A DNA stretch of 64,000 nucleotides from Kordiimonadales bacterium (GTDB lineage: Bacteria > Pseudomonadota > Alphaproteobacteria > Sphingomonadales > Kordiimonadaceae). The stretch spans positions 1 through 64,000 of the forward strand of contig NVTU01000009.1 of assembly GCA_002401685.1 (NCBI GenBank), given 5' to 3'. Positions 1 through 64,000 of this stretch are shown piece after piece; position 1 is the stretch's first letter, and every line of letters begins with the position of its first letter. The notes beneath the pieces were generated by a model that saw nothing but the letters and a program-made list of their open reading frames with translations, had not been told where the DNA came from and did not search any database. Both the position numbers and the translations under genes were made by a program.

Positions 1-863
1 TCGAAACCATCCATCTCAACCAATAACTGGTTCAATGTCTGCTCCCGCTCATCATTACCGCCACCGAGGCCCGCGCCCCTGTGCCGTCCGACAGCGTCAA
101 TCTCATCGATAAAGATAATGCACGGTGCGTTTTTCTTACCTTGCTCAAACATATCGCGGACGCGGCTAGCACCAACACCCACAAACATTTCCACAAAATC
201 AGAGCCTGATATTGTGAAGAAAGGTACATTAGCTTCGCCAGCGATCGCGCGCGCAAGCAATGTTTTACCGGTACCTGGAGGGCCTACCAGCAGCGCACCT
301 TTTGGAATTCTACCGCCAACGCGTTCGAATTTCTCAGGGTCCTGAAGAAAATCGACGATCTCTTCGAGCTCTTCTTTAGCCTCTTCAATGCCTGCTACGT
401 CTTCAAACGTCACACGACCTTTGTCTTCAGTCAGCAAACGAGCTTTGGATTTACCAAACCCCATTGCGCCGCCACCGCCGCCTTTGCCTTGCATCTGGCG
501 CATGAAGAATATCCAAACGCCGATGATCAGCAAGAACGGTAGCATTGAAAAGAGCAGGCCTTTTAAAAAGCCTTGCTCAGCTTTCACTTCAGTTATGTCG
601 ACACTGTTGGCCCGCAAAATCTCGTAAAGCTGTTCGTCAAACATCGGCTTCACAGTAGATTTTTGCGCCCCACCGTCCACATAAAGTATATCTTGGCCTG
701 TAATCGTAGCCTGCTTAACGCTGCCCTGCTGGACCGAGTTCAAAAACTGACTGTAGCTGGTTTCCTCGGCGCGGTTTCCGCTGCCCTGAAACGTCTGGAA
801 AAGCACCAACAGAAGGATAATTATTAATCCCCAAACAAGTGCATTTCTCGTTATACCATTCAC
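1..863 (-). CDS. ftsH: ATP-dependent zinc metalloprotease FtsH (3' part outside window)
   Basis: Membrane-anchored AAA+ protease that degrades misfolded and regulatory membrane and cytosolic proteins. About 287 N-terminal codons are present. They show a first membrane segment (about residues 8-24), a periplasmic domain, a second membrane segment (about 103-122), a glycine-rich linker, Walker A GPPGTGKT (about 194-201) and Walker [12 protein letters not shown]. The C-terminal protease domain with HEXXH lies beyond the left edge. I chose the GTG at 863 because a GGAAG ribosome site precedes it by about 8 bases and the protein then starts [12 protein letters not shown] like other FtsH proteins. 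An in-frame ATG at 905 would add 14 charged residues and has no clear site. It follows tilS by about 126 bp, the usual pal-cpoB-tilS-ftsH order. Confidence 0.96.
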
Positions 864-989
864 TATACTGCCTTCCCTCTGCCGTTGCGCTATAAGATCG
901 CGCATTATCAGCTTTAGTATTATATTGAGTCTTACTTATTGAAATAAGCGACATACCCCGCGGTACAAGGGCAATCACTCGATTATGGC

Positions 990-2258
990 TCACTTTTTTG
1001 TCAGGACCTCTCGCGTGTGTGTCACCGATACCGCAATAGCGTTTGTTCTACTATATCCTAAATGGGGAACAACCTGCAAACCAGACGCATCAAAAATTGC
1101 AGGAAGCGACATGGCCACCACCCTTTTCACGTCTAATACAAGAAATTCCGGTGCTGATTTTTTTAAATATAACCAACCTTCCGGGCCTAGTTGCTTCAAT
1201 TTATAGCCATCAAGGTTGCCCGTCGCAATTAGTTTGTAGCGATTATCCCAATGAATGTAGCTAGTTAGGTCAGACGGGCTAGGCAACTGAGCAGCCTCGC
1301 GACAAAAGAGGAAACGGTCACCGTCAAGCGGAACAATCTGTGCGCCGATCAAAGTTTGCCCACGAAAGGCCGCATTACGCAGTTCGGTGCATAGGCGCTC
1401 TAATCTCTCCATTCGAGGGACATAGTCGCCGTTACCTGCGAATCGACATAATTCTGCGACCCCTCGCAAGACTATTTCCTCTGGCGCACTGCTCAGCGCC
1501 TCGTAAGACAATACTGCATGACCGGTATTAAAGGACTGGGCATAAGCCTCCAGCCAGCGAGCCTCATAATATTCAAGCGCATCGCGGCTCCGGCGAAGTC
1601 TGGACGCCGTAGCTGCAAGCCTACGGCTTCGCAATCCTTCAACCGGCGGGTCGGCCAACATCTGGCGTATACGCACCCGATCATAAGCTGTTGATCGGTT
1701 ACTTGGATCCTCTATCCAAGGTATTGAGCGTTCCTCAAGATAATCAATTAAATCACTTTTTGGGGTCGCAAGAAGCGGGCGAACAAGAGTTACATTTTCC
1801 AGCTCCCGCGTGCTCGCCATACCTGCAAGGCCATAAACGCCGCTGCCCCGCGCCAAGCGAAGCAGGACTGTCTCAGCCTGATCATCCATATGATGCGCAA
1901 CAGCAAGATAGGCTACATTATTTTCTCGGCACCAGCGGGACATCAAGTTATAGCGGGCGTTCCGAGCTTCGGCCTGTATGTTGGCGGAAGGTTTTTCGCC
2001 CTCCCACGTCAAAATATGATGTGGCACAGATAAGCTCTCGCAGAAAGCACCAACGGACACAGCTTCTCCTGTCGAAGCCGTACGCAGTCCGTGGTCCACC
2101 GTCAAAACAGTTACATCGAACCTCTCATGCAACAACAGCAACAGCGCAGTACTGTCTGCGCCCCCGGATACGCCAATCGCAACGCGGTTTCCTGCGGGAA
2201 CACCAAGCCGTACCATCTCAGCTTCAACCAAAGCCTCAGTGAGGTCGCTGCTTTTCAT
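990..2258 (-). CDS. tilS: tRNA(Ile)-lysidine synthase TilS
   Basis: Converts the wobble cytidine of the CAU-anticodon isoleucine tRNA to lysidine using lysine and ATP, so that AUA is read as isoleucine. The PP-loop ATPase motif SGGADS is at residues 31-36, followed by the conserved VDHGLR and AVAHHMDDQAET stretches of the N-terminal catalytic domain. The C-terminal part is longer and less conserved, as is usual in this family. I chose the ATG at 2258 (MKSSDLTEAL). The open frame runs back to 2321 but would then overlap the end of cpoB and add residues not typical of TilS. About 422 residues. It lies between cpoB and ftsH on the same strand. Confidence 0.93.
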   Translation of the reverse strand: MKSSDLTEALVEAEMVRLGVPAGNRVAIGVSGGADSTALLLLLHERFDVTVLTVDHGLRTASTGEAVSVGAFCESLSVPHHILTWEGEKPSANIQAEARNARYNLMSRWCRENNVAYLAVAHHMDDQAETVLLRLARGSGVYGLAGMASTRELENVTLVRPLLATPKSDLIDYLEERSIPWIEDPSNRSTAYDRVRIRQMLADPPVEGLRSRRLAATASRLRRSRDALEYYEARWLEAYAQSFNTGHAVLSYEALSSAPEEIVLRGVAELCRFAGNGDYVPRMERLERLCTELRNAAFRGQTLIGAQIVPLDGDRFLFCREAAQLPSPSDLTSYIHWDNRYKLIATGNLDGYKLKQLGPEGWLYLKKSAPEFLVLDVKRVVAMSLPAIFDASGLQVVPHLGYSRTNAIAVSVTHTREVLTKK

Positions 2259-2283
2259 AATTCTGGCCCTATGCCGACTTTTG

Positions 2284-3180
2284 CTAATTACAGCGTGCGG
2301 ACTGTGACAACCGATCAGCACGTGTTTTCACCCGTGCCGAGGCCTTATCGCCCACGCGCCTAAATTCAGCGAGCGCATTACACGCATCATCAGTCCCGTC
2401 GAGTTTAATGAGAACATCAGCCAGGTCCACAAGCGCGTCCGTACGCTTGGCGTGGTTTGGATGGTCCTCAATAAGGGCGAGAAAATGTTGCGCAGCCTGC
2501 CCATTTCGCCCTTCACGCAAATGAATGCGCCCAAGCCAGAATTTCGCGTCCCCTATCCTAACGTCGCCGGTATTGGCCGCCACAAACTGCTCAAGCGCCA
2601 ACCGGCCACTAGTTAGGTCATTTTTCCGTACAAAAGCAAAAGCATATTTATATTGTTCAGCGGCGTCGCCAGTCGGTAATCTTACAGAAGGTGTTTCTGG
2701 TTCAGCCAAGGTCTCGCCGCCATCGTTGTTCGCAGGGCCCGTTGCTGAGGTAGCCGCGACAGCGCCTGTGCCCGAGGGCCGCGCATTCTGTCCTGCAACC
2801 CCTGTAGACCCTGCCCGCGCAAATTCCTCGCGCTGCAGAGACATATCTTTTTGCATTGCCTCCAGCGCTTCCTGCATCTGGCGCTGTGCATATTCAAATT
2901 CTTCAAGGCGGCCATTCATACGCCGAATTTGCGCTTCAAGTGCACCCACCTTAGCAAGCAGATCGGCCACTAGCCGCTGGTTTGCCGGCTGCGCTGTGAT
3001 GCCCTGGCTATTGTTTGGTGCCGCTGGATTAATGCCAAGCCGGGTGCGCAGCGTTTGCACCTGCCGTTCAAGCACTATTATTTTGGCACTATTCACGGCA
3101 CTGCTGGACTGAGCCAAAACTTCTGTTGATGGGAAAAACACTGCGCCCATCATCAAAGGCAAAATAAGAAGTCTTTTCAT
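2284..3180 (-). CDS. cpoB: Cell division coordinator CpoB (YbgF), periplasmic TPR protein
   Basis: Periplasmic Tol-Pal partner that in Escherichia coli couples outer-membrane constriction to peptidoglycan synthesis by PBP1B. The 298-residue product has a cleavable signal peptide (MKRLLILPLMMGAVFFPSTEVLAQ region, cut near residue 24). An N-terminal coiled-coil of about residues 30-125 is rich in Leu, Arg and Glu (YAQRQMQEALEAMQKDM). A low-complexity Ala/Gly/Thr linker follows, then TPR repeats from about residue 178 (YKYAFAFVRKNDLTSGRLAL, FWLGRIHLREG, DALVDLADVLIKL). An AGGAG site precedes the ATG by 9 bases. It is separated from pal by a strong terminator, so it probably depends on readthrough or its own promoter. 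Confidence 0.92.
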   Translation of the reverse strand: MKRLLILPLMMGAVFFPSTEVLAQSSSAVNSAKIIVLERQVQTLRTRLGINPAAPNNSQGITAQPANQRLVADLLAKVGALEAQIRRMNGRLEEFEYAQRQMQEALEAMQKDMSLQREEFARAGSTGVAGQNARPSGTGAVAATSATGPANNDGGETLAEPETPSVRLPTGDAAEQYKYAFAFVRKNDLTSGRLALEQFVAANTGDVRIGDAKFWLGRIHLREGRNGQAAQHFLALIEDHPNHAKRTDALVDLADVLIKLDGTDDACNALAEFRRVGDKASARVKTRADRLSQSARCN

Positions 3181-3247
3181 TGTTTTGGTCTCCTGAAGCC
3201 AGCTGAATAGTAAAGGGTTCTTAGTATACCTAAAAAAATACGGTCAT

Positions 3248-3296
3248 AAAAAGACAGCCCCGCACCCGGAAATCCGGACACGGGGCTCTTTGTCTT
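3248..3296 (-). terminator. Intrinsic terminator after pal
   Basis: On the minus strand the stem is AGCCCCG.GTCCGG against CCGGGTGCGGGGCT with a TTT loop, inside an outer AAAGAC/GTCTTT arm that supplies the U-tract (GTCTTTTTAT). It lies 38 bp after the pal stop and before cpoB, so much pal mRNA should end here. Confidence 0.8.
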
Positions 3297-3333
3297 TACA
3301 AACGCCTTGATTGTTAGCAGCTAGCCAAAAAGC

Positions 3334-3873
3334 TTACTGAACAACCAACACACCGCGCCGGTTCTGGGAGTAATTACCAGCTTCAGCCGGACGTTCTTTA
3401 CCGTAGCTGATTGTATTCAAGCGGCTGGCAGGAACGCCAAGCGCCACAAGATAGTTCTTCACAGCCGTTGCACGGCGTGCACCAAGAGCAAGGTTATATT
3501 CGCGAGTACCACGTTCGTCGCAGTGACCTTCAATAGTCGCGCGAACGCTAGTGTAATGCATCAGCCACTCTGATTGTTTACCAAGAACACGACGGCCACG
3601 GTCAGTCAGATCAGAGCTATCATATTCGAAGAATACACGGTCAGCGCCAGCGTAAGCCTCCACGCCATTTTGACTCCGGCCTTTCCACTTATCGAGCTCT
3701 TGTTGCTCAATCGTAGGAGTTTCAACCGGATCAGGCTGCGCAGTAGGTGTTTCCACAACAGCAGCCGTTTCAGTGTTATCTGTTTCGACTTCAGGCTCTT
3801 TAGAACATGCCGCTAACACTAATGCTGCCGCAGTAATGATGGCGATGTTTTTGCCCAGGCGCAAGGACGTCAT
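3334..3873 (-). CDS. pal: Peptidoglycan-associated outer-membrane lipoprotein Pal
   Basis: Outer-membrane lipoprotein that binds peptidoglycan and works with TolB and TolQRA to draw in the outer membrane during division. The signal peptide ends in the lipobox LVLAAC, with Cys23 as the lipidated residue. A Thr/Pro/Glu-rich spacer follows. The OmpA-like domain fills the C-terminal half (VFFEYDSSDLTDRGRRVL, the TIEGHCDERGTREYNLALG peptidoglycan-binding region, and the NTISYGKERP motif). I chose the ATG at 3873 because GGAGGGAG precedes it by 6 bases. The frame is open further upstream to 3954, but that would hide the signal peptide. tolB does not adjoin pal here: ygfZ sits divergently upstream instead. 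Confidence 0.96.
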   Translation of the reverse strand: MTSLRLGKNIAIITAAALVLAACSKEPEVETDNTETAAVVETPTAQPDPVETPTIEQQELDKWKGRSQNGVEAYAGADRVFFEYDSSDLTDRGRRVLGKQSEWLMHYTSVRATIEGHCDERGTREYNLALGARRATAVKNYLVALGVPASRLNTISYGKERPAEAGNYSQNRRGVLVVQ

Positions 3874-3970
3874 AGTTGCTCCCTCCAAAGGATGGGTTTC
3901 CCCAGAAAATACAGTTGTTACACTTGTGCTTGTCGCAATACCCCGCAAACACAAGGTTTCATTCGCAGTG

Positions 3971-3999
3971 ACTATAGTGCGCGTTTTTCAAAGGATCAA
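3971..3999 (-). promoter_or_regulatory. Sigma-70-type promoter for pal
   Basis: On the minus strand the -35 is TTGATC (3994-3999), the spacer is exactly 17 bases and the -10 is TATAGT (3971-3976). Transcription would start near 3964, about 90 bases before the pal start codon. It lies in the 409-bp divergent gap between pal and ygfZ (3874-4282). Apart from the two promoter candidates I see no gene in that gap. Confidence 0.55.
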
Positions 4000-4120
4000 G
4001 CGTTCAAAACCGCCCAAAGCATTGTTATTTAGTGAATATTCAAGGAAATGTGATGAACGGCACCCCGAATATAACAAAAGTAAGTCCGCAAGGGGACGAT
4101 CTGACGATAAAATAGGATCT

Positions 4121-4147
4121 TTGGCACAATTTTCACTAAACTATAAT
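4121..4147 (+). promoter_or_regulatory. Possible promoter for ygfZ
   Basis: A perfect -10 TATAAT (4142-4147) is preceded by TTGGCA (4121-4126) with a short 15-base spacer. It would give a leader of about 130 bases before ygfZ at 4283. The short spacer lowers confidence. Confidence 0.4.
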
Positions 4148-4282
4148 TGATCAAAATGCGGCGATTGGTCTATTTCCGCGCTGCGGTCAACTTTAGGCAA
4201 GAAATCATCCCTTGTAACTGAAGCCGGATTTGTTATTTGATCACAACAGTTGCGCTTTACTTTTTTTTCGACAGGACGCCGC

Positions 4283-5080
4283 ATGACCGCTCATCTTCTG
4301 AAGCTTGAAAACCGGGCTGTTTTACGCCTTCACGGCAATGACATTCGGGACTTTTTGCAAGGCCTTGTGACAAATGATGTGGCTGAGGTCGCGCCCGGCA
4401 AGGCAGTTTATGCGGCGATGTTAACACCTCAAGGCAAGTTTCTATATGATATGATCATCGTGGCCGAAGGCAACGATTTGTTGCTTGATGTGGAAGCCGA
4501 GCGATCAACTGCCCTGATGCAGCGCCTGACCATGTACAAAATGCGCGCGGATGTAACCATCACCGTGGAAGGTTCCTGCGTGTGGGCGCTGTGGGGCGGC
4601 GACACGGAAACCGGCACATGCTATGCTGACCCGCGCCACAAAGCATTGGAATTACGGGTAATTTCAAACTCCCCTCCAGTCAGCAATACAAAGACACTCG
4701 ACCAATCCACCTATGACAAACGACGTATCCGTCACGGCGTGCCAGACGGCAGCCTGGATATCATGACTGAAAAATATTTCTGGCTTGAAACAAATGCGGA
4801 GAAGTTAAACGGTGTGTCCTTCACTAAAGGATGTTACGTCGGCCAGGAATTGACCGCTCGCATGAAACATCGCGGCACCCTCAAAAAGTCTCTCACCCCT
4901 ATAGAACTAAGCGGCCCGGCTTCAATGGGCGATAAAATCATGACAACAGAAGGCAAAGCAGCCGGTGATGTACGCACTGTATCTGGCGGCCTTGCGCTTG
5001 CTTATTTCAGGCTTGAATACAGTGACGCGGGCATCGTTGTTAACGACAAACCAGCGTCTCTAAAACTCACATCTGAATAG
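4283..5080 (+). CDS. ygfZ: Folate-binding protein YgfZ (iron-sulfur cluster repair)
   Basis: Folate-dependent member of the GcvT fold that supports repair or assembly of iron-sulfur enzymes, including radical SAM tRNA modification enzymes. The family signature KGCYVGQE is at about residues 183-190 (TKGCYVGQELTARMKHRG). The N-terminal folate-binding region (RDFLQGLVTNDV) and the short C-terminal barrel are both present. Length is 265 residues, slightly short for the family. I chose the ATG at 4283, which is preceded by AGGA at 6 bases. The open frame starts at 4250 but adds only a poly-T-derived segment. It is divergent from pal and is followed at 60 bp by a tiny membrane protein. Confidence 0.9.
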   Translation: MTAHLLKLENRAVLRLHGNDIRDFLQGLVTNDVAEVAPGKAVYAAMLTPQGKFLYDMIIVAEGNDLLLDVEAERSTALMQRLTMYKMRADVTITVEGSCVWALWGGDTETGTCYADPRHKALELRVISNSPPVSNTKTLDQSTYDKRRIRHGVPDGSLDIMTEKYFWLETNAEKLNGVSFTKGCYVGQELTARMKHRGTLKKSLTPIELSGPASMGDKIMTTEGKAAGDVRTVSGGLALAYFRLEYSDAGIVVNDKPASLKLTSE

Positions 5081-5140
5081 GGGGTTGCTTGTACCGTCGG
5101 CATTTCTCTGCCTTAATAGATCTTATGGGGAGAACCGGTG

Positions 5141-5278
5141 ATGAGCAAATCGAAGAAACGCAGCAAAAAGAATGAGCGCCAAAAGGCCCTCAACGCTGAG
5201 CACGATAAGAAAAATATGCTGATACTGGGTATCACAGTAGCGATCGTAGTATCACTACTGTATGCGTTTGGCACTTAG
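5141..5278 (+). CDS. 45-residue single-pass membrane protein
   Basis: The start is supported by a GGGGAGA ribosome site 7 bases before the ATG. The N-terminal half is strongly basic (MSKSKKRSKKNERQKAL...). The C-terminal half is one hydrophobic helix (MLILGITVAIVVSLLYAFG, about residues 26-44), followed at once by the stop. The topology would be a cytoplasmic tail with a C-terminal membrane anchor. It begins 60 bp after ygfZ and may share its transcript. I recognise no family. The ribosome site, the charge/hydrophobic split and the position argue that it is real. Confidence 0.62.
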   Translation: MSKSKKRSKKNERQKALNAEHDKKNMLILGITVAIVVSLLYAFGT

Positions 5279-5300
5279 GCTCGCGACTGAGAAAGCTAGG

Positions 5301-7964
5301 CTACTCAGCTTTTAGCGCTGCGTGTGCTGCCGCCAACCGCGCGATCGGCACTCTGAAAGGCGAGCAGGATACATAATCAAGTCCAATGCCGTGGAAAAAC
5401 TCGACCGACGCCGGGTCACCGCCGTGTTCGCCGCACACTCCGAGCTTTAAATCAGATTTTGTTGAACGGCCACGTTCCGCGCCAATTTTAACTAGCTCAC
5501 CAACGCCGTCCTGGTCAATTGACACAAACGGGTCCTGCGCGAAAATGCCCTTTTTGACATATTCATCAAGGAAACGGCTAGCATCATCGCGGCTGATACC
5601 AATTGCTGTTTGCGTCAAATCATTGGTACCGAACGAAAAGAAATCAGCGGCATTGGCAATTTTTGCAGCGCGCAATGCAGCACGCGGCAGCTCAATCATG
5701 GTGCCAATCAGATAGTCAACGCGCGCGCCTTTTTCTGCAAACACTTCTTCTGCCACCGCTTCAACACGCTCGCGCAGTATTTCCAATTCTTTCTCGGTCG
5801 CCACGAGCGGTATCATAATCTCAGGCACAATCGCTTCGCCCGTCTCAGCTGCTACTGCAACCACGGCTTCAAAGATTGCTCGCGCCTGCATTTCATAAAT
5901 CTCTGGGTAGGTAACACCCAAGCGACAGCCGCGGTGGCCGAGCATCGGATTAAATTCGTGTAAATCAGCAGCACGACGACGCAGCGAGATCACGTCGATC
6001 TCCAATGCCTTGGCCACGTCTGCAAACTCGGCATCTTCGCGCGGCATAAATTCATGTAGCGGCGGGTCAAGCAACCGGATTGTTACCGGCAGACCGTGCA
6101 TAATTTTGAATATCGCTTCAAAATCATCGCGCTGCATCGGCAGCAGTTTTGCCAGCGCTATTTTACGGCCTTCGAGATCTTCCGCCAAAATCATCTGACG
6201 CACCGCAATAATACGATCCGCATCAAAGAACATATGCTCTGTCCGGCAAAGGCCAATGCCTTCCGCGCCGAATTCGCGCGCCGTTTTCGTATCAGCTGGA
6301 GTGTCTGCGTTGGTACGCACAGCCATGGTGCGGTACCGGTCCGCCCAACCCATCAGGGTTTCAAATTCGCCAGAAAGCTCAGGCTGAAGTGTTTCCACCT
6401 CACCGACCATCACTTCACCAGTAGAGCCATCAAGGGTGATAATATCGCCCTTTTTGATCTCGCGGCCCATGCAGGTCATGAATGTTCCGGTGCTATCGAT
6501 GCGCAGTTGTCCTGCGCCCGACACACATGGTCTACCCATGCCGCGAGCCACAACAGCTGCGTGGCTGGTCATGCCTCCGCGCGCGGTTAAAATACCTTTG
6601 GCTGCATGCATGCCGTGAATATCTTCAGGTGATGTTTCTGTACGGCAAAGTATGACGGCCTTGCCGTCTTTGGCCCATGCCTCGGCATCGTTGCTGTCAA
6701 ACACGGCAGCGCCGGTGGCAGCGCCTGGCGAGGCAGGCAAGCCGCGCACATAAATATCGCGTTTTGCGGTAGGGTCAAGTGTTGGATGCAGCAGCTGATC
6801 GAGCGATGCAGGCTCAACACGCAGTACCGCAGTCTTCTCGTCAATCAGACCCTCAGCCACCATTTCGACAGCGATTTTTAGCGCAGCTTTCGCGGTGCGT
6901 TTTCCGGCGCGTGTTTGTAGCATCCATAACTTACCGTTCTGCACGGTAAATTCGATATCCTGCATATCGCGGTAGTGGCCTTCCAGCTTGCGGAATACAT
7001 CAGCAAGCTCGCTGAACACCTCGGGCATTGCCTCTTCCATCGACGGCGCGGTGCTTCCCGCGGCTTCGCGGGCGCGCTTGGTCAAGTTCTGCGGCGTGCG
7101 GATACCCGCTACCACATCTTCACCTTGCGCATCGATCAGATACTCGCCGTAAAATTCATTTTCGCCTGTTGCTGGATCACGTGTGAAAGCAACACCCGTA
7201 GCCGATGTTTGGCCCATATTACCAAAAACCATCGCCTGTACGTTGACAGCGGTTCCCCATTCTTCAGGGATATTATTCAAGCGGCGGTATGTTTTGGCGC
7301 GGTCAATTTGCCAGCTGCCAAATACGGCACCGATGGCGCCCCACAACTGTTCGCGCACATCCTGCGGGAACGGGTGGCCAAGCTCGCTTTCAGCTTTGGC
7401 TTTGAAGGCAATCGCTAACGATTTCCAGTCGTCAGCATTCAGATCCGTATCCAGATCAACTTCTTTGTCTTCCTTGTGGATCTCAATCAATTCTTCAAAG
7501 TGATAATGATCAACACCCAGCACGACGTCAGAATACATCTGAATAAAGCGGCGGTAGCTGTCCCATGCGAACCGTGCGTTGCCGCTGTTCTTGGCAAGAC
7601 CAAGTACTGTTTCATCGTTAAGGCCAAGATTGAGGACTGTATCCATCATGCCCGGCATCGAAACGCGGGAGCCTGAGCGCACAGAAACCAGAAGCGGGTT
7701 ACTAGCATCACCAAATTTCGCGCCAACGAGCTTTTCGATTTGCTCAACGGCTGCGTCCACGGCGCCTTCAAGGGCATCCGGGTACTTGCCGCCGTTTTTG
7801 TAATAATAGGTGCAAACTTCTGTGGGGATTGTCAGGCCCGGCGGCACGGGCAGGCCGAGCGACGCCATTTCAGCAAGGTTCGCGCCCTTGCCGCCTAGTA
7901 GATTTTTCATATCAGCCCGGCCATCAGCCGAACCATCACCAAAACTGTAAACCCATTTGGTCAT
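5301..7964 (-). CDS. ppdK: Pyruvate, phosphate dikinase
   Basis: Interconverts pyruvate, ATP and phosphate with phosphoenolpyruvate, AMP and pyrophosphate in the cytosol, letting the cell make PEP from pyruvate. Order of domains in 887 residues: ATP-grasp nucleotide-binding N-terminus (VYSFGDG, LLGGKGANLAEM, SVRSGSRVSMPGMMDTVLNLG), the phosphohistidine swivel domain with GGMTSHAAVVARGMGRPCVSG (catalytic His near residue 468), and the PEP/pyruvate barrel (GIGLCRTEHMF, PMLGHRGCRLG, FSFGTNDLTQ, GVCGEHGGDP). I chose the ATG at 7964 (MTKWVYSFGDG). The open frame extends 15 codons further back without conservation. It is transcribed in the same direction as glyS, which lies 118 bp upstream. Confidence 0.97.
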   Translation of the reverse strand: MTKWVYSFGDGSADGRADMKNLLGGKGANLAEMASLGLPVPPGLTIPTEVCTYYYKNGGKYPDALEGAVDAAVEQIEKLVGAKFGDASNPLLVSVRSGSRVSMPGMMDTVLNLGLNDETVLGLAKNSGNARFAWDSYRRFIQMYSDVVLGVDHYHFEELIEIHKEDKEVDLDTDLNADDWKSLAIAFKAKAESELGHPFPQDVREQLWGAIGAVFGSWQIDRAKTYRRLNNIPEEWGTAVNVQAMVFGNMGQTSATGVAFTRDPATGENEFYGEYLIDAQGEDVVAGIRTPQNLTKRAREAAGSTAPSMEEAMPEVFSELADVFRKLEGHYRDMQDIEFTVQNGKLWMLQTRAGKRTAKAALKIAVEMVAEGLIDEKTAVLRVEPASLDQLLHPTLDPTAKRDIYVRGLPASPGAATGAAVFDSNDAEAWAKDGKAVILCRTETSPEDIHGMHAAKGILTARGGMTSHAAVVARGMGRPCVSGAGQLRIDSTGTFMTCMGREIKKGDIITLDGSTGEVMVGEVETLQPELSGEFETLMGWADRYRTMAVRTNADTPADTKTAREFGAEGIGLCRTEHMFFDADRIIAVRQMILAEDLEGRKIALAKLLPMQRDDFEAIFKIMHGLPVTIRLLDPPLHEFMPREDAEFADVAKALEIDVISLRRRAADLHEFNPMLGHRGCRLGVTYPEIYEMQARAIFEAVVAVAAETGEAIVPEIMIPLVATEKELEILRERVEAVAEEVFAEKGARVDYLIGTMIELPRAALRAAKIANAADFFSFGTNDLTQTAIGISRDDASRFLDEYVKKGIFAQDPFVSIDQDGVGELVKIGAERGRSTKSDLKLGVCGEHGGDPASVEFFHGIGLDYVSCSPFRVPIARLAAAHAALKAE

Positions 7965-8082
7965 ATTGAAGCAGTCCTTGGTCGCGCGCTGGTTTGCCCC
8001 ACCGTGCACGCTAAAAATATATAAGGACCCGTTTATGTTTTCTGGTCAGGCCCCGGTTTTAAAATGCAAGGCCGCAGCCTTG

Positions 8083-10224
8083 CTAGCCTTCAATCAGGCC
8101 AAAATCAGCCACGGTATTCACCGCAGACCGAATTTCAGAAAGAAGCGCCAATCGGTTTGCCCGAATATCCGCCTCATCAGCATTTACAATCACTGCCTCA
8201 AAAAAGGCATCGATCGGCACTCTTAAAGTAGATAGAGCGGCCATCGCCTTTTCAAAGTCTTCATCCGTAAGCGCCGCCTCGGCTTCGGCCTTTGCGTCTT
8301 TAAGAGCAATATGAAGCGATTTTTCTTCAGCAAGCGTTAACAGCGCCATATCCACAGACTGATCGTAAGCTTTGCCGTCTTTTTTCTCTTCAATGCGCAG
8401 GATGTTCGCCGCCCGCTTGTAACCCGCCAGCAAGTTAACGCCGTCATCTGTTTCAAGCGCTGCGGAAAGGGCCGCCACACGGTCAAGAATGCGCACCAAA
8501 TCATCATCGCCTTTGGCAAACACAGCATCAATCAAATCATGCCTAACGCCCTTATCGCGTTGCTGCACTTTGAGCCGGTCACCAAAGAATGAGAGGAGTT
8601 CTGCACCTCTATGAACACCTATTGCAACACCCAATGCTACTTCAAGGTCATCCGCTGTACCGTGCATTTTTTCATCAATTTTGGCCCGTATCAGTACGTT
8701 ACCTTGATCGAGGTACCCAAGCAAAGCAGCTGCCAGAACCGCCTGCAATTCCAGACGCACGTTATTTTCGGTAATCAACCGAATTATACCAAGCGCAGAG
8801 CGACGCAGTGCAAACGGGTCTTTTGAACCCGTTGGCTTTTGGTCAATACCAAAGAACCCAACAAGAGTATCTAACTTTTCAGCCAACGCCACCGCCACAG
8901 AAACGGGCGCAGATGGGCACGCATCATTCGGGCCTGCTGGCGCATAATGATCGCGTGCAGCGTCAGCTACAGCCTGAGCCTCGCCTTGAGCAAGAGCGTA
9001 ATAGCGACCCATTGTCCCTTGAAGGCTAGCGAATTCATTTACCATGCCTGACACCAGATCTGCTTTGGCAAGTTCTGCAGCGCGCTCGGCTTGGTCAGCA
9101 TCACAGCCGTCGATGAAGCCGGCCAGATAACGCGACAGTTTCTTCATCCGCTCAACGCGGTCAGAAACCATGCCGAGGTCTTTATGGAACACTATGTCTT
9201 TCAGCGCGCCCAGATTATCATCGAGCTTGCCTTTAAGGTCCTGCTCCCAGAAGAATTTGGCATCTGCAAGGCGCGCGGCCAGCACACGCTGGTTACCCTG
9301 CGTGATGGCCGTGCCGTCATCGGTTGGTTCGATGTTGGCAGCGAAGATGAATTTATTGGCAAGCTTGCCTGTGGCCGGGTCGCGCGTCACAAAATACTTC
9401 TGATCCTTCTTCATCGTCAGGATCAGTACCTCTTCCGGCACCGCGAGGAAATCAGGATCAAACTTACCGATCATTGGCACTGGCCATTCAACAAGGCCCG
9501 CCACTTCTTCAAGCAAGCCGCGATCTGCCACGAGCTCGAGACCAGCAGCGGATGCGAGCGTTTGTGCAGTATCGGCGATCAACGTCGCACGGCGTGCTGG
9601 ATCAAGAATAACATTATGGTCAAGAAGTTTGGCTTTATAATCGCCAAAATCAGAAACCGTGAAAGGCTCGGGTGCCATAAAGCGGTGCCCTTGCGTATAA
9701 TTGCCGGCCTGCACACCTTCAATTTCAAACTTAACTATATTACCGCCAAAGACGCAGATGATAGAATGCAGCGGCCGCACCCACTTTAGAGCGCCCGCGC
9801 CCCAGCGCTGTGATTTTGGCCACGGGAAGTTGCGTACGGCAGCTTCTACGGCTTCGGCAATTACTTCAGTCGCGGCCCGGCCCGGCTTTTCAATTTTGGC
9901 GTAAAAGAAAGTACCCTTCTTCTCTTCGCGTTCCTCAAGCTGGTCGCGTGTCACACCTGCGCCGCGCATAAAGCCTTCAAGCGCTTTTTCCGGCGCACGT
10001 GTGCTAGGACCGCGGCGTTCTTCGCTAATATCCGGCGTTGAGGTCGGCACACCCGTTACAGAAAGCGCGAGCCTGCGCGGTGTAGCAAAGGCTGCAGCAA
10101 CTTCAAACGTAAGCCCCGCATCCGTTAGGCTAGCAGTGATCATACGCTTCAGGTCGCCTGAGGCTTTCGCCTGCATGCGCGCTGGAATTTCTTCCGAGAA
10201 TAATTCTATCAGGAGATCAGCCAT
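8083..10224 (-). CDS. glyS: Glycine--tRNA ligase beta subunit
   Basis: Beta chain of the bacterial tetrameric glycyl-tRNA synthetase. It recognises tRNA(Gly), while the alpha chain forms glycyl-adenylate. The 713-residue protein starts MADLLIELFSEEIPARMQ, the standard GlyS N-terminus (LLxELxxEELPxR). It contains the FVTRDPATGKL and ADAKFFWEQDLK regions and a C-terminal DALR-like tRNA-binding segment. The start codon lies one base after the glyQ stop, so the two subunits are almost certainly translationally coupled. Confidence 0.97.
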   Translation of the reverse strand: MADLLIELFSEEIPARMQAKASGDLKRMITASLTDAGLTFEVAAAFATPRRLALSVTGVPTSTPDISEERRGPSTRAPEKALEGFMRGAGVTRDQLEEREEKKGTFFYAKIEKPGRAATEVIAEAVEAAVRNFPWPKSQRWGAGALKWVRPLHSIICVFGGNIVKFEIEGVQAGNYTQGHRFMAPEPFTVSDFGDYKAKLLDHNVILDPARRATLIADTAQTLASAAGLELVADRGLLEEVAGLVEWPVPMIGKFDPDFLAVPEEVLILTMKKDQKYFVTRDPATGKLANKFIFAANIEPTDDGTAITQGNQRVLAARLADAKFFWEQDLKGKLDDNLGALKDIVFHKDLGMVSDRVERMKKLSRYLAGFIDGCDADQAERAAELAKADLVSGMVNEFASLQGTMGRYYALAQGEAQAVADAARDHYAPAGPNDACPSAPVSVAVALAEKLDTLVGFFGIDQKPTGSKDPFALRRSALGIIRLITENNVRLELQAVLAAALLGYLDQGNVLIRAKIDEKMHGTADDLEVALGVAIGVHRGAELLSFFGDRLKVQQRDKGVRHDLIDAVFAKGDDDLVRILDRVAALSAALETDDGVNLLAGYKRAANILRIEEKKDGKAYDQSVDMALLTLAEEKSLHIALKDAKAEAEAALTDEDFEKAMAALSTLRVPIDAFFEAVIVNADEADIRANRLALLSEIRSAVNTVADFGLIEG

Positions 10225-10225
10225 T

Positions 10226-11149
10226 TTATGCCTCCCCTTCTTTAGAGCGTACGGCGTTAGTGCCAGCAGCTAGTTCAGCCGATTTCTTCACCCATGCCTC
10301 GCAGCAGCCTTTTGCCAAATCGCGTACGCGGCCAATATAGGCCTGCCGCTCGGTAACAGAGATAACCCCGCGCGCGTCAAGCAGATTAAACGTGTGGCTG
10401 GATTTGATGCACTGCTCATAAGCAGGGAGCGGAAGTTCCGCCTCCAAAAGCTTGGTGCATTCAGCCTGTGCCTGGCTGAAATCCTGAAACAGCTTTTCGG
10501 TGGTGGCATGCTCAAAGTTATAAGCTGACTGCTCGCGCTCATTCTCAAGGAACACGTCACCGTACGTGACGCCGTTGCCGTTGAAATCAAGCTCGTAAAT
10601 ACTGTCCACACCCTGTACAAACATAGCTAGGCGTTCGAGACCATATGTAAGCTCGCCAGAGACCGGCTTGCATTCAATGCCGCCAACCTGTTGGAAATAG
10701 GTATATTGGCTGACTTCCATACCGTCGCACCAGATTTCCCAGCCGAGACCCCAAGCGCCGAGCGTTGGGCTTTCCCAATCATCTTCAACAAAGCGGATAT
10801 CATGCAGTTTGCTGTCGATACCAATGGCTTCCAAGCTGCCCAGATAAAGCGCCTGCATGTCAGCCGGGCTAGGCTTAAGGATCACCTGAAACTGGTAATA
10901 ATGCTGCAAGCGGTTCGGGTTTTCACCATACCGACCATCCGTTGGCCTTCGGCACGGCTGCACATAGGCAGCTTTCCAGCTATCAGGCCCAAGGGCGCGC
11001 AGTGTGGTCGCCGGGTGAAATGTGCCTGCGCCCATTTCCATATCGTGCGGCTGCAAAATCAGGCAGCCATGATCCGCCCAATAGCTTTGAAGCGTGAGGA
11101 TCATTGTCTGGAAAGGCATTCCGCCTTTAGTAGAGAAATTAACTGTCAT
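10226..11149 (-). CDS. glyQ: Glycine--tRNA ligase alpha subunit
   Basis: Catalytic chain of the class II glycyl-tRNA synthetase. Clear conserved stretches are [56 protein letters not shown] and the [20 protein letters not shown] active-site region. The 307 residues match the family length. The ATG at 11149 is the first possible start. A second ATG at 11119 ([10 protein letters not shown]) has a better AAGG site and also fits the family, so the first ten residues are uncertain. It forms an operon with glyS. Confidence 0.97.
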
Positions 11150-11248
11150 AGCGGCCGCTTAAATCCGAATTTAAAAAGTGATATTTGGCTGCAACCTAAC
11201 GGCAGCAAAAGGCCCGGTCAAGCGCCTGATTACCTTGTTTTTTCAAGC

Positions 11249-11989
11249 TTATTCAGTAACCACGATGGGCACGCCATTTGTGACCACAAAAGTATGCTCA
11301 AATTGGGCGCCGTGCCCGCCTTCCGAAAGGCGAAGCGTCCAACCGTCCTCATCTTCAACATAGTGGCGGCTGCCTGTTGTTAAAAACGGTTCAATCGTCA
11401 GTACCTGCCCTTCATGAAGCACAGTGCGGTCAGACGGATTGTAGGTGTTTGGCACTGTTGGTTCTTCGTGGATCCAGCCACCAACACCGTGGCCGTTCAG
11501 CCCTTCAATGATCTGAAAGCCATGCTTGTAGGCTTCTTTTTGAACAGTTTTTCCAACAACATTAACGCGCTGGCCCGCACGCGCTGCAAACATAGCCTTG
11601 CGCTGCGCTGCCTTTGTTGTGTCGAGCAATTTCTGCAGGCGCGGCGAGATTTTCCCAATAGGGAAGCTAGCGCCAGTATCTGCAAACACGCCGTCTTTCT
11701 CAGCCGATACATCGATATTGATCAGGTCGCCCTCAATAAGCGGGATATCACCGGGGATACCGTGCGCCACAGCGTCGCCCACCGAAATACATGTGAAACC
11801 AGGGAACTCATACGCCAGCATTGGCGCTGAGCGCGCGCCAGCCTCTTCCAGCATCTTGCCGCCCATCTCATCCAATTCGCGAGGTGTAATGCCGGGACGA
11901 ACTGCGGCGCCCATGGCTGCCAGTATATCGCGGCAAATTGCACCAATAATTTTCAGCTTTTCCAGCTGCTCGGGGCCGTCAATTGTCAT
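11249..11989 (-). CDS. map: Type I methionine aminopeptidase
   Basis: Removes the initiator methionine from nascent proteins using two metal ions. The metal ligands are all visible in order: Asp in INIDV, Asp in GVFADTGASF, His in NGHGVGGWIHEEP, Glu in TIEPF and Glu in AQFEHT, plus the substrate-binding His in VAHGIPG. The 246-residue length is normal for a single-domain bacterial type Ia enzyme without the zinc-finger extension. It lies 100 bp upstream of glyQ on the same strand and directly downstream of the chorismate mutase gene. Confidence 0.97.
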   Translation of the reverse strand: MTIDGPEQLEKLKIIGAICRDILAAMGAAVRPGITPRELDEMGGKMLEEAGARSAPMLAYEFPGFTCISVGDAVAHGIPGDIPLIEGDLINIDVSAEKDGVFADTGASFPIGKISPRLQKLLDTTKAAQRKAMFAARAGQRVNVVGKTVQKEAYKHGFQIIEGLNGHGVGGWIHEEPTVPNTYNPSDRTVLHEGQVLTIEPFLTTGSRHYVEDEDGWTLRLSEGGHGAQFEHTFVVTNGVPIVVTE

Positions 11990-12016
11990 GAATTTTCCTG
12001 AAAATACAGTTGATTG

Positions 12017-12322
12017 TTATAGGTTGCCGCTTTCACGGATACGCTCATGGTGCTGGATTACTTCACGGATGATAAAGTGTAGAAACTTCTCACTAAATTC
12101 CGGGTCTAGATTAGCGCTTTTCGCAAGGGCACGCAACCGTTCGATCTGCTCATCTTCACGGGCTGGGTCGGCGGGCGGCAGATCATTTTCACTTTTGTAA
12201 TAGCCAACAGCTTTGGTGATTTTAAAGCGCTCAGCTAACATAAAAACAAGGGCAGCATCGATGTTATCAATGCTTTCGCGAAACGCCTGTAATTTTTGAC
12301 GGTGCTCGTTACTCATGGGCAC
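12017..12322 (-). CDS. AroQ-type chorismate mutase
   Basis: Small all-helical enzyme of the AroQ fold that turns chorismate into prephenate for phenylalanine and tyrosine synthesis. The 101 residues show the expected pattern: R.SIDNIDAALVFMLAERF, then KITKAVGYYK (conserved Lys), PADPAREDEQIERL, and the C-terminal FIIREVIQHHERI helix. The GTG at 12322 has GGAGAG 8 bases upstream, whereas the ATG two codons later is 14 bases from it, so GTG is preferred. It is monofunctional: no prephenate dehydratase domain is attached. It lies 24 bp after the S49 peptidase gene, probably in one operon. Confidence 0.88.
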   Translation of the reverse strand: MPMSNEHRQKLQAFRESIDNIDAALVFMLAERFKITKAVGYYKSENDLPPADPAREDEQIERLRALAKSANLDPEFSEKFLHFIIREVIQHHERIRESGNL

Positions 12323-12346
12323 GGGTCTCTCTCCAAATTAGATTAA

Positions 12347-13225
12347 TCATAGCCCAAACTTATTCCACCACAGTCGCTCTTCAACGGCAGAAAGCAAACC
12401 GCGCGGCAAATCCGCCAGATCACCACCACCAAACTCACTTGAGGTACTGTTCAGCCCAAACAGTGCGCCCAAGCGCTTTTTCTTAACCGCAAACATCCGC
12501 AGCTTTACGTTATTCCCGAACCGTGCCCGCAGGACAGTCCGCGCATCGCCGATGCCGTCAATTAAACCCATTTTCACTGCCTCAGCACCGGTGAACACTT
12601 CGCCAGAGAATATTCGGCTACGCAGGCCTTTCAGCCTTTTACCGCGCCGGTCCCGAACGAGCTTCTTGAAATTCTCGTGTAGCTCATGCTGAATTTCTTT
12701 AAGCCGCGTCACATCCTTAGCGTCTTCGTCCTGAAAAGCGTCAAGCATCGCCTTGCTTTCGCCTGCCGTATAAAGCCTGCGCTCGATCCCCAGCTTTTTA
12801 ATCGCTTCTTTAAAGCCGAAGCCGCTTGAAACCACACCGATGCTGCCAACAATAGAGGATTCGTTAGCAAAAATTTCGTCTGCTGCGAGCGCCAGCATAT
12901 AACCCCCAGACGCAGCCAAGTCCTCTGCGAACGCAAGCACTGGAACATCGCGCTCCCGCGCTAGATCGCGGATGCGTTTGCAAATCATCGCGGATTGCAC
13001 AGGCGACCCGCCGGGCGAGTTGATCAGTAGCGCCACCGCCGAAAGTCCGGGCGTGCCGAACGCGTGCTCAATTTGTGACGTCACGCTTTCAAGGCTAAGA
13101 TTCTGTCGAAACCGGCCACCGGCTGCAATAATTCCGTAGAGCTTCACCACCGCTACGCGCGGCGGCGGGTCGCCGAAAAAACGGCGCCGAAGGCTAAAAA
13201 AGAATTTCGCAATTTCCTGTGCCAT
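12347..13225 (-). CDS. S49 family signal-peptide peptidase (SppA/SohB-like)
   Basis: Serine/lysine-dyad peptidase of the ClpP/crotonase fold, thought to degrade remnant signal peptides or membrane-associated peptides. Visible features are LLINSPGGSP (about residues 67-75), the nucleophile in IVGSIGVV (Ser128) and the general base in TAGESKAMLD (Lys158). It is 292 residues, the short single-domain form rather than the 600-residue SppA. The N-terminus (IAKFFFSLRRRFFG) is amphipathic with no convincing signal peptide. The gene runs with the chorismate mutase and map genes downstream and starts 37 bp after the methyltransferase stop. Confidence 0.9.
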   Translation of the reverse strand: MAQEIAKFFFSLRRRFFGDPPPRVAVVKLYGIIAAGGRFRQNLSLESVTSQIEHAFGTPGLSAVALLINSPGGSPVQSAMICKRIRDLARERDVPVLAFAEDLAASGGYMLALAADEIFANESSIVGSIGVVSSGFGFKEAIKKLGIERRLYTAGESKAMLDAFQDEDAKDVTRLKEIQHELHENFKKLVRDRRGKRLKGLRSRIFSGEVFTGAEAVKMGLIDGIGDARTVLRARFGNNVKLRMFAVKKKRLGALFGLNSTSSEFGGGDLADLPRGLLSAVEERLWWNKFGL

Positions 13226-13262
13226 ACCTGCTCTCGATTATGCTTGTCCTTAAATACGGGTT

Positions 13263-14048
13263 TTATGCTTTAGACGCAAAGGCTTTCAGGTCCAGTGCTT
13301 CACCGTCCATCAAGATTGAGAGCGCCTTAGCGGTATACCGGTCCTCTGTCCCGTGAAGAATAAGCCCAGGGGAAAGTGTGGCGCCTCCGCGCATACCCTT
13401 ACGCCCCTGAATGATAACCCGCTTTGCCGCGACACCTGCGCGCGGCCACAAAGGCATGATAATCAAATCCCCCACGCGCCGGTACAAGTGGGCAATAATT
13501 TCGTCCAGTCTATCGGCCCTACATACAATTGTGACCGTGCCTTTGTTTTTGACTTTATGAATCGCGAAGCGCAGCCAGTCCTTCAGGGAAGCGTTACTCT
13601 CCATATGGGCAATACCTTTGCCTTCTTCTGGCGGCTTAATGGCCTTTCCTGCAGGCAAATAAGGCGGATTAAGCATCACATGGTCATATTGGCTTTGCGG
13701 GCCGGATAGATCAGTAATACAGCCCTCTTCAATGGAAACGCTTGTGGAAAGATTATTTAGCAATACATTGCGGCGCGCTAATTCGATCATTCCAGCCTGC
13801 AAATCAATCCCCGCTACGTGTACGCCTTTGGTGCGGTGCGCCAAACAAATCGCGGCCCCGCCTGTTCCAACGCCCCCTTCCAAAACGGTTTCACCTGACA
13901 AAGCAGGGACAGCCGCTGCGAGAAGCACAGTATCCATCGAAACACGGTAGCCTGCTTTTGGCTGGATCAGCCGCACGGCACCGCCCAGAAAGTCATCAAT
14001 GGTTTCACTGTCGGTTGGCGACGGCATACTTACTTCAGTACAAGTCAT
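13263..14048 (-). CDS. SAM-dependent N6-adenine-type methyltransferase (TrmN6/YfiC-like)
   Basis: Rossmann-fold methyltransferase. Motif I is VLEGGVGTGGAA (residues about 55-66), the acidic SAM-binding end of strand 2 is AGIDLQAGMIELA, and the catalytic NPPY tetrapeptide is at LNPPYLPAGKA. This combination suits the TrmN6 family that methylates adenine 37 of tRNA1(Val), but the true substrate is not visible. The start is uncertain between ATG 14048 and ATG 14027; neither has an ideal site. It is divergent from the polyprenyl synthase gene, with a 218-bp shared upstream region. Confidence 0.82.
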   Translation of the reverse strand: MTCTEVSMPSPTDSETIDDFLGGAVRLIQPKAGYRVSMDTVLLAAAVPALSGETVLEGGVGTGGAAICLAHRTKGVHVAGIDLQAGMIELARRNVLLNNLSTSVSIEEGCITDLSGPQSQYDHVMLNPPYLPAGKAIKPPEEGKGIAHMESNASLKDWLRFAIHKVKNKGTVTIVCRADRLDEIIAHLYRRVGDLIIMPLWPRAGVAAKRVIIQGRKGMRGGATLSPGLILHGTEDRYTAKALSILMDGEALDLKAFASKA

Positions 14049-14266
14049 TGTTACTTAGGCTCTCCTGCGCTGTGTGATAGAAAGTGTTCAACCCGATAAC
14101 TGCGGAACATATCGAAGCATGAACCAAATGTAAGCGAAACAGGGCCGCGGTCAATCGTCACAGACCTTAATTGTCGGCGGCTTATCCTTGATTTAGCAGG
14201 TTGCGACGCTTATGTTCCTGTCAAAATAACAGCTTATTTAAAACCGACGCGATACGAGAATTAAAA

Positions 14267-15295
14267 ATGTCCAGCAACGTTGTTTCAATTGAAGACCACA
14301 AAAGCACGAAGGCCGAAGCTTCCGCCATCGAGGAAATGCAGAGCCTTACCAAACGCGACATGGCGTTGGTCAACGATACAATCACCAAACGGATGGATAG
14401 CCCAGTTGTAATGATCCCCGAGCTTGCAGGACATTTGATTGCGAGCGGCGGCAAACGGTTACGCCCTATGCTGACGTTGGCGTCTGCGCAATTAGTCGGG
14501 TATCAGGGCGACAAACATATTGGTTTGGCCACTGCCGTAGAATTCATCCATACAGCAACCCTACTGCATGATGATGTTGTGGACGGCAGCAAACTACGGC
14601 GCGGCAAAAAACCCGCCAACTTAATTTGGGGCAACCAAGCAACAGTGCTTGTCGGCGACTTTCTTTTTAGCCGCGCGTTTGAGTTGATGGTGGAAAGCGA
14701 TTCGCTGCGTGTCCTCGGTATTCTTTCAAATACGTCGGCCGTCATCACCGAAGGTGAAGTCCTTCAGCTGACTGTTGCCAGCGATTTATCAACCACCGAA
14801 GACACGTACCTGCAGGTCATTACCGCGAAAACAGCTGTTCTTTTTGCGGCAGCCTGCGAAGTTTCTGGTGTAATATCGGACGGCAGTAAAGAAGTAACAG
14901 ATGCACTTCATGCTTACGGCAAATATCTAGGCATTGCGTTTCAGCTGATTGATGATGCAATGGACTACTCAGCGCACCGCTCAACAATGGGAAAAGACGT
15001 TGGTGATGATTTCCGCGAAGGGAAAATCACGTTACCTATCATTCTCGCCTACCGCCGCGGCAGCGACGATGAACGCCTCTTCTGGAAGCGCACTATCAAT
15101 AAACTGAAACAGAGAGACGGTGATTTAGACCAAGCCATTTCCTTACTAGCCAAACACAATACACTGGAAGATACAGTTGAGCGCGCGCGCCATTACGGTG
15201 CTATGTCTAAAGACGCGCTTGCCATTTTCCCCGACTGCCCTGCAAAAAAATCAATGATGGATATTGTCGATTTCTGTATCACGCGCACTTTTTAA
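14267..15295 (+). CDS. Long-chain all-trans polyprenyl diphosphate synthase
   Basis: Adds isopentenyl units to make the side chain of ubiquinone (octaprenyl or decaprenyl). The first aspartate-rich motif is LLHDDVVD (Asp102-Asp106) and the second is QLIDDAMDY (about 227-234). GGKRLRP and GDDFREGK are also conserved. The small residues before the first motif fit a long-chain product, but chain length cannot be read reliably. I chose the ATG at 14267 (MSSNVVSIED), giving 342 residues; the frame opens at a TTG at 14201. Its last 32 bases overlap the longest reading of the ModA-like gene. Confidence 0.93.
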   Translation: MSSNVVSIEDHKSTKAEASAIEEMQSLTKRDMALVNDTITKRMDSPVVMIPELAGHLIASGGKRLRPMLTLASAQLVGYQGDKHIGLATAVEFIHTATLLHDDVVDGSKLRRGKKPANLIWGNQATVLVGDFLFSRAFELMVESDSLRVLGILSNTSAVITEGEVLQLTVASDLSTTEDTYLQVITAKTAVLFAAACEVSGVISDGSKEVTDALHAYGKYLGIAFQLIDDAMDYSAHRSTMGKDVGDDFREGKITLPIILAYRRGSDDERLFWKRTINKLKQRDGDLDQAISLLAKHNTLEDTVERARHYGAMSKDALAIFPDCPAKKSMMDIVDFCITRTF

Positions 15296-16184
15296 GTTTA
15301 GATACGGTAAGAAAGCCGTTTTTGCAGCGCTGGGCGTGCTCCCTAAAGGTATTTACAATTGGGGCAGTACGGCTGGACCAAAACACCAGCTGAGGAAAAC
15401 GCGGAATATCCTAGTTGCAGCCTTCACCGTAGGCGTTTTAGGTGCAATACCTTTATATGCGACAGATGAAAAGCCTCAAGATAGCCCGCTCATTGTTTTT
15501 GCGGCGGCTAGCCTCACCAGCACCCTTGATGTCCACGGCGCGGCTTGGGCGGAAGTTAGCGGCCGACCGGCACCCCGCTTTGTATTTGGCGGCAGCGCCA
15601 CGATGGCACGGCAAATACAAAAAGGCGCTCCGGCAGACATATTTATCTCAGCCAACGCCTATTGGGTCGACTATCTTTCCAAGCAAAATAGGCTGATCGC
15701 TTCCAGTGGGCATCCCATTGCACGCAACACGTTAGTGTTGGCAATACCAAAAACTGCGCTCGCCACTAATCCCTTCACCCCAACAAAAGAAGGTTTCGCT
15801 CTCCTCTTGGGCGGGCGACGTTTAGTGCTTGCTGATCCTGCACTCGCCCCAGCGGGCGACTATGCAAAAAGCTACCTGATAGAAGCTGGCCTTTGGCCCG
15901 CACTTAATGACCAAATAGCTTTGGTCTCGAATGTAAGACAAGCACTGCGGCTGGTTGAAACGGCTGGCTTGCCAGCCTTTATTTATGCCAGCGACGCTTA
16001 TCAAAGCCAGAAAGTATCGGTATTATTTAGGATCCCGAACACGATGGCCCCGCCAATCCTGTACCAAGCCAGCATACTTGGCAAACAAGCACGGGGCGCG
16101 CTGTCTTTCATCCAGTTTCTTCGCTCCGCTGATGCAAAGGCAATATGGCAGAAATTTGGATTTCAGGCTGTTGTCCAAAAATGA
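15264..16184 (+). CDS. Orphan ModA-like molybdate-type substrate-binding protein
   Basis: Periplasmic oxyanion-binding protein of the ModA family. FAAASLTSTLDVHGAAW, FVFGGSATMARQIQKGAPAD and IFISANAYWVDYL match the family's ligand-binding lobes, and the C-terminal ALSFIQFLRSADAKAIWQKFGF is typical. No modB or modC permease or ATPase gene is adjacent. The start is unclear. The frame opens at a TTG (15264) inside the polyprenyl synthase gene, a GTG lies at 15336, and a signal-like stretch (TRNILVAAFTVGVLGAIPLYA) follows codon 43 with no ATG before it. The mature protein probably starts near TDEKPQDSP. moaD and moaE lie 14 kb away. Confidence 0.78.
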   Translation: MSISVSRALFKFRYGKKAVFAALGVLPKGIYNWGSTAGPKHQLRKTRNILVAAFTVGVLGAIPLYATDEKPQDSPLIVFAAASLTSTLDVHGAAWAEVSGRPAPRFVFGGSATMARQIQKGAPADIFISANAYWVDYLSKQNRLIASSGHPIARNTLVLAIPKTALATNPFTPTKEGFALLLGGRRLVLADPALAPAGDYAKSYLIEAGLWPALNDQIALVSNVRQALRLVETAGLPAFIYASDAYQSQKVSVLFRIPNTMAPPILYQASILGKQARGALSFIQFLRSADAKAIWQKFGFQAVVQK

Positions 16185-16285
16185 AACACTATCTTCTGTA
16201 TCATTACGGGACAAAACCGTCCCATTGCCGGACCCCTCCGACATCCTAAGTTGCTAAGCCATTGAATTTTCTACTATCAGGAAAT

Positions 16286-16301
16286 TGGCACACAGCTTGC
16301 T
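16286..16301 (+). promoter_or_regulatory. Sigma-54 (RpoN) -24/-12 promoter
   Basis: TGGCAC (16286-16291), five bases, then TTGCT (16297-16301) is an essentially perfect match to the RpoN consensus TGGCAC-N5-TTGCW. The GC doublet at 16299-16300 places the start near 16312. It stands in the 346-bp gap (16185-16530) between the ModA-like gene and the MBL hydrolase gene, about 230 bases before the next start codon. Enhancer-binding sites could not be identified. Confidence 0.65.
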
Positions 16302-16311
16302 CTTAGTGCAG

Positions 16312-16452
16312 CATACCCGAAGCACATAGCTACTTACAATCGGGTTCCTGAATACCGGTCGCACCGGCTGCCACTGACGCGACCACGGCTTAGAAACCGG
16401 ACATGCTACATTTTCTGCCCCACCTCAATCCGCCGTAGCATGTCCGGTCTTC
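16312..16452 (+). ncRNA. Candidate structured RNA downstream of the sigma-54 promoter
   Basis: Three hairpins follow the predicted start. H1 pairs ACCCGA (16315-16320) with TCGGGT (16340-16345). H2 pairs CCGGT (16355-16359) with ACCGG (16363-16367). H3 pairs a 14-base arm ACCGGACATGCTAC (16396-16409) perfectly with 16435-16448. H3 encloses a 25-base loop rich in C (TGCCCCACCTC), which contains CACCTC, also present in the anti-Shine-Dalgarno end of 16S rRNA. The U-tract after H3 is poor (CTTCT), so H3 could be a weak terminator, a processed end, or a leader structure for the MBL gene. A tiny frame, ATG-CTA...CCG-TAG (11 codons), spans H3 without a clear ribosome site. Confidence 0.4.
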
Positions 16453-16530
16453 TACCATCTCTCTTTCCCCCTACACATTTTTGCCCTATTTACTGTTCAG
16501 TCCCTTAATGAAGCCTGAGCACCAATTGAT

Positions 16531-17445
16531 ATGTCCCTAAAATTCAAACAAGATTTTTCCGCAGTCTACGGTAAAGCCGAAGATATCAGCCCGCTAATCC
16601 GGCGCGTCTTATGCGAAAACCCCAGTCCCTACACCTATACCGGTACCGGCACTTATATTGTCGGCAAAGCGGGCGACCTTGCGGTGATTGATCCGGGCCC
16701 CGAAGACAGGGCCCACGGCGAGGCCATTTTAGCGGCAGCGGGCGCGCATAAAATCTCAACAATACTAGTCACTCACAGCCATATTGACCATTCACCGCTT
16801 TCGGCTTGGCTCGCAGAGCAAACCGGGGCCACCATATATGCATACGGCCCGCACGGGGCGGGGCGCAAAGGCGGCCTCGAAGGCGAAGAAGTGGAAGCAG
16901 GCGCCGACTGGGACTTCAAACCGCACAAACTCCTAAAAGACGGCGACACGGTAAGCAGCAAAGGCTGGTCGTTCACCGCCTTCCACACGCCAGGCCACAC
17001 AGCAAACCACATGTGTTTTCTTTTGGAAGAAGAAAATACCCTGTTTGTTGGTGACCATATTATGGGCTGGGCTACCACCGTCATCTCTCCGCCTGACGGC
17101 GATATGCGGGATTATTTGGCTAGCCTCAGAAAAGTCGAGAAGTTAGCGCCTGATATGTTACTGCCCACACACGGCCCAGCGGTCACCAAGTCCGCACGTT
17201 TTGTTCGCGGCATCATCGCCCACCGCCGCATGCGGGAGGGGCAAATACTCAAGCTACTCGCAGATGGTCCTTCGGCGATCGAAGCACTGGTGAAAATCAT
17301 GTATAAATCAACTGATATACGCCTACACCCCGCTGCAGCGCGTTCAGTTTTTGGTCACATTTTGGCTCTGGTTGACGAAAAGCGCGTCCGGTGTGAAGGA
17401 CCAACCTTACTTTCAAGTGAATATTTTCTACCAGACGCAGGATAA
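16531..17445 (+). CDS. MBL-fold metallohydrolase, LACTB2-like
   Basis: Zinc hydrolase of the metallo-beta-lactamase superfamily. The metal-binding signature THSHIDHS gives His82, His84, Asp86 and His87. Further ligands are in FHTPGHTANHMCF, LFVGDHIMG and LLPTHGPAV. A C-terminal winged-helix-like segment (IVAHRRMREGQILKLLADGPS... HILALVDEKRV region) places it with the LACTB2/beta-lactamase-like proteins, some of which act on RNA or thioesters. The substrate here is unknown. It begins about 80 bases after the H3 hairpin and may be read from the sigma-54 promoter or from a promoter of its own that I do not see clearly. Confidence 0.85.
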   Translation: MSLKFKQDFSAVYGKAEDISPLIRRVLCENPSPYTYTGTGTYIVGKAGDLAVIDPGPEDRAHGEAILAAAGAHKISTILVTHSHIDHSPLSAWLAEQTGATIYAYGPHGAGRKGGLEGEEVEAGADWDFKPHKLLKDGDTVSSKGWSFTAFHTPGHTANHMCFLLEEENTLFVGDHIMGWATTVISPPDGDMRDYLASLRKVEKLAPDMLLPTHGPAVTKSARFVRGIIAHRRMREGQILKLLADGPSAIEALVKIMYKSTDIRLHPAAARSVFGHILALVDEKRVRCEGPTLLSSEYFLPDAG

Positions 17446-17453
17446 ATCCTTAA

Positions 17454-17482
17454 TTGCAAAGCGCGGCCCGGCCTTGTATCTA
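17454..17482 (+). promoter_or_regulatory. Promoter for nadA-nadC
   Basis: The -35 is TTGCAA (17454-17459), the spacer is exactly 17 bases and the -10 is TATCTA (17477-17482). The start would be near 17489, giving a leader of about 77 bases that contains the 27-bp palindrome. Confidence 0.45.
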
Positions 17483-17511
17483 TGCGCCAGATATAAGCCA
17501 GATATACGAAG

Positions 17512-17538
17512 GGGCCAGCATACCAACTATGCTAGCCC
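17512..17538 (+). promoter_or_regulatory. 27-bp palindrome in the nadA leader
   Basis: GGGCCAGCATA (17512-17522) faces TATGCTAGCCC (17528-17538) across a 5-base centre, with a single mismatch. It ends 28 bp before the nadA start codon and just before the AGGAG site. It could be an operator for an NAD-biosynthesis repressor or an RNA hairpin controlling nadA translation. Confidence 0.5.
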
Positions 17539-17565
17539 GCGTTACTAGTACCGCAGGAGACACCG

Positions 17566-18540
17566 ATGAATTTAATGTCCAATACCGAGATTGACCCTTC
17601 CCTAGACCTAGTCGCGGAAATCAATCGCCTGCGGAAAGAGAAAAACGCCGTCATCCTTGCCCACTATTACCAAGCGGGCGAAATACAGGATATCGCAGAC
17701 TTCGTTGGTGACAGTTTGGATTTATCGCGAAAAGCTGCAGAAACAGACGCTGATGTTATCGCCTTCTGCGGCGTGCGCTTCATGTCAGAAGTCGCTAAAA
17801 TCCTCAGCCCTGAGAAAACAGTCATTCTGCCGGACATGGCCGCGGGATGCAGCTTGGAAGACAGCTGCCAGCCAGACGAGTTCGAAGCTTTTGTGAAAGC
17901 CAATCCAGACCATTTGGTGCTCAGCTACATCAATTGCTCTGCAGCAGTGAAAGCGCACACCGATATTATCGTCACCAGCTCTAACGCTGAATATATTATC
18001 TCGCAGCTGCCCGCTGATCAGAAAATCATCTTTGCGCCTGACATGCACCTCGGGGGGTACCTTTCGCGGAAACTTGGCCGCGACATGCTGCTGTGGCAGG
18101 GCACCTGCATCGTACACGAATTATTCAGTGAAAAAGAGCTCGTGAAATTAAAAGCACGGCACCCGAACGCGCCGGTTGCCGCACACCCTGAGTGCCCGGT
18201 AAACATTGTACAGCATGCAGACCATGTGGGCTCCACCAGTTCCATTCTAAAGTTCTGCATCGAACATGACGAGCAAACGCTTATTGTGGCGACCGAGCCT
18301 GGCATTATTCACCAGATGGAAAAGGAAGCACCGCACAAGACATTCATCGGCGCGCCGGGTGCCGACGGCAACTGTAACTGCAACACTTGCCCCTTCATGG
18401 CCTTGAACACGCTCGAAAAACTTTATGTTTGTTTGCGCGATTTGGGGCCAGAGATCATCCTTGATGAAGAAACACGCGTTGCCGCAGAGAAGCCCTTGCG
18501 CCGCATGTTGGAAATGAGCCCACCAGTCGTCAAAAAATAG
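17566..18540 (+). CDS. nadA: Quinolinate synthase NadA
   Basis: Condenses iminoaspartate with dihydroxyacetone phosphate to quinolinate in de novo NAD synthesis, using a 4Fe-4S cluster. The cluster cysteines are Cys124 (YINCSAAVK), Cys210 (AAHPECPVN) and Cys275 (GNCNCNTCPFM). Other conserved stretches are AHYYQAGEIQDIADFVGDSL and FAPDMHLGGYL. Length is 324 residues. AGGAG lies 6 bases before the chosen ATG. It is followed after 9 bases by nadC. nadB (L-aspartate oxidase), often between or beside these genes, is missing here. Confidence 0.96.
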   Translation: MNLMSNTEIDPSLDLVAEINRLRKEKNAVILAHYYQAGEIQDIADFVGDSLDLSRKAAETDADVIAFCGVRFMSEVAKILSPEKTVILPDMAAGCSLEDSCQPDEFEAFVKANPDHLVLSYINCSAAVKAHTDIIVTSSNAEYIISQLPADQKIIFAPDMHLGGYLSRKLGRDMLLWQGTCIVHELFSEKELVKLKARHPNAPVAAHPECPVNIVQHADHVGSTSSILKFCIEHDEQTLIVATEPGIIHQMEKEAPHKTFIGAPGADGNCNCNTCPFMALNTLEKLYVCLRDLGPEIILDEETRVAAEKPLRRMLEMSPPVVKK

Positions 18541-18549
18541 GATAGTAGT

Positions 18550-19395
18550 TTGCCTCAGTTCCCTCTTAGTGACACTGAAATAAAAGCCTTCATCGACAGT
18601 GCGTTTGCGGAAGATATTGCCGGCGGTGATGTAACCGCTGAGCTTGTTGTATCAAGTGACGCTTCTTTGACCGCAGCGATGAACGCCCGCGAACCTATGG
18701 TTGTCGCGGGATTGCCGCTTGCTAAGGAAGTATTCCTACGGCTGGCCCCAGAGTGCACAATCACCGTGTTTGCCAAGGACGGCGACCAGTTGAACGCCGG
18801 CGACAAGATACTGCACATTGAAGGCAACGCTCGCGCCCTGCTCTCGGCCGAACGGACGGCGCTCAACATCGTTCAACATCTGTCTGGCATCGCAACAGCA
18901 GCCAAAAGCTACGCGGACGAAATATTGGGTACTGGCGCAACATTGCTGGATACCCGAAAAACCATCCCAGGCCTCAGAAAGCTGGCCAAATACGCCACAG
19001 CATTGGGCGGTGCAAAAAACCACAGGATGGGCTTGTTTGACGCCGTAATGATCAAAGACAACCACATTGCTGTGGCTGGCTCGGTGACCCAAGCGGTTTC
19101 AGCGGCTAAAATATCAGGTCGATCTGACATTCAGGTCGAGTGCGATACGGTGGAGCAAGTCTCTGAAGCACTGGAAGCTGGCGCGAACAGCTTACTACTG
19201 GATAACATGGGCCCGGACACTCTAAGGCAAGCCTTGATGCTTGTTGGCGGGCGCATTCCTTGTGAGGCATCCGGCGGGGTGAATATGAAGACCATCCGGG
19301 CAATCGCAGAGACCGGTGTGGACTATATATCGGTTGGCCGCATTACGCAGTCCGCTCCTGCTGTCGATATTGGTCTGGATTTCTCAGCTAGCTAA
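18550..19395 (+). CDS. nadC: Nicotinate-nucleotide pyrophosphorylase (carboxylating) NadC
   Basis: Converts quinolinate and PRPP to nicotinate mononucleotide. Visible are EDIAGGDVTAELV near the start, ERTALNIVQHLSGIAT, the LDTRKTIPGLRKLAKYA active-site segment, GGAKNHRMGLFDAVMIKDNH, IQVECDT, LLLDNMGPDTL and EASGGVNMKTI. The start is a TTG at 18550, 9 bases after the nadA stop, with AGGA about 7 bases upstream; no ATG fits. 281 residues, normal length. Translationally linked to nadA. Confidence 0.95.
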   Translation: MPQFPLSDTEIKAFIDSAFAEDIAGGDVTAELVVSSDASLTAAMNAREPMVVAGLPLAKEVFLRLAPECTITVFAKDGDQLNAGDKILHIEGNARALLSAERTALNIVQHLSGIATAAKSYADEILGTGATLLDTRKTIPGLRKLAKYATALGGAKNHRMGLFDAVMIKDNHIAVAGSVTQAVSAAKISGRSDIQVECDTVEQVSEALEAGANSLLLDNMGPDTLRQALMLVGGRIPCEASGGVNMKTIRAIAETGVDYISVGRITQSAPAVDIGLDFSAS

Positions 19396-19499
19396 CGAAC
19401 TGTTCCTTCACATAAAATCCGTTGATTGGGCCTCATCTGCTTGAACAGACCAATTATTATTTTTGCCAAAATGTTTCAACAGAAAGTTAAGTGCAGCAC

Positions 19500-19997
19500 C
19501 TACAAAGCTCGCACCTGAAGAGACACCCTTTTCGAACCGCCCTGCACGTCTTGCTGGCCGACTTCCACAAAGCCGTATTTCGAATGGAACTTGGCGGACC
19601 CGGCATTTAGCGGCTCACAGTAATATTCGCAAGCCAATTTCTTCAGCCCTGAAGCCACGGAAAATGCAGTCAGATCATCATAAAGGGCTGTACCCAGGCC
19701 GCAGCCTTGCGCTTCTTCCGCAATTGCTATGCGGTCAATGTAACAATAGTCATCATAGTGCGCGTCGAACCACTGATAATTCACGCTGCCGTAGCCACTG
19801 CGCGGCGTGAAGGCGATCAGAAACGCCACAACAGTACTATTCAGCTCAACTAGCCGGGCATACTGAGCTTGCGCCCTAAGGGCCATTAGTTCATCCAGTG
19901 AAAGCGGGCTCAGGAAATGCTCATACTCGGTATTCAAGCGCAGTACCGCAGGGAGGTCACCCGCCGCTATATCTCGAATCTCATAGTGCGCCGTCAT
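19500..19997 (-). CDS. GNAT-family N-acetyltransferase
   Basis: A 165-residue GCN5-related acyltransferase. The acetyl-CoA pyrophosphate loop reads EEAQGCGLGTALYDDL (Q/RxxGxG/A type), preceded by the strand YIDRIAIA and followed by KLACEYYCEPLNAGSAKFHSKYGF, the usual ending of the fold. The acceptor substrate cannot be told. It is convergent with nadC: a weak hairpin GATTGG...CCAATT followed by ATTATTTTT at about 19422-19463 may end nadC transcripts. Confidence 0.82.
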   Translation of the reverse strand: MTAHYEIRDIAAGDLPAVLRLNTEYEHFLSPLSLDELMALRAQAQYARLVELNSTVVAFLIAFTPRSGYGSVNYQWFDAHYDDYCYIDRIAIAEEAQGCGLGTALYDDLTAFSVASGLKKLACEYYCEPLNAGSAKFHSKYGFVEVGQQDVQGGSKRVSLQVRAL

Positions 19998-20048
19998 ATC
20001 TGCAGCCTACTGGTTTTGGGAAAGCCTATAAATCTTACTTAAACAAAG

Positions 20049-20083
20049 AAAAACCGGCGCACCCCAAGGGCACACCGGTTTTT
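20049..20083 (-). terminator. Intrinsic terminator after rpmF
   Basis: AAACCGG (20051-20057) pairs with CCGGTTT (20075-20081) around an inner GCACCCC-AA-GGGCAC helix. T runs on both sides make it usable from either strand. It lies 27 bp past the rpmF stop. Confidence 0.75.
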
Positions 20084-20109
20084 AATTTCAAACGAACTGA
20101 TAAAGGGAC

Positions 20110-20295
20110 TTAATAGTCGCCTTTAGGCTCGATGACCTGCTTACCACGGTACATGCCTGTCTTTAGGTCAATGTGGTGACGCAGCTTGTATTCGCCTGTG
20201 TGTGTATCTTCCTGATAGTTTACTGCTTTCAGGGCATCGTGTGAACGACGCATGCCGCGGCGAGACGCGGTGATCTTACTCTTTGGAACAGCCAT
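20110..20295 (-). CDS. rpmF: 50S ribosomal protein L32
   Basis: Small basic protein of the large ribosomal subunit. [20 protein letters not shown] is the conserved L32 N-terminus ([22 protein letters not shown]). The 61-residue product lacks the zinc cysteines found in some L32 paralogues (the C- form). A ribosome site AAGG lies 8 bases before the ATG, and a strong -10-like TTATATAT sequence lies upstream near 20346. It is monocistronic, with a good terminator. Confidence 0.95.
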
Positions 20296-20563
20296 TTTAT
20301 TTACCTTCTAGCTCGCCGGGTTTAATCTGCAGTCCCGCCGGAAATATATAACAAGGCCCACCCCACGGCGCACCTCCTTGAATTAGGCGCGCACCATAGT
20401 TCCAGAATGATAGGATTGCAAGCGAAACTCACACGCCTTTCTGGTGGCCAATTTTCAGCGGTACAGATATTTGATTTAGAGATGCTTTTCAAGGTGTATT
20501 TCGCCTATTTTCGGGTTACAGCTGGAACCATTGAACAGCATAAATAAACGTAGGGGATTTGGG

Positions 20564-23248
20564 ATGCGTACGCGAATACAAGGCCTAGCGGTGTTTCTGG
20601 CAATTTTCGCCAGCTTTTCCGCCACAGCACAGGAAAACTTCGTCTTTTGGCCGGACGCGGATTATGACACCGCGATACCGACACTCGAAAGCGTCGTCGG
20701 TCACCGGTCAGGCGATGAAATTACCAGCCATGCAGACATGGTTCGCTACTTTGAAGCCCTAGCCGCAGCAGCGCCGGACCGAATCGCCCTCTTCAACTAC
20801 GGCGAAAGCTGGGAAGGTCGCAACCTCATTTACGTCGCTATTTCCAACCCAAAGAATATTTCGGCACTGGGGAGCTTCAAGGCAGGTATGCAGGCCCTAA
20901 GCGACCCACGCAAAACCAATAAGGCTGCCGCAGATAAATTAGTATCCGACATGCCAGCCTCCACATGGCTGGCCTACGGTGTGCACGGAAATGAAATTTC
21001 GTCTACCGACGCTGCCATCCAAACAGCGTATCATCTGCTCGCGTCAAAGGGCGATGCGCGAGTACCTAGCATTATGGAAAACAGCATCACCTTCCTTGCG
21101 CCGATGCAAAACCCGGACGGACGCACGCGTTTCATTAACCGCTTTGAGACGGCGCGCGGCATGGTTGCTGATAGCGACCCTTTATCAGCGGAGCATAATG
21201 AGCCGTGGCCTTCAGGCAGAACAAACCACTATCTATTTGATATGAACCGCGACTGGATCGTTCTAACCCAGCCAGAAACACAAGGCCATGTGAAGGCTCT
21301 ACAAGAATGGTACCCACTGGTATTTGTCGACCTTCACGAAATGGGCGGTAACTCGAGCTACTATTTCGCTCCGGAAGCCATTCCCTATAACCCTCACCTA
21401 GCGCAAGACCAGCGTGACAGCCTAACCCTGTTCGGTAAAAATAATGCCAAGTGGTTCGACAAATTTGGTTATGAATATTTCACCCGCGACGTTTTTGATG
21501 CTTTTTACCCCGGCTACGGCGCCAGCTGGCCAGCTTATTATGGCGGGGTTGCCATGACATACGAGCAAGCATCCTCGCGCGGTCTTGTTTACAGACGCTA
21601 TGACGGGAAAGAGCTAGCCTATCGCCAAACGGTAAAACAACACTTTATCACCTCGCTTGCCACAGCAGAAGTAACCGCAAGTAACCGCGAAAAGCTGCTT
21701 AAGAATTTTTATGATTATCAAGTTTCTGCCATCGAAGAAGGCAGGAAAGACAAACAGAAGCGCAGCTATATTTTCCCGGCATCGCGAGATAGAGCCGCCA
21801 ACAGAAAATTGGCAAGCCTCCTCGTGGAGCAAGGCATTGAAGTAAGCCAAGCCAGCGGGAACTTCAAAGCCTGCGGCACCAATTACTCGGCAGGTGCTTT
21901 CATTGTAGACGCAGCACAGCCGCGCAAACGCATGATTCATACCTTGCTCGATCCACAAGTAGATATGAACGCTGACTGGGTCGCCGAACAGGAACGCAGG
22001 CGCGCCAAGAACATCGGACACGACATTTATGATGTTACTGCTTGGTCCCTGCCTATTATGTTCAACGTCGATATGGCGGTGTGCGGCAAGGCCGTATCAA
22101 CACAAATGACAGCGGTTACTGCAGGGCGCATATTACCGGGCACAGTATCAAACCCTGCAGCAACAGTCGCTTATATCGCGCCCGGCGGCGACATGGCTTC
22201 TGGCCGTCTACTTACGGCCGCGCTCAGAAAAGGCATGCAGGTTAAGCTCGTTGATAAACCCTTCACCCACAATGGCCGCGCCTATACATCTGGTTCGTTA
22301 ATCTTTGATGTTGCTGACAACGCTAAAAACCTTGGTGCGACGTTGCAGACAATGGCTGCACATTCAGGGGCAGAAATTATCGGCATCGATGATAGCTGGG
22401 TTGATAGTGGCAGCGATTTTGGCGGTCGCGCCGTCAATGAAATCCTTCCGCCGAAGGTAGCGATCGTATGGGACGAGCCTACTAGCCAACTCGCCGCAGG
22501 TAATACACGGTTCGTGATTGAGCGACAATTTGGCTATCCAGTGACAGCGATCCGTGCGCGGCATTTATCCCGCGCCAACTTAGCGCGCTACCAAGTATTA
22601 ATCCTGCCGTCTTCTCGTGGCAGCTACCAGGCAACCTTTGGAAAAGCGGGCGCGGAAAACCTGACCGACTGGGTGAGCAAAGGTGGTGTTCTTATCGGTA
22701 CAGGAACGGCGCTACGCTATCTCACAGGCGATAAAGTAGCTTTGCTTAAACTCGACCGAGAAGCGCTTGCCCGTGAAAAAGAAGCCAAGGAAACCAAGAA
22801 GAAAAAAGGCCGCATTCCTGGTACTTTATTAAAAAGCGCTGATGAAATGCGCGCGCTGACCCAACCCGCGAACGAGAACCCGGACAGTGTCCCTGGCGTG
22901 CTTGCTAAAGTATCGCTTGATGCTGATCACTGGCTTTCTGCCGGGCTACCCACACAGCTGAATGTCCTTATTCGCGGCAGCGATATTTACGCGCCGATGA
23001 ATTTGGAAAACGGCACTAATGTAGCGTGGTTCGAGGGATCTGATGCCTTGCTCGCCAGTGGGCACCTATGGGAGGAGAACCGCAAACAATATGCTTTCAA
23101 GCCGTTTGTGGTGGTTCAGCCAAAAGGCCGCGGCATGGTCATAGGCTTTACTCAAGATCCAACGGTTAGAGCCTATCTGGATGGCCTTAATCAGATATTC
23201 TTCAACGCGATCTTCCACGGTGCAGCGCACGCTCGCCCGATACGGTAA
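20564..23248 (+). CDS. Secreted M14-family zinc carboxypeptidase-like protein with C-terminal GATase-like domain
   Basis: An 894-residue exported protein. The signal peptide is MRTRIQGLAVFLAIFASFSATAQ. The M14 zinc site is seen as YGVHGNEISS (His141, Glu144) and VDLHEMGGNS (His258). The substrate-binding segment MQNPDGRTRF and the DMNRDW motif are present, as is a GVAMTYEQASS stretch near the expected catalytic Glu. After residue about 600 there is a glutamine-amidotransferase-like region (IVWDEPTSQLAAG, YQVLILPSSRGSY, LTDWVSKGGVLIGTG). This layout fits large periplasmic M14 proteins of bacteria. I chose the ATG at 20564, after AGGGGA. Probable role: periplasmic peptide or peptidoglycan-peptide breakdown; the substrate is unknown. 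Confidence 0.88.
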   Translation: MRTRIQGLAVFLAIFASFSATAQENFVFWPDADYDTAIPTLESVVGHRSGDEITSHADMVRYFEALAAAAPDRIALFNYGESWEGRNLIYVAISNPKNISALGSFKAGMQALSDPRKTNKAAADKLVSDMPASTWLAYGVHGNEISSTDAAIQTAYHLLASKGDARVPSIMENSITFLAPMQNPDGRTRFINRFETARGMVADSDPLSAEHNEPWPSGRTNHYLFDMNRDWIVLTQPETQGHVKALQEWYPLVFVDLHEMGGNSSYYFAPEAIPYNPHLAQDQRDSLTLFGKNNAKWFDKFGYEYFTRDVFDAFYPGYGASWPAYYGGVAMTYEQASSRGLVYRRYDGKELAYRQTVKQHFITSLATAEVTASNREKLLKNFYDYQVSAIEEGRKDKQKRSYIFPASRDRAANRKLASLLVEQGIEVSQASGNFKACGTNYSAGAFIVDAAQPRKRMIHTLLDPQVDMNADWVAEQERRRAKNIGHDIYDVTAWSLPIMFNVDMAVCGKAVSTQMTAVTAGRILPGTVSNPAATVAYIAPGGDMASGRLLTAALRKGMQVKLVDKPFTHNGRAYTSGSLIFDVADNAKNLGATLQTMAAHSGAEIIGIDDSWVDSGSDFGGRAVNEILPPKVAIVWDEPTSQLAAGNTRFVIERQFGYPVTAIRARHLSRANLARYQVLILPSSRGSYQATFGKAGAENLTDWVSKGGVLIGTGTALRYLTGDKVALLKLDREALAREKEAKETKKKKGRIPGTLLKSADEMRALTQPANENPDSVPGVLAKVSLDADHWLSAGLPTQLNVLIRGSDIYAPMNLENGTNVAWFEGSDALLASGHLWEENRKQYAFKPFVVVQPKGRGMVIGFTQDPTVRAYLDGLNQIFFNAIFHGAAHARPIR

Positions 23249-23250
23249 AG

Positions 23251-23484
23251 CTACCAACCAAAACCACTAGTGCTCTCGCGCATGACATTGCGCGGGAGCA
23301 TCTCGAAATCTCGTGGTATTTGTATCACCAATTTTGAATAATTTTTTTTCACGCGGTCTTCTTTTTTCAGCATAGCTATCGCTACATTCAGCTTCGGTAG
23401 CAGGTCAGCATAACTTAGGTGAACCCGCACACGGACCGGTACCCAGCCACTTAATGCACCCACAGGCAAAACCTTTAGGTGCAC
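23251..23484 (-). CDS. Doubtful 77-codon ORF or gene remnant
   Basis: Most of the 373-bp gap after the M14 gene (23249-23621) is open on the minus strand. The frame (GTG start at 23484, no clear ribosome site) has a beta-like N-terminal part (VPVRVRVHLSYADLLPKLNV) and ends PRDFEMLPRNVMRESTSGFGW. The frame stays open for at least 25 codons further upstream without an ATG, so it may be the 3' remnant of a longer gene. I recognise no family. A near-palindrome CTCGCGC...GCGCGGGAG at 23275-23298 inside it could instead be the terminator of the M14 gene. Confidence 0.25.
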   Translation of the reverse strand: MHLKVLPVGALSGWVPVRVRVHLSYADLLPKLNVAIAMLKKEDRVKKNYSKLVIQIPRDFEMLPRNVMRESTSGFGW

Positions 23485-23621
23485 AGAATAGTTACTGGTA
23501 TTAAAAATGGCGCGAGGACTATGTATGCACCTTACCGCATACGCGGCGCGGCGTTCAGGTCGGCTTTAATGCCATCTTGAACATCAACGGGAACAACAGG
23601 ACACCGACCGGGAGCACCAAA

Positions 23622-24317
23622 ATGCAGAAATTTATCATTATAATATTGGGTCTAATTCTAGGGACAGCCTCCGTTTCAGCGGAAGAGTATCTGATCAGCC
23701 AATACCGCGCCGCTCCGGGAAACTTCCCTGCCCTCATAGAACTAGTCAAACACGCTAAATGGGCCGCATACGGCAGCGAAAAACCCGTAATCATGCGGCA
23801 CAGCAATGGCAACCATTGGGATTTAATGTTGATCCTAAAACATAACCCTGGGTGCCGGGCAGACTCTGCTTGTTCGGAAATGTCCAAAAACTACGAGAAT
23901 GCGCTCAATGATTTAGTAGATTTTGAATTATCGTTCACAGCTTCCTCTGAAACGTCTTGGTCAGATATTCAGCGCCAAAACCAGAATGCCGGCCTTTACC
24001 ATGTTGAAATGTTCAAGGCCGCAGCGGGCAAGCACCAGGCGCTTTTGCATCAACGCCATATCGAAAACGGTTATCTATCGTTAACAGGGCAACTCACAAA
24101 CGTGATTTTCACCAACAATTTAGGGTCTGATTTCGATGTATTCACTGTAGGCTTCCACGCAAGCTTGAAAAGTTTCGCCACCAGTCCAGATTTAACCACA
24201 GAACAAATTGAGAAAGCAGCTACAGACGCTGGCTTTAAAAACCGTGCCGACATCAGCTTTAATCTGCGGGAACAGATTGTTGGGCACCAGGACACATTGG
24301 CAGTACCGGTTAAATGA
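23622..24317 (+). CDS. Secreted protein of unknown function
   Basis: The 231-residue product begins with a signal peptide (MQKFIIIILGLILGTASVSA, cut before EEYL). GGGAG lies 7 bases before the ATG at 23622; the frame opens earlier at 23577 without a site. The mature protein has two related-looking halves, each starting with a YxxxxFKAAxGxxxAL-like segment (YRAAPGNFPALIELVKHAKW and VEMFKAAAGKHQALLHQRH). This recalls dimeric alpha-beta barrel or NIPSNAP-like duplicated folds, but that is inference. Its last four bases overlap the start of the dehydrogenase gene (ATGA), so the two are translationally coupled. Confidence 0.72.
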   Translation: MQKFIIIILGLILGTASVSAEEYLISQYRAAPGNFPALIELVKHAKWAAYGSEKPVIMRHSNGNHWDLMLILKHNPGCRADSACSEMSKNYENALNDLVDFELSFTASSETSWSDIQRQNQNAGLYHVEMFKAAAGKHQALLHQRHIENGYLSLTGQLTNVIFTNNLGSDFDVFTVGFHASLKSFATSPDLTTEQIEKAATDAGFKNRADISFNLREQIVGHQDTLAVPVK

Positions 24318-25249
24318 CACGCATTCTTTTCTATCTGAAAGATTTCCCAATCGAACCTTGGCGCAACGCCTTAGTGGCAGAAGACGCATCGCTTGAATTT
24401 CGAATGTATCCTGATTGGGGCGAGCCAAGCGATGGCCCTGCCTACGCCGTCGTTTGGGAGCCAGAACCCGGCCTTCTGAAGAAGTTCACTAATCTCAAAG
24501 CAGTGTTTTCACTTGGTGCTGGCGTCGATCACCTTCTTTCAGATCCTGACCTGCCAGAGATCCCCATCATCCGCATGGGTGATGACGGCCTGAAAGAAGG
24601 TATGGCAGAGTATATTTTGATGAGTGTTTTGATGCATCACCGCCAGATGGTACCGATTGCGTCGCAGCAGCGAAACGCCAAATGGCGGAGAGTAATCTCT
24701 AAATCTGCCAACAAAGTCCGTGTCGGCATTATGGGCTACGGAGCACTTGGGAAAAAGGCCGCAGAAATATTACGGCCCATTGGTTACGAAATTGCGGCTT
24801 GGTCCCGCAGGCAAAAGGGCGCCGAAGAAGGCATCAAGCACTTCACGGGGCCTGATGCGATAAACGCCTTTCTTCGCCGCACAGATATCCTTGTTTGTTT
24901 GCTTCCGGACACCGACGAGACCAACAAATTATTGAACCATGAACGTCTGGCTCTTTTACCCAAAGGCGCGAGCGTTATCAACGCTGGACGCGGTAGTCTG
25001 ATTGACATTCAGGCTCTGATTGCCCATTTGGATAGTGATCATTTATCTGGTGCGACCCTCGATGTCGTACCTGAAGAACCACTACCCGCAGATGCCCCAC
25101 TTTGGCACCACGAAAAAGTGATAATCACTCCGCATGTAGCGGCCATAACACGCACTGATACAGGCGCCGCCTACATTATTCGGAACATCAAGACAATCGA
25201 CGCTGGGGGTGAGCCGGAAAATAAGTTGGACCGAAATCACGGTTACTGA
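24314..25249 (+). CDS. D-isomer 2-hydroxyacid dehydrogenase, GhrA-like glyoxylate/hydroxypyruvate reductase
   Basis: NAD(P)H-dependent cytosolic oxidoreductase of 311 residues. The coenzyme loop is GIMGYGALGKKAAEIL. The catalytic Arg is in INAGRGSLID, the Glu in DVVPEEPLP and the His in ITPHVAAITR, in that order. SLGAGVDHLL near residue 75 is characteristic of the GhrA group, which reduces glyoxylate and hydroxypyruvate. ATRMGDDGLKEGM-type sequence (IIRMGDDGLKEGMAEYIL) also fits. It is coupled by a 4-base overlap to the secreted protein upstream, an unexplained pairing. Confidence 0.88.
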   Translation: MTRILFYLKDFPIEPWRNALVAEDASLEFRMYPDWGEPSDGPAYAVVWEPEPGLLKKFTNLKAVFSLGAGVDHLLSDPDLPEIPIIRMGDDGLKEGMAEYILMSVLMHHRQMVPIASQQRNAKWRRVISKSANKVRVGIMGYGALGKKAAEILRPIGYEIAAWSRRQKGAEEGIKHFTGPDAINAFLRRTDILVCLLPDTDETNKLLNHERLALLPKGASVINAGRGSLIDIQALIAHLDSDHLSGATLDVVPEEPLPADAPLWHHEKVIITPHVAAITRTDTGAAYIIRNIKTIDAGGEPENKLDRNHGY

Positions 25250-25251
25250 CT

Positions 25252-25281
25252 TTCAATTCCGCTTTCGAGACCCTATATAAT
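25252..25281 (+). promoter_or_regulatory. Probable promoter for the exchanger-SDR-folB operon
   Basis: A consensus -10 TATAAT (25276-25281) follows TTCAAT (25252-25257) at 18 bases. It would give a 45-base leader before the exchanger start at 25334. Confidence 0.45.
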
Positions 25282-25333
25282 GCTAAATAGGTACACGGAA
25301 GGTGCCTGAGTGATTTAAGGACAAGAATACCGT

Positions 25334-26314
25334 ATGGCATATGTTCAAGTTGTCGCCGGACTCGTTTTGTTAGTATTTGCCGGTGACTTTTTGGTTCGGG
25401 GTGCCGTCTCCTTGGCCCAGCGGGCTGGCATTTCGAAGCTTATCATCGGACTTACAGTCGTAGCTTTTGGCACCTCCGCGCCCGAGCTTCTGGTTGGCAT
25501 TGAGGCTGTTCTTGACGGCTCACCCACCCTTGCGATTGGCAATGTTGTCGGATCGAACATCGCCAACGTCCTCCTCGTAATTGGCTTGCCGGCGATAATC
25601 GCACCGATGGCGTGTGATGCCCCGCGTATTGGTCGCAACTTGATGATCATGCTTTTTGCAACAGCGCTGTTTATGGCGCTGGCGTCTAGCGGCATACTTG
25701 TGGCCCGCGACGGCATAGTGCTATTGGCCGTTCTCAGCATGTTTCTTTTCTATTCAGCCCTGAAAGCCAAGACAGTACCTGACCCAGAGTGCGACGACTG
25801 TGATGATATTGATAGTTTTCAGGAAAAGCCCGACAGGTACGGCCTAGCGGCGATGTTGGTCTTTGGCGGTTTGGTTGGCCTTTCAATTGGCGCAAACTTG
25901 CTTGTTGGCGGCGCCAAAGAAATTGCCACCGATTACGGTGTATCAGAGGCGGTGATAGGCCTTACGCTCGTAGCACTTGGCACCAGCCTACCAGAACTGG
26001 TGACGGCACTCGTAGCGGCCGTCCGCGGCCACTGTGAAGTTGCTGTCGGCAACGTTATTGGCTCCAACATCTTCAATCTACTCGGCATCATGGGGATTAC
26101 CTCAATCGTGGGCGATATTCCGGTTCCGGAAAGTTTCATGACTGTTGACCTTTGGGTCATGATGGCAGCATCGCTATTGCTGGTGCCATTCTGCTTCAAA
26201 CGCCTGAAGGTTGGCAGATTAGCGGGCGGCGCAATGGTAGCAATGTACATTGGCTACATCGTTTACTTGGCAAATAGCGAAGCTAGCGCTTCTGTTATGG
26301 GTCTTCATTTCTAA
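25334..26314 (+). CDS. Sodium/calcium exchanger family membrane protein (YrbG-like)
   Basis: Inner-membrane cation antiporter of the CaCA family with about ten membrane segments in two inverted halves. The paired alpha-repeats are visible: GLTVVAFGTSAPELLVG ... GNVVGSNIANVLLVIG (about residues 39-81) and GLTLVALGTSLPELVTA ... GNVIGSNIFNLLGIMG (about 212-252). They carry the cation-binding Glu and Ser/Asn residues. An acidic, cysteine-containing loop (DPECDDCDDIDSFQ) joins the halves on one side of the membrane. 326 residues, as usual for YrbG. Followed after 2 bases by the SDR gene. Confidence 0.93.
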   Translation: MAYVQVVAGLVLLVFAGDFLVRGAVSLAQRAGISKLIIGLTVVAFGTSAPELLVGIEAVLDGSPTLAIGNVVGSNIANVLLVIGLPAIIAPMACDAPRIGRNLMIMLFATALFMALASSGILVARDGIVLLAVLSMFLFYSALKAKTVPDPECDDCDDIDSFQEKPDRYGLAAMLVFGGLVGLSIGANLLVGGAKEIATDYGVSEAVIGLTLVALGTSLPELVTALVAAVRGHCEVAVGNVIGSNIFNLLGIMGITSIVGDIPVPESFMTVDLWVMMAASLLLVPFCFKRLKVGRLAGGAMVAMYIGYIVYLANSEASASVMGLHF

Positions 26315-26316
26315 AC

Positions 26317-27075
26317 ATGACAAGCTTTCGCGCAGCACTAGTGACCGGCGCAGGCAAGCGCATTGGAAAAGCGATTGCGCTCAATCTTGCCTCCAATAAT
26401 ATTGCTATCGCAGTGCATTACCATCATTCGCCTGATGATGCTGACGCGGTGGTAGCGGAAATTCAAAACGCAGGCGGGGTCGCGGTGGCGGTAGCCGCGG
26501 ACCTTTCCAAGGCTTCTGACGTTACTGCTTTAATTGGCGATGCCTCGAACGCACTGGACGTGCAAATTGACGTCCTTGTAAATAATGCGTCAGTCTTCGA
26601 AAAAGACGATCTCCTGAGCCTGACTGCCAGAAGCTGGGATAAGCACCACCTAGTGAACTTGCGCGCGCCTGTAATGCTAATGCAGTCCCTGGCCTTTCAT
26701 TTAGGGCCTGAAGGGTGTGGCTCGATCATCAACATTACCGATCAGCGGGTTTTAAAGCCTAACCCCCAATATTTCTCCTATAGCGCTTCAAAGGCAGGAC
26801 TTTGGGCCGCAACAAGAACAGCTGCGCAGGCGCTAGCACCGTTAATACGCGTGAACGCAGTTGGCCCAGGGCCAACCTTGGCAAATACAGGACAAACAGC
26901 TGACGCTTTTGCTGCTGAAGCAGCAGCCGTACCACTAGGGCAAGGCCCTTCTGTGCAGGAAATTGCTAACGCTGTGTTATTTTTGCTTGAGGCCCCGTCA
27001 ATAACAGGGCAAATGATTGCCCTTGATGGCGGCCAGCACCTTGCTTGGCGCACTGCAGATATTTTAGAGGATTAA
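26317..27075 (+). CDS. SDR-family oxidoreductase, pteridine reductase/FolM-like
   Basis: A 252-residue NAD(P)-dependent short-chain dehydrogenase. The coenzyme motif is TGAGKRIGKAIAL, with NNAS at LVNNASVF and the active-site YxxxK at YFSYSASKAGLW; the catalytic Ser position is replaced by the NITDQ stretch (IINITDQRVLKP). The RIGKAIA loop, a following basic region and the adjacent dihydroneopterin aldolase-like gene suggest a pteridine reductase such as dihydromonapterin reductase (FolM). That is inferred from context. PG near the C-terminus (AVGPGPTL) is typical. Confidence 0.82.
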   Translation: MTSFRAALVTGAGKRIGKAIALNLASNNIAIAVHYHHSPDDADAVVAEIQNAGGVAVAVAADLSKASDVTALIGDASNALDVQIDVLVNNASVFEKDDLLSLTARSWDKHHLVNLRAPVMLMQSLAFHLGPEGCGSIINITDQRVLKPNPQYFSYSASKAGLWAATRTAAQALAPLIRVNAVGPGPTLANTGQTADAFAAEAAAVPLGQGPSVQEIANAVLFLLEAPSITGQMIALDGGQHLAWRTADILED

Positions 27076-27078
27076 CCC

Positions 27079-27504
27079 ATGGCTCATGACGATGCTAAAG
27101 CCACCGCGAACATTCTTCATTTGCCATTTGCAGATGCGACACGATCTGTGCGCCATATCTTTATACGCGATTATGTAATAGACGCTGAAATCGGCGTGTG
27201 GGAGCACGAGAAAGATACGCACCAGAAAATTCGTATCAATGTCGATTTGTCAGTTCAGGAAAACACCAGCCACCACGATGATCAACTGGGCAACGTTGTT
27301 TGCTACAACGACATTGTTACCAACATCCAGAAAATCCTTGCTGCCGGCCATATCAATTTGGTTGAAACACTTGCGGAACGAATTGCCGACATGGCCCTCG
27401 TTGATGTCCGTGTAATCGGCGTCCGTGTTAAGGTAGAAAAACTGGAAGCCGTTGAAGGCGCCGCCAGTGTTGGTGTAGAGATAGAGCGTCACAAACAGCC
27501 TTAA
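27079..27504 (+). CDS. Dihydroneopterin aldolase family protein (FolB/FolX)
   Basis: A 141-residue member of the tunnelling-fold pterin enzymes that splits or epimerises dihydroneopterin in folate or monapterin synthesis. IFIRDYVIDAEIGVWEHEK is the conserved FolB N-terminal region, followed by KIRINVDL, the CYNDIVTNIQ segment, and LVETLAERIADM with the substrate-anchoring Glu. It has about 25 extra residues before the family start. With the SDR 3 bp upstream it forms a likely pterin-modifying pair. No terminator is obvious after it. Confidence 0.88.
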   Translation: MAHDDAKATANILHLPFADATRSVRHIFIRDYVIDAEIGVWEHEKDTHQKIRINVDLSVQENTSHHDDQLGNVVCYNDIVTNIQKILAAGHINLVETLAERIADMALVDVRVIGVRVKVEKLEAVEGAASVGVEIERHKQP

Positions 27505-27930
27505 CTGTTTAGTAACGTTTAGGTTTTTCGTAGGTACCGCCGGGTACATACATCAAAAGTTGTGCACACCGAATCAATTGCTGCCATAATGCTTTTCATT
27601 ACACAATCTCGCAATTTAACTAATACTAAAATTATCTGCTTGGAACATCCAACCTCATATAAAACAATGACTTAGGTGACATGCTTAAAAAATAGGCAAA
27701 TCGTACAAACCATAGCGTTACAGCCATATTACAATATGAAGGCCATTGTTGTGCACAAGGTTATCCACAGATTTTTGGGAAATCTTTTTCTTCAAAAAAA
27801 AAGACTCGTCACCTTAAATGATTCTAATCTGAATTTAACACAGCGGTATAAAGCACTTAACCGATAATGACCTTCGTTTAGTAGCACACTTTGAGTTGAT
27901 ACGATTGTGATAACATCATGAGGCAAAGAA
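27505..27930 (+). promoter_or_regulatory. AT-rich intergenic region with a perfect DnaA box
   Basis: This 426-bp gap before uvrC is much richer in A+T than its neighbours. It holds a perfect DnaA box TTATCCACA at 27761-27769, two copies of the palindrome TGTGCACA (27561-27568 and 27750-27757, the second almost touching the DnaA box), and an A/T tract just downstream (27771-27804). This is the layout of a DnaA-binding regulatory site and weakly resembles an origin. One exact box and a non-typical gene neighbourhood do not establish oriC. No gene is seen in the gap. Confidence 0.45.
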
Positions 27931-29784
27931 TTGGACGACCCTAACCTACAATCTGGCGCCTCTGTTATCAGAGAATATCTAAAAACGGCCCCCACTGCGC
28001 CCGGCGTATACCGAATGCTCAATTCCTACGGTGATGTGCTTTATGTGGGCAAAGCGAAGCACATCAAAAAACGCATCACGTCCTATACCCATGTGAACCG
28101 GTTACCTAACCGCCTTCAGCGTATGGTCGCGGGAACGGTTTCGATGGTTTTCGTGACCACGCGCACTGAGGGTGAAGCGTTGCTTCTGGAAGCATCACTT
28201 ATCAAGCGCTTCAAACCCCAGTTTAATATCCTGTTAAAAGACGACAAATCCTTCCCCTATATCCTGCTGCGGGAAGACCACGAATGGGCACAGATCACAA
28301 AACATCGAGGCAAAAGGAAACACAAAGGCCAATATTATGGCCCCTTCGCCAACATCAGCGCAGTTAACCGTACACTGAACACTTTGCAGAAAGTGTTCCA
28401 CCTTCGGTCTTGCAACGACAACACATTGGAATCGCGCAGCAGAGTTTGCATGCTCTACCAGATCAAACGCTGCTCTGGCCCCTGCGTTGGCAAAGTAAGC
28501 AAAGATGAATATGCCAGCATGGTTGCAGAAAGCCGCGCATTCCTGGAAGGTCGTTCTACAGACATTCAAAAGAAATTTGCAGCGTCGATGCAAAGTGCCA
28601 GCGATGAGATGGATTACGAAAAAGCCGCTATCTACCGGGACCGGCTAAACGCGCTCACTAACATCCAAAGCCACCAGTCAATGGTCAACGTACGTGTTGA
28701 GGAGGCTGACGTTATTGCAGCAGACTGCGTCGCAGGTCAGGTAGCAATCCAGGTATTCTTCTTTCGGGCCGGGCAAAACTGGGGCCACCGCGCCTATTTC
28801 CCAAAGCATGATAAAACTGAGGTCATCTCAGAAGTTCTGTCTGCTTTCATTGGACAGTTTTACGACAACAAGCCTGCACCGAAACTTATACTACTTTCCC
28901 ACACCCTAGAAGATCAGGCGTTACTCTCACAGGCTCTCTCAGACCGCATGGAGCACAAGGTCGAGATAAATGCGCCAGTGCGCGGTAAAAAGGCAGATGT
29001 CGTCCAGGAGGCCCGTAGGAACGCGCGTGAGGCAATGGAGCGGCGGCTGGCAGAAAGTGCCAGCCAGACAAAACTACTTGCAGGTGTGGCAGAAGCTTTT
29101 GACATGAGCGAACCACCTAAACGTATTGAGATATATGATAATAGCCATATCCAAGGCACCAACGCTGTCGGCGGTATGGTTGTAGCTGGGCCGGACGGCT
29201 TTATGAAGAACAGCTACCGTAAATTTAACATCAAGTCAGAAGAGCTGTCCCCGGGCGATGATTTTGGCATGATGCGCGAAGTGATGCACCGCAGATTCAC
29301 GCGCCTTTTGAAAGAAGATGCTGACCGAGAGCGTGGCCATTGGCCAGACGTGCTTCTGATCGATGGCGGCAAAGGGCAGCTTTCTTCCGTCACTGATACA
29401 CTGACAGAACTTGGCGTAACCGGCGTCACTATTGTGGCGATATCAAAAGGCCCAGACAGGCACGCTGGTCGTGAACAATTCCATATGCCCGGCAAACAAA
29501 CATTCAGCATGCCGCTTACTGATCCTGTGTTGTATTACCTGCAACGCCTGCGAGACGAAGCCCACAGATTTGCCATTGGCACGCACAGGGCAAAGCGTTC
29601 CGCGGACATTAAAAAGTCACCGCTCGACAGCGTGCCCGGCATTGGGCCCAAGCGTAAAAAAGCACTGCTTCACCATTTCGGCTCAGCAAAAGCGGTGGTA
29701 GAAGCCGACGTAAGAGATCTCGAAAACGCGGAGGGAATTTCCAAAGCAATCGCCCGTCAAATTCACGATCATTTTCACGAGTGA
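27931..29784 (+). CDS. uvrC: Excinuclease ABC subunit C
   Basis: Nuclease of nucleotide excision repair that cuts both sides of a lesion marked by UvrB. The N-terminal GIY-YIG domain (APGVYRML at about 23-30, VLYVGKAKHIKKRI at about 36-49) makes the 3' cut. It is followed by the Cys-rich CSGPCVGKV segment, a UVR motif (MDYEKAAIYRDRL) and the RNase H-like endonuclease domain (IEIYDNSHIQGTNAVGGMVV, DVLLIDGGKGQL) for the 5' cut. It ends with a helix-hairpin-helix pair (SVPGIGPKRKKALLHHFGS). 617 residues, full length. The start is TTG 27931, with AGG 8 bases before; an overlapping ATG at 27918 is in another frame. Confidence 0.96.
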   Translation: MDDPNLQSGASVIREYLKTAPTAPGVYRMLNSYGDVLYVGKAKHIKKRITSYTHVNRLPNRLQRMVAGTVSMVFVTTRTEGEALLLEASLIKRFKPQFNILLKDDKSFPYILLREDHEWAQITKHRGKRKHKGQYYGPFANISAVNRTLNTLQKVFHLRSCNDNTLESRSRVCMLYQIKRCSGPCVGKVSKDEYASMVAESRAFLEGRSTDIQKKFAASMQSASDEMDYEKAAIYRDRLNALTNIQSHQSMVNVRVEEADVIAADCVAGQVAIQVFFFRAGQNWGHRAYFPKHDKTEVISEVLSAFIGQFYDNKPAPKLILLSHTLEDQALLSQALSDRMEHKVEINAPVRGKKADVVQEARRNAREAMERRLAESASQTKLLAGVAEAFDMSEPPKRIEIYDNSHIQGTNAVGGMVVAGPDGFMKNSYRKFNIKSEELSPGDDFGMMREVMHRRFTRLLKEDADRERGHWPDVLLIDGGKGQLSSVTDTLTELGVTGVTIVAISKGPDRHAGREQFHMPGKQTFSMPLTDPVLYYLQRLRDEAHRFAIGTHRAKRSADIKKSPLDSVPGIGPKRKKALLHHFGSAKAVVEADVRDLENAEGISKAIARQIHDHFHE

Positions 29785-29850
29785 TTGACCTCGCGGTCCT
29801 TTCCATTATTGTGGCGCAAACTCAACGACCAAAGCGGACCCTATACGGCC

Positions 29851-30402
29851 ATGTGGAATTTGCCTAACATACTGACAATGTCACGGATATTTGTTATCCC
29901 TATCCTCGTCGCTTCATTTTTCATGGAGCAACCAATGGGCAGCCATATCGCATTTGTAACATTTGCTTTGGCAGCCATTACCGATTTCTTCGATGGATAC
30001 TTGGCCCGTGCAACGGGCAGTGTTTCCAAAATTGGTATTTTTCTTGATCCGATTGCTGATAAACTGATGGTGGCCGCTGTGATCATTATGCTTGTTTTTG
30101 CTAAATGGGTCGACGGCATCCACGTGGTGGCTGCCGTGGTTATTATGTGCCGAGAACTTTTGGTATCTGGTCTCCGTGAGTTTTTGGCGGCGGCGCAGGT
30201 TAGCGTCCCGGTGACCGTGCTGGCCAAATGGAAGACAACAGTACAGATGATTGCGTTAGGCGCCCTGATATGGACAGATGGCGCGCCCGAATTTGGCATC
30301 CCTGCTCAGGAGATTGGCTTGGGCCTTCTTTGGCTAGCAGCGGTGCTTACCCTCTACACCGGTATCGACTATCTACGGGCCGGTCTGAAACATATGGTTT
30401 AA
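29851..30402 (+). CDS. pgsA: CDP-diacylglycerol--glycerol-3-phosphate 3-phosphatidyltransferase
   Basis: Integral membrane enzyme making phosphatidylglycerol phosphate. The CDP-alcohol phosphotransferase signature D-G-x2-A-R-x8-G-x3-D-x3-D is exact (FFDGYLAR ... IGIFLDPIADK, about residues 48-72). The protein starts MWNLPNILTMSRI, typical of PgsA. The frame is open upstream to 29785, but those residues are unlike the family. 183 residues with about four to five membrane segments. It lies 66 bp after uvrC and 3 bp before moaD. Confidence 0.94.
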   Translation: MWNLPNILTMSRIFVIPILVASFFMEQPMGSHIAFVTFALAAITDFFDGYLARATGSVSKIGIFLDPIADKLMVAAVIIMLVFAKWVDGIHVVAAVVIMCRELLVSGLREFLAAAQVSVPVTVLAKWKTTVQMIALGALIWTDGAPEFGIPAQEIGLGLLWLAAVLTLYTGIDYLRAGLKHMV

Positions 30403-30405
30403 TCG

Positions 30406-30657
30406 ATGCAGTTGATTTATTTTGCAAGTATCAGGGAACAGATAGGCCTTTCTGAGGAGGAGTATGATTTACCCTCCGGTGTCCACACTGTAGAAGCACT
30501 GCTTGATGACCTCCGTGCTAGAGGCCCCAATTACGCATCTGCTCTTTTAGCTGATATCAAGTTAAAAGTCGCTGTTAACCAGCAACATGCCAAGCTTAAT
30601 ACTTCAGTTAAAGACCAAGATGAAGTTGCCATCTTCCCACCGGTGACAGGTGGCTGA
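30406..30657 (+). CDS. moaD: Molybdopterin synthase sulfur carrier subunit MoaD
   Basis: Ubiquitin-like sulfur carrier whose C-terminal thiocarboxylate gives sulfur to molybdopterin. The 83-residue protein has the MoaD N-terminus MQLIYFASIREQIG and ends FPPVTGG, the Gly-Gly tail that is thiocarboxylated by MoeB-type enzymes. It lies 3 bp after pgsA and one base before moaE. Confidence 0.94.
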   Translation: MQLIYFASIREQIGLSEEEYDLPSGVHTVEALLDDLRARGPNYASALLADIKLKVAVNQQHAKLNTSVKDQDEVAIFPPVTGG

Positions 30658-30658
30658 C

Positions 30659-31111
30659 ATGGCCTCCATTTCTGTACAAACCACTGATTTCGACCTAGCT
30701 AAAGAAGTTGAGACGCTTAAAGCTGGTAATACTTCAATCGGCGCCATTGTAATTTTTACCGGTACCGTTCGCGATGTTGGCGGAACGCTTTCCAGCATGA
30801 CTTTAGAACATTATCCAGGCATGACCGAACGCGAGCTTGAGCGCATAGCGGGGGAAGCAGAGAACCGCTGGGCTTTACTAGGCTGCCGCGTCATACACCG
30901 CCACGGCACCCTGCAACCCGGGGACAACATTGTCCTTGTTATAACCGCGTCTGCACACCGCACGGATGCTTTTAAAGCTGCTGAATTTTTGATGGATTTT
31001 CTAAAGTCAGAAGCCCCATTTTGGAAAAAAGAGCAAACTGCAGACAACAACACCTGGGTGGAGGCAAAAAAAGCTGATACTCAAGCCCTCAGTAAATGGA
31101 AACAGGACTAA
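30659..31111 (+). CDS. moaE: Molybdopterin synthase catalytic subunit MoaE
   Basis: Catalytic subunit that converts precursor Z to molybdopterin with MoaD. Conserved stretches are GAIVIFTGTVRD, LEHYPGMTERELERIA, VIHRHGTLQPGDNIVLV and HRTDAFKAAEFLMDFLKSEAPFWKKE, the last holding the active-site Lys. I chose ATG 30659, with AGGTGG 5 bases upstream, over an overlapping GTG at 30650. 150 residues. It is convergent with ftsZ. Confidence 0.94.
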   Translation: MASISVQTTDFDLAKEVETLKAGNTSIGAIVIFTGTVRDVGGTLSSMTLEHYPGMTERELERIAGEAENRWALLGCRVIHRHGTLQPGDNIVLVITASAHRTDAFKAAEFLMDFLKSEAPFWKKEQTADNNTWVEAKKADTQALSKWKQD

Positions 31112-31162
31112 GTTTTCCGTCTCTATATTTTGGGGCCACTTATAAAGCACCCAATCTTTGGA

Positions 31163-31192
31163 ATAAAAAAAGCCGAGCGCTGAGCCCGGCTT
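31163..31192 (-). terminator. Intrinsic terminator of ftsZ
   Basis: On the minus strand AAGCCGGGCTCAGCGCTCGGCTT forms a stem followed by seven Ts (TTTTTTTATT). It lies about 40 bp past the ftsZ stop and probably ends the whole dcw transcript. Confidence 0.8.
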
Positions 31193-31231
31193 CCAGAAGC
31201 ATGCTGGCGTACCAGCCTTTACAGCTATTTT

Positions 31232-32851
31232 TTAGTTTTGCTGGCGGCGCAGAAAACTTGGTATTTCAAGCTGATCTTTCCCCACCTTTGGCGCAGGACG
31301 ATCATCTTCACTAACACCCCCTACACTCACACCGGCAGCCGGCTGCGCAGAACCCAGATCATTGGAAACCGCCGGACCAGCTACTTTTTCAACTTTTTCA
31401 GCATCATTATTGCGAAGGCCCGCAGTCATAACCTGGAAAAGGGAACGCTTGGCTGGTGCTTCGACTTTTACAACTTCCTCTACCTGTTGCTCATCAGCAG
31501 GCTCTGGCGGCAAATCCGTCTCAACGGCACCTTCATGGAATGTCGACTGAGTGAAAGACACACTTTCTTTTGGCAGCATCGGGGCTTCCAAATGTGGACC
31601 TTCTTCCTGTGCAGCAAGTGCGAGCTTCTCAAGATCGTCTTCATCTGATGGAGATTCGGCAACCACCTCTACAACAGGAGCCTTTTCCTCAATAACTTGC
31701 ATTTCTTCTTTTGTGTCCGGAGCCTGAGCAGCGTTTTCCTGATCAATTTCTTGAGCTTCTTGGACAGTTTCTGCAGAAGTTTTCTCAGCGACCTTTTCTA
31801 CAAGGGGTTCAACCGCTGCTTTTTCCTCAACAACTGCGTCAGATGGCAGGCTGTGAACCGGCTGCGGTATCTCAATCGCTGCTGAGCCTCCCTCGATGCC
31901 AGTCGCAACAACAGATACCCTCAATTTACCTTCAAGAGCATCATCCATCGCGGAGCCAAACACGATGAGCGCGTCAGGGTCAGCCTGTTCGCGTACCATG
32001 TTAACTGCCTGATCAACTTCAAACAGAGTTACATCCGTGCCGCCGGTTACGTTAATAATAACGCCCTTAGCGCCTTTTAAAGATGCTTCTTCAAGAAGCG
32101 GATTAGAGATTGCAGCAGCGGCAGCGTCTTGGGCGCGCGTTTCGCCTTCAGCTTCGCCGGTTCCCATCATGGCTTTGCCCATCTCTGACATTACGGTCCG
32201 AACATCGGCAAAATCTAGATTGATCAAGCCTGGAGTGACCATCAAATCGGTTATACCGCGCACGCCTGAATGTAATACTTCATCCGCCATATTGAAGGCA
32301 TCAGCAAAAGTTGTGCGTTCATCCGCAACGCGGAACAGGTTTTGGTTAGGGATAATGATCAGGGTATCAACATGCTGTGCAAGGTCAGCAATACCAGCTT
32401 CTGCCACTTTCATGCGGCGGCCGCCTTCGAACTGGAAAGGGCGCGTTACTACACCAACTGTCAAAATGCCTTTTTCGCGAGCCCGACGGGCAATAACGGG
32501 AGCAGCCCCCGTGCCCGTACCGCCGCCCATGCCCGCGGTAATGAATGCCATATGGCAACCGCTGAGCATATCATCAATGACATCAAGCGCTTCTTCCGCT
32601 GCGGCTGCGCCAACTTTCGGCTGCGCGCCTGCACCTAGTCCCTGAGTGATCTGCACACCGAGCTGCAATCTATTGTCGGCTTTAGAAGTTGCAAGTGACT
32701 GCGCGTCCGTATTTGCGACAACGAAATCAACGCCATTTAGTTCAGCGGCGATCATGTTATTCACCGCGTTACAGCCAGCCCCACCAACGCCTATCACCGC
32801 AATGCGTGGTGCAAGTTCAGTCAGCTCTGTATTTCCAAATTCGATCGTCAT
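31232..32851 (-). CDS. ftsZ: Cell division protein FtsZ
   Basis: Tubulin-like GTPase that forms the division ring. The GTP-binding loop is [10 protein letters not shown] (in [18 protein letters not shown]), with [14 protein letters not shown] near the N-terminus and NVDFADVRT-type T7 loop ([12 protein letters not shown]). After about residue 320 there is a long acidic Glu/Ala/Val/Pro linker of about 195 residues. The protein then ends [14 protein letters not shown], the C-terminal peptide that binds FtsA. 539 residues, long as in many alphaproteobacteria. The ATG at 32851 follows a GGAGGAGCAGGA site. Last gene of the dcw cluster. Confidence 0.97.
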
Positions 32852-32922
32852 TATCCTGCTCCTCCATTCGTTCTTTTCTATCCTGCTTCCGGCGCCATTA
32901 CCAGCGTTCCCACAGGTGCCCA

Positions 32923-34215
32923 TTAGAAAGTTTCTTTAATCCACTGTGATACTCTGCCAAAAACACCTTCACTTGATGCCTCTTGGTCTTGTTTGTCTGT
33001 ATAAACTGAGTTTTCATGTGCTTTCGAAGCTGCATACGCTAACAAACCAACAGCACCCGCAAAGCCCGGGCCTTGCGCTGCACCAGGCAAGCCAGCAACT
33101 GCCTTCGGGTAGCCGATCCGAACTTGCCTGCCCAAGACCTTACTAGCGAGGTCTCGTATGCCATCGCACCGTGCCACACCGCCTGTCAAAACCACACGCC
33201 GCCCAGCGATCTCCGAGAAACCCGACGCTTCAATGTGTTTTGCAATCGTCGCAAACAACAGTTCCAATTCTTGTTGAATAACGCCGGTCACAGCGCTGCG
33301 CGGCATGCGCAACGTTCGGTCGCTACCACTTTCGCCAATTTGCAACACTTCGATTTCTATTCGTTCGTCTGCAGCATCAGAAATCGCTGATCCAAGATTC
33401 TTAAGTTTCTCGGCCTGATCTATTGGCGTCAACAGGGTGCGTGCCAACTCTTCGGTAATTTGGGAGCCTCCAAATGGTAGAACTTCTGCGTATACGAGCG
33501 TTCCCTGGGCGTAGATAGAAAGACTAGTGGTGCCCGCGCCCATATCAATACAGATGGCACCGATACCAACTTCGTCATCAACCAAACACGCAAGACCGGA
33601 CGCATAGGGTGCCAGGACCACTGCTTTTACATTCAAATGCGCGCGTCGCACACAGGCGTCCAGGTTTTTCAACGGCCCTGTAGCGGCGGTGACTGCCATA
33701 AAGGCAATTCCCAGCCGTTTGCCGTACATGCCAAGCGGCGTATTCGTGCTGTAATTTCCGTCAACGTCGAAAGCCGCAGGAAAGAAATGCAATAGCGCGT
33801 CAGAGCCTATCTCCAGTTTTTCTTTCGCCATATCTGTCGCTCTTTTGACATCACCTTCAGCAACTAACGGCCCTTCAAGCGCAACAGATATCTCAATCAC
33901 ACGGGTAACAGGCTCGCCCCCTGAGAAGCTCAAAATAACGTCACTAACAGTTGACCCTGCCATTTTTTCAGCCATATCGAGCGAAGCCTTTATGGCCTTT
34001 TCGGTTAAGGCCATATCGACGACAGCGCCACCAACTACACCGCCATCGCACGCCACATTGCCTACGCCTTTCACCAAGAATTGGCCACCGCTGCCACGGT
34101 GTGCGATCAAGCATGCAACTTTGCTAGAACCAACATCCAGCGCCGCGATCATTCCATCCTGTCCATTTATTTGCATATTTATCATACCGTTTACCGACTG
34201 CAGCCCTCGCTTCAT
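32923..34215 (-). CDS. ftsA: Cell division protein FtsA
   Basis: Actin-like ATPase that tethers FtsZ filaments to the membrane. Phosphate-1 motif [13 protein letters not shown] (about residues 25-37), the 1C domain region after it, phosphate-2 motif [15 protein letters not shown] and adenosine motif [13 protein letters not shown] are all present. The C-terminal amphipathic membrane-binding helix is [12 protein letters not shown]. 430 residues. The first ATG (34215) lacks a good ribosome site, and later ATGs at 34185 and 34176 are possible. It sits between ftsQ (24 bp) and ftsZ (71 bp). Confidence 0.96.
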
Positions 34216-34239
34216 TTACGCTTGCACATTTAGCAGCTT

Positions 34240-35019
34240 TTAGGCTGCAAGCTGTTTGCCATCAATTAGTTTTTTGCCTCTTGGCGTAAGACGCATCACC
34301 AATTGATCATGCAAACGGACATCAATAACATTCACCTCCCGCGCCAAAAGGGAGTGATTAGCTTCAAGTCTGGAAAACCTAAGCCAGGCATCATTACTGT
34401 TGTAGTTTAAATCTTCGTCTGCAGGCAGTTTCAGCCGGATACCATTAGCAAACAAGAGATCCCAACGACGCTCTCCGACGCGAACCGCTGTTCGAACATA
34501 CTTCCCTAAAACTGACTGGCCAGCCAGCATCGAAAAAAGCTGTGGTGCCGCATCTGGTGCACCCTTGCCCACCAAAAGTGGTAGGCCACTGAAGACCGAA
34601 AGACCGTGCTCCAAAATAATCACGCCTTCACTATCGATTAAAAAGTGGGATTGATTAAGCTGCCATATTGCAAAGGGTTCGCGCTCGGTAATCTCAATTT
34701 TGATGTCCCCAGGGAACACCCGCTTCACGGAAGCAGCCTTTACCCATGGCAGTGCCTCAATTCTATTTTGAATCACTCCAAGATTAACGGCCAAAATTGG
34801 CATACCGGTATCGATATCAAGTTGCGCCAGTATTTGATTTCTGGGCGTACGGGCATTACCTTCAATGCTAAGATTGGAAAGAACAAAACCCGCTTTGTGG
34901 GTCATGTCCATCATCCAACCGTCAGCCGCAGTTTTACCCTGCCAATACGTTGCGCCAGCCAAAGGCAATAGCAGCAGCATCCCCATAGAGAGCCAATGTT
35001 TTCTGGTTGTTTCGATCAT
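34240..35019 (-). CDS. ftsQ: Cell division protein FtsQ
   Basis: Bitopic membrane protein of the divisome that joins FtsB/FtsL to the ring. One N-terminal membrane segment (WLSMGMLLLLPLAGATYW) is followed by a POTRA domain (VLSNLSIEGNARTPRNQILA ... WVKAASVKRVFPGDIKIEIT, about residues 46-110) and the FtsQ beta domain (VNVIDVRLHDQLVMRLTP). 259 residues. The start overlaps the murB stop by four bases (ATGA). ddl, usually found between murB and ftsQ, is absent. Confidence 0.95.
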   Translation of the reverse strand: MIETTRKHWLSMGMLLLLPLAGATYWQGKTAADGWMMDMTHKAGFVLSNLSIEGNARTPRNQILAQLDIDTGMPILAVNLGVIQNRIEALPWVKAASVKRVFPGDIKIEITEREPFAIWQLNQSHFLIDSEGVIILEHGLSVFSGLPLLVGKGAPDAAPQLFSMLAGQSVLGKYVRTAVRVGERRWDLLFANGIRLKLPADEDLNYNSNDAWLRFSRLEANHSLLAREVNVIDVRLHDQLVMRLTPRGKKLIDGKQLAA

Positions 35020-35945
35020 GACTTTGCCTCCACCGGCGGTTTACCTATGCGCTTTATTTCCCATTCAAGCGAAACACCAAATTTATCTTTCACTTGGGCG
35101 CGAACTTCTTCGCCAAGCATCTCAATATCCGTTGCAGTTGCACCGCCGAGATTAATCAAAAAGTTCGTGTGTTTTTCTGAGACTTGCGCATTGCCGATAC
35201 GTTTGCCCCTACACCCTGCTTCGTCAATCAGCTTCCAAGCATGGTGCCCTTCCGGGTTCTTGAACGTACTGCCACCCGTTTGCGTACCGATGGGCTGGCT
35301 GTTTTTCCGCTCATCAATAATGGCGTCCATTTCGCGTTGGATCTCAGCCGCGGCATCATTCTCTAGAATAAAAGAGGCGTTCAGGAAGATAAGGTCTGGG
35401 TCCAGAGAACAGTGTCTGTAGGTGAACCCAAAGGCTTCCAAATCAATCTCGTGAATATGACCAAACCTGTCAATCGCTCGTGCATGGGTTAAAACATCTT
35501 CAACAGCACGGCCGTATGCGCCCGCGTTCATCCGAAGTGCCCCGCCGATTGTCCCCGGCACGCCGACAAGAAATGCCATTCCAGTTAGTCCGTGCTTTTG
35601 GGCGGCCTTGGCAACATGTACATCCATCGCTGCAGCGCCAGCCTTCAACGCCTGCCCCCGAACCTTAATCTCTGAAAAGGATCGCCCGAGCCGTATAACG
35701 ACCCCATCGACGCCCCCGTCCCTAACAAGCAAGTTTGAGCCAACGCCAATAACCGTGATTGGCACGGAACCCGGCAAATGGCGTAGAAAAGTTGCGAGAT
35801 CAGCTTCGTCAGCGGGCTCGAATAATACTTCAGCAGGCCCTCCAGTTCTGAACCAGCTAAGCCTGGCAAGCGCAGCCTCCTTAACCAAACGCCCCTTCAG
35901 ATGCGGCATTTGCTCAAGTGCCGCTTCTAGCATTGATTTGCTCAT
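35016..35945 (-). CDS. murB: UDP-N-acetylenolpyruvoylglucosamine reductase
   Basis: FAD enzyme that reduces enolpyruvyl-UDP-GlcNAc to UDP-MurNAc with NADPH. Visible are [35 protein letters not shown] (FAD binding), [33 protein letters not shown] with the proton-donor Ser, and [13 protein letters not shown]. The short tail after the FAD domain suits the type IIb family. I chose ATG 35945, which overlaps the murC stop (ATGA) and gives 309 residues; the open frame extends into murC. Confidence 0.96.
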
Positions 35946-37360
35946 GGACTTTTCTCCAACTGTGCTCTCAATTGATCTGGCAGGTCGTTCGCCCACAGAG
36001 TAATTGACCCCGCGCCCAAACAAACAACCACATCGCCAGAACTTGCAAGCCGGCCGACCACTGAAGCGAGCTCACCGGCGTCTGAAATTGCTTCAACCAA
36101 ACGGTGCCCGTGTAGCTTAATTCCCTGAACGAGGCTCGCCTGATCCGCGCCTTCAATTGGGCTTTCACCCGCTTCAAATACGGGCGCAACGATAACAGCG
36201 TCGGCGTCGTTGAAGCAGGTACAAAACTCTTCAAATAGGCTTTCTAGGCGTGTGTAACGGTGGGGCTGCACCACGGCAATGACTTGTCCTTCAAACGAGT
36301 CCCGTGCGGCTTTCAGGACCGCAGAAATCTCAACAGGATGATGGCCATAGTCATCATAAATAGTGATGCCTTCAACGACACCTGTTTTGGTGAAGCGCCG
36401 TTTCACACCGGCAAACTTCGCAAATGCCTGCCTCAGCACATCGTCAGCAACATGCATTTCAAGCGCCACAGCAATAGCCGCGAGCGCATTTTGGATATTG
36501 TGATTGCCCGGCATCGGCAAATGAATATCCGCTATGGTGCGGACGCTGTCGTCTGCTTTGCTCCGAGCTTCAACATCAAAAGAAACCGTCCCAGATTTCG
36601 GTCGAATATTGACCGCCCGAACATCAGCTTGTGCTGACAAACCGTAGGTTACAAATTTACGGTTTTGGATATGAGCAATAAGCGCCTGCACTTCAGGGTG
36701 ATCAACGCAAAGAATTGCAGCACCGTAAAAAGGCACACGCTCCAGAAACGTGCGAAACGCTTCTTTTTCAGCTTCAAAAGTGCCGTAGAAGTCTAAATGT
36801 TCGGGATCTAGGTTTGTTACTACGGCTATCGTCGCCGGGAGCTTAACAAAAGTGCCGTCACTTTCGTCCGCCTCAACAACCATCCAATTGCCTTCACCAA
36901 GCCGCGCGTTGGTACCGTAGCTATTGATAATACCGCCGTTGATCACGGTCGGATCAATGCCTGCTTCTTCCAAAACAGCAGCAACCATGGATGTGGTTGT
37001 CGTTTTCCCGTGTGTACCAGCGACAGACACGCACCATTTCAAGCGCATAAGTTCTGCAAGCATTTCGGCTCGTCGAACTACGGGAACACCCCTGTCTTTG
37101 GCCTCCACCACTTCAAGGTTATCCGCGCGGATAGCCGTGGAAACAACAACAACTTGCGCTTCGCCCAAGTTTTCGGCCTTTTGCCCGATAAGGACTTTTA
37201 TACCCAGGCCCTGAAGGCGGGTAACATTGGCATTTTTACTCAGGTCCGAGCCCTGCACGCTGTAGCCTAGGTTATGCAGTACTTCGGCAATGCCAGACAT
37301 ACCAATGCCACCAATGCCGACAAAATGAATTGTGCCAATATCAAAAGGGATACCCTTCAT
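35942..37360 (-). CDS. murC: UDP-N-acetylmuramate--L-alanine ligase
   Basis: First amino-acid ligase of peptidoglycan precursor synthesis. The N-terminal UDP-binding motif is [17 protein letters not shown], the ATP P-loop is [18 protein letters not shown], and [34 protein letters not shown] and [11 protein letters not shown] are the conserved Mur ligase segments. 472 residues. It overlaps murG and murB by four bases on either side. Confidence 0.97.
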
Positions 37361-38469
37361 TCTACCGCCTTTCCATTTTCAGAGACTTCCATAATTATGT
37401 CTGAAAGGTTTTGTGCCGCATCCAACCGCGCGATTGAGCGCATACCATCGGACCAACTCCTTAGTTCCCCAAGGTCTTCAAACAGACGCTCGAGCTTTCG
37501 AGCAAGCGCCTCAGGGCAAAAATCTTCCTCTTTGATGATAATGCCACCGCCAGCCTCTCGGATAATCTCAGCATTTGCGGTTTGGTGGTCATCCGCAGCT
37601 ATTGCGAGAGGGACCAATATTGCAGGCCGCCCCATCGCTGTTAGTTCAGCAAGGGTTGAGGCGCCCGAACGACATATTACCAGCTGCGTGCGAAGCAGTA
37701 TTTTGCTCACGTCGTCAAAATAACTCGCGACCTCGGCCTGAACACCACCTTCTTTGTATAATTGCCTAGCTCGTTCAATATCCTCCGGCCGGGCTTGGTG
37801 AACTACATCCAAACGAGATCTAAATTCCTCCGATAACAATAGGATTGCTTCAGGTACGACGTCGGTCAATATTCTTGCGCCCTGGCTACCGCCAAGCACA
37901 AATACCCGGATTGTCCCCAGCCCAAAAGGTGTCGCATAGGCGATATTAGCGGATTTTGCTATTGTGGAACGGACAGGATTTCCAGTGACACGACTATGTA
38001 CCTCAGCAGGCACCCGCTTGGTACCATCCACACTAAGCGCGACCATTTTCGCCCATTTGGCCATGTATCTGTTAACCCGTCCAAGCACTGCATTCTGTTC
38101 ATGCAAAACATAGGGCACACCTAGGCTTCTCGCCGCTAGAACTGCAGGCAATGACGGATACCCACCAAAGCCAATAACCACCGACGGTCGTTTCTTCTTA
38201 AATGCGCGCCGAACCTGCAACGTGCTCGACGCTATACTCAGCACAGATCTCAGTTTACCGATTAGGCCGCCACCTGTGGCCCCTTTGGCGTTGAGAACCA
38301 TCCTATCCGTATCGCGCATAAAGCTTCCGATAGCAGCGCCTCTTGTATCAGTCACCAGCGAAACACTATGTCCGTTGGTGGTTAGCACATCTGCCAATGC
38401 TTCTGCCGGGCTCATATGTCCGCCCGTCCCACCAGTGGCCAATACGATATGTAAAGAAAAGCCGCTCAT
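37357..38469 (-). CDS. murG: UDP-GlcNAc:lipid I N-acetylglucosaminyltransferase
   Basis: Peripheral membrane GT28 enzyme that makes lipid II. The N-terminal lipid I/phosphate loop is [14 protein letters not shown], followed by [27 protein letters not shown], the second G-loop [11 protein letters not shown] and [22 protein letters not shown], which holds the UDP-GlcNAc site. The ATG at 38469 overlaps the ftsW stop (ATGA), giving 370 residues; the ATG at 38484 is inside ftsW and less likely. Confidence 0.97.
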
Positions 38470-39617
38470 TCTGCAGCCTTCCATCCAACAGGATCTTGGC
38501 GTGCCTGAATAAATCTATTACGTCGGGTAAGAGCCAGGACCATACCCATTCCAATCGCGAGCGCCAACATAGAGGAGCCTCCATATGAGATGAACGGCAG
38601 TGTCATACCCTTATTGGGTAGCAAATTCACGTTTACGCCAATATTGATGAGCACTTGTACACCGAACTGCATGATCAAACCGGCGGCGGCCAATAGCCTG
38701 AATGGATTTTCTTCCTGTAGCAAATTGGCAAGCCCACGCATAACAATGCCAGCAAAGAGAAAAATCAACATCACGCCAGCCACGGCACCCAGCTCCTCGC
38801 CTACTACAGCGAAAATGAAATCGGTATGAGCATCTGGCAACGCTACTTTTACAACGCCCTCGCCTGGGCCTTTCCCAAGCAAGCCGCCAGAACCAAACGC
38901 ATCACGAGCCAAATCAATTTGGTACGTATCTTGACCGGAAGGAAACAGAAAAGCATTTATACGTTTCTCAACGTGATCAACCGTCGCATAGGCAATTCCC
39001 AACCCCAATAGCCCAATAGAACCAGCAACGATTAGGCCCGCGATTGGCAATCCGGCAAGGGCCATCTGAGCAAACCAGATAGCACTAATAAGTACGGATT
39101 GCCCAAAATCCGGCTGCAACACAAGCAGTCCGATTACGACAATATAGAGACCCGTAGCTATTTGTTTGGCGGGAATTTTAACGCCATTCAAATTGGCAGA
39201 TAGAAGCCATGCTGTAACCACAACAAAAAATGGTTTCAAAAACTCACTGGGCTGGAGGCCGATACCACCAAAACGTAGTTGTCTGGTCGCACCTTTTGCG
39301 ACATCTCCAAAGAACAGTGTGGCCACCACCAAAATAAGAGCAATAGGAAAGGCTATGACAGCGACCCGGCGCACTTGCTTTGTAGATAACATGGAAAAGA
39401 CGAGCAATGCACAAATCGACAGACCTAGAAATACGCCCTGCCTTTTTACGAAATGCCAAGTATCTAGCTTCAGTTTCTCAGCCACAGCTGGACTAGCCGT
39501 CATAGCGAGCCAAAGCCCCAGCACCATCAATGCAAGGATCATCAGCAACATCCAGCGATCAACCGTCCACCACCAACGGGACAGAACCGAATTGTCACTA
39601 CGGGACAGCCCGATCAT
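38466..39617 (-). CDS. ftsW: Septal peptidoglycan polymerase FtsW (SEDS family)
   Basis: Polytopic SEDS glycosyltransferase that polymerises lipid II at the septum with FtsI. About ten membrane segments. Conserved features are RFGGIGLQPSEFLKP, LQPDFGQSVLI, the Asp-containing extracellular loop ALPDAHTDFIFAVVGEELG, and the C-terminal GMTLPFISYGGSSMLALAIG. 383 residues. It lies between murD and murG with four-base overlaps on both sides. Confidence 0.97.
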   Translation of the reverse strand: MIGLSRSDNSVLSRWWWTVDRWMLLMILALMVLGLWLAMTASPAVAEKLKLDTWHFVKRQGVFLGLSICALLVFSMLSTKQVRRVAVIAFPIALILVVATLFFGDVAKGATRQLRFGGIGLQPSEFLKPFFVVVTAWLLSANLNGVKIPAKQIATGLYIVVIGLLVLQPDFGQSVLISAIWFAQMALAGLPIAGLIVAGSIGLLGLGIAYATVDHVEKRINAFLFPSGQDTYQIDLARDAFGSGGLLGKGPGEGVVKVALPDAHTDFIFAVVGEELGAVAGVMLIFLFAGIVMRGLANLLQEENPFRLLAAAGLIMQFGVQVLINIGVNVNLLPNKGMTLPFISYGGSSMLALAIGMGMVLALTRRNRFIQARQDPVGWKAAE

Positions 39618-40990
39618 TGCTCCAATCTCCCGTTTTTATCTGATGCAACAAAATCGGCGACCAGACGGGTGAAAACCTCGCCTCTAGCCTCAAAATCTGA
39701 ATATTGGTCAAAAGCTGTGCAAGCAGGAGATAACAATATCGTCTCACCCGGCTTAGCCTTCTCACACGCTGCCCGAAATGCCGTACCTAAATCGCTGTAA
39801 ACTGCGCTGTTGGATGCAGGTAAATCCTCGACCAACTGATGGGCAGCCTCACCAATAAAATAGCTGTTTTTTACAGTTGGAAGATACGGCAACAGTCCGG
39901 CAAAGGACTTTTCTTTAGCACGACCGCCTGCAATCCAATGAATGTTACTGAACGATGCAAGCGCGCGGGCTGCGGCTTCACTATTCGTCGCTTTTGAATC
40001 GTTAACAAAGCGAACACCTCCGGTTTCACCAACTGTTTGTTGGCGATGTGCCAGTCCTGCAAAGCTACGAAGCCCTGCGAGAATTTCAGCCCTCCCCAAG
40101 CCCAATGTTCGACAAGCGGCATAGGCGGCAGCAGCATTTTGCCAATTATGCTTACCTTGCAATGCCTGCACCGAAGATATGTCACCTACCTCTATGGTTT
40201 CGCCGCTCGAGCCGTCAAATAACACACCGTTTTCTACAAAAATACCGCCAGAGACATTGCTATAACCAGAGACCCTGATTGTTTGCGGTCCCAATTCTTG
40301 CGCCAAGGCTCGGCCTGAGGCGTCATCAACTCCAATGATGGCCGTACCGTCGTCTTTTTGCATCTGAAATAACTTGGTTTTTGCTTTGAAGTAATTTTCA
40401 AAATCACCATGACGGTCAAGGTGATCTGGCGAGACGTTTAGAAGAACAGCTACATCCGCACGAATTGATTGTGTCAGGTCCAGCTGAAAAGACGACAGTT
40501 CAAAAACATAGGCTCCGCCCGGCGTCAACGGATCGAGTGCAAGAACGCCGGTTCCAATGTTACCTCCAACCACACTCGGGACCCGGCATGCCGACAAAAC
40601 ATGTCCGATAAGCACGGATGTAGTTGACTTGCCGTTGGTTCCGGTGACAGCGATCAACTTATGGTCTGCCAGCTCATCCCGAGCGGCTTCAAAGACATCA
40701 AGATCACTTATCAAAGGTGTATTTGTAATCGTTGCCTTTTTCACTATTTCATGAGGCGCAGGATGCGTAAGTGGGACCCCAGGGGCAAGCAGAAGAGCAT
40801 CCAACTCTGAAAAGTCATAGGCATATAAGTCTTCGCAATTCGCAGGTACTTCCGTCCGCTTATTTTGGTCGTCGTCCCACGCCCTAACAATAGCGCCAGA
40901 TGCCGACAGGGCACGCACAGCGGCAAGGCCTGTACGTGCAAGCCCAAACACCCCAATAGTTTTACCTCTATATTTCTGCGCGGTTATCAA
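39614..40990 (-). CDS. murD: UDP-N-acetylmuramoyl-L-alanine--D-glutamate ligase
   Basis: Adds D-glutamate to UDP-MurNAc-Ala. IGVFGLARTGLAAVRAL is the UDP-binding loop, AVTGTNGKSTTSVLIGHVL the ATP loop, with VVGGNIGTGVL, LELSSFQLD-like FELSSFQLDLT, VLLNVSPDHLDRH and FVNDSKATNSEAA all present. 458 residues. The TTG start at 40990 uses an AGG that overlaps the end of mraY. The stop overlaps the ftsW start. Confidence 0.96.
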   Translation of the reverse strand: MITAQKYRGKTIGVFGLARTGLAAVRALSASGAIVRAWDDDQNKRTEVPANCEDLYAYDFSELDALLLAPGVPLTHPAPHEIVKKATITNTPLISDLDVFEAARDELADHKLIAVTGTNGKSTTSVLIGHVLSACRVPSVVGGNIGTGVLALDPLTPGGAYVFELSSFQLDLTQSIRADVAVLLNVSPDHLDRHGDFENYFKAKTKLFQMQKDDGTAIIGVDDASGRALAQELGPQTIRVSGYSNVSGGIFVENGVLFDGSSGETIEVGDISSVQALQGKHNWQNAAAAYAACRTLGLGRAEILAGLRSFAGLAHRQQTVGETGGVRFVNDSKATNSEAAARALASFSNIHWIAGGRAKEKSFAGLLPYLPTVKNSYFIGEAAHQLVEDLPASNSAVYSDLGTAFRAACEKAKPGETILLSPACTAFDQYSDFEARGEVFTRLVADFVASDKNGRLEQ

Positions 40991-40995
40991 GCGTA

Positions 40996-42063
40996 TTACC
41001 TAAGCTTCAAAGTTGCCAAGCCAACAATGGCAAGCACAAGAGCAATGATCCAAAACCGAATTACAATAGTAGGTTCTGCCCAACCTTTTTCTTCGTAGTG
41101 GTGGTGAAGTGGGGCCATGCGAAACACGCGTTTACCGGTAAGTTTGAACGAAACCACTTGGACAATCACAGAGATAGTTTCCAACCAAAACAAGCCACCG
41201 ATAATTCCAAGAACTATCTCATGTTTGGTGATCACCGCGACTGTCCCAAGCATACCGCCGAGCGCAAGAGACCCTGTATCTCCCATAAACACCATCGCGG
41301 GCGGCGCATTGAACCAAAGAAACCCAATACCCGCGCCAATCACAGCACCGCATAAAACAGCTAGTTCACCTGAACCCGCCACATAAGGGACGCCCAAATA
41401 TTCGGTGTAAACGGTGCTACCCACCATATAGGCAATAAAACCAAAAGCGCTGGCAGCAATGATAACAGGTACAATAGCGAGGCCGTCTAACCCGTCCGTC
41501 AAATTGACGGCGTTACCAGCCCAAACCATCACAAGCATAATGAACGGGATATAAAAGACACCCAAGTTCACAAGGAAATTCTTGGCAAACGGTAAGCCGA
41601 GATTGGTCCCGTCCATTCCGGCTAAGAACCAAGATACACCGCCTGCAATAGCAAACTCCAAAACCAGACGCACCTTACCCGACAGGCCGCCTGAGGATGA
41701 ACGCCGCGTTACTTTCATATAATCGTCGGCAAAGCCAATTGCGCCAAAACCAAGAGTGACAGTGAGCACAGCCCATACGTAGGGGTTGCTCAAGTCCGCC
41801 CACAGCAAGGTCGATACGCCTAAACCAAGGAGGATCATAAAACCGCCCATAGTCGGCGTGCCTGCTTTGGCAATGATGTGACTTTGTGGGCCATCTTCAC
41901 GAATGGGCTGTCCTTGCCCCTGCTTCGCCTTAAGCCACCGGATAATACTGGGACCAAAGACAAAACAAATTATCATCGCGGTCAAAACAGCACCGCCTGT
42001 CCTAAACGTCAAATAGCGGAAGAGATTAAAAGCCCCGCCCTCATCTGCCAGCCAATATAACAT
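40996..42063 (-). CDS. mraY: Phospho-N-acetylmuramoyl-pentapeptide-transferase
   Basis: Ten-helix membrane enzyme that moves phospho-MurNAc-pentapeptide onto undecaprenyl phosphate, giving lipid I. The catalytic signatures are [30 protein letters not shown]-type ([10 protein letters not shown]), [14 protein letters not shown] and [13 protein letters not shown], then [15 protein letters not shown]. 355 residues from ATG 42063, which has AAGGAG 7 bases upstream. The frame opens further back at 42138, inside murF. Confidence 0.97.
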
Positions 42064-42073
42064 TAAATACTCC

Positions 42074-43531
42074 TTACCGTCCGCTTGCGGCAAACTGGGC
42101 CGAGCGCTTGGTATCAAAAGCCATCGGCGTTTCGTCATTACTTATTTCGAGCATTCCGCGTACAAGCTCATGCAAGCCTGCACTATTAGCGCCCTTCACC
42201 ATCACCGCATCTCCGTGACCAAGCTCAGCCATAAGCCGGCCTGCGGAATTCGTGGGGTCATTCCAGCGCAAGACCTCGACGCCGGCGGCTTCCCCAACAG
42301 CAGCCATTTGGTCGCCGAAAGAAATTATTTTAGTGACATTGAACTGCTGCATATCGCGCACGAGAGAAAAATGAATTTCTTCACTTTTGCTACCGAGATC
42401 TTGCATATCTGAAAGCACAGCCACGCGATTCCCATTTTCGGAAACTTGCGTTAATGATAGCCTACGCAGCGCGGCCCTCACGCTAAGCGGATTAGCATTA
42501 TAACTATCATCTAGAAGCGTCGCTTTACCCTTCAACAGAGACAATTCGTGCGCCCTACCCCGGCCCGGTTCCGCTTCAAGCCCAGCCAAAGCCAGAGCGG
42601 CCTGCCCAAGATCAGCATCAGCCGCTTTAACAGCAGCAAGAACCAGCAAGCTATTCAATACCCACTCGCGACCGGGCTGTGCGATTTTGTAGGTCACCAG
42701 CGTACCGAAAATATCGGCTGTTAGGCATGTACAATTGTGTTTCTCAGTCATACGGATCGGGCGTACATCAGCTTTTTCAAGCACAGACACTGTAATGGCT
42801 GTTACCCCCGTGTCGCTGGCGCGCCGTATAAGGTCAAGACCATGGTCATGGTCAATCCCGATAACAGCCATCCCACCAGGGCAAATACTACTGAACAAAC
42901 TGGCCTTTTCGCCGACGATGCTTTTTTCATCTGGGAAGTTGCCCACGTGAGCGCCGCCTACGGCTGTAATCACCGCGACATCAGGCCGTACAGAGGCGCC
43001 GCCGCGAGCGATCTCCCCTGCCGCACTCATTCCAATTTCAAACACGCCATACCGCGCATTCCGAGGCATCCGCGCCAGGGAAAGAGGTACACCCACATGG
43101 TTATTGAAACTTTTAACGCTTGCATGTGTGGTACCCACATTTTCAAGTGACTGGCGCAGCGCCTGAACAACTGTCGTTTTGCCCGCGCTTCCGGTAACAC
43201 CAATTATTTTAGCTGGTGCTCTATTTCGCGAATGGAAAGCCATTGCAGCTAATGCAGCTTCACTATCTTTTACACGCACTAAACGCAGATCGTCCTTCTC
43301 CACACCCGGCACATCACCGCACACGATTGCCGCCGCAGCGCCATTTTCAAGCGCGCTCCGAACAAAAGCATGCCCGTCCGTCGTGCCGCCTTTGAGAGCA
43401 ATAAACAAGTCACCAGGTAGGACGTCCCGACTGTCCGTTTGCAGACCGTCGGCGAACCAGGGCCGGGCCGTCACCGCATCACATGCCGACGCGAGTTCTG
43501 CTGAAGTCCATAGGGGGTCTTGAATTTGCAT
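42074..43531 (-). CDS. murF: UDP-N-acetylmuramoyl-tripeptide--D-alanyl-D-alanine ligase
   Basis: Adds the D-Ala-D-Ala dipeptide to the tripeptide precursor. The ATP loop is [14 protein letters not shown], with the N-terminal substrate domain ([16 protein letters not shown]). [42 protein letters not shown] and [15 protein letters not shown] follow. The loop reads GSAGKT where the commonest form is GSxGKT. 485 residues. It begins two bases after the murE stop. It needs D-Ala-D-Ala, whose ligase gene is not in this window. Confidence 0.96.
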
Positions 43532-43533
43532 AG

Positions 43534-44994
43534 CTAGCCAAACTCCTTAGTGGTACCCGAGCCAATAAGCTCCGCAACGGTACGAATATCCGAAAAAGGA
43601 ATTATTTCATCGCCGACAATTTGGCCCTCTTCATGGCCTTTACCAGCAACCACCAAAATATCACCGCATTTCATGAAAGAAATTGCAGTTTCAATAGCAT
43701 TTTTGCGACCAGAAAGCTCTACAGCGCCTGGTGCGGCTTTCATAATTTCTGAGCGGATCTCGCCCGCGCTCTCGCTTCGAGGGTTGTCGTCCGTAACGTA
43801 AACACAGTCAGCAAGGCGGGTAGCAATTGCCCCCATTTGAGGGCGTTTACCGACGTCCCTGTCACCACCGCATCCGAAGACCACATGCAATTGCTTGGGG
43901 TTATGAGATCGCGCTGCTTTAAGCACGGTCGCGAGACCATCAGGGGTGTGAGCATAATCCACATATACACCGCCGCCGGTCGAGGTCTCGCCCATGAACT
44001 CCATGCGACCAGGAACGCCTTTTAGACTCGCTAGCGCACAAAATACTTCAGAGGGCGTGCCGTTCGTGGCAATAACGAGGCCCGCCGCCAACAACGCGTT
44101 TTCCGCTTGAAACCCACCGATAAGTGGCAGTTCGATATCATAGCGCGCGCCTTCGTATCTCACACATAAGGTTTGGCCGGCAGCTATAACTTCTTGACGA
44201 ATAAGCCGAATAGAAGCTTCCTCGCCGCAGCCAACACTAAGCCTGGTTATGCCCCTCGCCCAAACAATATCATCAAGATCGCTGCCGCGACGGTTGTCGG
44301 TATTGATTACCGCAGTATCTCCGGGGCCGATCAGCTCACCAAAAAGCCGGGCCTTTGCATAGAAGTACCCCTGCTCATTCTTATGGTAATCCATATGATC
44401 CCGAGACAGGTTTGTAAATGCAGCGGCTTGCAACTGCACCCCGTCCAAGCGGCGCTGGTCCAACCCGTGACTAGATGCTTCCAAAGCGGCATGGTCTACC
44501 CCTGCATCGGAGAGTTCTCGTAAAACTTTGTGTAGCTGCATCGGATCTGGGGTGGTTAAACCACCTTCATGATTAACATCTCTAGATCTGACGCCAAGTG
44601 TGCCGATGCTCGCAGCGTTTTTGCCAAGAGCCTGCCATATTTGCCTGGTGAAGTCCGCAACGGATGTTTTGCCATTCGTGCCAGTAATAGCCACCGCTGT
44701 GCTCGGCTGACCGTCATAAAAGCGTGCTGAAAATTCTGCGTACCGTTTACGCGGGTTGCGGTCTTCTACGACCGGCACGCCAAGATCAAGCGCTAAACCC
44801 GGAGTGGTCAATATCGCTGCAGCCCCCGCCTTAACGGCGTCGGCAATAAAATCACGCCCGTCGATGTTACTGCCAGGTAACGCAACGAACAGGTCGCCTG
44901 CGCGTACGTTTCTACTGTCGGCAGTCAAACCGGTAATGTCCACGGCCCAATTAGCCCTGTTCCCACCAATTAGCTCTGCAAGCGAAACGCTCAT
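43534..44994 (-). CDS. murE: UDP-MurNAc-L-Ala-D-Glu--meso-diaminopimelate ligase
   Basis: Adds the third peptide residue. The DDNPRSE motif (VYVTDDNPRSES) selects meso-diaminopimelate rather than lysine, as expected for a Gram-negative. Other stretches are GLTADSRNVRAGDLFVALPG, ITGTNGKTSVADFTRQIW, TTPDPMQLHKVL, LEASSHGLDQRRLDG and VDYAHTPDGLATVLKAA. 486 residues. It starts 5 bases after the ftsI stop. Confidence 0.97.
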   Translation of the reverse strand: MSVSLAELIGGNRANWAVDITGLTADSRNVRAGDLFVALPGSNIDGRDFIADAVKAGAAAILTTPGLALDLGVPVVEDRNPRKRYAEFSARFYDGQPSTAVAITGTNGKTSVADFTRQIWQALGKNAASIGTLGVRSRDVNHEGGLTTPDPMQLHKVLRELSDAGVDHAALEASSHGLDQRRLDGVQLQAAAFTNLSRDHMDYHKNEQGYFYAKARLFGELIGPGDTAVINTDNRRGSDLDDIVWARGITRLSVGCGEEASIRLIRQEVIAAGQTLCVRYEGARYDIELPLIGGFQAENALLAAGLVIATNGTPSEVFCALASLKGVPGRMEFMGETSTGGGVYVDYAHTPDGLATVLKAARSHNPKQLHVVFGCGGDRDVGKRPQMGAIATRLADCVYVTDDNPRSESAGEIRSEIMKAAPGAVELSGRKNAIETAISFMKCGDILVVAGKGHEEGQIVGDEIIPFSDIRTVAELIGSGTTKEFG

Positions 44995-44999
44995 TTTGT

Positions 45000-46682
45000 C
45001 TACTCTTCAATCATCAGCGATACAGTCTCATAGAGAGATGCATCTTCCTTTTTTGGCGCAACACCAAGAAGCGGCGCTGTCCTTGCAATTACCGATTTTA
45101 CTACAGGAGCCGCGACCCAACCACCGCCGGAAAAACCAAAAGTCTTCTTTGTTCCTTTAGGCTGATCAAGAAGAGCGAAAACCACATACTGAGGATCGTC
45201 CATGGGGAACACGCCTACGAAAGAAGATATCTTCGCTTTACGGTCATAACCGCCGACGACACTAATATTTGCAGTTCCTGTTTTTCCTCCGACACGGTAG
45301 CCAACGGCATTCGCATACCTGCCGGTTCCTTTAGTCACAACCATCCGCATCAATTGCCTGATTTTACGACTAGTGGACGGCTTGATAACGCGTTTACCTT
45401 CCTGCCAGCCTTCAGAGTTATGGATCAGTGTGGCAGGAACAAGACGGCCGCCATTCACCATTGCTGCAATTCCGGTAGACAATTGAAGCGGACTAACCGC
45501 AATGCCGTGCCCATACGCGACTGTCATAGTCGCCGCTTTGCCCCAAGTGGGCGGCAGCTGAGGGACGCCAACGGCAGTAAGCTCAATGCTGGGCCGTTCC
45601 AACAGCCCTAGGCTTCCCAGAAATTCTTGCTGGCGCTCTTTACCAATTTCCAGTGCAATCTGGGCAGAGCCAATATTTGACGAATAAGTATAGATCTCCG
45701 GCACCGTTAGTATGCGGTTTTTCGGATGATCATCTCTAATCGAAAAGCGGCCGACACGCAGCGGCTTAGTGGCATCGAAGCTGTCGGTAAGGTCAATAGT
45801 TCCCTGATCCAGCGCATTAGCTAACGTAAACGTTTTGAACGTTGACCCAAGTTCATAGACACCTTGCGCAGCGCGGTTAAACCGCGCGCCCTCCACAGTG
45901 GACTTAATTTCCGCCGGGTCGAAGTCCGGCAAGGACACCATTGCAAGGACTTCCCCCGTATTCACGTCCATCACTAGACCAGCAGCGCCCTTCGCCTGAA
46001 AGGCATTCATCGCGGCCCGCAGCTCATAAGTAAGCGCATATTGGACCCTAATATCCAAGGACAGCCGAATAGCGTCCTGTGTTTGGTCAGTTTGCGACAA
46101 CCGATAGTCTAAAAAGCCTTCAATTCCACGTCGACCTTTACCGTCCACATCAACAAAACCGAGCACATGAGAGGCAAGCCTGCCGTGTGGGTATATCCGC
46201 TCTTCATCCTCTAAAAATTCGAATGCAGGATTTCCGAGCGCATTGATCGCCCATTTCTGGTTCGGCGTTAACTGCCGTGCCAATTCGACGTACCCTTTTT
46301 TACCAACAAGTTGAGAATGAATTTTTTCATAGGAAAGGTGAGGTAAAATTTCGACAAGTTGCCGCGCTGCAACAACTGGGTCCTGCACCTTGAACCGGTC
46401 CGCCTGAAGCAACGTAGACGGCAAACTTGTGGCCAATATCTCTCCATTGCGATCGAGGATGTCAGCCCGGCCATATTGAACAGGCTCAACTACAATATCA
46501 AGCGCCAGACTTTGTTCAACTGCGCCGGAACGAACACCAAGTTCGACTGTGCGCGCAGCGGTAACCAAGAAGGCAAGCAAGAAAACAAAGACTGCGACTT
46601 TCAGGCGATTGTGTGCGAGACGGATTCCGCTAATATTGCGGTCAGCGTGCGGAGTAGAAACATTTACGTATGCCGCATTCAT
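45000..46682 (-). CDS. ftsI: Septal transpeptidase FtsI (PBP3, class B)
   Basis: Membrane-anchored class B penicillin-binding protein that cross-links septal peptidoglycan with FtsW. One N-terminal membrane segment (VAVFVFLLAFLVTAARTV) is followed by a PBP dimerisation domain and then the transpeptidase domain. The catalytic motifs are STFK (Ser280), SSN (334-336) and KTG (457-459). RGRADILDRNGEILATSLP-type start of the pedestal domain (GRADILDRNGEILA) is clear. 560 residues. The ATG overlaps the ftsL stop by four bases. Confidence 0.96.
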   Translation of the reverse strand: MNAAYVNVSTPHADRNISGIRLAHNRLKVAVFVFLLAFLVTAARTVELGVRSGAVEQSLALDIVVEPVQYGRADILDRNGEILATSLPSTLLQADRFKVQDPVVAARQLVEILPHLSYEKIHSQLVGKKGYVELARQLTPNQKWAINALGNPAFEFLEDEERIYPHGRLASHVLGFVDVDGKGRRGIEGFLDYRLSQTDQTQDAIRLSLDIRVQYALTYELRAAMNAFQAKGAAGLVMDVNTGEVLAMVSLPDFDPAEIKSTVEGARFNRAAQGVYELGSTFKTFTLANALDQGTIDLTDSFDATKPLRVGRFSIRDDHPKNRILTVPEIYTYSSNIGSAQIALEIGKERQQEFLGSLGLLERPSIELTAVGVPQLPPTWGKAATMTVAYGHGIAVSPLQLSTGIAAMVNGGRLVPATLIHNSEGWQEGKRVIKPSTSRKIRQLMRMVVTKGTGRYANAVGYRVGGKTGTANISVVGGYDRKAKISSFVGVFPMDDPQYVVFALLDQPKGTKKTFGFSGGGWVAAPVVKSVIARTAPLLGVAPKKEDASLYETVSLMIEE

Positions 46683-47065
46683 AACTGCGCCCCTTTCCGC
46701 TTATACAATCTCTTTTTCGTCGGCTTCTTTACCTCAGGTTCAAGAGCCACAGTTAAATCAATGGAGCTATCCACGCGTGCGCCTGCGGGCCGCTCAGGAA
46801 TGGAACTTGGATCAGCCAACACTTGGCTAGCCTTAGGTGCCATAAGTGCTAAAAATCGATTTGACTGCTCCTGCAACCGATTTGGGCTGGTTTGGTAAGC
46901 AAGTTCCGCCTCAAGAAGTCTGATCGCTCGCTCATCCACTTGAATATCCTGAACAATCTTCCTTACGTTGTCTGTCTTGTCCTGCACCGCCAATTTCAAT
47001 TGCAATACCGCCGCGCCAGATGCCATGGCCGTAATCACCGCCAAGCCTGTCACCATTCTACGCAT
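46679..47065 (-). CDS. ftsL: Cell division protein FtsL
   Basis: Small bitopic divisome protein that with FtsB activates FtsWI. One membrane segment (MVTGLAVITAMASGAAVLQL) is followed by a periplasmic coiled coil (VRKIVQDIQVDERAIRLLEAE) and a basic C-terminal tail. The name rests on position between rsmH and ftsI plus this topology; FtsL sequences are poorly conserved. I chose ATG 47065, which overlaps the rsmH stop and has AAGG upstream, giving 128 residues. The frame opens at 47158, but that start would overlap rsmH by 101 bp. Confidence 0.85.
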   Translation of the reverse strand: MRRMVTGLAVITAMASGAAVLQLKLAVQDKTDNVRKIVQDIQVDERAIRLLEAELAYQTSPNRLQEQSNRFLALMAPKASQVLADPSSIPERPAGARVDSSIDLTVALEPEVKKPTKKRLYKRKGAQL

Positions 47066-48077
47066 CAGAGCCTTCTCCCCACGCAGCAGCCGCTGTACGC
47101 GACCCGACGCGGAGCCGAGCGGAGCGTGCACGTCTGTTAACAGACTGCTCAGCTTCACCCGGCTTCACCGCTCCCTTGGTCTTCAGGTAAAAAGAAGGTG
47201 GCGGCCCCAAGTCTATAATATCAGGCATATGCCTCGATGCTGCGGGCTTACGACCACCCCTTTCAGTCATAAACTTTTTAACGATCCTGTCTTCGAGAGA
47301 ATGAAAGGCCACAACTACAAGCCGACCGTCCTCTTTTAGGCACCGCTCTGAGCCCACAAGTACGCGCTCAAGCTCACCTAGTTCGTCGTTCACATAAATC
47401 CGCAGGGCCTGAAAGGTGCGCGTGGCAGGGTGAATTTGCTTCTTGCCCTTCTTGCGCGGCGGCCGCCCAAGAACGCCTTCAATAATACCGGCTAGCTGCG
47501 CGGTCCGCGTGATAGGCGCTTCAGCCCGCGCTCGAAGAATAGCGGATGCGATCCGGCGAGACTTTCGCTCCTCCCCGAACTTATATATAATATTGGCAAT
47601 ATCGGTTTCGCTATAGTCATTCACAACGTCAGCGGCAGTTTCTCCGCTTTTCCCCATGCGCATATCCAATGGGCCGTCGTTACTGAAAGAGAAACCGCGC
47701 TCGGCCTCATCAAACTGAAAAGAGGAAACGCCGATGTCCAACATCACGCCGTCAACTTTTGGCGTGCCCGCAGCTTCGAGCAAATCGGCAACATCACCGA
47801 AGCAGCCGGTCAATATCTGAAACCTGCCCTCAAACTCTTTAGCGAATGCCTCGGCGCGAACAACAGCATCAGGATCTCGGTCTATGGCAATAATTTTGCA
47901 GTCCGCTGCAAGCAGCACTGCACGGGAATAACCGCCGGCACCGAAAGTACCGTCCACATAAACTTCACCGTCGCGCGGCTCAAGCGCCTTAATAACTTCA
48001 GGGAGCAAAACTGGGATATGGCCATCATCAGCTGAATTATCAGCGTTACTCGGAACTACTGGCCCAGCGCCGGTCAC
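47058..48077 (-). CDS. rsmH: 16S rRNA (cytosine1402-N4)-methyltransferase
   Basis: Methylates C1402 of 16S rRNA in the decoding centre. HIPVLLPEVIKAL, the SAM motif YVDGTFGAGGYSRAVL, AIDRDPDAV, MLDIGVSSFQFDEAERGFSF and DGPLDMRM are diagnostic, as are IHPATRTFQALRIYVNDELGEL and VVAFHSLEDRIVK. 339 residues. It overlaps mraZ by four bases and ftsL slightly. Confidence 0.97.
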   Translation of the reverse strand: MTGAGPVVPSNADNSADDGHIPVLLPEVIKALEPRDGEVYVDGTFGAGGYSRAVLLAADCKIIAIDRDPDAVVRAEAFAKEFEGRFQILTGCFGDVADLLEAAGTPKVDGVMLDIGVSSFQFDEAERGFSFSNDGPLDMRMGKSGETAADVVNDYSETDIANIIYKFGEERKSRRIASAILRARAEAPITRTAQLAGIIEGVLGRPPRKKGKKQIHPATRTFQALRIYVNDELGELERVLVGSERCLKEDGRLVVVAFHSLEDRIVKKFMTERGGRKPAASRHMPDIIDLGPPPSFYLKTKGAVKPGEAEQSVNRRARSARLRVGSRTAAAAWGEGSDA

Positions 48078-48532
48078 TGGTCAAATAAAGCAGGGATATT
48101 ATCCACCGCTTCTTCAATGAAAGTGTCGCTGTCATCATGGTCAACCTCTAGCGCTTCTGGCGCCCAAAGCTCAAAACTATCTCCCACGCCCACGAACGTG
48201 ACCTGATTAGTAATGCCCGCGGCAGCGCGCATTTGTGCTGGTAGCATAACGCGTCCTTCGGAATCAAAAGAGAGGATCGCCGATCCGCCCAGCAGGCGGC
48301 GCACAACTTTGCGCTTCTTAGGCATATCCTGATTAAACTGATTGGCTATGCGATTGTGGAAAACTTTTAGAAACGCCTCATCTGACCCATCGATGTAAGG
48401 TCGGCCCTTCACATAATGCAGGGCAATACCCGAGAAGCCGCCATTTTCCAAAGTCGCACGGAACTGCGACGGAACAGACGTCCGTCCCTTCTTATCGACT
48501 TTCTGCGTATAGCTGGACGTAAAAAATAGCAC
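48074..48532 (-). CDS. mraZ: Transcriptional regulator MraZ
   Basis: SpoVT-AbrB-type DNA-binding protein, first gene of the dcw cluster and usually its own repressor. Two MraZ repeats are present: YTQKVDKKGRTSVPSQFR near the N-terminus and ILSFDSEGRVMLPAQMR near residue 90. The frame opens at TTG 48550, but a GTG at 48532 with AGGGG 9 bases upstream gives the normal start (MLFFTSSYTQKVD), so I prefer it: 152 residues. A G-run (GGGGGG) sits only two bases before the TTG, too close to act as its ribosome site. Confidence 0.92.
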   Translation of the reverse strand: MLFFTSSYTQKVDKKGRTSVPSQFRATLENGGFSGIALHYVKGRPYIDGSDEAFLKVFHNRIANQFNQDMPKKRKVVRRLLGGSAILSFDSEGRVMLPAQMRAAAGITNQVTFVGVGDSFELWAPEALEVDHDDSDTFIEEAVDNIPALFDQ

Positions 48533-48760
48533 GTCGTTAAGCCCCTGCAAGTCCCCCCGGCTTTCGACAATGCGCGAAAACAGGCATTCAGACGCCTATC
48601 TGAACCCGTATGGGATAACATGGATTTTTTCGACTTTCAACGACTTATTAAGACATAAAATGGGAAAACTACCTTACATTGACAAACAACGCCTCATACA
48701 CCCACAAATGATAAGAAACAATATTTCCAGATACTTACAAATTAATGTTGCTAAATAATT

Positions 48761-48796
48761 CCCGTTATGTTCCCGTTTTAATCCCTAGCGAAACCC
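48761..48796 (-). promoter_or_regulatory. Four GGG blocks at 11-bp period, candidate MraZ operator
   Basis: On the mraZ coding strand, GGG occurs at plus-strand positions 48794-48796, 48783-48785, 48772-48774 and 48761-48763, each exactly 11 bp from the next (TAGGGTTTCGC, TAGGGATTAAA, ACGGGAACATA, ACGGGAATTAT). In other bacteria MraZ binds several TGGGN-type direct repeats spaced about one helical turn upstream of mraZ. These are about 230 bp from the mraZ start, inside the 571-bp gap 48533-49103. The rest of that gap shows no gene apart from the terminator at its far end. Confidence 0.45.
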
Positions 48797-49035
48797 TAAA
48801 AAATACACCGTGTTATATTGGCATTTTATTGGATCGCTAACAGGGCATCAGGAATACAGGGTAAGAGTCAGACCAAAATGGCCAAGTACAGGAGAGTGAT
48901 GTCACAGGTCTTGCCGCCGTTTGCAGCGCGGTGCGATCCGCTAGAACATGGCCCGGACTCCATAGAGAAGGCTCACTGTCCCACACAAAGCTCCAAGCAG
49001 GCACGGCGGCAGATTATAGAAAATCAGTACAGAAA

Positions 49036-49056
49036 GAAAACAAGGGCGCGCCCTTG
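49036..49056 (-). terminator. Terminator of the secreted metalloprotease gene
   Basis: CAAGGG-CGCG-CCCTTG (49041-49056) is a perfect stem-loop followed on the minus strand by TTTTCTTT. It lies 48 bp past the stop of the 49104 gene and separates it from the mraZ promoter region. Confidence 0.65.
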
Positions 49057-49103
49057 CCTCTATCAAATCAGCCGTTCAATCGGAGTATTAAGCCTTAGAA
49101 GGG

Positions 49104-51581
49104 CTAGTGAAGCGCCTCACAGTGCCAGCATGCCTCTGCAGATCCAGCACCGATCGGGCTCCCTGGTGGCACGGATGGGGCAACAGGCTTCTTCACCGCC
49201 GGCGTTCTTGCCTGCGCCAAAGCATCGCCAATGCGCGCCCTCATTTCCTGAGCAAAGCTTGCTTGCCTGCCGCCATACCCAGAAAGTCGAGCTCGAACCG
49301 AAGCAATTGTTTGGCGCACATGAGCTCGCACCACAATCGGCGTTGACGGCGATTGCTGTAAGTCAATCAAACGCTCTACTAAACTTGCGACGACAACCGT
49401 ACGCAGACCGAGCATTTTCTGATTTTCCTTTCTAGGAACTTTTACGATCCGGTCCACCACGTGGGTAAACATCGCCTCCAACCGTATTTGTGTATCATCG
49501 CGCATGCTTAGTTCGTAAATGCGCAGCAAACGGGCTGGATGCAAAAGCGCTCCCAGCGTTATGTCCGCCGCCGCCGCAGCGGCACCGGCATGATCAAACA
49601 GAGGCCTTGCCGGCCCAGAAAATACCTCACGCCGAAACTGCGGATCACCGCCCGCACGGCCAAGCGGCGTCAGAGCAGCAAGCACATCATCGCTCAAGTC
49701 AAGCGCTTGCGGCGAGATGGTACTCAGCAACAATTCAAGTGCCTCTAGCTGTTTCTCTGCCTTAACCGGGACCGCGGCGCTTCTGCCATCCCCTTGATGC
49801 CTATAAGTAAAGTCGTATCCACCGAGGTATTTTGCTGCGGCCGCCAACTGATACCTGTGATAAAGATACAAAGGTACGATCTTGGTTTGTAACGCCTTAT
49901 AACTTTCACCGGAGCGTAAGTTTTTACCGCCAAAACGGTCCAGCGCGTAACGGCGCACCTGCATGGTTTTGGTTAAGCTCTGGAGGGCATCCTCGCCCGT
50001 ATCCCACACTGCACCTTTTGCGTGCCCTGTGCCGACCGAACGGCTGTCGCCGTCAGATACATAGAGCAGACCTGCGGCGTCAGCTTCTGCAATCAGTGCA
50101 GCCTGCGCAGCCTTTTCATCAGTTCCCTGATAGTCACCATACAAGAACTTTGCAGTCCAGATATCCCAGGCACCAACGCCCACACCATATGTCTTTGAAA
50201 AATCGAGGTCGCCTTCTGCACTTAAGCTCACGTCAGGTGCCGGGTAATCCATAACACTAGCGCGATCACCGTAGGTACTAGCAGCCATATTGTGGGCAAA
50301 ACCGAGCGAATGGCCAATCTCGTGCGCAGAGAGCTGTCGAATGCGGGCAAGTGCCAATTCAACGGGGTCATCAGCGGCACCTGTGCCTGTTTTTGCAGTG
50401 CCAGCAAGGGCCTCAAATATTTTAATATCCTGTCTAACACGCAGAGAGCCTAGTAAGACCACGCCGCGCAGCGCTTCGCCTGTACGGGGATCATCAAGTG
50501 CCGCGCCGTATGACCAACCGCGCGTCGCCCTGTGCACCCAGTTCACGACATTATAACGAGCATCCAGCGGGTGCACGCCTGTTGGCAGTATTTCAGCTTT
50601 ATACCCACCAGGGAAACCTGCTGCCTCGAATGCATCTTCCCACCAACGTGCGCCGTCGAGCAAAGCCCCGCGTATAGGTTCAGGGGCACCGTTATCGATA
50701 TAGAATACTATTGGATTGATGACCTTGCCGTCGGTGTCCTTTTGTAGCCGGAAGCGGCGTGCCAACCGCACGACAGTATCGCCTGTCAGCGGTGCAGACA
50801 TATCAATGTGCGAAACGCTAATGACGCCGGCGCGTTCATCGTCGCCGCGCATTTCATACCCAGGCTCCGGTAATTTTAGAAATGTCGTATGTGCTATCAG
50901 CGTTACAGCATCTGGATTAGGTGTCGTCGTGCGAATTTCGCTGCCAAGCTTAGTTCCGCCGTAAGTAACGTACGCATCAAATTCCATATTTATGGGGAAA
51001 CTGTACGCGGCCTGAGTATCTACATAGGACCTTTCTTGGTCGAGCTTCACTTTACCCTGACCGCGCGAAGAAAGCCGGGCTACAACACCAACTGCGTCAC
51101 GCGTCAGGAAGCCACTAAGGTCAATCAAAAGTTTTCCGGTTGCTTCCTCGGTTTCAACAATTTTGGTTGACCAAATAATCGATTCCGCGAAGCTGGTCTT
51201 CACGGCTCTTTTCTCAGCTGCGTTATTTGCGCTCGCGCGAAAACGCGTATTTTCGATCACCGCCATTATGCGATCACCTGCCCTGCGGAAGCTAAGAATC
51301 TCACTCCCAGTGGGCAGACTGCGATCAAGCCCAAGTGGGTTGGACCCTAGGCCACCTGTCAAATAAGCCGCGTATATATAGCGACCATAGCCTCCCCCAG
51401 CATCTTCAGAAAGCGCCAGATAGACCTTGGCCGTGTCGTGGTCAATATAGCTTTCAATCAAGCCCTCTCGCTTTTCTAGCTCCGCTATTTTTTCTGCAAA
51501 GTCCGCGGTCGCCGGCACCGAGCCAAACGCAAACACCAACCCTGTGACAGCCAATATTGTTTTAGAAAAAATACGACGCAT
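49104..51581 (-). CDS. Secreted zinc-dependent metalloprotease (DUF5117-type, metzincin-like)
   Basis: An 825-residue exported protein with a signal peptide (ILAVTGLVFAFGSVPATA, cut near residue 26). The extended zinc motif HEIGHSLGFAHN (His420, His424, His430 with Glu421) and a later MDYPAP turn (SVMDYPAPDVS) give the metzincin pattern. The preceding beta-rich region, which starts FAEKIAELEKREGLIESYID and includes WWEDAFEAAGFPGG, matches the large DUF5117/DUF4953-type zinc protease family of bacterial outer layers. It ends with two cysteines (EACWHCEALH). The substrate is unknown. Monocistronic, same direction as the dcw cluster. Confidence 0.87.
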   Translation of the reverse strand: MRRIFSKTILAVTGLVFAFGSVPATADFAEKIAELEKREGLIESYIDHDTAKVYLALSEDAGGGYGRYIYAAYLTGGLGSNPLGLDRSLPTGSEILSFRRAGDRIMAVIENTRFRASANNAAEKRAVKTSFAESIIWSTKIVETEEATGKLLIDLSGFLTRDAVGVVARLSSRGQGKVKLDQERSYVDTQAAYSFPINMEFDAYVTYGGTKLGSEIRTTTPNPDAVTLIAHTTFLKLPEPGYEMRGDDERAGVISVSHIDMSAPLTGDTVVRLARRFRLQKDTDGKVINPIVFYIDNGAPEPIRGALLDGARWWEDAFEAAGFPGGYKAEILPTGVHPLDARYNVVNWVHRATRGWSYGAALDDPRTGEALRGVVLLGSLRVRQDIKIFEALAGTAKTGTGAADDPVELALARIRQLSAHEIGHSLGFAHNMAASTYGDRASVMDYPAPDVSLSAEGDLDFSKTYGVGVGAWDIWTAKFLYGDYQGTDEKAAQAALIAEADAAGLLYVSDGDSRSVGTGHAKGAVWDTGEDALQSLTKTMQVRRYALDRFGGKNLRSGESYKALQTKIVPLYLYHRYQLAAAAKYLGGYDFTYRHQGDGRSAAVPVKAEKQLEALELLLSTISPQALDLSDDVLAALTPLGRAGGDPQFRREVFSGPARPLFDHAGAAAAAADITLGALLHPARLLRIYELSMRDDTQIRLEAMFTHVVDRIVKVPRKENQKMLGLRTVVVASLVERLIDLQQSPSTPIVVRAHVRQTIASVRARLSGYGGRQASFAQEMRARIGDALAQARTPAVKKPVAPSVPPGSPIGAGSAEACWHCEALH

Positions 51582-51730
51582 GGAAATTCCCTGACCTGTT
51601 CAAAAAGCACCCGACTTTTATAGTTCGAGCGACCTTAATGGAAAGCCAGAGAAAGAAAAGACCGAAGCACATTTATTTGATAGCGCATGCAATATTCAGC
51701 GATGGCTGGCCACCAAATTACATCAAAAGC

Positions 51731-51768
51731 TTAGGCCGGCGGGTCCCAGCGCCAATGGATTGGCCTAA
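51731..51768 (-). terminator. Probable terminator after the M24 gene
   Basis: TTAGGCC (51731-51737) pairs with GGCCTAA (51762-51768) around a 24-base loop; on the minus strand GCTTTTG follows. The long loop makes it a moderate candidate. Confidence 0.4.
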
Positions 51769-51770
51769 TT

Positions 51771-52604
51771 TTACGTAGCAGCCCAAGCACGAACGTGCGG
51801 CAAGTCGTCATCAAGCCAATAAGCATCATCGTCTGTAATAACGAGAATTTCCTCAAACTTCACTCCAACGCCGTCCACAGCAAAATGCGGCTCCACAGCC
51901 CACAACCCAGGGAATGGTTTATGCCCCGATGTGCGCCTGTGGTTCCAATTGGGGCTATCATTTTGCCAACCTTTATTAGCGGCAATGCTTTTCCACAACA
52001 GCCAGAAAACGTGCCGAACGCTAAGCTGCTTAATGGTGAAGCGGTTCCAAAACCGATTTTTCACTTTATAGACCCGGTGCCCTAGCACCTCGCCGATATG
52101 CTTACGATGACAATTCTCTGCGCCGAGCGCTTCAATCATCCGGTTTGTGTGGTTCTCGATATCACGAAACTCAACCTGCGCTTTGACCTTCTCCAGAATT
52201 TGCTCGCGAAAAGCCTTGAGTTCTGGATAGAGCTTTTTGTGCAGTGCGTTTTCGCCAAAGGTCGTCGAAAGTGACGTATCAACGATATAGCCTTCATATA
52301 TGGGCGCCGCATCAAGGATGATCGGCGAGTTTTCTTCCAGCTTTTTATCAGTGGCCAACGCTTCTGTCGGCCCGAACTTGCCCGGGTACCCGGTTCGCTC
52401 ACCGAACAGCGCTACCGGCACATGGAAATAAGTATGAACCCCCTGCTCGTGAAAGCGTTTACGTAAAAGCCGCGCTGCTTCAATCTCGGTCATACCAAGC
52501 TTGAGCTCGGCCGCAACGCTTTCAAGAGTATCATACGACTTCCGTTGAAATCGCTTAAATTTTGCCAACTCAGTTTCGTCAAAATACTTATATTTCAAAC
52601 TCAT
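51771..52604 (-). CDS. M24-family (creatinase/prolidase fold) metallopeptidase-like protein
   Basis: Pita-bread-fold protein of 277 residues. Candidate dinuclear metal ligands are the two Asp of ILDAAPIYEGYIVDTSLSTTF, a His (GHRVYK or nearby PHFAVDG) and Glu residues in WAVEPHFAVDGVGVKFEEIL. That follows the Asp-Asp-His-Glu-Glu order, but the middle is unusual: a Trp/Arg-rich insert (LSVRHVFWLLWKSIAANKGW) separates them. It may be a non-peptidase member. I chose ATG 52604, with AGGAGG 5 bases upstream; the open frame to 52763 runs into rnpB and is rejected. Confidence 0.78.
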   Translation of the reverse strand: MSLKYKYFDETELAKFKRFQRKSYDTLESVAAELKLGMTEIEAARLLRKRFHEQGVHTYFHVPVALFGERTGYPGKFGPTEALATDKKLEENSPIILDAAPIYEGYIVDTSLSTTFGENALHKKLYPELKAFREQILEKVKAQVEFRDIENHTNRMIEALGAENCHRKHIGEVLGHRVYKVKNRFWNRFTIKQLSVRHVFWLLWKSIAANKGWQNDSPNWNHRRTSGHKPFPGLWAVEPHFAVDGVGVKFEEILVITDDDAYWLDDDLPHVRAWAAT

Positions 52605-52697
52605 AACGCCCTCCTGCAGCATTTGAGCGAAACTATAGTCCGGCTGACCAGTCATACAAAACGCTAAATCACAGGACGCTAAGTATAAGAGAAAAGC

Positions 52698-53101
<404 letters not shown>

Positions 53102-53107
53102 GGTTGC

Positions 53108-53136
53108 TATCAACCATTTGCCGGGCGGCGGGTCAA
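53108..53136 (-). promoter_or_regulatory. Promoter of rnpB
   Basis: The minus strand carries -35 TTGACC (53131-53136), an exact 17-base spacer, and -10 TTGATA (53108-53113). The predicted start, seven bases downstream, coincides with the first base of the terminal helix of the RNA (53101). Confidence 0.75.
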
Positions 53137-53270
53137 GCGCCTAAAACTCGAGTGCGGCAATTCCGCCAAATATGTCTGTTGCGCTGGTGCCTCATTTCGG
53201 GCAAAGTCCGCGCTTAATAACAAGATCCCAAGCTAGTGCTGGGACTAACTGAGAATATTTGAGTAGAATA

Positions 53271-53492
53271 ATGAAAAAATTGGCTGCCCTGACCGCAATT
53301 TTGATGCTTTCCGCCTGTAGCTTCTTCAGTGAAGATGAAGAAGTAATCGTTTTTGATACGGTGCTTGGTCCTGAAACTGAAGACCAAATTAAACAGCTAC
53401 CAAATACGCTTGTTGGCGACACAGAAAACGCGCGTTATACAACTGTAGCGAAAAAAGGCGAAGGTATGGAATCGGAAGACGGCACCGATTAA
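53271..53492 (+). CDS. Small lipoprotein of unknown function
   Basis: A 73-residue protein with a lipoprotein signal peptide (MKKLAALTAILMLSAC, lipidated Cys16, next residue Ser, so probably sorted to the outer membrane). The mature part is acidic (SEDEEVIVF), contains LPNTLVGDTENARYTT, and ends in a Glu/Asp/Gly-rich tail. The frame opens four codons earlier, but ATG 53271 gives a clean signal peptide. It is divergent from rnpB. I do not recognise the family. Confidence 0.72.
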   Translation: MKKLAALTAILMLSACSFFSEDEEVIVFDTVLGPETEDQIKQLPNTLVGDTENARYTTVAKKGEGMESEDGTD

Positions 53493-53541
53493 TGAGCCAT
53501 ACAGCACAAGCAGCCACTAAAATCCGGTTAGTGGCCCGCGT

Positions 53542-54204
53542 CTAAGTCCCATACAACTTCAAAAATATTTTTACAGTATCTTCGACATTCTCTTGGATTT
53601 GTTTTTCACTGATCGTGTCTATGAGACCGATTGATCTTAAGAAATGCACCTTGCCTTTCAACAGGGTACTCAAAAGATCCGCCGCCTTCGACGTATTACC
53701 GATTGAAAGCGCCCCTTGGTCGATCCAGTGCTGTAAAAATTCCTGCAATTTTCCGTGCATAGCCTGTGGGCCTGCGTTCCAATAGATTTTTGCAAACTCC
53801 AAGCCCTTTGGTGCCGAGGTTACAAGCAAATTGGCCATCGCCACGCTGTCATCCCCGAGAAGAAGCCGCGCGAATTTATCGCACACCGCTCGCAAATCCG
53901 CTTCAAGCGAATGCTCTTCCACGTTTTCAAGCGCGGTATCCGGCGAATAACGTTTTACAGCCAAGCTGATTGCTTCGCTGCACAAAACTTCTTTGCAAGC
54001 AAAATGGCTGTAGACCGTTTGCTTCGATACACCTGCTCGCTTAGCGATGTCGTCCATGCTGGTCCCATCAAAGCCTTTTTCAAGGAATAAGCGGCTTGCA
54101 GCATTGATGATGGCCTTATTTTTGCTGGTATCGCGCGGCCGACCGCGGGCTGTCTTTTGCTTCGTTTTACGTGGATTTTCTTTCGAAGTAGCCGTCACAA
54201 ACAC
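53542..54204 (-). CDS. TetR-family transcriptional regulator
   Basis: A 220-residue repressor. After a basic Lys/Arg-rich leader, the TetR DNA-binding domain spans about residues 28-76 (IINAASRLFLEKGFDGTSMD, DIAKRAGVSKQTVYSHFACK). The C-terminal ligand domain resembles the AefR-like group linked to efflux pumps. It is divergent from the membrane-fusion/RND pair, and the palindrome at 54390-54407 between them is its likely site. Its start is 262 bp from the first efflux gene. Confidence 0.9.
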   Translation of the reverse strand: MFVTATSKENPRKTKQKTARGRPRDTSKNKAIINAASRLFLEKGFDGTSMDDIAKRAGVSKQTVYSHFACKEVLCSEAISLAVKRYSPDTALENVEEHSLEADLRAVCDKFARLLLGDDSVAMANLLVTSAPKGLEFAKIYWNAGPQAMHGKLQEFLQHWIDQGALSIGNTSKAADLLSTLLKGKVHFLRSIGLIDTISEKQIQENVEDTVKIFLKLYGT

Positions 54205-54389
54205 AGTCCCTTACTGAAGTACATAGAAGCCATTTTCTACTTGTAAAATAAAAAACACAACCAGTGGACGTTATTATCTTCGCATTTTTGCAAACGTCAG
54301 ATACCGTATAAATATCAATCGCCTGCGGCAGAAGCAAGACTTCATAATTTTGACGGGTGACGAGCATTAAAATATATTTTTTTGAATTA

Positions 54390-54407
54390 CTGGACTAATG
54401 AGTCCAG
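54390..54407 (+). promoter_or_regulatory. Operator palindrome of the TetR/RND locus
   Basis: CTGGACT (54390-54396), AATG, AGTCCAG (54401-54407): perfect 7-bp arms. A TTGAAT -35-like hexamer (54382-54387) and CAGATA/TATAGA -10-like hexamers flank or overlap it, so a bound repressor would block the efflux promoter. Confidence 0.6.
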
Positions 54408-54465
54408 ATAACCATATAGAGTGTAAGATCCTACAGAAACCGAGGCCCATTTAGAGTAAGAACCC

Positions 54466-55608
54466 ATGCGTCAGAACCAAAACTTTGCCAAGAAACCCTT
54501 TTTCAAAGCGGCCATCTATATATGCATTGCAGCGGCGGCTAGTGGTGCGCTCGCACTTAGATTGACGGCACAAAGTAAGACAGCTGATGATAGTTTGGGG
54601 GCCCTTCCGGTCCGCACGACTGTCGTAAAGATTGAACCTGGATATTTTTCTAAACGGTCCTTTACGGGGCGTGCGGTTGCCGGGCGCACCAGTCAGTTGG
54701 CGTTCGAGCGCGGTGGCAAAGTTATCGCCATTGCAGTGGACCTGGGACACACTGTCAAAACAGGCGATATGCTAGCTACGCTGGATACAGCACGGCTTGC
54801 AGCCACAAAAGACCAGCTTATTGCGCAACGCGAAGAGGCCAAAGCAAAACTAGACCTCGCCACCCGCACGCTCACCCGTGCACGAGATACATTTAAACAA
54901 GGTCACGCATCCGCCCAGCGCTTGGACGAGGCAGAGGCAAACGCGATCGGGCTAAGAGCGAGTGTGACAATGCTAACCGCTTCACTTGCGGCAGTGGACG
55001 TTGATATCAGTTCCTCAAGTATAAAAGCGCCTTTTAACGGCACAATAACTGCGCGCATGCTGGATGAAGGCACGGTCGTCGTCCCGGGTACGGCCTTACT
55101 TGAGCTCACTGAGACAGACCGTATGGAAGGGCATATCGGCATGCCTCCAGAACATGCCACAGCTGTCAAAAACGGGGCCTCCGTTGAACTTTATGACGGT
55201 CGAAGCACGTTAATCGAGGGCCCAAATCTCCGATCGGTTTTGCCAAACATAGAAGGTCGCACTCGGACAGTAATGGTAACCTTTGATTTGCCCGCCAACT
55301 CGGTTTCCCGAGGGGAGCTTGTTAGCGCGGTGGTGCAAGACTGGCGAGAAGCCACGGGGTCCTGGTTGCCGCTACGCGCCCTGTCATCGGATGTCAGAGG
55401 CTTATGGCGTGTCTACAAAGTGGTCACCCGGAACGGCGCCGCTCAGGTGCAATTCGAAAATGTGCAAATATTATATTCGGACGCTAACCGAGCCTTTGTG
55501 ACAGGCACGCTTTCGCACGGTGACATCGTAATCTCAGACGGCGTAGCCCGGTTAGCGCCTGGCCAGCGCGTAAGCCTTGGCACCAGCACAGCCCAACAGC
55601 TCAAATAA
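54466..55608 (+). CDS. RND efflux periplasmic adaptor (membrane fusion) subunit
   Basis: A 380-residue HlyD/AcrA-type adaptor that links an RND pump to an outer-membrane channel. N-terminal membrane segment (FKAAIYICIAAAASGALALRL), then the first lipoyl half (AFERGGKVIAIAVDLGHTVK), a coiled-coil hairpin (DQLIAQREEAKAKLDLATRT ... DTFKQGHASAQRLDEAEANA), the second lipoyl half (SSIKAPFNGTITARMLDEG) and the beta-barrel and membrane-proximal domains. First gene of the operon, 15 bp before the pump. No outer-membrane TolC-like gene follows. Confidence 0.93.
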   Translation: MRQNQNFAKKPFFKAAIYICIAAAASGALALRLTAQSKTADDSLGALPVRTTVVKIEPGYFSKRSFTGRAVAGRTSQLAFERGGKVIAIAVDLGHTVKTGDMLATLDTARLAATKDQLIAQREEAKAKLDLATRTLTRARDTFKQGHASAQRLDEAEANAIGLRASVTMLTASLAAVDVDISSSSIKAPFNGTITARMLDEGTVVVPGTALLELTETDRMEGHIGMPPEHATAVKNGASVELYDGRSTLIEGPNLRSVLPNIEGRTRTVMVTFDLPANSVSRGELVSAVVQDWREATGSWLPLRALSSDVRGLWRVYKVVTRNGAAQVQFENVQILYSDANRAFVTGTLSHGDIVISDGVARLAPGQRVSLGTSTAQQLK

Positions 55609-55623
55609 AGAGAGGCTACCTCA

Positions 55624-58600
55624 ATGAAAGCTTCCCTTTACAATCACCCTCGTGTTGTTTGGCTAATCTTATTGCTGATCATCGCCGCAGGTTTTAATGC
55701 TTTCTACACGATGCCGCGCCTGGAAGACCCCCACATGCAAAGCCGAATTGTGCAGGTAACAACTTTTTATCCGGGCGCAGATGCAGAACGCGTAGAAGCC
55801 GAAATAACGGAGAAGATTGAACGCAAGGTCCGCGAAATTGCAGAAGTAAAGTCGGTCCGTAGTTCTTCCCGTCCAGGAAACTCCGTAATTACCATTGAAC
55901 TGGAAGACCGGATCAACGACGCAAAGCCAATTACAGCGCGCCTGCGTGATAAAGTCTCGGAAGTAACAGATCTACCTGAAGGCGCTACAGCGCCCGAATT
56001 TTCAGATACGCGCATATATGCTCACTCCGCCATTATGGCCTTAACCTGGCATGCAAGCTCCCCTATCAATTACGCAATCTTGGGCCGTCATGCGCGCGAG
56101 TTTGACAGCAGAATCCGAAACCTACCGGGCACTGATTTTGTTGACATCCTTGGCTTGCCTGATGAAGAAATTCGCATCAGCGTTGATGACGCTAGGCTTG
56201 CAGCCCACGGATATACGGTTGCCGATGTAGCGCAGCGCATTCGCGCCTCAGACGCTCGCGGCACCGCAGGCGTTGTATCAAGCGACACTAATCGCATGGT
56301 AGTGCAAGTCTCTGGGGCTCTTGATAGTCTGGAACGCATTCGCAAAATTCCGATTGGACTGGATGAGGCTGGCAGCAGTTTAAGGCTTGGTGATTTTGCT
56401 ACTATTTCCCGGGGCTACGAAGACCCTGTCAGCAAACTAGCCTATCTCGACGGCGTGTACGGCGTCGTCGTTGCTGCACGCATGTATGAAAACTCCCGCA
56501 TTGACGCTTGGTCTGATCAGGTAGGACTGCTGATCGCGGATTTCCAAAGGACCCTGCCGTCCGGCATCAAACTCGAACGTATCTTTGATCAACGCGACTA
56601 TGCCGACGCCCGTCTTGACGACTTAATGGGCAATCTCGCTATCGGCGCCCTCGTGGTTCTCACGGTTCTTCTTGTTTCCTTAGGCTGGCGCGCCTCGTTA
56701 GTTTCGGCGTCGATCTTGCCGCTTACCATTCTTGCTTCGCTGGCAATAACCCACGCAATGGGTCTGCGTTTACAACAGGTGCTGGTAACAGGCCTTATCG
56801 TGGCCCTCGGCATCATGGTCGACAATGCCATTGTTGTTACGGATGAAATTCAGCGCCTACGATTACGCGGCGAACGGCGCTCAGTTGCTGTTGCCAAAAC
56901 AGTAAAGAAGCTTTGGGCGCCCCTACTCGGAAGCACGACGACAACGATCATCGCTTTTATGCCCCTCATCCTGATGCCTGGCAATGCAGGAGATTTCCTG
57001 CTTGGTGTTCCTGCAGCGGTTATTAGTTCCCTCGTTGCGTCCTATATAATTGCTTTCACTATTATTTCCGCCGTTGCAGGCAGGGTAGTGGAAGGCCCTA
57101 GTACACAAGCTGAGCCAACAGGAAAACCAGGGGGCAACCCATCGGCGGTTGGTAAGCGCATATGGTGGCGTGATGGTATCGAAGGCCGTTTCATTTCAGG
57201 TCCATTTCGGCGCAGCCTCAACTGGTCGGTTAAACGCCCTATCCGCTCGGTCATCATTGCGACAGCCATTCCTCTTATTGGATTCGCGCTTGCTGGACAA
57301 CTTACTGAGCAATTCTTCCCCGTTAGTGAGCGCAACCAGTTCCGCGTTCAAATTTACATGCCTTCGCAAGCTTCGATAGAGGAAACGCGCAAAGCCGCCG
57401 AATACGTGAACAAAGAGTTGCAAAAAGAGAGCATTATACAAAGCTCCCACTGGTTCATCGGCTCCCGACCCGCGAAATTTTATTATTCTATGGCCGCTTC
57501 TAATAATGGTATTGTCAGCGTTGCGGAGGGGCTTATTACGGTCGAAACATTTGATCAAATCCCAACCATCATTCCGCGGCTCCAGCGCGAACTAACCAAC
57601 AAGTTGCCACAAGCCCTGGTCCTTGTCCGTGAGCTAGGTAGTGGACCCCCTATTCAAGCCCCAATTGAGATACGTGTGATCGGCCCGGACCTAGCTACTT
57701 TGGAAACCATTGGCAACGATTTACGTTCAATGATGGTCCGTATTCCTGGTGTTACTTTTACCCGCACATCGCTCACTTCTGGGCGCCCGATGATTACCAT
57801 TGATGCCAGGGAAAACGACGTCTCAGTTGCAGGGTTGACGCTTAGTGAAGTTGAAAGCCAAGTTAGGGCCCTAACCACCGGTACGATCGTGTCCTACATA
57901 ATTGAGCAAACACAACAAGTACCAGTTCGCCTTATAGCAGACCGAGCCAGCCGCACTGACATCAACTCCATCGCTAATATCGGCCTCAATGGCCAAGCAA
58001 CGGAAGAAGCCGACCGGTCTTTTGCAGATGTTCCTATTTCGGCAGTTGCAGATGTAAGGCTTACGGCAAAAGTAGGAAGCATTGCCCACAGAGACGGAGA
58101 ACGCATTAACAAGGTGCAAGCCTTCCTCGACTACGGCGTACTCCCTGCCCTACCCTTGCAAGAGCTGAAAGACGCAATAGCAACCGAAGGGTTGGACCTC
58201 CCGCCCGGTTACCGCATTGAATTCGGCGGTGAGAGCGAAAAACGGAATGAGGCGGTCGGCAAACTCTTTGGCACAGTGGGTCTGCTTGTGGTTCTTATGC
58301 TGCTTGCGCTGGTGCTCACCTTTAACAGCTTTCGGCTGGCTTTTGTTACCTTTGCGGCTGCGATACAGGCCGCAGGCTTAGGGCTCTTCTCTCTTTGGCT
58401 GTTCGATTATCCGCTTAGCTTCGTCGTTATTTTTGGATTGATGGGATTGATTGGGCTGGCCATCAACGCTGCCATTGTCATTCTCTCAGAATTACGCGGC
58501 AATGAAAAAGCCAGAGCAGGTGATCCAAATGCAATTGTCGATAGCGTAATGGCCACGGGGCGCCATATCATCTCTACCACCATAACCACGGTGGGAGGTT

Positions 58601-58800
58601 TTATGCCTTTGATTGTCGCTGGAGGCCCTTTCTGGCCACCGTTTGCAGTCGCCATCGCGGGCGGCGCGCTGCTTTCTATGATTGTGAGCTTTTACTTCGC
58701 ACCGGCTGCATTCCTTTGGTTTACTCGGAAACGCCCTATCTCGGCGCCCGGCGGCACCGCCGGCAACACCCTACTTGAAATGGGGAACTACAAATCATAG
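55624..58800 (+). CDS. RND-family efflux pump permease
   Basis: A 1058-residue inner-membrane proton-driven transporter with 12 membrane segments and two large periplasmic loops. The proton-relay segment in TM4 is GLIVALGIMVDNAIVVTDEI (about residues 390-409), with Asp-Asn instead of the Asp-Asp of AcrB. MPRLEDPHMQSRIVQVTTFY near the N-terminus and the second repeat (GLMGLIGLAINAAIVILSEL) mark the HAE1-like branch. The substrate range is unknown. Likely controlled by the divergent TetR protein. Confidence 0.93.
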   Translation: MKASLYNHPRVVWLILLLIIAAGFNAFYTMPRLEDPHMQSRIVQVTTFYPGADAERVEAEITEKIERKVREIAEVKSVRSSSRPGNSVITIELEDRINDAKPITARLRDKVSEVTDLPEGATAPEFSDTRIYAHSAIMALTWHASSPINYAILGRHAREFDSRIRNLPGTDFVDILGLPDEEIRISVDDARLAAHGYTVADVAQRIRASDARGTAGVVSSDTNRMVVQVSGALDSLERIRKIPIGLDEAGSSLRLGDFATISRGYEDPVSKLAYLDGVYGVVVAARMYENSRIDAWSDQVGLLIADFQRTLPSGIKLERIFDQRDYADARLDDLMGNLAIGALVVLTVLLVSLGWRASLVSASILPLTILASLAITHAMGLRLQQVLVTGLIVALGIMVDNAIVVTDEIQRLRLRGERRSVAVAKTVKKLWAPLLGSTTTTIIAFMPLILMPGNAGDFLLGVPAAVISSLVASYIIAFTIISAVAGRVVEGPSTQAEPTGKPGGNPSAVGKRIWWRDGIEGRFISGPFRRSLNWSVKRPIRSVIIATAIPLIGFALAGQLTEQFFPVSERNQFRVQIYMPSQASIEETRKAAEYVNKELQKESIIQSSHWFIGSRPAKFYYSMAASNNGIVSVAEGLITVETFDQIPTIIPRLQRELTNKLPQALVLVRELGSGPPIQAPIEIRVIGPDLATLETIGNDLRSMMVRIPGVTFTRTSLTSGRPMITIDARENDVSVAGLTLSEVESQVRALTTGTIVSYIIEQTQQVPVRLIADRASRTDINSIANIGLNGQATEEADRSFADVPISAVADVRLTAKVGSIAHRDGERINKVQAFLDYGVLPALPLQELKDAIATEGLDLPPGYRIEFGGESEKRNEAVGKLFGTVGLLVVLMLLALVLTFNSFRLAFVTFAAAIQAAGLGLFSLWLFDYPLSFVVIFGLMGLIGLAINAAIVILSELRGNEKARAGDPNAIVDSVMATGRHIISTTITTVGGFMPLIVAGGPFWPPFAVAIAGGALLSMIVSFYFAPAAFLWFTRKRPISAPGGTAGNTLLEMGNYKS

Positions 58801-58802
58801 CC

Positions 58803-58960
58803 CTATGCCGATGCTGTTTCAGCCAACGGTTCAGCACCTCCCGGCTGCTTTCGCACAAACCAGCGAGGATATCTATTGATCACAGAGTAGTTGACGATTT
58901 TCTTAAAGTCCGGTCCCCGTCAAATTTTTCTGCCAGCTTGTTACCGGTTTCCACTTGAGG
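58803..58960 (-). pseudogene. Frameshifted C-terminal gene remnant
   Basis: Two minus-strand frames join across a run of four Gs near 58916-58919. The first reads PQVETGNKLAEKFDG, the second GPDFKKIVNYSVINRYPRWF then VRKQPGG and ends ETASA-stop at 58803. Neither has a start codon. One extra G would fuse them. The composition looks coding (aromatic and basic residues well placed), so this is probably the decayed tail of a lost gene, or a sequencing error in a truncated gene. The family is not recognised. It fills most of the 175-bp gap between the RND pump and the TPR lipoprotein gene. A TTGACG...CGTCAA pair with ATTTTT in the same place could also end RND transcripts. Confidence 0.4.
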
Positions 58961-58975
58961 CTAACCGCTTGACTT

Positions 58976-61024
58976 TTAGCCTGTCTTGGCTTTCTCTTTT
59001 GCGGCTTCAGCAGCTTTTTTGACGGCATCATTGGCTAACCGCTCTTCTCGCATCTTTCGTTCGTCATCGCGTTCTTTTTTAGCGTCGGCGCGCGCCGCCG
59101 TTTCTTCTGTCTGACGTTCAACCTCTACCTTTTCCCAATCTAACAGCAATGCCGCCAAATAGCGGCCAAAACCGCTATCTTCATTCACCAGCGCCTGTGC
59201 CTCTTTTGCCTTGGAAATAGCGGATGACAAATAACCTAGTTTTTCAAGTGCTTCCGCATGATCTGCTTTAAGGGCCACTGACTGTGGATAGGCCCTTTCC
59301 GCAGCTAAAAAATGTTCTAGCGCTTCCTCTGCATGACCGGTTTCAAGAAGAGCCCTACCGTATAGGCCGCGGGACTGATACTCCTCTGGGCTAGCAGCAA
59401 CTACCTTTGCAAGGTCAGCTCGAGCCTCTTCGAATTCCTCCAAAGCCAGAAACAACTGCCCCCTATTTTTGAGTGCCGAAAGATAATCTGGGCTCAGGTC
59501 GATAGCTTTGTCGTAAAGTAATTTCGCCTCAGCCCAATTCCGTTGGCGGTGCTTCACCGCGCCCATTAAATTCGAACTTAATGGGTTATTGGGAGCAAGT
59601 TCCAGCATACGTTCCGCAGATTTCAGCGCGCCCTCTAAATCTCCATTGCTCATTTGCACGTTCGAGAGCAACGACAAACTGACATAGTCCTGACCATCCG
59701 CAGCCATAAGGTTACGTAACTGAGAAACAGCTTCATCGCCTTTCCCCTGCGCTAACAAATTTGTTGCAATTCTGCGTGCAAGTTTCCTGCCCAAATTGAC
59801 GTCACCATCGCCCTGGGAACTGACCAAACTTTGCGCACGTTCAAGAAATTTTTCTGCCAATCCGGGATTTCCAGCGGATGCCGCCGCAGCGGCGGCCTGC
59901 AATATTGCTTCGAAATCTGCAGTCTCAGCTCCCAACAAAGGGCTCAATAAATCAAGCGATTTTGCGGGCCTACCTCGCCTGATATGAATCTCAGCCAACG
60001 CCAACCTCGAAGGCCTGTCAGTTGGTACCAGCTCCAAAAATCGCTCCAAATGAAACTGCGCTTTACTGAATTTTCCTAACCGGTAAAGCGTGTGACCATA
60101 CACCCTGCCAGCAAGCGGGAAAGCACTGGATAGATCACCCAACTGAATGAGTATTTCCTCCGCTTCAGTTGGCTTGCCTTCCGCGGCTAACATCAGTGCT
60201 GTGTAAAACTTAGCTAGCCTATTGTTCGGCGCCGTCGCATAAACCACATCCAGATGCGTTCTCGCTTTATCGAAAGCACCGGCTTCTGTATAAATTCCCA
60301 CTAATTCCAAACGCGGCAAAATCTGCGTTTTGTTTAGCTCTATGGACCGTTCCAGAAACTCCGTGGCTTTTTCCGTCTGCAATTGGTACCGGTAAATTGC
60401 ACCCTGAACAAAAAGTGTTTTCGGGTCGTTTGGGGCCAGCGTTTTTGCGACCTCAGAAAACCGCGCTGCGTCTGCCAACCTTCCCAAAGTGAGTTCAATT
60501 TGCGCAGCGCCTATATAGCCCAAATAATTTTCGGGCTGATCAACAATTGCAGCCTGGTATAGCTTTCTCGCGGCATCAAAGTTACGCTGCGCCTTATTAA
60601 TATCAGCAAGCAGCAGCAAACCTTGGTAGGCATCATCGCCCTCGAGTTCAGCATCACCGATCGCCTCTTCCGCCTTATTGTAGCGCGCCTGCAAAATATA
60701 GTTTTGCGTTAACAACAAAAAATACTCAGCTGAACTGGCCCCCGCCCGCTTGGCCTTTTCCAATTCAACATCAGCTGCAATCGCGTTTGAGACGGAAATA
60801 TATATTTTGGCAGATAGTAAATGTTCGTCGGCATCCGTAAGGGCTAGCTTCTCTCGAGCCCGAATAATCTCTACCACAAACCCTCGTTCACCATCCCTGA
60901 CCAGTTCTTTCAAACCCGCCAAATCGTAGGAGGCGTAATCTATGGTTTCGGCTTGGTCCTCTTCTGAACTACTACATCCGCCAAGCAACAGAAAAGACGC
61001 AACTAAAATTCCTCGAAACCACAT
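58976..61024 (-). CDS. TPR-repeat lipoprotein, PrsT-like (PEP-CTERM system)
   Basis: A 682-residue lipoprotein (MWFRGILVASFLLLGGC, lipidated Cys17) made almost wholly of tetratricopeptide repeats from about residue 60 to 620 (for example YLGYIGAAQIELTLGRLADA, ALKNRGQLFLALEEFEEARA, GRALLETGHAEEALEHFLAA). A charged Lys/Glu/Ala tail closes it. Architecture and length match PrsT, the TPR lipoprotein of exosortase/PEP-CTERM systems. The divergent PEP-CTERM gene next door supports this. The assignment is inference from architecture and context; a general TPR lipoprotein is the alternative. Confidence 0.72.
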   Translation of the reverse strand: MWFRGILVASFLLLGGCSSSEEDQAETIDYASYDLAGLKELVRDGERGFVVEIIRAREKLALTDADEHLLSAKIYISVSNAIAADVELEKAKRAGASSAEYFLLLTQNYILQARYNKAEEAIGDAELEGDDAYQGLLLLADINKAQRNFDAARKLYQAAIVDQPENYLGYIGAAQIELTLGRLADAARFSEVAKTLAPNDPKTLFVQGAIYRYQLQTEKATEFLERSIELNKTQILPRLELVGIYTEAGAFDKARTHLDVVYATAPNNRLAKFYTALMLAAEGKPTEAEEILIQLGDLSSAFPLAGRVYGHTLYRLGKFSKAQFHLERFLELVPTDRPSRLALAEIHIRRGRPAKSLDLLSPLLGAETADFEAILQAAAAAASAGNPGLAEKFLERAQSLVSSQGDGDVNLGRKLARRIATNLLAQGKGDEAVSQLRNLMAADGQDYVSLSLLSNVQMSNGDLEGALKSAERMLELAPNNPLSSNLMGAVKHRQRNWAEAKLLYDKAIDLSPDYLSALKNRGQLFLALEEFEEARADLAKVVAASPEEYQSRGLYGRALLETGHAEEALEHFLAAERAYPQSVALKADHAEALEKLGYLSSAISKAKEAQALVNEDSGFGRYLAALLLDWEKVEVERQTEETAARADAKKERDDERKMREERLANDAVKKAAEAAKEKAKTG

Positions 61025-61324
61025 AATACAGCTACCTTTTTTGCACTAACTTAAACTAGCACATGATATTTAGTGTTAATAGCATGTCCGTTAGAATAAT
61101 TCGCCCCCAATTATACCAAGCAGCCGTAAATCATCGACCTTTGTCGCGCCCTAGTTTCCACGCGGAAACCACTGGTGAGAATGGCTAAAACTCGACAACC
61201 CAGAACCTCAAGCAATGCCTTTGCCCGGGAGTTAATCCGTTCCAACAGGCAAAATACTTAATCCCGCCACCAACATAAACCTCAATAATTCCTTTAAGAA
61301 AAGCCGTAAAGCCAGACCTACCGG

Positions 61325-61352
61325 TTGCATATTCCCGTAGTTTCTCTATAAA
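61325..61352 (+). promoter_or_regulatory. Promoter of the PEP-CTERM gene
   Basis: -35 TTGCAT (61325-61330), 16 bases, -10 TATAAA (61347-61352), with a start near 61359, about 60 bases before the ATG. No sigma-54 motif was found here. The rest of the 395-bp divergent gap (61025-61419) holds a GTTTCC-ACGC-GGAAAC hairpin near 61155 and no gene. Confidence 0.45.
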
Positions 61353-61365
61353 ACGAGCATAGAAA

Positions 61366-61379
61366 TTCAGATTTCTGAA
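61366..61379 (+). promoter_or_regulatory. Palindrome TTCAGA-TT-TCTGAA in the PEP-CTERM leader
   Basis: Perfect 6-bp arms around two bases, just downstream of the predicted start. Possible operator for the PEP-CTERM gene. Confidence 0.35.
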
Positions 61380-61419
61380 ATAATAATGAATTCAGGGCGT
61401 TTACGTGTCGGAGAGTAGA

Positions 61420-62094
61420 ATGGCTAACCTATTGAAAGCAGTCGCTTTTGCTGCTGCGGTGGCGGTGTGTACATCAGCATCTGCAAATGCCACACATAAC
61501 TTTTATGTTGATGTTCAGTCAGATGCAGGCACGTATGACCCTATCGCGCTAGGCGAAGACCTTACCTTGGATGCTTGCGGTTCTACGGTTCACCGGGCAT
61601 CGGCAACACTTCCGTCATTACCGTCCTATGGCCTATGCGATTTTACTGATTTGTCTGACTTCGAACTTACGTGGCAGATATCATTCGAAAGCGTAACCAC
61701 TACGTTAGCAAGCTACAGCGGAAATAGCGTAGTAAACGGCCTTGCGCCAACTTTTGCTACGGGTGCAGGCTCTCTGTTCGCGAGTGCCGGTTCCTATATC
61801 ATCAGCCTGATCGTTGATATACCTGATAGCAATGCATGGATATCTTTGCCTGACGGGCGTTGGGCCAGAGGTGGCTGTGATGCCGGGATCAACATAGACG
61901 GCGTACAGTACGGCGGCACAGGATGCACTTCCTCAACATCTCCTAATAGCAACGGTTTTCGTAACACTGGCTTTGCTTCAACTACCTTGGTGGTAAACGC
62001 GGTGAGCGTGCCTGAACCTTCTTCAGCTCTTTTATTGCTACCCGCACTGGCACTTATTATTCGCCGGCAGCGCCGCAATAGAAAGATCGCTTAA
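61420..62094 (+). CDS. PEP-CTERM domain protein (exosortase substrate)
   Basis: A 224-residue exported protein. The signal peptide (MANLLKAVAFAAAVAVCTSA, cut near ANA) is at the start. The sorting tail at residues 197-224 is VPEPSSALLLLPALALIIRR followed by a basic end: the Val-Pro-Glu-Pro motif, membrane helix and Arg cluster of PEP-CTERM. The mature part is rich in Ser, Thr, Gly and Asn with four or five Cys and is otherwise unplaced. ATG 61420 has GGAGAG just upstream; a GTG at 61405 is less likely. Such proteins are cut by exosortase and sent to the cell surface with exopolysaccharide. No exosortase gene is in this window. Confidence 0.88.
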   Translation: MANLLKAVAFAAAVAVCTSASANATHNFYVDVQSDAGTYDPIALGEDLTLDACGSTVHRASATLPSLPSYGLCDFTDLSDFELTWQISFESVTTTLASYSGNSVVNGLAPTFATGAGSLFASAGSYIISLIVDIPDSNAWISLPDGRWARGGCDAGINIDGVQYGGTGCTSSTSPNSNGFRNTGFASTTLVVNAVSVPEPSSALLLLPALALIIRRQRRNRKIA

Positions 62095-62121
62095 GCAGAT
62101 ACATATGTTAAAGACATAAAT

Positions 62122-62139
62122 AAAAAGGCCCCGGTTATA
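62122..62139 (+). repeat. 18-bp perfect inverted repeat, left copy
   Basis: AAAAAGGCCCCGGTTATA here is the exact reverse complement of 63098-63115. The two copies bracket the AAC(3)-like gene. Confidence 0.85.
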
Positions 62140-62156
62140 GTAATCGAGGCCTTTTT
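62122..62156 (+). terminator. Terminator of the PEP-CTERM gene
   Basis: AAAAAGGCC and GGCCTTTTT enclose a 16-base loop, with the T run after the stem. It lies 28 bp past the stop. The left arm plus CCGGTTATA recurs inverted at 63098-63115. Confidence 0.75.
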
Positions 62157-62220
62157 ATTTATGACGCTCGACCTAGGGGTAAACGACCTTTCACCCCAAT
62201 CAGTCTATAAGCGGGGCCAG
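62146..62220 (+). repeat. Diverged direct repeat, left copy, containing a 3' gene end
   Basis: This 75-bp stretch matches 63105-63179 at a constant 959-bp offset; I count about 60 identities over 72 aligned bases with no gaps. On the minus strand it reads ...GLKRLAPLID-stop, nearly the same as the end of the intact gene at 63159 (GLALLAPLLD-stop). It is therefore probably the remnant of a second copy of that gene. Confidence 0.7.
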
Positions 62221-62258
62221 CCGTTTGAGACCGACTTTCAGTCGCCTTTGGCGACAGT

Positions 62259-63062
62259 TTAGTGCTTGTCACCGCTCGCTATGTTTGCGTTGTTGATCCA
62301 GTCCGCTGCAAACGACACCAAAGGTGCATAATCGCATATTTTTGAAGTCGCCCCGCCAATCTTACCACTGGAAACCAGCCCTGCCTCTTCATACGCAGCG
62401 CCTACCTTTGGGAACAACCGATCCAGATCATCGGCAACGTCTGGTGTTTCCATCCAGGGTGCGTTGCCCGTCCCGGTCTTAAAACGTCTAACTTTTGTGC
62501 GCCGAGTGTCCGCAAGGCTTTCGGCAGTGTGGAGCGCGGAGCATCTGTTCCAACCAACGCCTATAAGCAACATTTTCATATGTTTTCTGGCCTGGAGATA
62601 TCCAAGCGGTGTTTCCGGACCTGTTGCCCATGCCAAGGAATGGCGAGATGCAAACTCTGGTGCATCTAGGCCGTTTAAGCAGATTGATGTAGCGGGATGA
62701 ACGCTCCTACAGGTGCCTGGCCACGTGCGAAAGGTTTCAGCGATAACACCCATCCCAAAAGTCGGAGATATTTCAAGATCAAAGCCAAGGACGGCATCCT
62801 CAATCGCTGTCTTCACGTCTCGTGACATGGCCTCATTGGCAATATTTGGCGGAAAATACGCATCAGTTGAAAAACCGGGCATTGCCAGCAGGCCGGTTCT
62901 CCCGACAGCAGACAGGAGCGCTTCAACTACTGCTCGCGCGCTGCCAACAGTTGGTCCGATGGCGCTCATAGATGCATGTACAAAAAGACCGTCGCCTTCG
63001 TGTACACCGAGAGCACGAAGGCTATCCTTAAGGCTGGCTATCGAATTGAAATGTCCTAACAT
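62259..63062 (-). CDS. AAC(3)-family aminoglycoside N-acetyltransferase-like protein
   Basis: A 267-residue member of the AAC(3)/YokD family of acetyl-CoA-dependent antibiotic acetyltransferases. Family landmarks: LGVHEGDGLFVHASMSAIG near the start, GLLAMPGFSTDAYFPP, GVIAETFRTWPG, RSVHPATSICLNGLDA (His-Pro...Ser), and LLIGVGWNRCSALHTAESLA with the His-x-Ala-Glu active-site stretch. Chromosomal members often have no known drug substrate, so resistance is not implied. It lies inside the repeat-bounded segment, and GTCGCC-AAA-GGCGAC just after its stop (about 62241-62255) could act in termination. Confidence 0.85.
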   Translation of the reverse strand: MLGHFNSIASLKDSLRALGVHEGDGLFVHASMSAIGPTVGSARAVVEALLSAVGRTGLLAMPGFSTDAYFPPNIANEAMSRDVKTAIEDAVLGFDLEISPTFGMGVIAETFRTWPGTCRSVHPATSICLNGLDAPEFASRHSLAWATGPETPLGYLQARKHMKMLLIGVGWNRCSALHTAESLADTRRTKVRRFKTGTGNAPWMETPDVADDLDRLFPKVGAAYEEAGLVSSGKIGGATSKICDYAPLVSFAADWINNANIASGDKH

Positions 63063-63097
63063 CCGGGTCGTATATCATGAGGCCTGAACCTGCACAA

Positions 63098-63115
63098 TAT
63101 AACCGGGGCCTTTTT
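63098..63115 (-). repeat. 18-bp perfect inverted repeat, right copy
   Basis: TATAACCGGGGCCTTTTT, reverse complement of 62122-62139. With AGGCC at about 63080-63084 it can also form a terminator-like stem with the T run on the plus strand, facing the end of the 63159 gene. Confidence 0.8.
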
Positions 63116-63179
63116 GTTTGTGATGCTCGACCTAGAAGTAAATAACCTATTACCCCTATCAGTCTAAAAGCGGTGCCAA
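63105..63179 (+). repeat. Diverged direct repeat, right copy
   Basis: Partner of 62146-62220. Its right end is the 3' end of the intact 63159 gene, so this copy is the parental one. The 18-bp inverted repeat copy (63098-63115) overlaps its left end. Confidence 0.7.
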
Positions 63180-64000
63180 CAAAGCCAAGCCAAAGGCTTG
63201 ATTATCATCATCTTCAATGGCCTCAACAATATTTCGGGCCAAATAAAGGTCCGTGTTGTCCAAAGCACCTTCAAGCAGTGTTAGCCGAATAAGGTCTCTT
63301 TCGTAGGCACCATCAACATCTGATATGCCTTTCAAAATGTCTCTGATCTCGATTGCGAGATTACTATTCTCGCCACCACGAAGCCCAGACAAATATGCAG
63401 CCTTCGCTTCGATTTCTTCAAAGTAATCTAACCTCGCCAACGCAGCTTCTAACTGGCCATGCGTAGATTCAACGATACCAATTTTATCGGCAAAATTAGC
63501 AAGGGGCTCATTGCCTCGTAGCCTATCGCCATGCACCAGGGCTAATTCATAGCTCTTGGCGATCAGCTCTGAACTTAATCCTGCATCATACATGTTTCTA
63601 AGACGATCCGCTGTTACGTCGGCACGGGAATATAAACCAATAACGCTAGGAAACAGCTCGTCTGCTTCAAGTATCAAAGCATCGCGGTCTAGATCTCGTC
63701 CTGTTTTGTCCGCAAAGATGGCGAGAAAAATCAGGCCACGGTAATGAAGCGTTACCTTTTCAGCGCTGCGTACTTCCCTTTCAATCTTTCCTAAATCCAA
63801 CCCGACTAAATTAGTCGCAGGCGAACTGCTAAGAATATTCAACTCAGCCCAAAAAGCCCGGCGTTGGTTTTTCATTTGGCGTAATGCAACGCGTGCATCA
63901 GCAATTGCTCCCGTATCTGCCGCTTCTTGTGCAATTCGATATAAAACAGCGTCTTTAATGGCACTGTTGTTCAATTCCCCAGCTATTGCCAATGCGCCTG
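63159..64000 (-). CDS. Helical-repeat protein, 5' end outside window
   Basis: At least 280 codons are open to the right edge. The first in-window start codon is a TTG at 63992, but the reading continues beyond it in the same style (GALAIAGELN), so the true start is probably outside. The sequence is nearly all alpha-helical, with Ala/Leu/Arg/Asp periodicity typical of TPR- or HEAT-like solenoids (IAQEAADTGAIADARVALRQ, TADRLRNMYDAGLSSELIAK, LARNIVEAIEDDDNQAFGLA). No catalytic motif or membrane segment is seen. A decayed copy of its end lies 959 bp downstream beyond the AAC(3)-like gene. Confidence 0.65.
   Translation of the reverse strand, partial: GALAIAGELNNSAIKDAVLYRIAQEAADTGAIADARVALRQMKNQRRAFWAELNILSSSPATNLVGLDLGKIEREVRSAEKVTLHYRGLIFLAIFADKTGRDLDRDALILEADELFPSVIGLYSRADVTADRLRNMYDAGLSSELIAKSYELALVHGDRLRGNEPLANFADKIGIVESTHGQLEAALARLDYFEEIEAKAAYLSGLRGGENSNLAIEIRDILKGISDVDGAYERDLIRLTLLEGALDNTDLYLARNIVEAIEDDDNQAFGLALLAPLLD

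Follow-up and report, generated by a model that had tools for sequence, protein, structure and literature searches.

What does the sigma-54 promoter-like box between two protein-coding genes of this DNA drive, and what would its product do? The box, TGGCAC-N5-TTGCT (TGGCACACAGCTTGCT), lies at positions 16286 to 16301 of the plus strand, in the interval separating a ModA-like gene that ends at 16184 from an MBL-fold hydrolase gene (16531 to 17445, plus strand; PF00753 and PF17778) that we use as a positional landmark and that probably stands outside the circuit described below. A preliminary description had read this box, at consensus spacing and in a gap without any ORF, as the promoter of a structured non-coding RNA. 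The spacing is indeed as described, and an ORF scan found no frame of at least 60 aa in 16258 to 16530; the ORFs reaching into 16185 to 16257 are other-frame extensions out of the ModA gene. The window (the whole stretch of DNA that was analysed, 64,000 nt) holds a single TGGCAYNNNNNTTGCW, compared to a mean of 0.34 in dinucleotide shuffles, and the box by itself is not significant because 27 of 100 dinucleotide-shuffled windows contain at least one. Judged from sequence, it is conservation rather than the box alone that decides at this locus. Our main reading, to which we assign a probability of about three in four, is that the gap encodes a trans-acting RNA (sRNA A) that would form a sigma-54 pair with a second RNA (sRNA B) under one response regulator.

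The predicted transcript of sRNA A (16312 to 16460, plus strand, 149 nt, both ends being predictions) folds into the three hairpins that had been placed past the predicted start, with −52.5 kcal/mol, a z-score of −6.3, and none of 200 shuffles equally stable. H1 (16316 to 16344, plus strand), defined by the fold and a model-fitted alignment, is without a CUGCCA loop in the window genome, and H2 (16357 to 16384, plus strand) presents CUGCCA as a hexaloop; this loop motif of H1 and H2 did not feature in the preliminary description. H3 (16396 to 16448, plus strand; z −6.6 when folded alone) has exactly the perfect 14-bp stem reported before (16396 to 16409 pairing with 16435 to 16448) and a loop of 25 bases (16410 to 16434) that includes CACCTC. 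No U-run follows H3 in the window copy and no terminator-like site was found in the window, so that the 3′ end of this copy is uncertain. Neither the window RNA nor 8 related loci gave a gathering-score match in Rfam. A relaxed search returned CRISPR-DR8 (E 0.0022, 25.1 bits versus a cut-off of 39), MIR814, and TB9Cs1H3, which are sub-threshold and unrelated and which we took as chance. Elsewhere, the window carries a bacterial RNase P class A RNA (52695 to 53100, minus strand, 308.7 bits).

The sRNA A locus is present in all 19 searched genomes of a genus that we infer to be Kordiimonas, with the window genome (G000) included. The loop pattern was first found in 9 genomes, and its matches include records of Kordiimonas gwangyangensis DSM 19435 and K. 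marina; three of the 11 named matches (Botrimarina, Aeromonas media, and an Opitutia MAG) we regarded as chance. One viral contig (L085) also has an exact match to the loop pattern, and a phage collection gave no DNA match to the locus. The layout is the same in all 19 genus genomes, as read upstream of the MBL gene or, in G011, at the hairpin itself. A covariance model built from the 19 genus sequences (R1; the window sequence among its inputs, matched at 16310 to 16457) was used to search 196 genomes of the order and found one locus in each of the 19, three of which show weak antisense echoes in addition. Good matches appeared in two genomes of another genus (G021 with E 4e-8, G028 with E 3e-8), both with four hairpins, and weak matches in two more genomes of the family and in 2 of 167 outside it. 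Three of these four weak matches were read (G019, G024, and G142, leaving out G180) and discounted, as a scripted scan found no promoter with activator sites there. In a third genus (G023), the promoter box and activator-like sites are kept at a place with no R1 match. An ORF check of all 19 RNAs found none of 10 codons in 9 of them and no ORF common to all.

In 18 of the 19 genus genomes, the MBL gene is the next gene downstream of sRNA A, and the window lacks a terminator-like site; one could therefore take the RNA for the leading part of the MBL mRNA, gating expression of this gene, as the preliminary description had offered as an alternative. We consider such a cis-acting leader unlikely. 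In G011, which we infer to be K. marina, two genes that we take from their sequences to be ArsR-like and CDF-transporter-like intervene between the RNA and the MBL gene (L084:2711-4027); a clear U-rich tail follows H3 in 10 of the 19 RNAs, although not in the window; and sRNA B, a second RNA of the same design, sits at a different place with a terminator of its own.

The control region of sRNA A is conserved beyond the box itself. A relaxed pattern, TGGCA[CT]-N5-[TC]TG[CA], fits 19 of 19 genus loci, with the strict TTGC in 15 and deviations of the −12 box to CTGC and TTGA in two each. Upstream, the palindrome TGTnYCAnnnTGRnACA recurs at about −114, −89, and −68 from the box (about 10 bp farther out in G004 and G006), and we called an activator-like site wherever at least 10 of the 12 template positions agreed. 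In the window, site 1 (TGTCCAAAAATGAAACA, 16172 to 16188, plus strand) matches 11 of 12 positions and lies 114 bp upstream of TGGCAC, with its beginning inside the end of the ModA-like gene, and site 2 (TGTATCATTACGGGACA, 16197 to 16213, plus strand) matches 11 of 12 at 89 bp. The third place, at −68 (CGTCCCATTGCCGGACC, 16218 to 16234, plus strand), is degenerate and sub-threshold in the window genome. Across the genus promoters, scores of at least 10 occur in 16/19 at −112 to −114, in 8/19 at −87 to −89, and in 15/19 at −66 to −68. Each region thus has one to three sites (at least one in 19/19, at least two in 18/19), with a mean of 2.3 against 0.023 in base shuffles, a count that is partly circular because the template was read off these same promoters, which makes sRNA B the fairer test.

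Between these sites and the promoter lies an IHF-like site (ATTCAATGGCTTA, 16255 to 16267, minus strand) that agrees with 8 of 9 positions of WATCAANNNNTTR, which we take to be the IHF consensus. Among the 19 sRNA A promoters, 14 have such a minus-strand site at −30/−31 and 15 have one anywhere within 200 bp, compared to a shuffled mean of 4.8. The rpoN gene scores over its cut-off in all 19 genus genomes, G000 included. This conservation also bears on the idea that H3 merely terminates transcription from the upstream gene and that the sigma-54-like box arose by chance. The strong H3 stem, the U-rich tails in part of the genomes, and the frequency of the box in shuffled windows would fit this idea, but the box, the upstream sites, and H1 persist in G007 and G017 beside different upstream genes (named from sequence), the loops stay fixed while the stems change, and the entire design is repeated in sRNA B; we therefore hold it to be very improbable.

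Comparing the relatives for the motif and the hairpins and for compensatory changes in the H3 stem, as had been suggested from the window alone, bears out the structured RNA. Promoter-like element and hairpins recur in the relatives, and in H3 12 of 15 pairs show changes on both sides across the 19 genomes, versus 7.7 in shuffles, with none of 500 shuffles as good. In the same genomes, 96.8% of the cells in the H3 stem are paired, compared to 30% to 45% when the partner is slid by 1 to 3 columns; a count of further pair types in H3 did not exceed the shuffles (129/500). G-U combinations in H3 outnumber A-C combinations 24 to 3, which fits transcription of this strand, although it is also the strand on which the structure had been drawn. 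The model-fitted alignment (24 rows: 19 from the genus, one Kordiimonadaceae MAG, two from another genus, and two antisense matches) has changes on both sides in 30 of 33 pairs, including all those of the two H1 helices (5 and 3 pairs), and the outer H2 helix is paired in just 62% of cells. The perfect inverted repeat might alternatively be a DNA-level element, such as a mobile or recombination hairpin, which we judge extremely improbable: it occupies a single place per genome, nearly always the same one before the MBL gene, and the G-U/A-C asymmetry points to an RNA, with the reservation that the structure had been drawn on this strand. The initial proposal of a sigma-54-driven structured RNA is thus supported at the sequence level, since every one of the 19 genus genomes has the promoter-like box together with upstream sites and hairpins.

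While the stems vary in a compensated way, the loops stay fixed. CUGCCA occurs 33 times in the 19 RNAs (shuffled mean 1.0), with one or two copies per genus RNA sited in H1 and/or H2, and the two other-genus members with an extra hairpin have three copies each. The H3 loops fall into three classes: nine, including that of the window, bear CACCUC, eight have a CUUUCC core, and two form a third class. The anti-Shine-Dalgarno function first proposed for the CACCTC loop would consequently cover about half of the genus, the remaining H3 loops being C-rich in other ways. UUGCCUGA, the loop sequence of sRNA B, is also found in the sRNA A of 4 of the 19 genomes (shuffled mean 0.04), and the two RNAs therefore share loop motifs.

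In sRNA B, a sigma-54-like promoter precedes two hairpins, each with a UUGCCUGA loop, and a terminator. This RNA came to light when four genomes were searched strictly for the palindrome: of the six sites obtained, three led to sRNA B promoters, one lay before a regulator gene, and two were inside genes. When box and palindrome were searched together in 296 genomes of the order, 11 of the 19 genus genomes yielded matches, 13 places in all and each of them sRNA A or B by position or by reading, and the reversed control matched in one genome; six matches outside the genus were discounted, each having at most one activator-like site and no such hairpins. In the window genome, sRNA B lies outside the window (G000:C14:17137-17265, minus strand; L216) between genes that from their sequences are aminotransferase-class-V-like and acyltransferase-like.

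A second covariance model (R2), for which the transcribed portions of eight sRNA B genes served as input, matches 18 of 19 genus genomes (all except G017, where it found no sRNA B). Beyond the genus, it matches 7 of 10 further genomes in the family and 7 of 89 in the rest of the order. Among 289 genomes of the class, searched at 1e-4 with strict filters, R2 matched solely in the window's own genome. We read 25 loci from the 32 matched genomes, leaving out G007, G008, G061, G040, G035, G074, and G043; 17 of the 25 lay outside the inputs of R2 and had been found via the transcribed part alone, and two (G042 and G034) come from other families. Activator-like sites precede every one of these loci (at least one in 25/25, at least two in 22/25), with a mean of 2.4 versus 0.025. 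The strict promoter TGGCAY-N5-TTGC is present in 13/25 and the relaxed sigma-54 pattern in 24/25, an IHF-like site lies at −30 to −32 in 21/25, and UUGCCUGA occurs twice in 23/25.

The palindrome also leads to a candidate for the activator. The regulator gene reached in this way in G007 encodes a receiver domain (PF00072), a sigma-54 AAA+ domain (PF00158), and a Fis-type HTH (PF02954). Its best PDB match is LuxO (5ep0), and its best NCBIfam models are LuxO (409.5 bits, equivalog cut-off 800) and NtrC (397.6 bits, cut-off 558.6). The preliminary description had suggested control by nitrogen or stress; this likely activator scores almost equally against the two models and stays below either cut-off. 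Within the genus, 18 of 19 genomes have the gene, and no copy was found in the remaining one, the 77% complete genome of the window; in the rest of the order, 9 of 12 genomes have it. A palindrome of a related, more divergent type lies 60 to 100 bp before the conserved receiver motif of the regulator. Leaving 3 of 27 loci unparsed, the best 17-mer reaches at least 10 of 12 positions in 12 of 16 genus loci and in 8 of 8 non-genus loci, and the form most common in the genus, TGTCCTGAAATGATACA, has two mismatches to the template, both in the same half. Four of the 16 genus loci score just 9, a value that base shuffles often reach (47 to 53 of 300). The palindrome before this gene suggests autoregulation and would tie the protein to the site.

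In two relatives that were read, the regulator gene is near pntAA- and murI-like genes and no kinase directly adjoins it; one of these neighborhoods contains, about 5 kb away, a LytS-like kinase with its own regulator (named from sequence). Between pntAA and the regulator gene, many genus genomes have a block TTGCCCC..GAGC..AAAGGTA.CGCA..TTTGAGCAA (L112-L128), perhaps a leader of pntAA. The neighborhood in G007 also includes an N-formylglutamate-amidohydrolase-like gene (L206:11309-12076, named from sequence); genes of this kind adjoin alpha-r8 sRNAs in other alphaproteobacteria, according to an excerpt of PMC12559287.

The comparison of these sequences thus establishes a recurrent box with upstream sites, covarying stems, and fixed loops, with like sites before sRNA A, sRNA B, and the regulator gene, and transcription, activator, IHF, and base pairing would be joined to them as follows. 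An NtrC/LuxO-type response-regulator enhancer-binding protein would bind TGTnYCAnnnTGRnACA 66 to 114 bp upstream, IHF would bend the DNA between activator sites and promoter, and sigma-54 polymerase would initiate near 16312. This activator would switch on sRNA A and, from a separate locus, sRNA B at the same time, and it probably controls its own gene as well. The hairpin loops would then present fixed sequences, CUGCCA (H1/H2) and a C-rich one (H3) in sRNA A and UUGCCUGA twice in sRNA B, whose most likely pairing partners would be GGCA-containing and G-rich segments in target mRNAs.

What these targets could be was approached by searching for TTTTGCCTGA, which occurs 14 to 61 times per genome in ten genus genomes, compared to 0 to 5 times for the reversed form. 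This abundance likely reflects codon usage, because most of the first 30 sites that were read fall inside long reading frames. We screened 78 of the 335 matches near starts (28/30 in G010, 18/19 in G011, 17/18 in G001, 9/14 in G000, 3/61 in G007, and 3/37 in G004), omitting four matches in G010, G011, and G001 that are sRNA B itself, and found no convincing conserved target near starts among these 78. fabG-like genes of G011 and G001 have a site near the start, which in G001 is within the coding start. Pairing between the H3 loop and the start region of the regulator looked good by eye in G012 and G016, but shuffled loops did as well in 46 of 200 cases and the true partners fared no better than permuted ones (16 of 18 genomes parsed, p 0.28); since this permutation test failed, we do not claim feedback on the regulator mRNA.

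The loops could also hold a protein instead of an mRNA. CsrB and RsmZ titrate CsrA, and CrcZ titrates Hfq. In a similar manner, sRNA A and B might be twin sponges with a LuxO/NtrC-type regulator devoted to both, their UGCC loops (CUGCCA in A, UUGCCUGA in B) capturing an RNA-binding protein or a shared RNA partner, and if this were true, one signal would reset post-transcriptional control genome-wide in Kordiimonadaceae. Consistent with titration of a protein are the loops that stay fixed while stems vary, the presence of CUGCCA in each of the 19 RNAs with its threefold repetition in the other-genus members, the UGCC common to both loop types, and the B motif in some A RNAs. Expression of CrcZ likewise depends on RpoN together with a response regulator and IHF (excerpt of PMC8395346). 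Yet there is no protein candidate, the H3 loop is different in kind, and base-pairing seeds normally have fixed loops too, so that we entertain titration of a protein, like the broader twin-sponge idea, as a tentative possibility. That the loops of sRNA A and B act in trans, by mRNA pairing or by holding a protein, is the best-supported view of either RNA, and our main reading of a trans-acting pair under one regulator includes it.

If this reading is true, an alphaproteobacterial circuit of two non-identical RNAs with a shared promoter design and shared loop motifs would represent an independent case of circuit origin, with a sharp entry point in one promoter, one activator site, and fixed loops of 6 to 8 nt. 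The best-known sigma-54-dependent sRNAs with a response regulator of their own are gammaproteobacterial (Qrr, CrcZ, and NrsZ). Searches of the open-licence literature for Kordiimonas or Kordiimonadales with sRNA or RpoN, and for Sphingomonadales with sRNA and RpoN, returned no paper on sRNA A. The best explanation of the sequence evidence is a pair that would work like Vibrio LuxO-Qrr or Pseudomonas CbrB-CrcZ and belong to neither family.

Similar to LuxO-Qrr, the proposed Kordiimonas system has dispersed sRNA genes and an NtrC-family regulator whose best PDB and NCBIfam matches are LuxO, with putative sites 66 to 114 bp upstream. Compared to LuxO, however, the G007 regulator stays below the equivalog cut-off, the Kordiimonas palindrome differs from the LuxO half-site, and no kinase is directly beside the regulator gene in the two loci read. 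Unlike Qrr, sRNA A has no gathering-score Rfam match, and the RNAs carry repeated loop motifs. In Vibrio, the sRNA genes are dispersed and co-regulated (excerpt of PMC12559287), and the two sites bound by LuxO lie about 100 bp ahead of the sigma-54 site (excerpt of PMC11407668). Pseudomonas CrcZ is driven by RpoN, CbrB, and IHF and has a motif repeated along the RNA, as described in the excerpt of PMC8395346, and the Kordiimonas RNAs putatively share this plan of RpoN, response regulator, and IHF together with a repeated motif. CrcZ is 407 nt long with A-rich Hfq-binding motifs, whereas the RNAs described here are predicted to have about 120 to 150 nt with UGCC and C-rich loops. NrsZ of Pseudomonas is an NtrB/C- and RpoN-dependent intergenic sRNA according to the same excerpt (PMC8395346), but it lies beside ntrC, is nitrogen-controlled and processed, and has about 226 nt, differences from sRNA A that we draw from its description and not from its sequence. 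Among alphaproteobacteria, the alpha-r8 sRNAs (MmgR and Caulobacter SisA-D) expose a C-rich, anti-Shine-Dalgarno-type single-stranded stretch (excerpt of PMC12559287). sRNA A would also expose such a C-rich single-stranded stretch, but the folded window RNA lacks the alpha-r8 core 10-mer UUUCCUCCCU, and the promoters of SisA-D are, in that excerpt of PMC12559287, unrelated to each other, whereas sRNA A and sRNA B appear to follow one promoter design.
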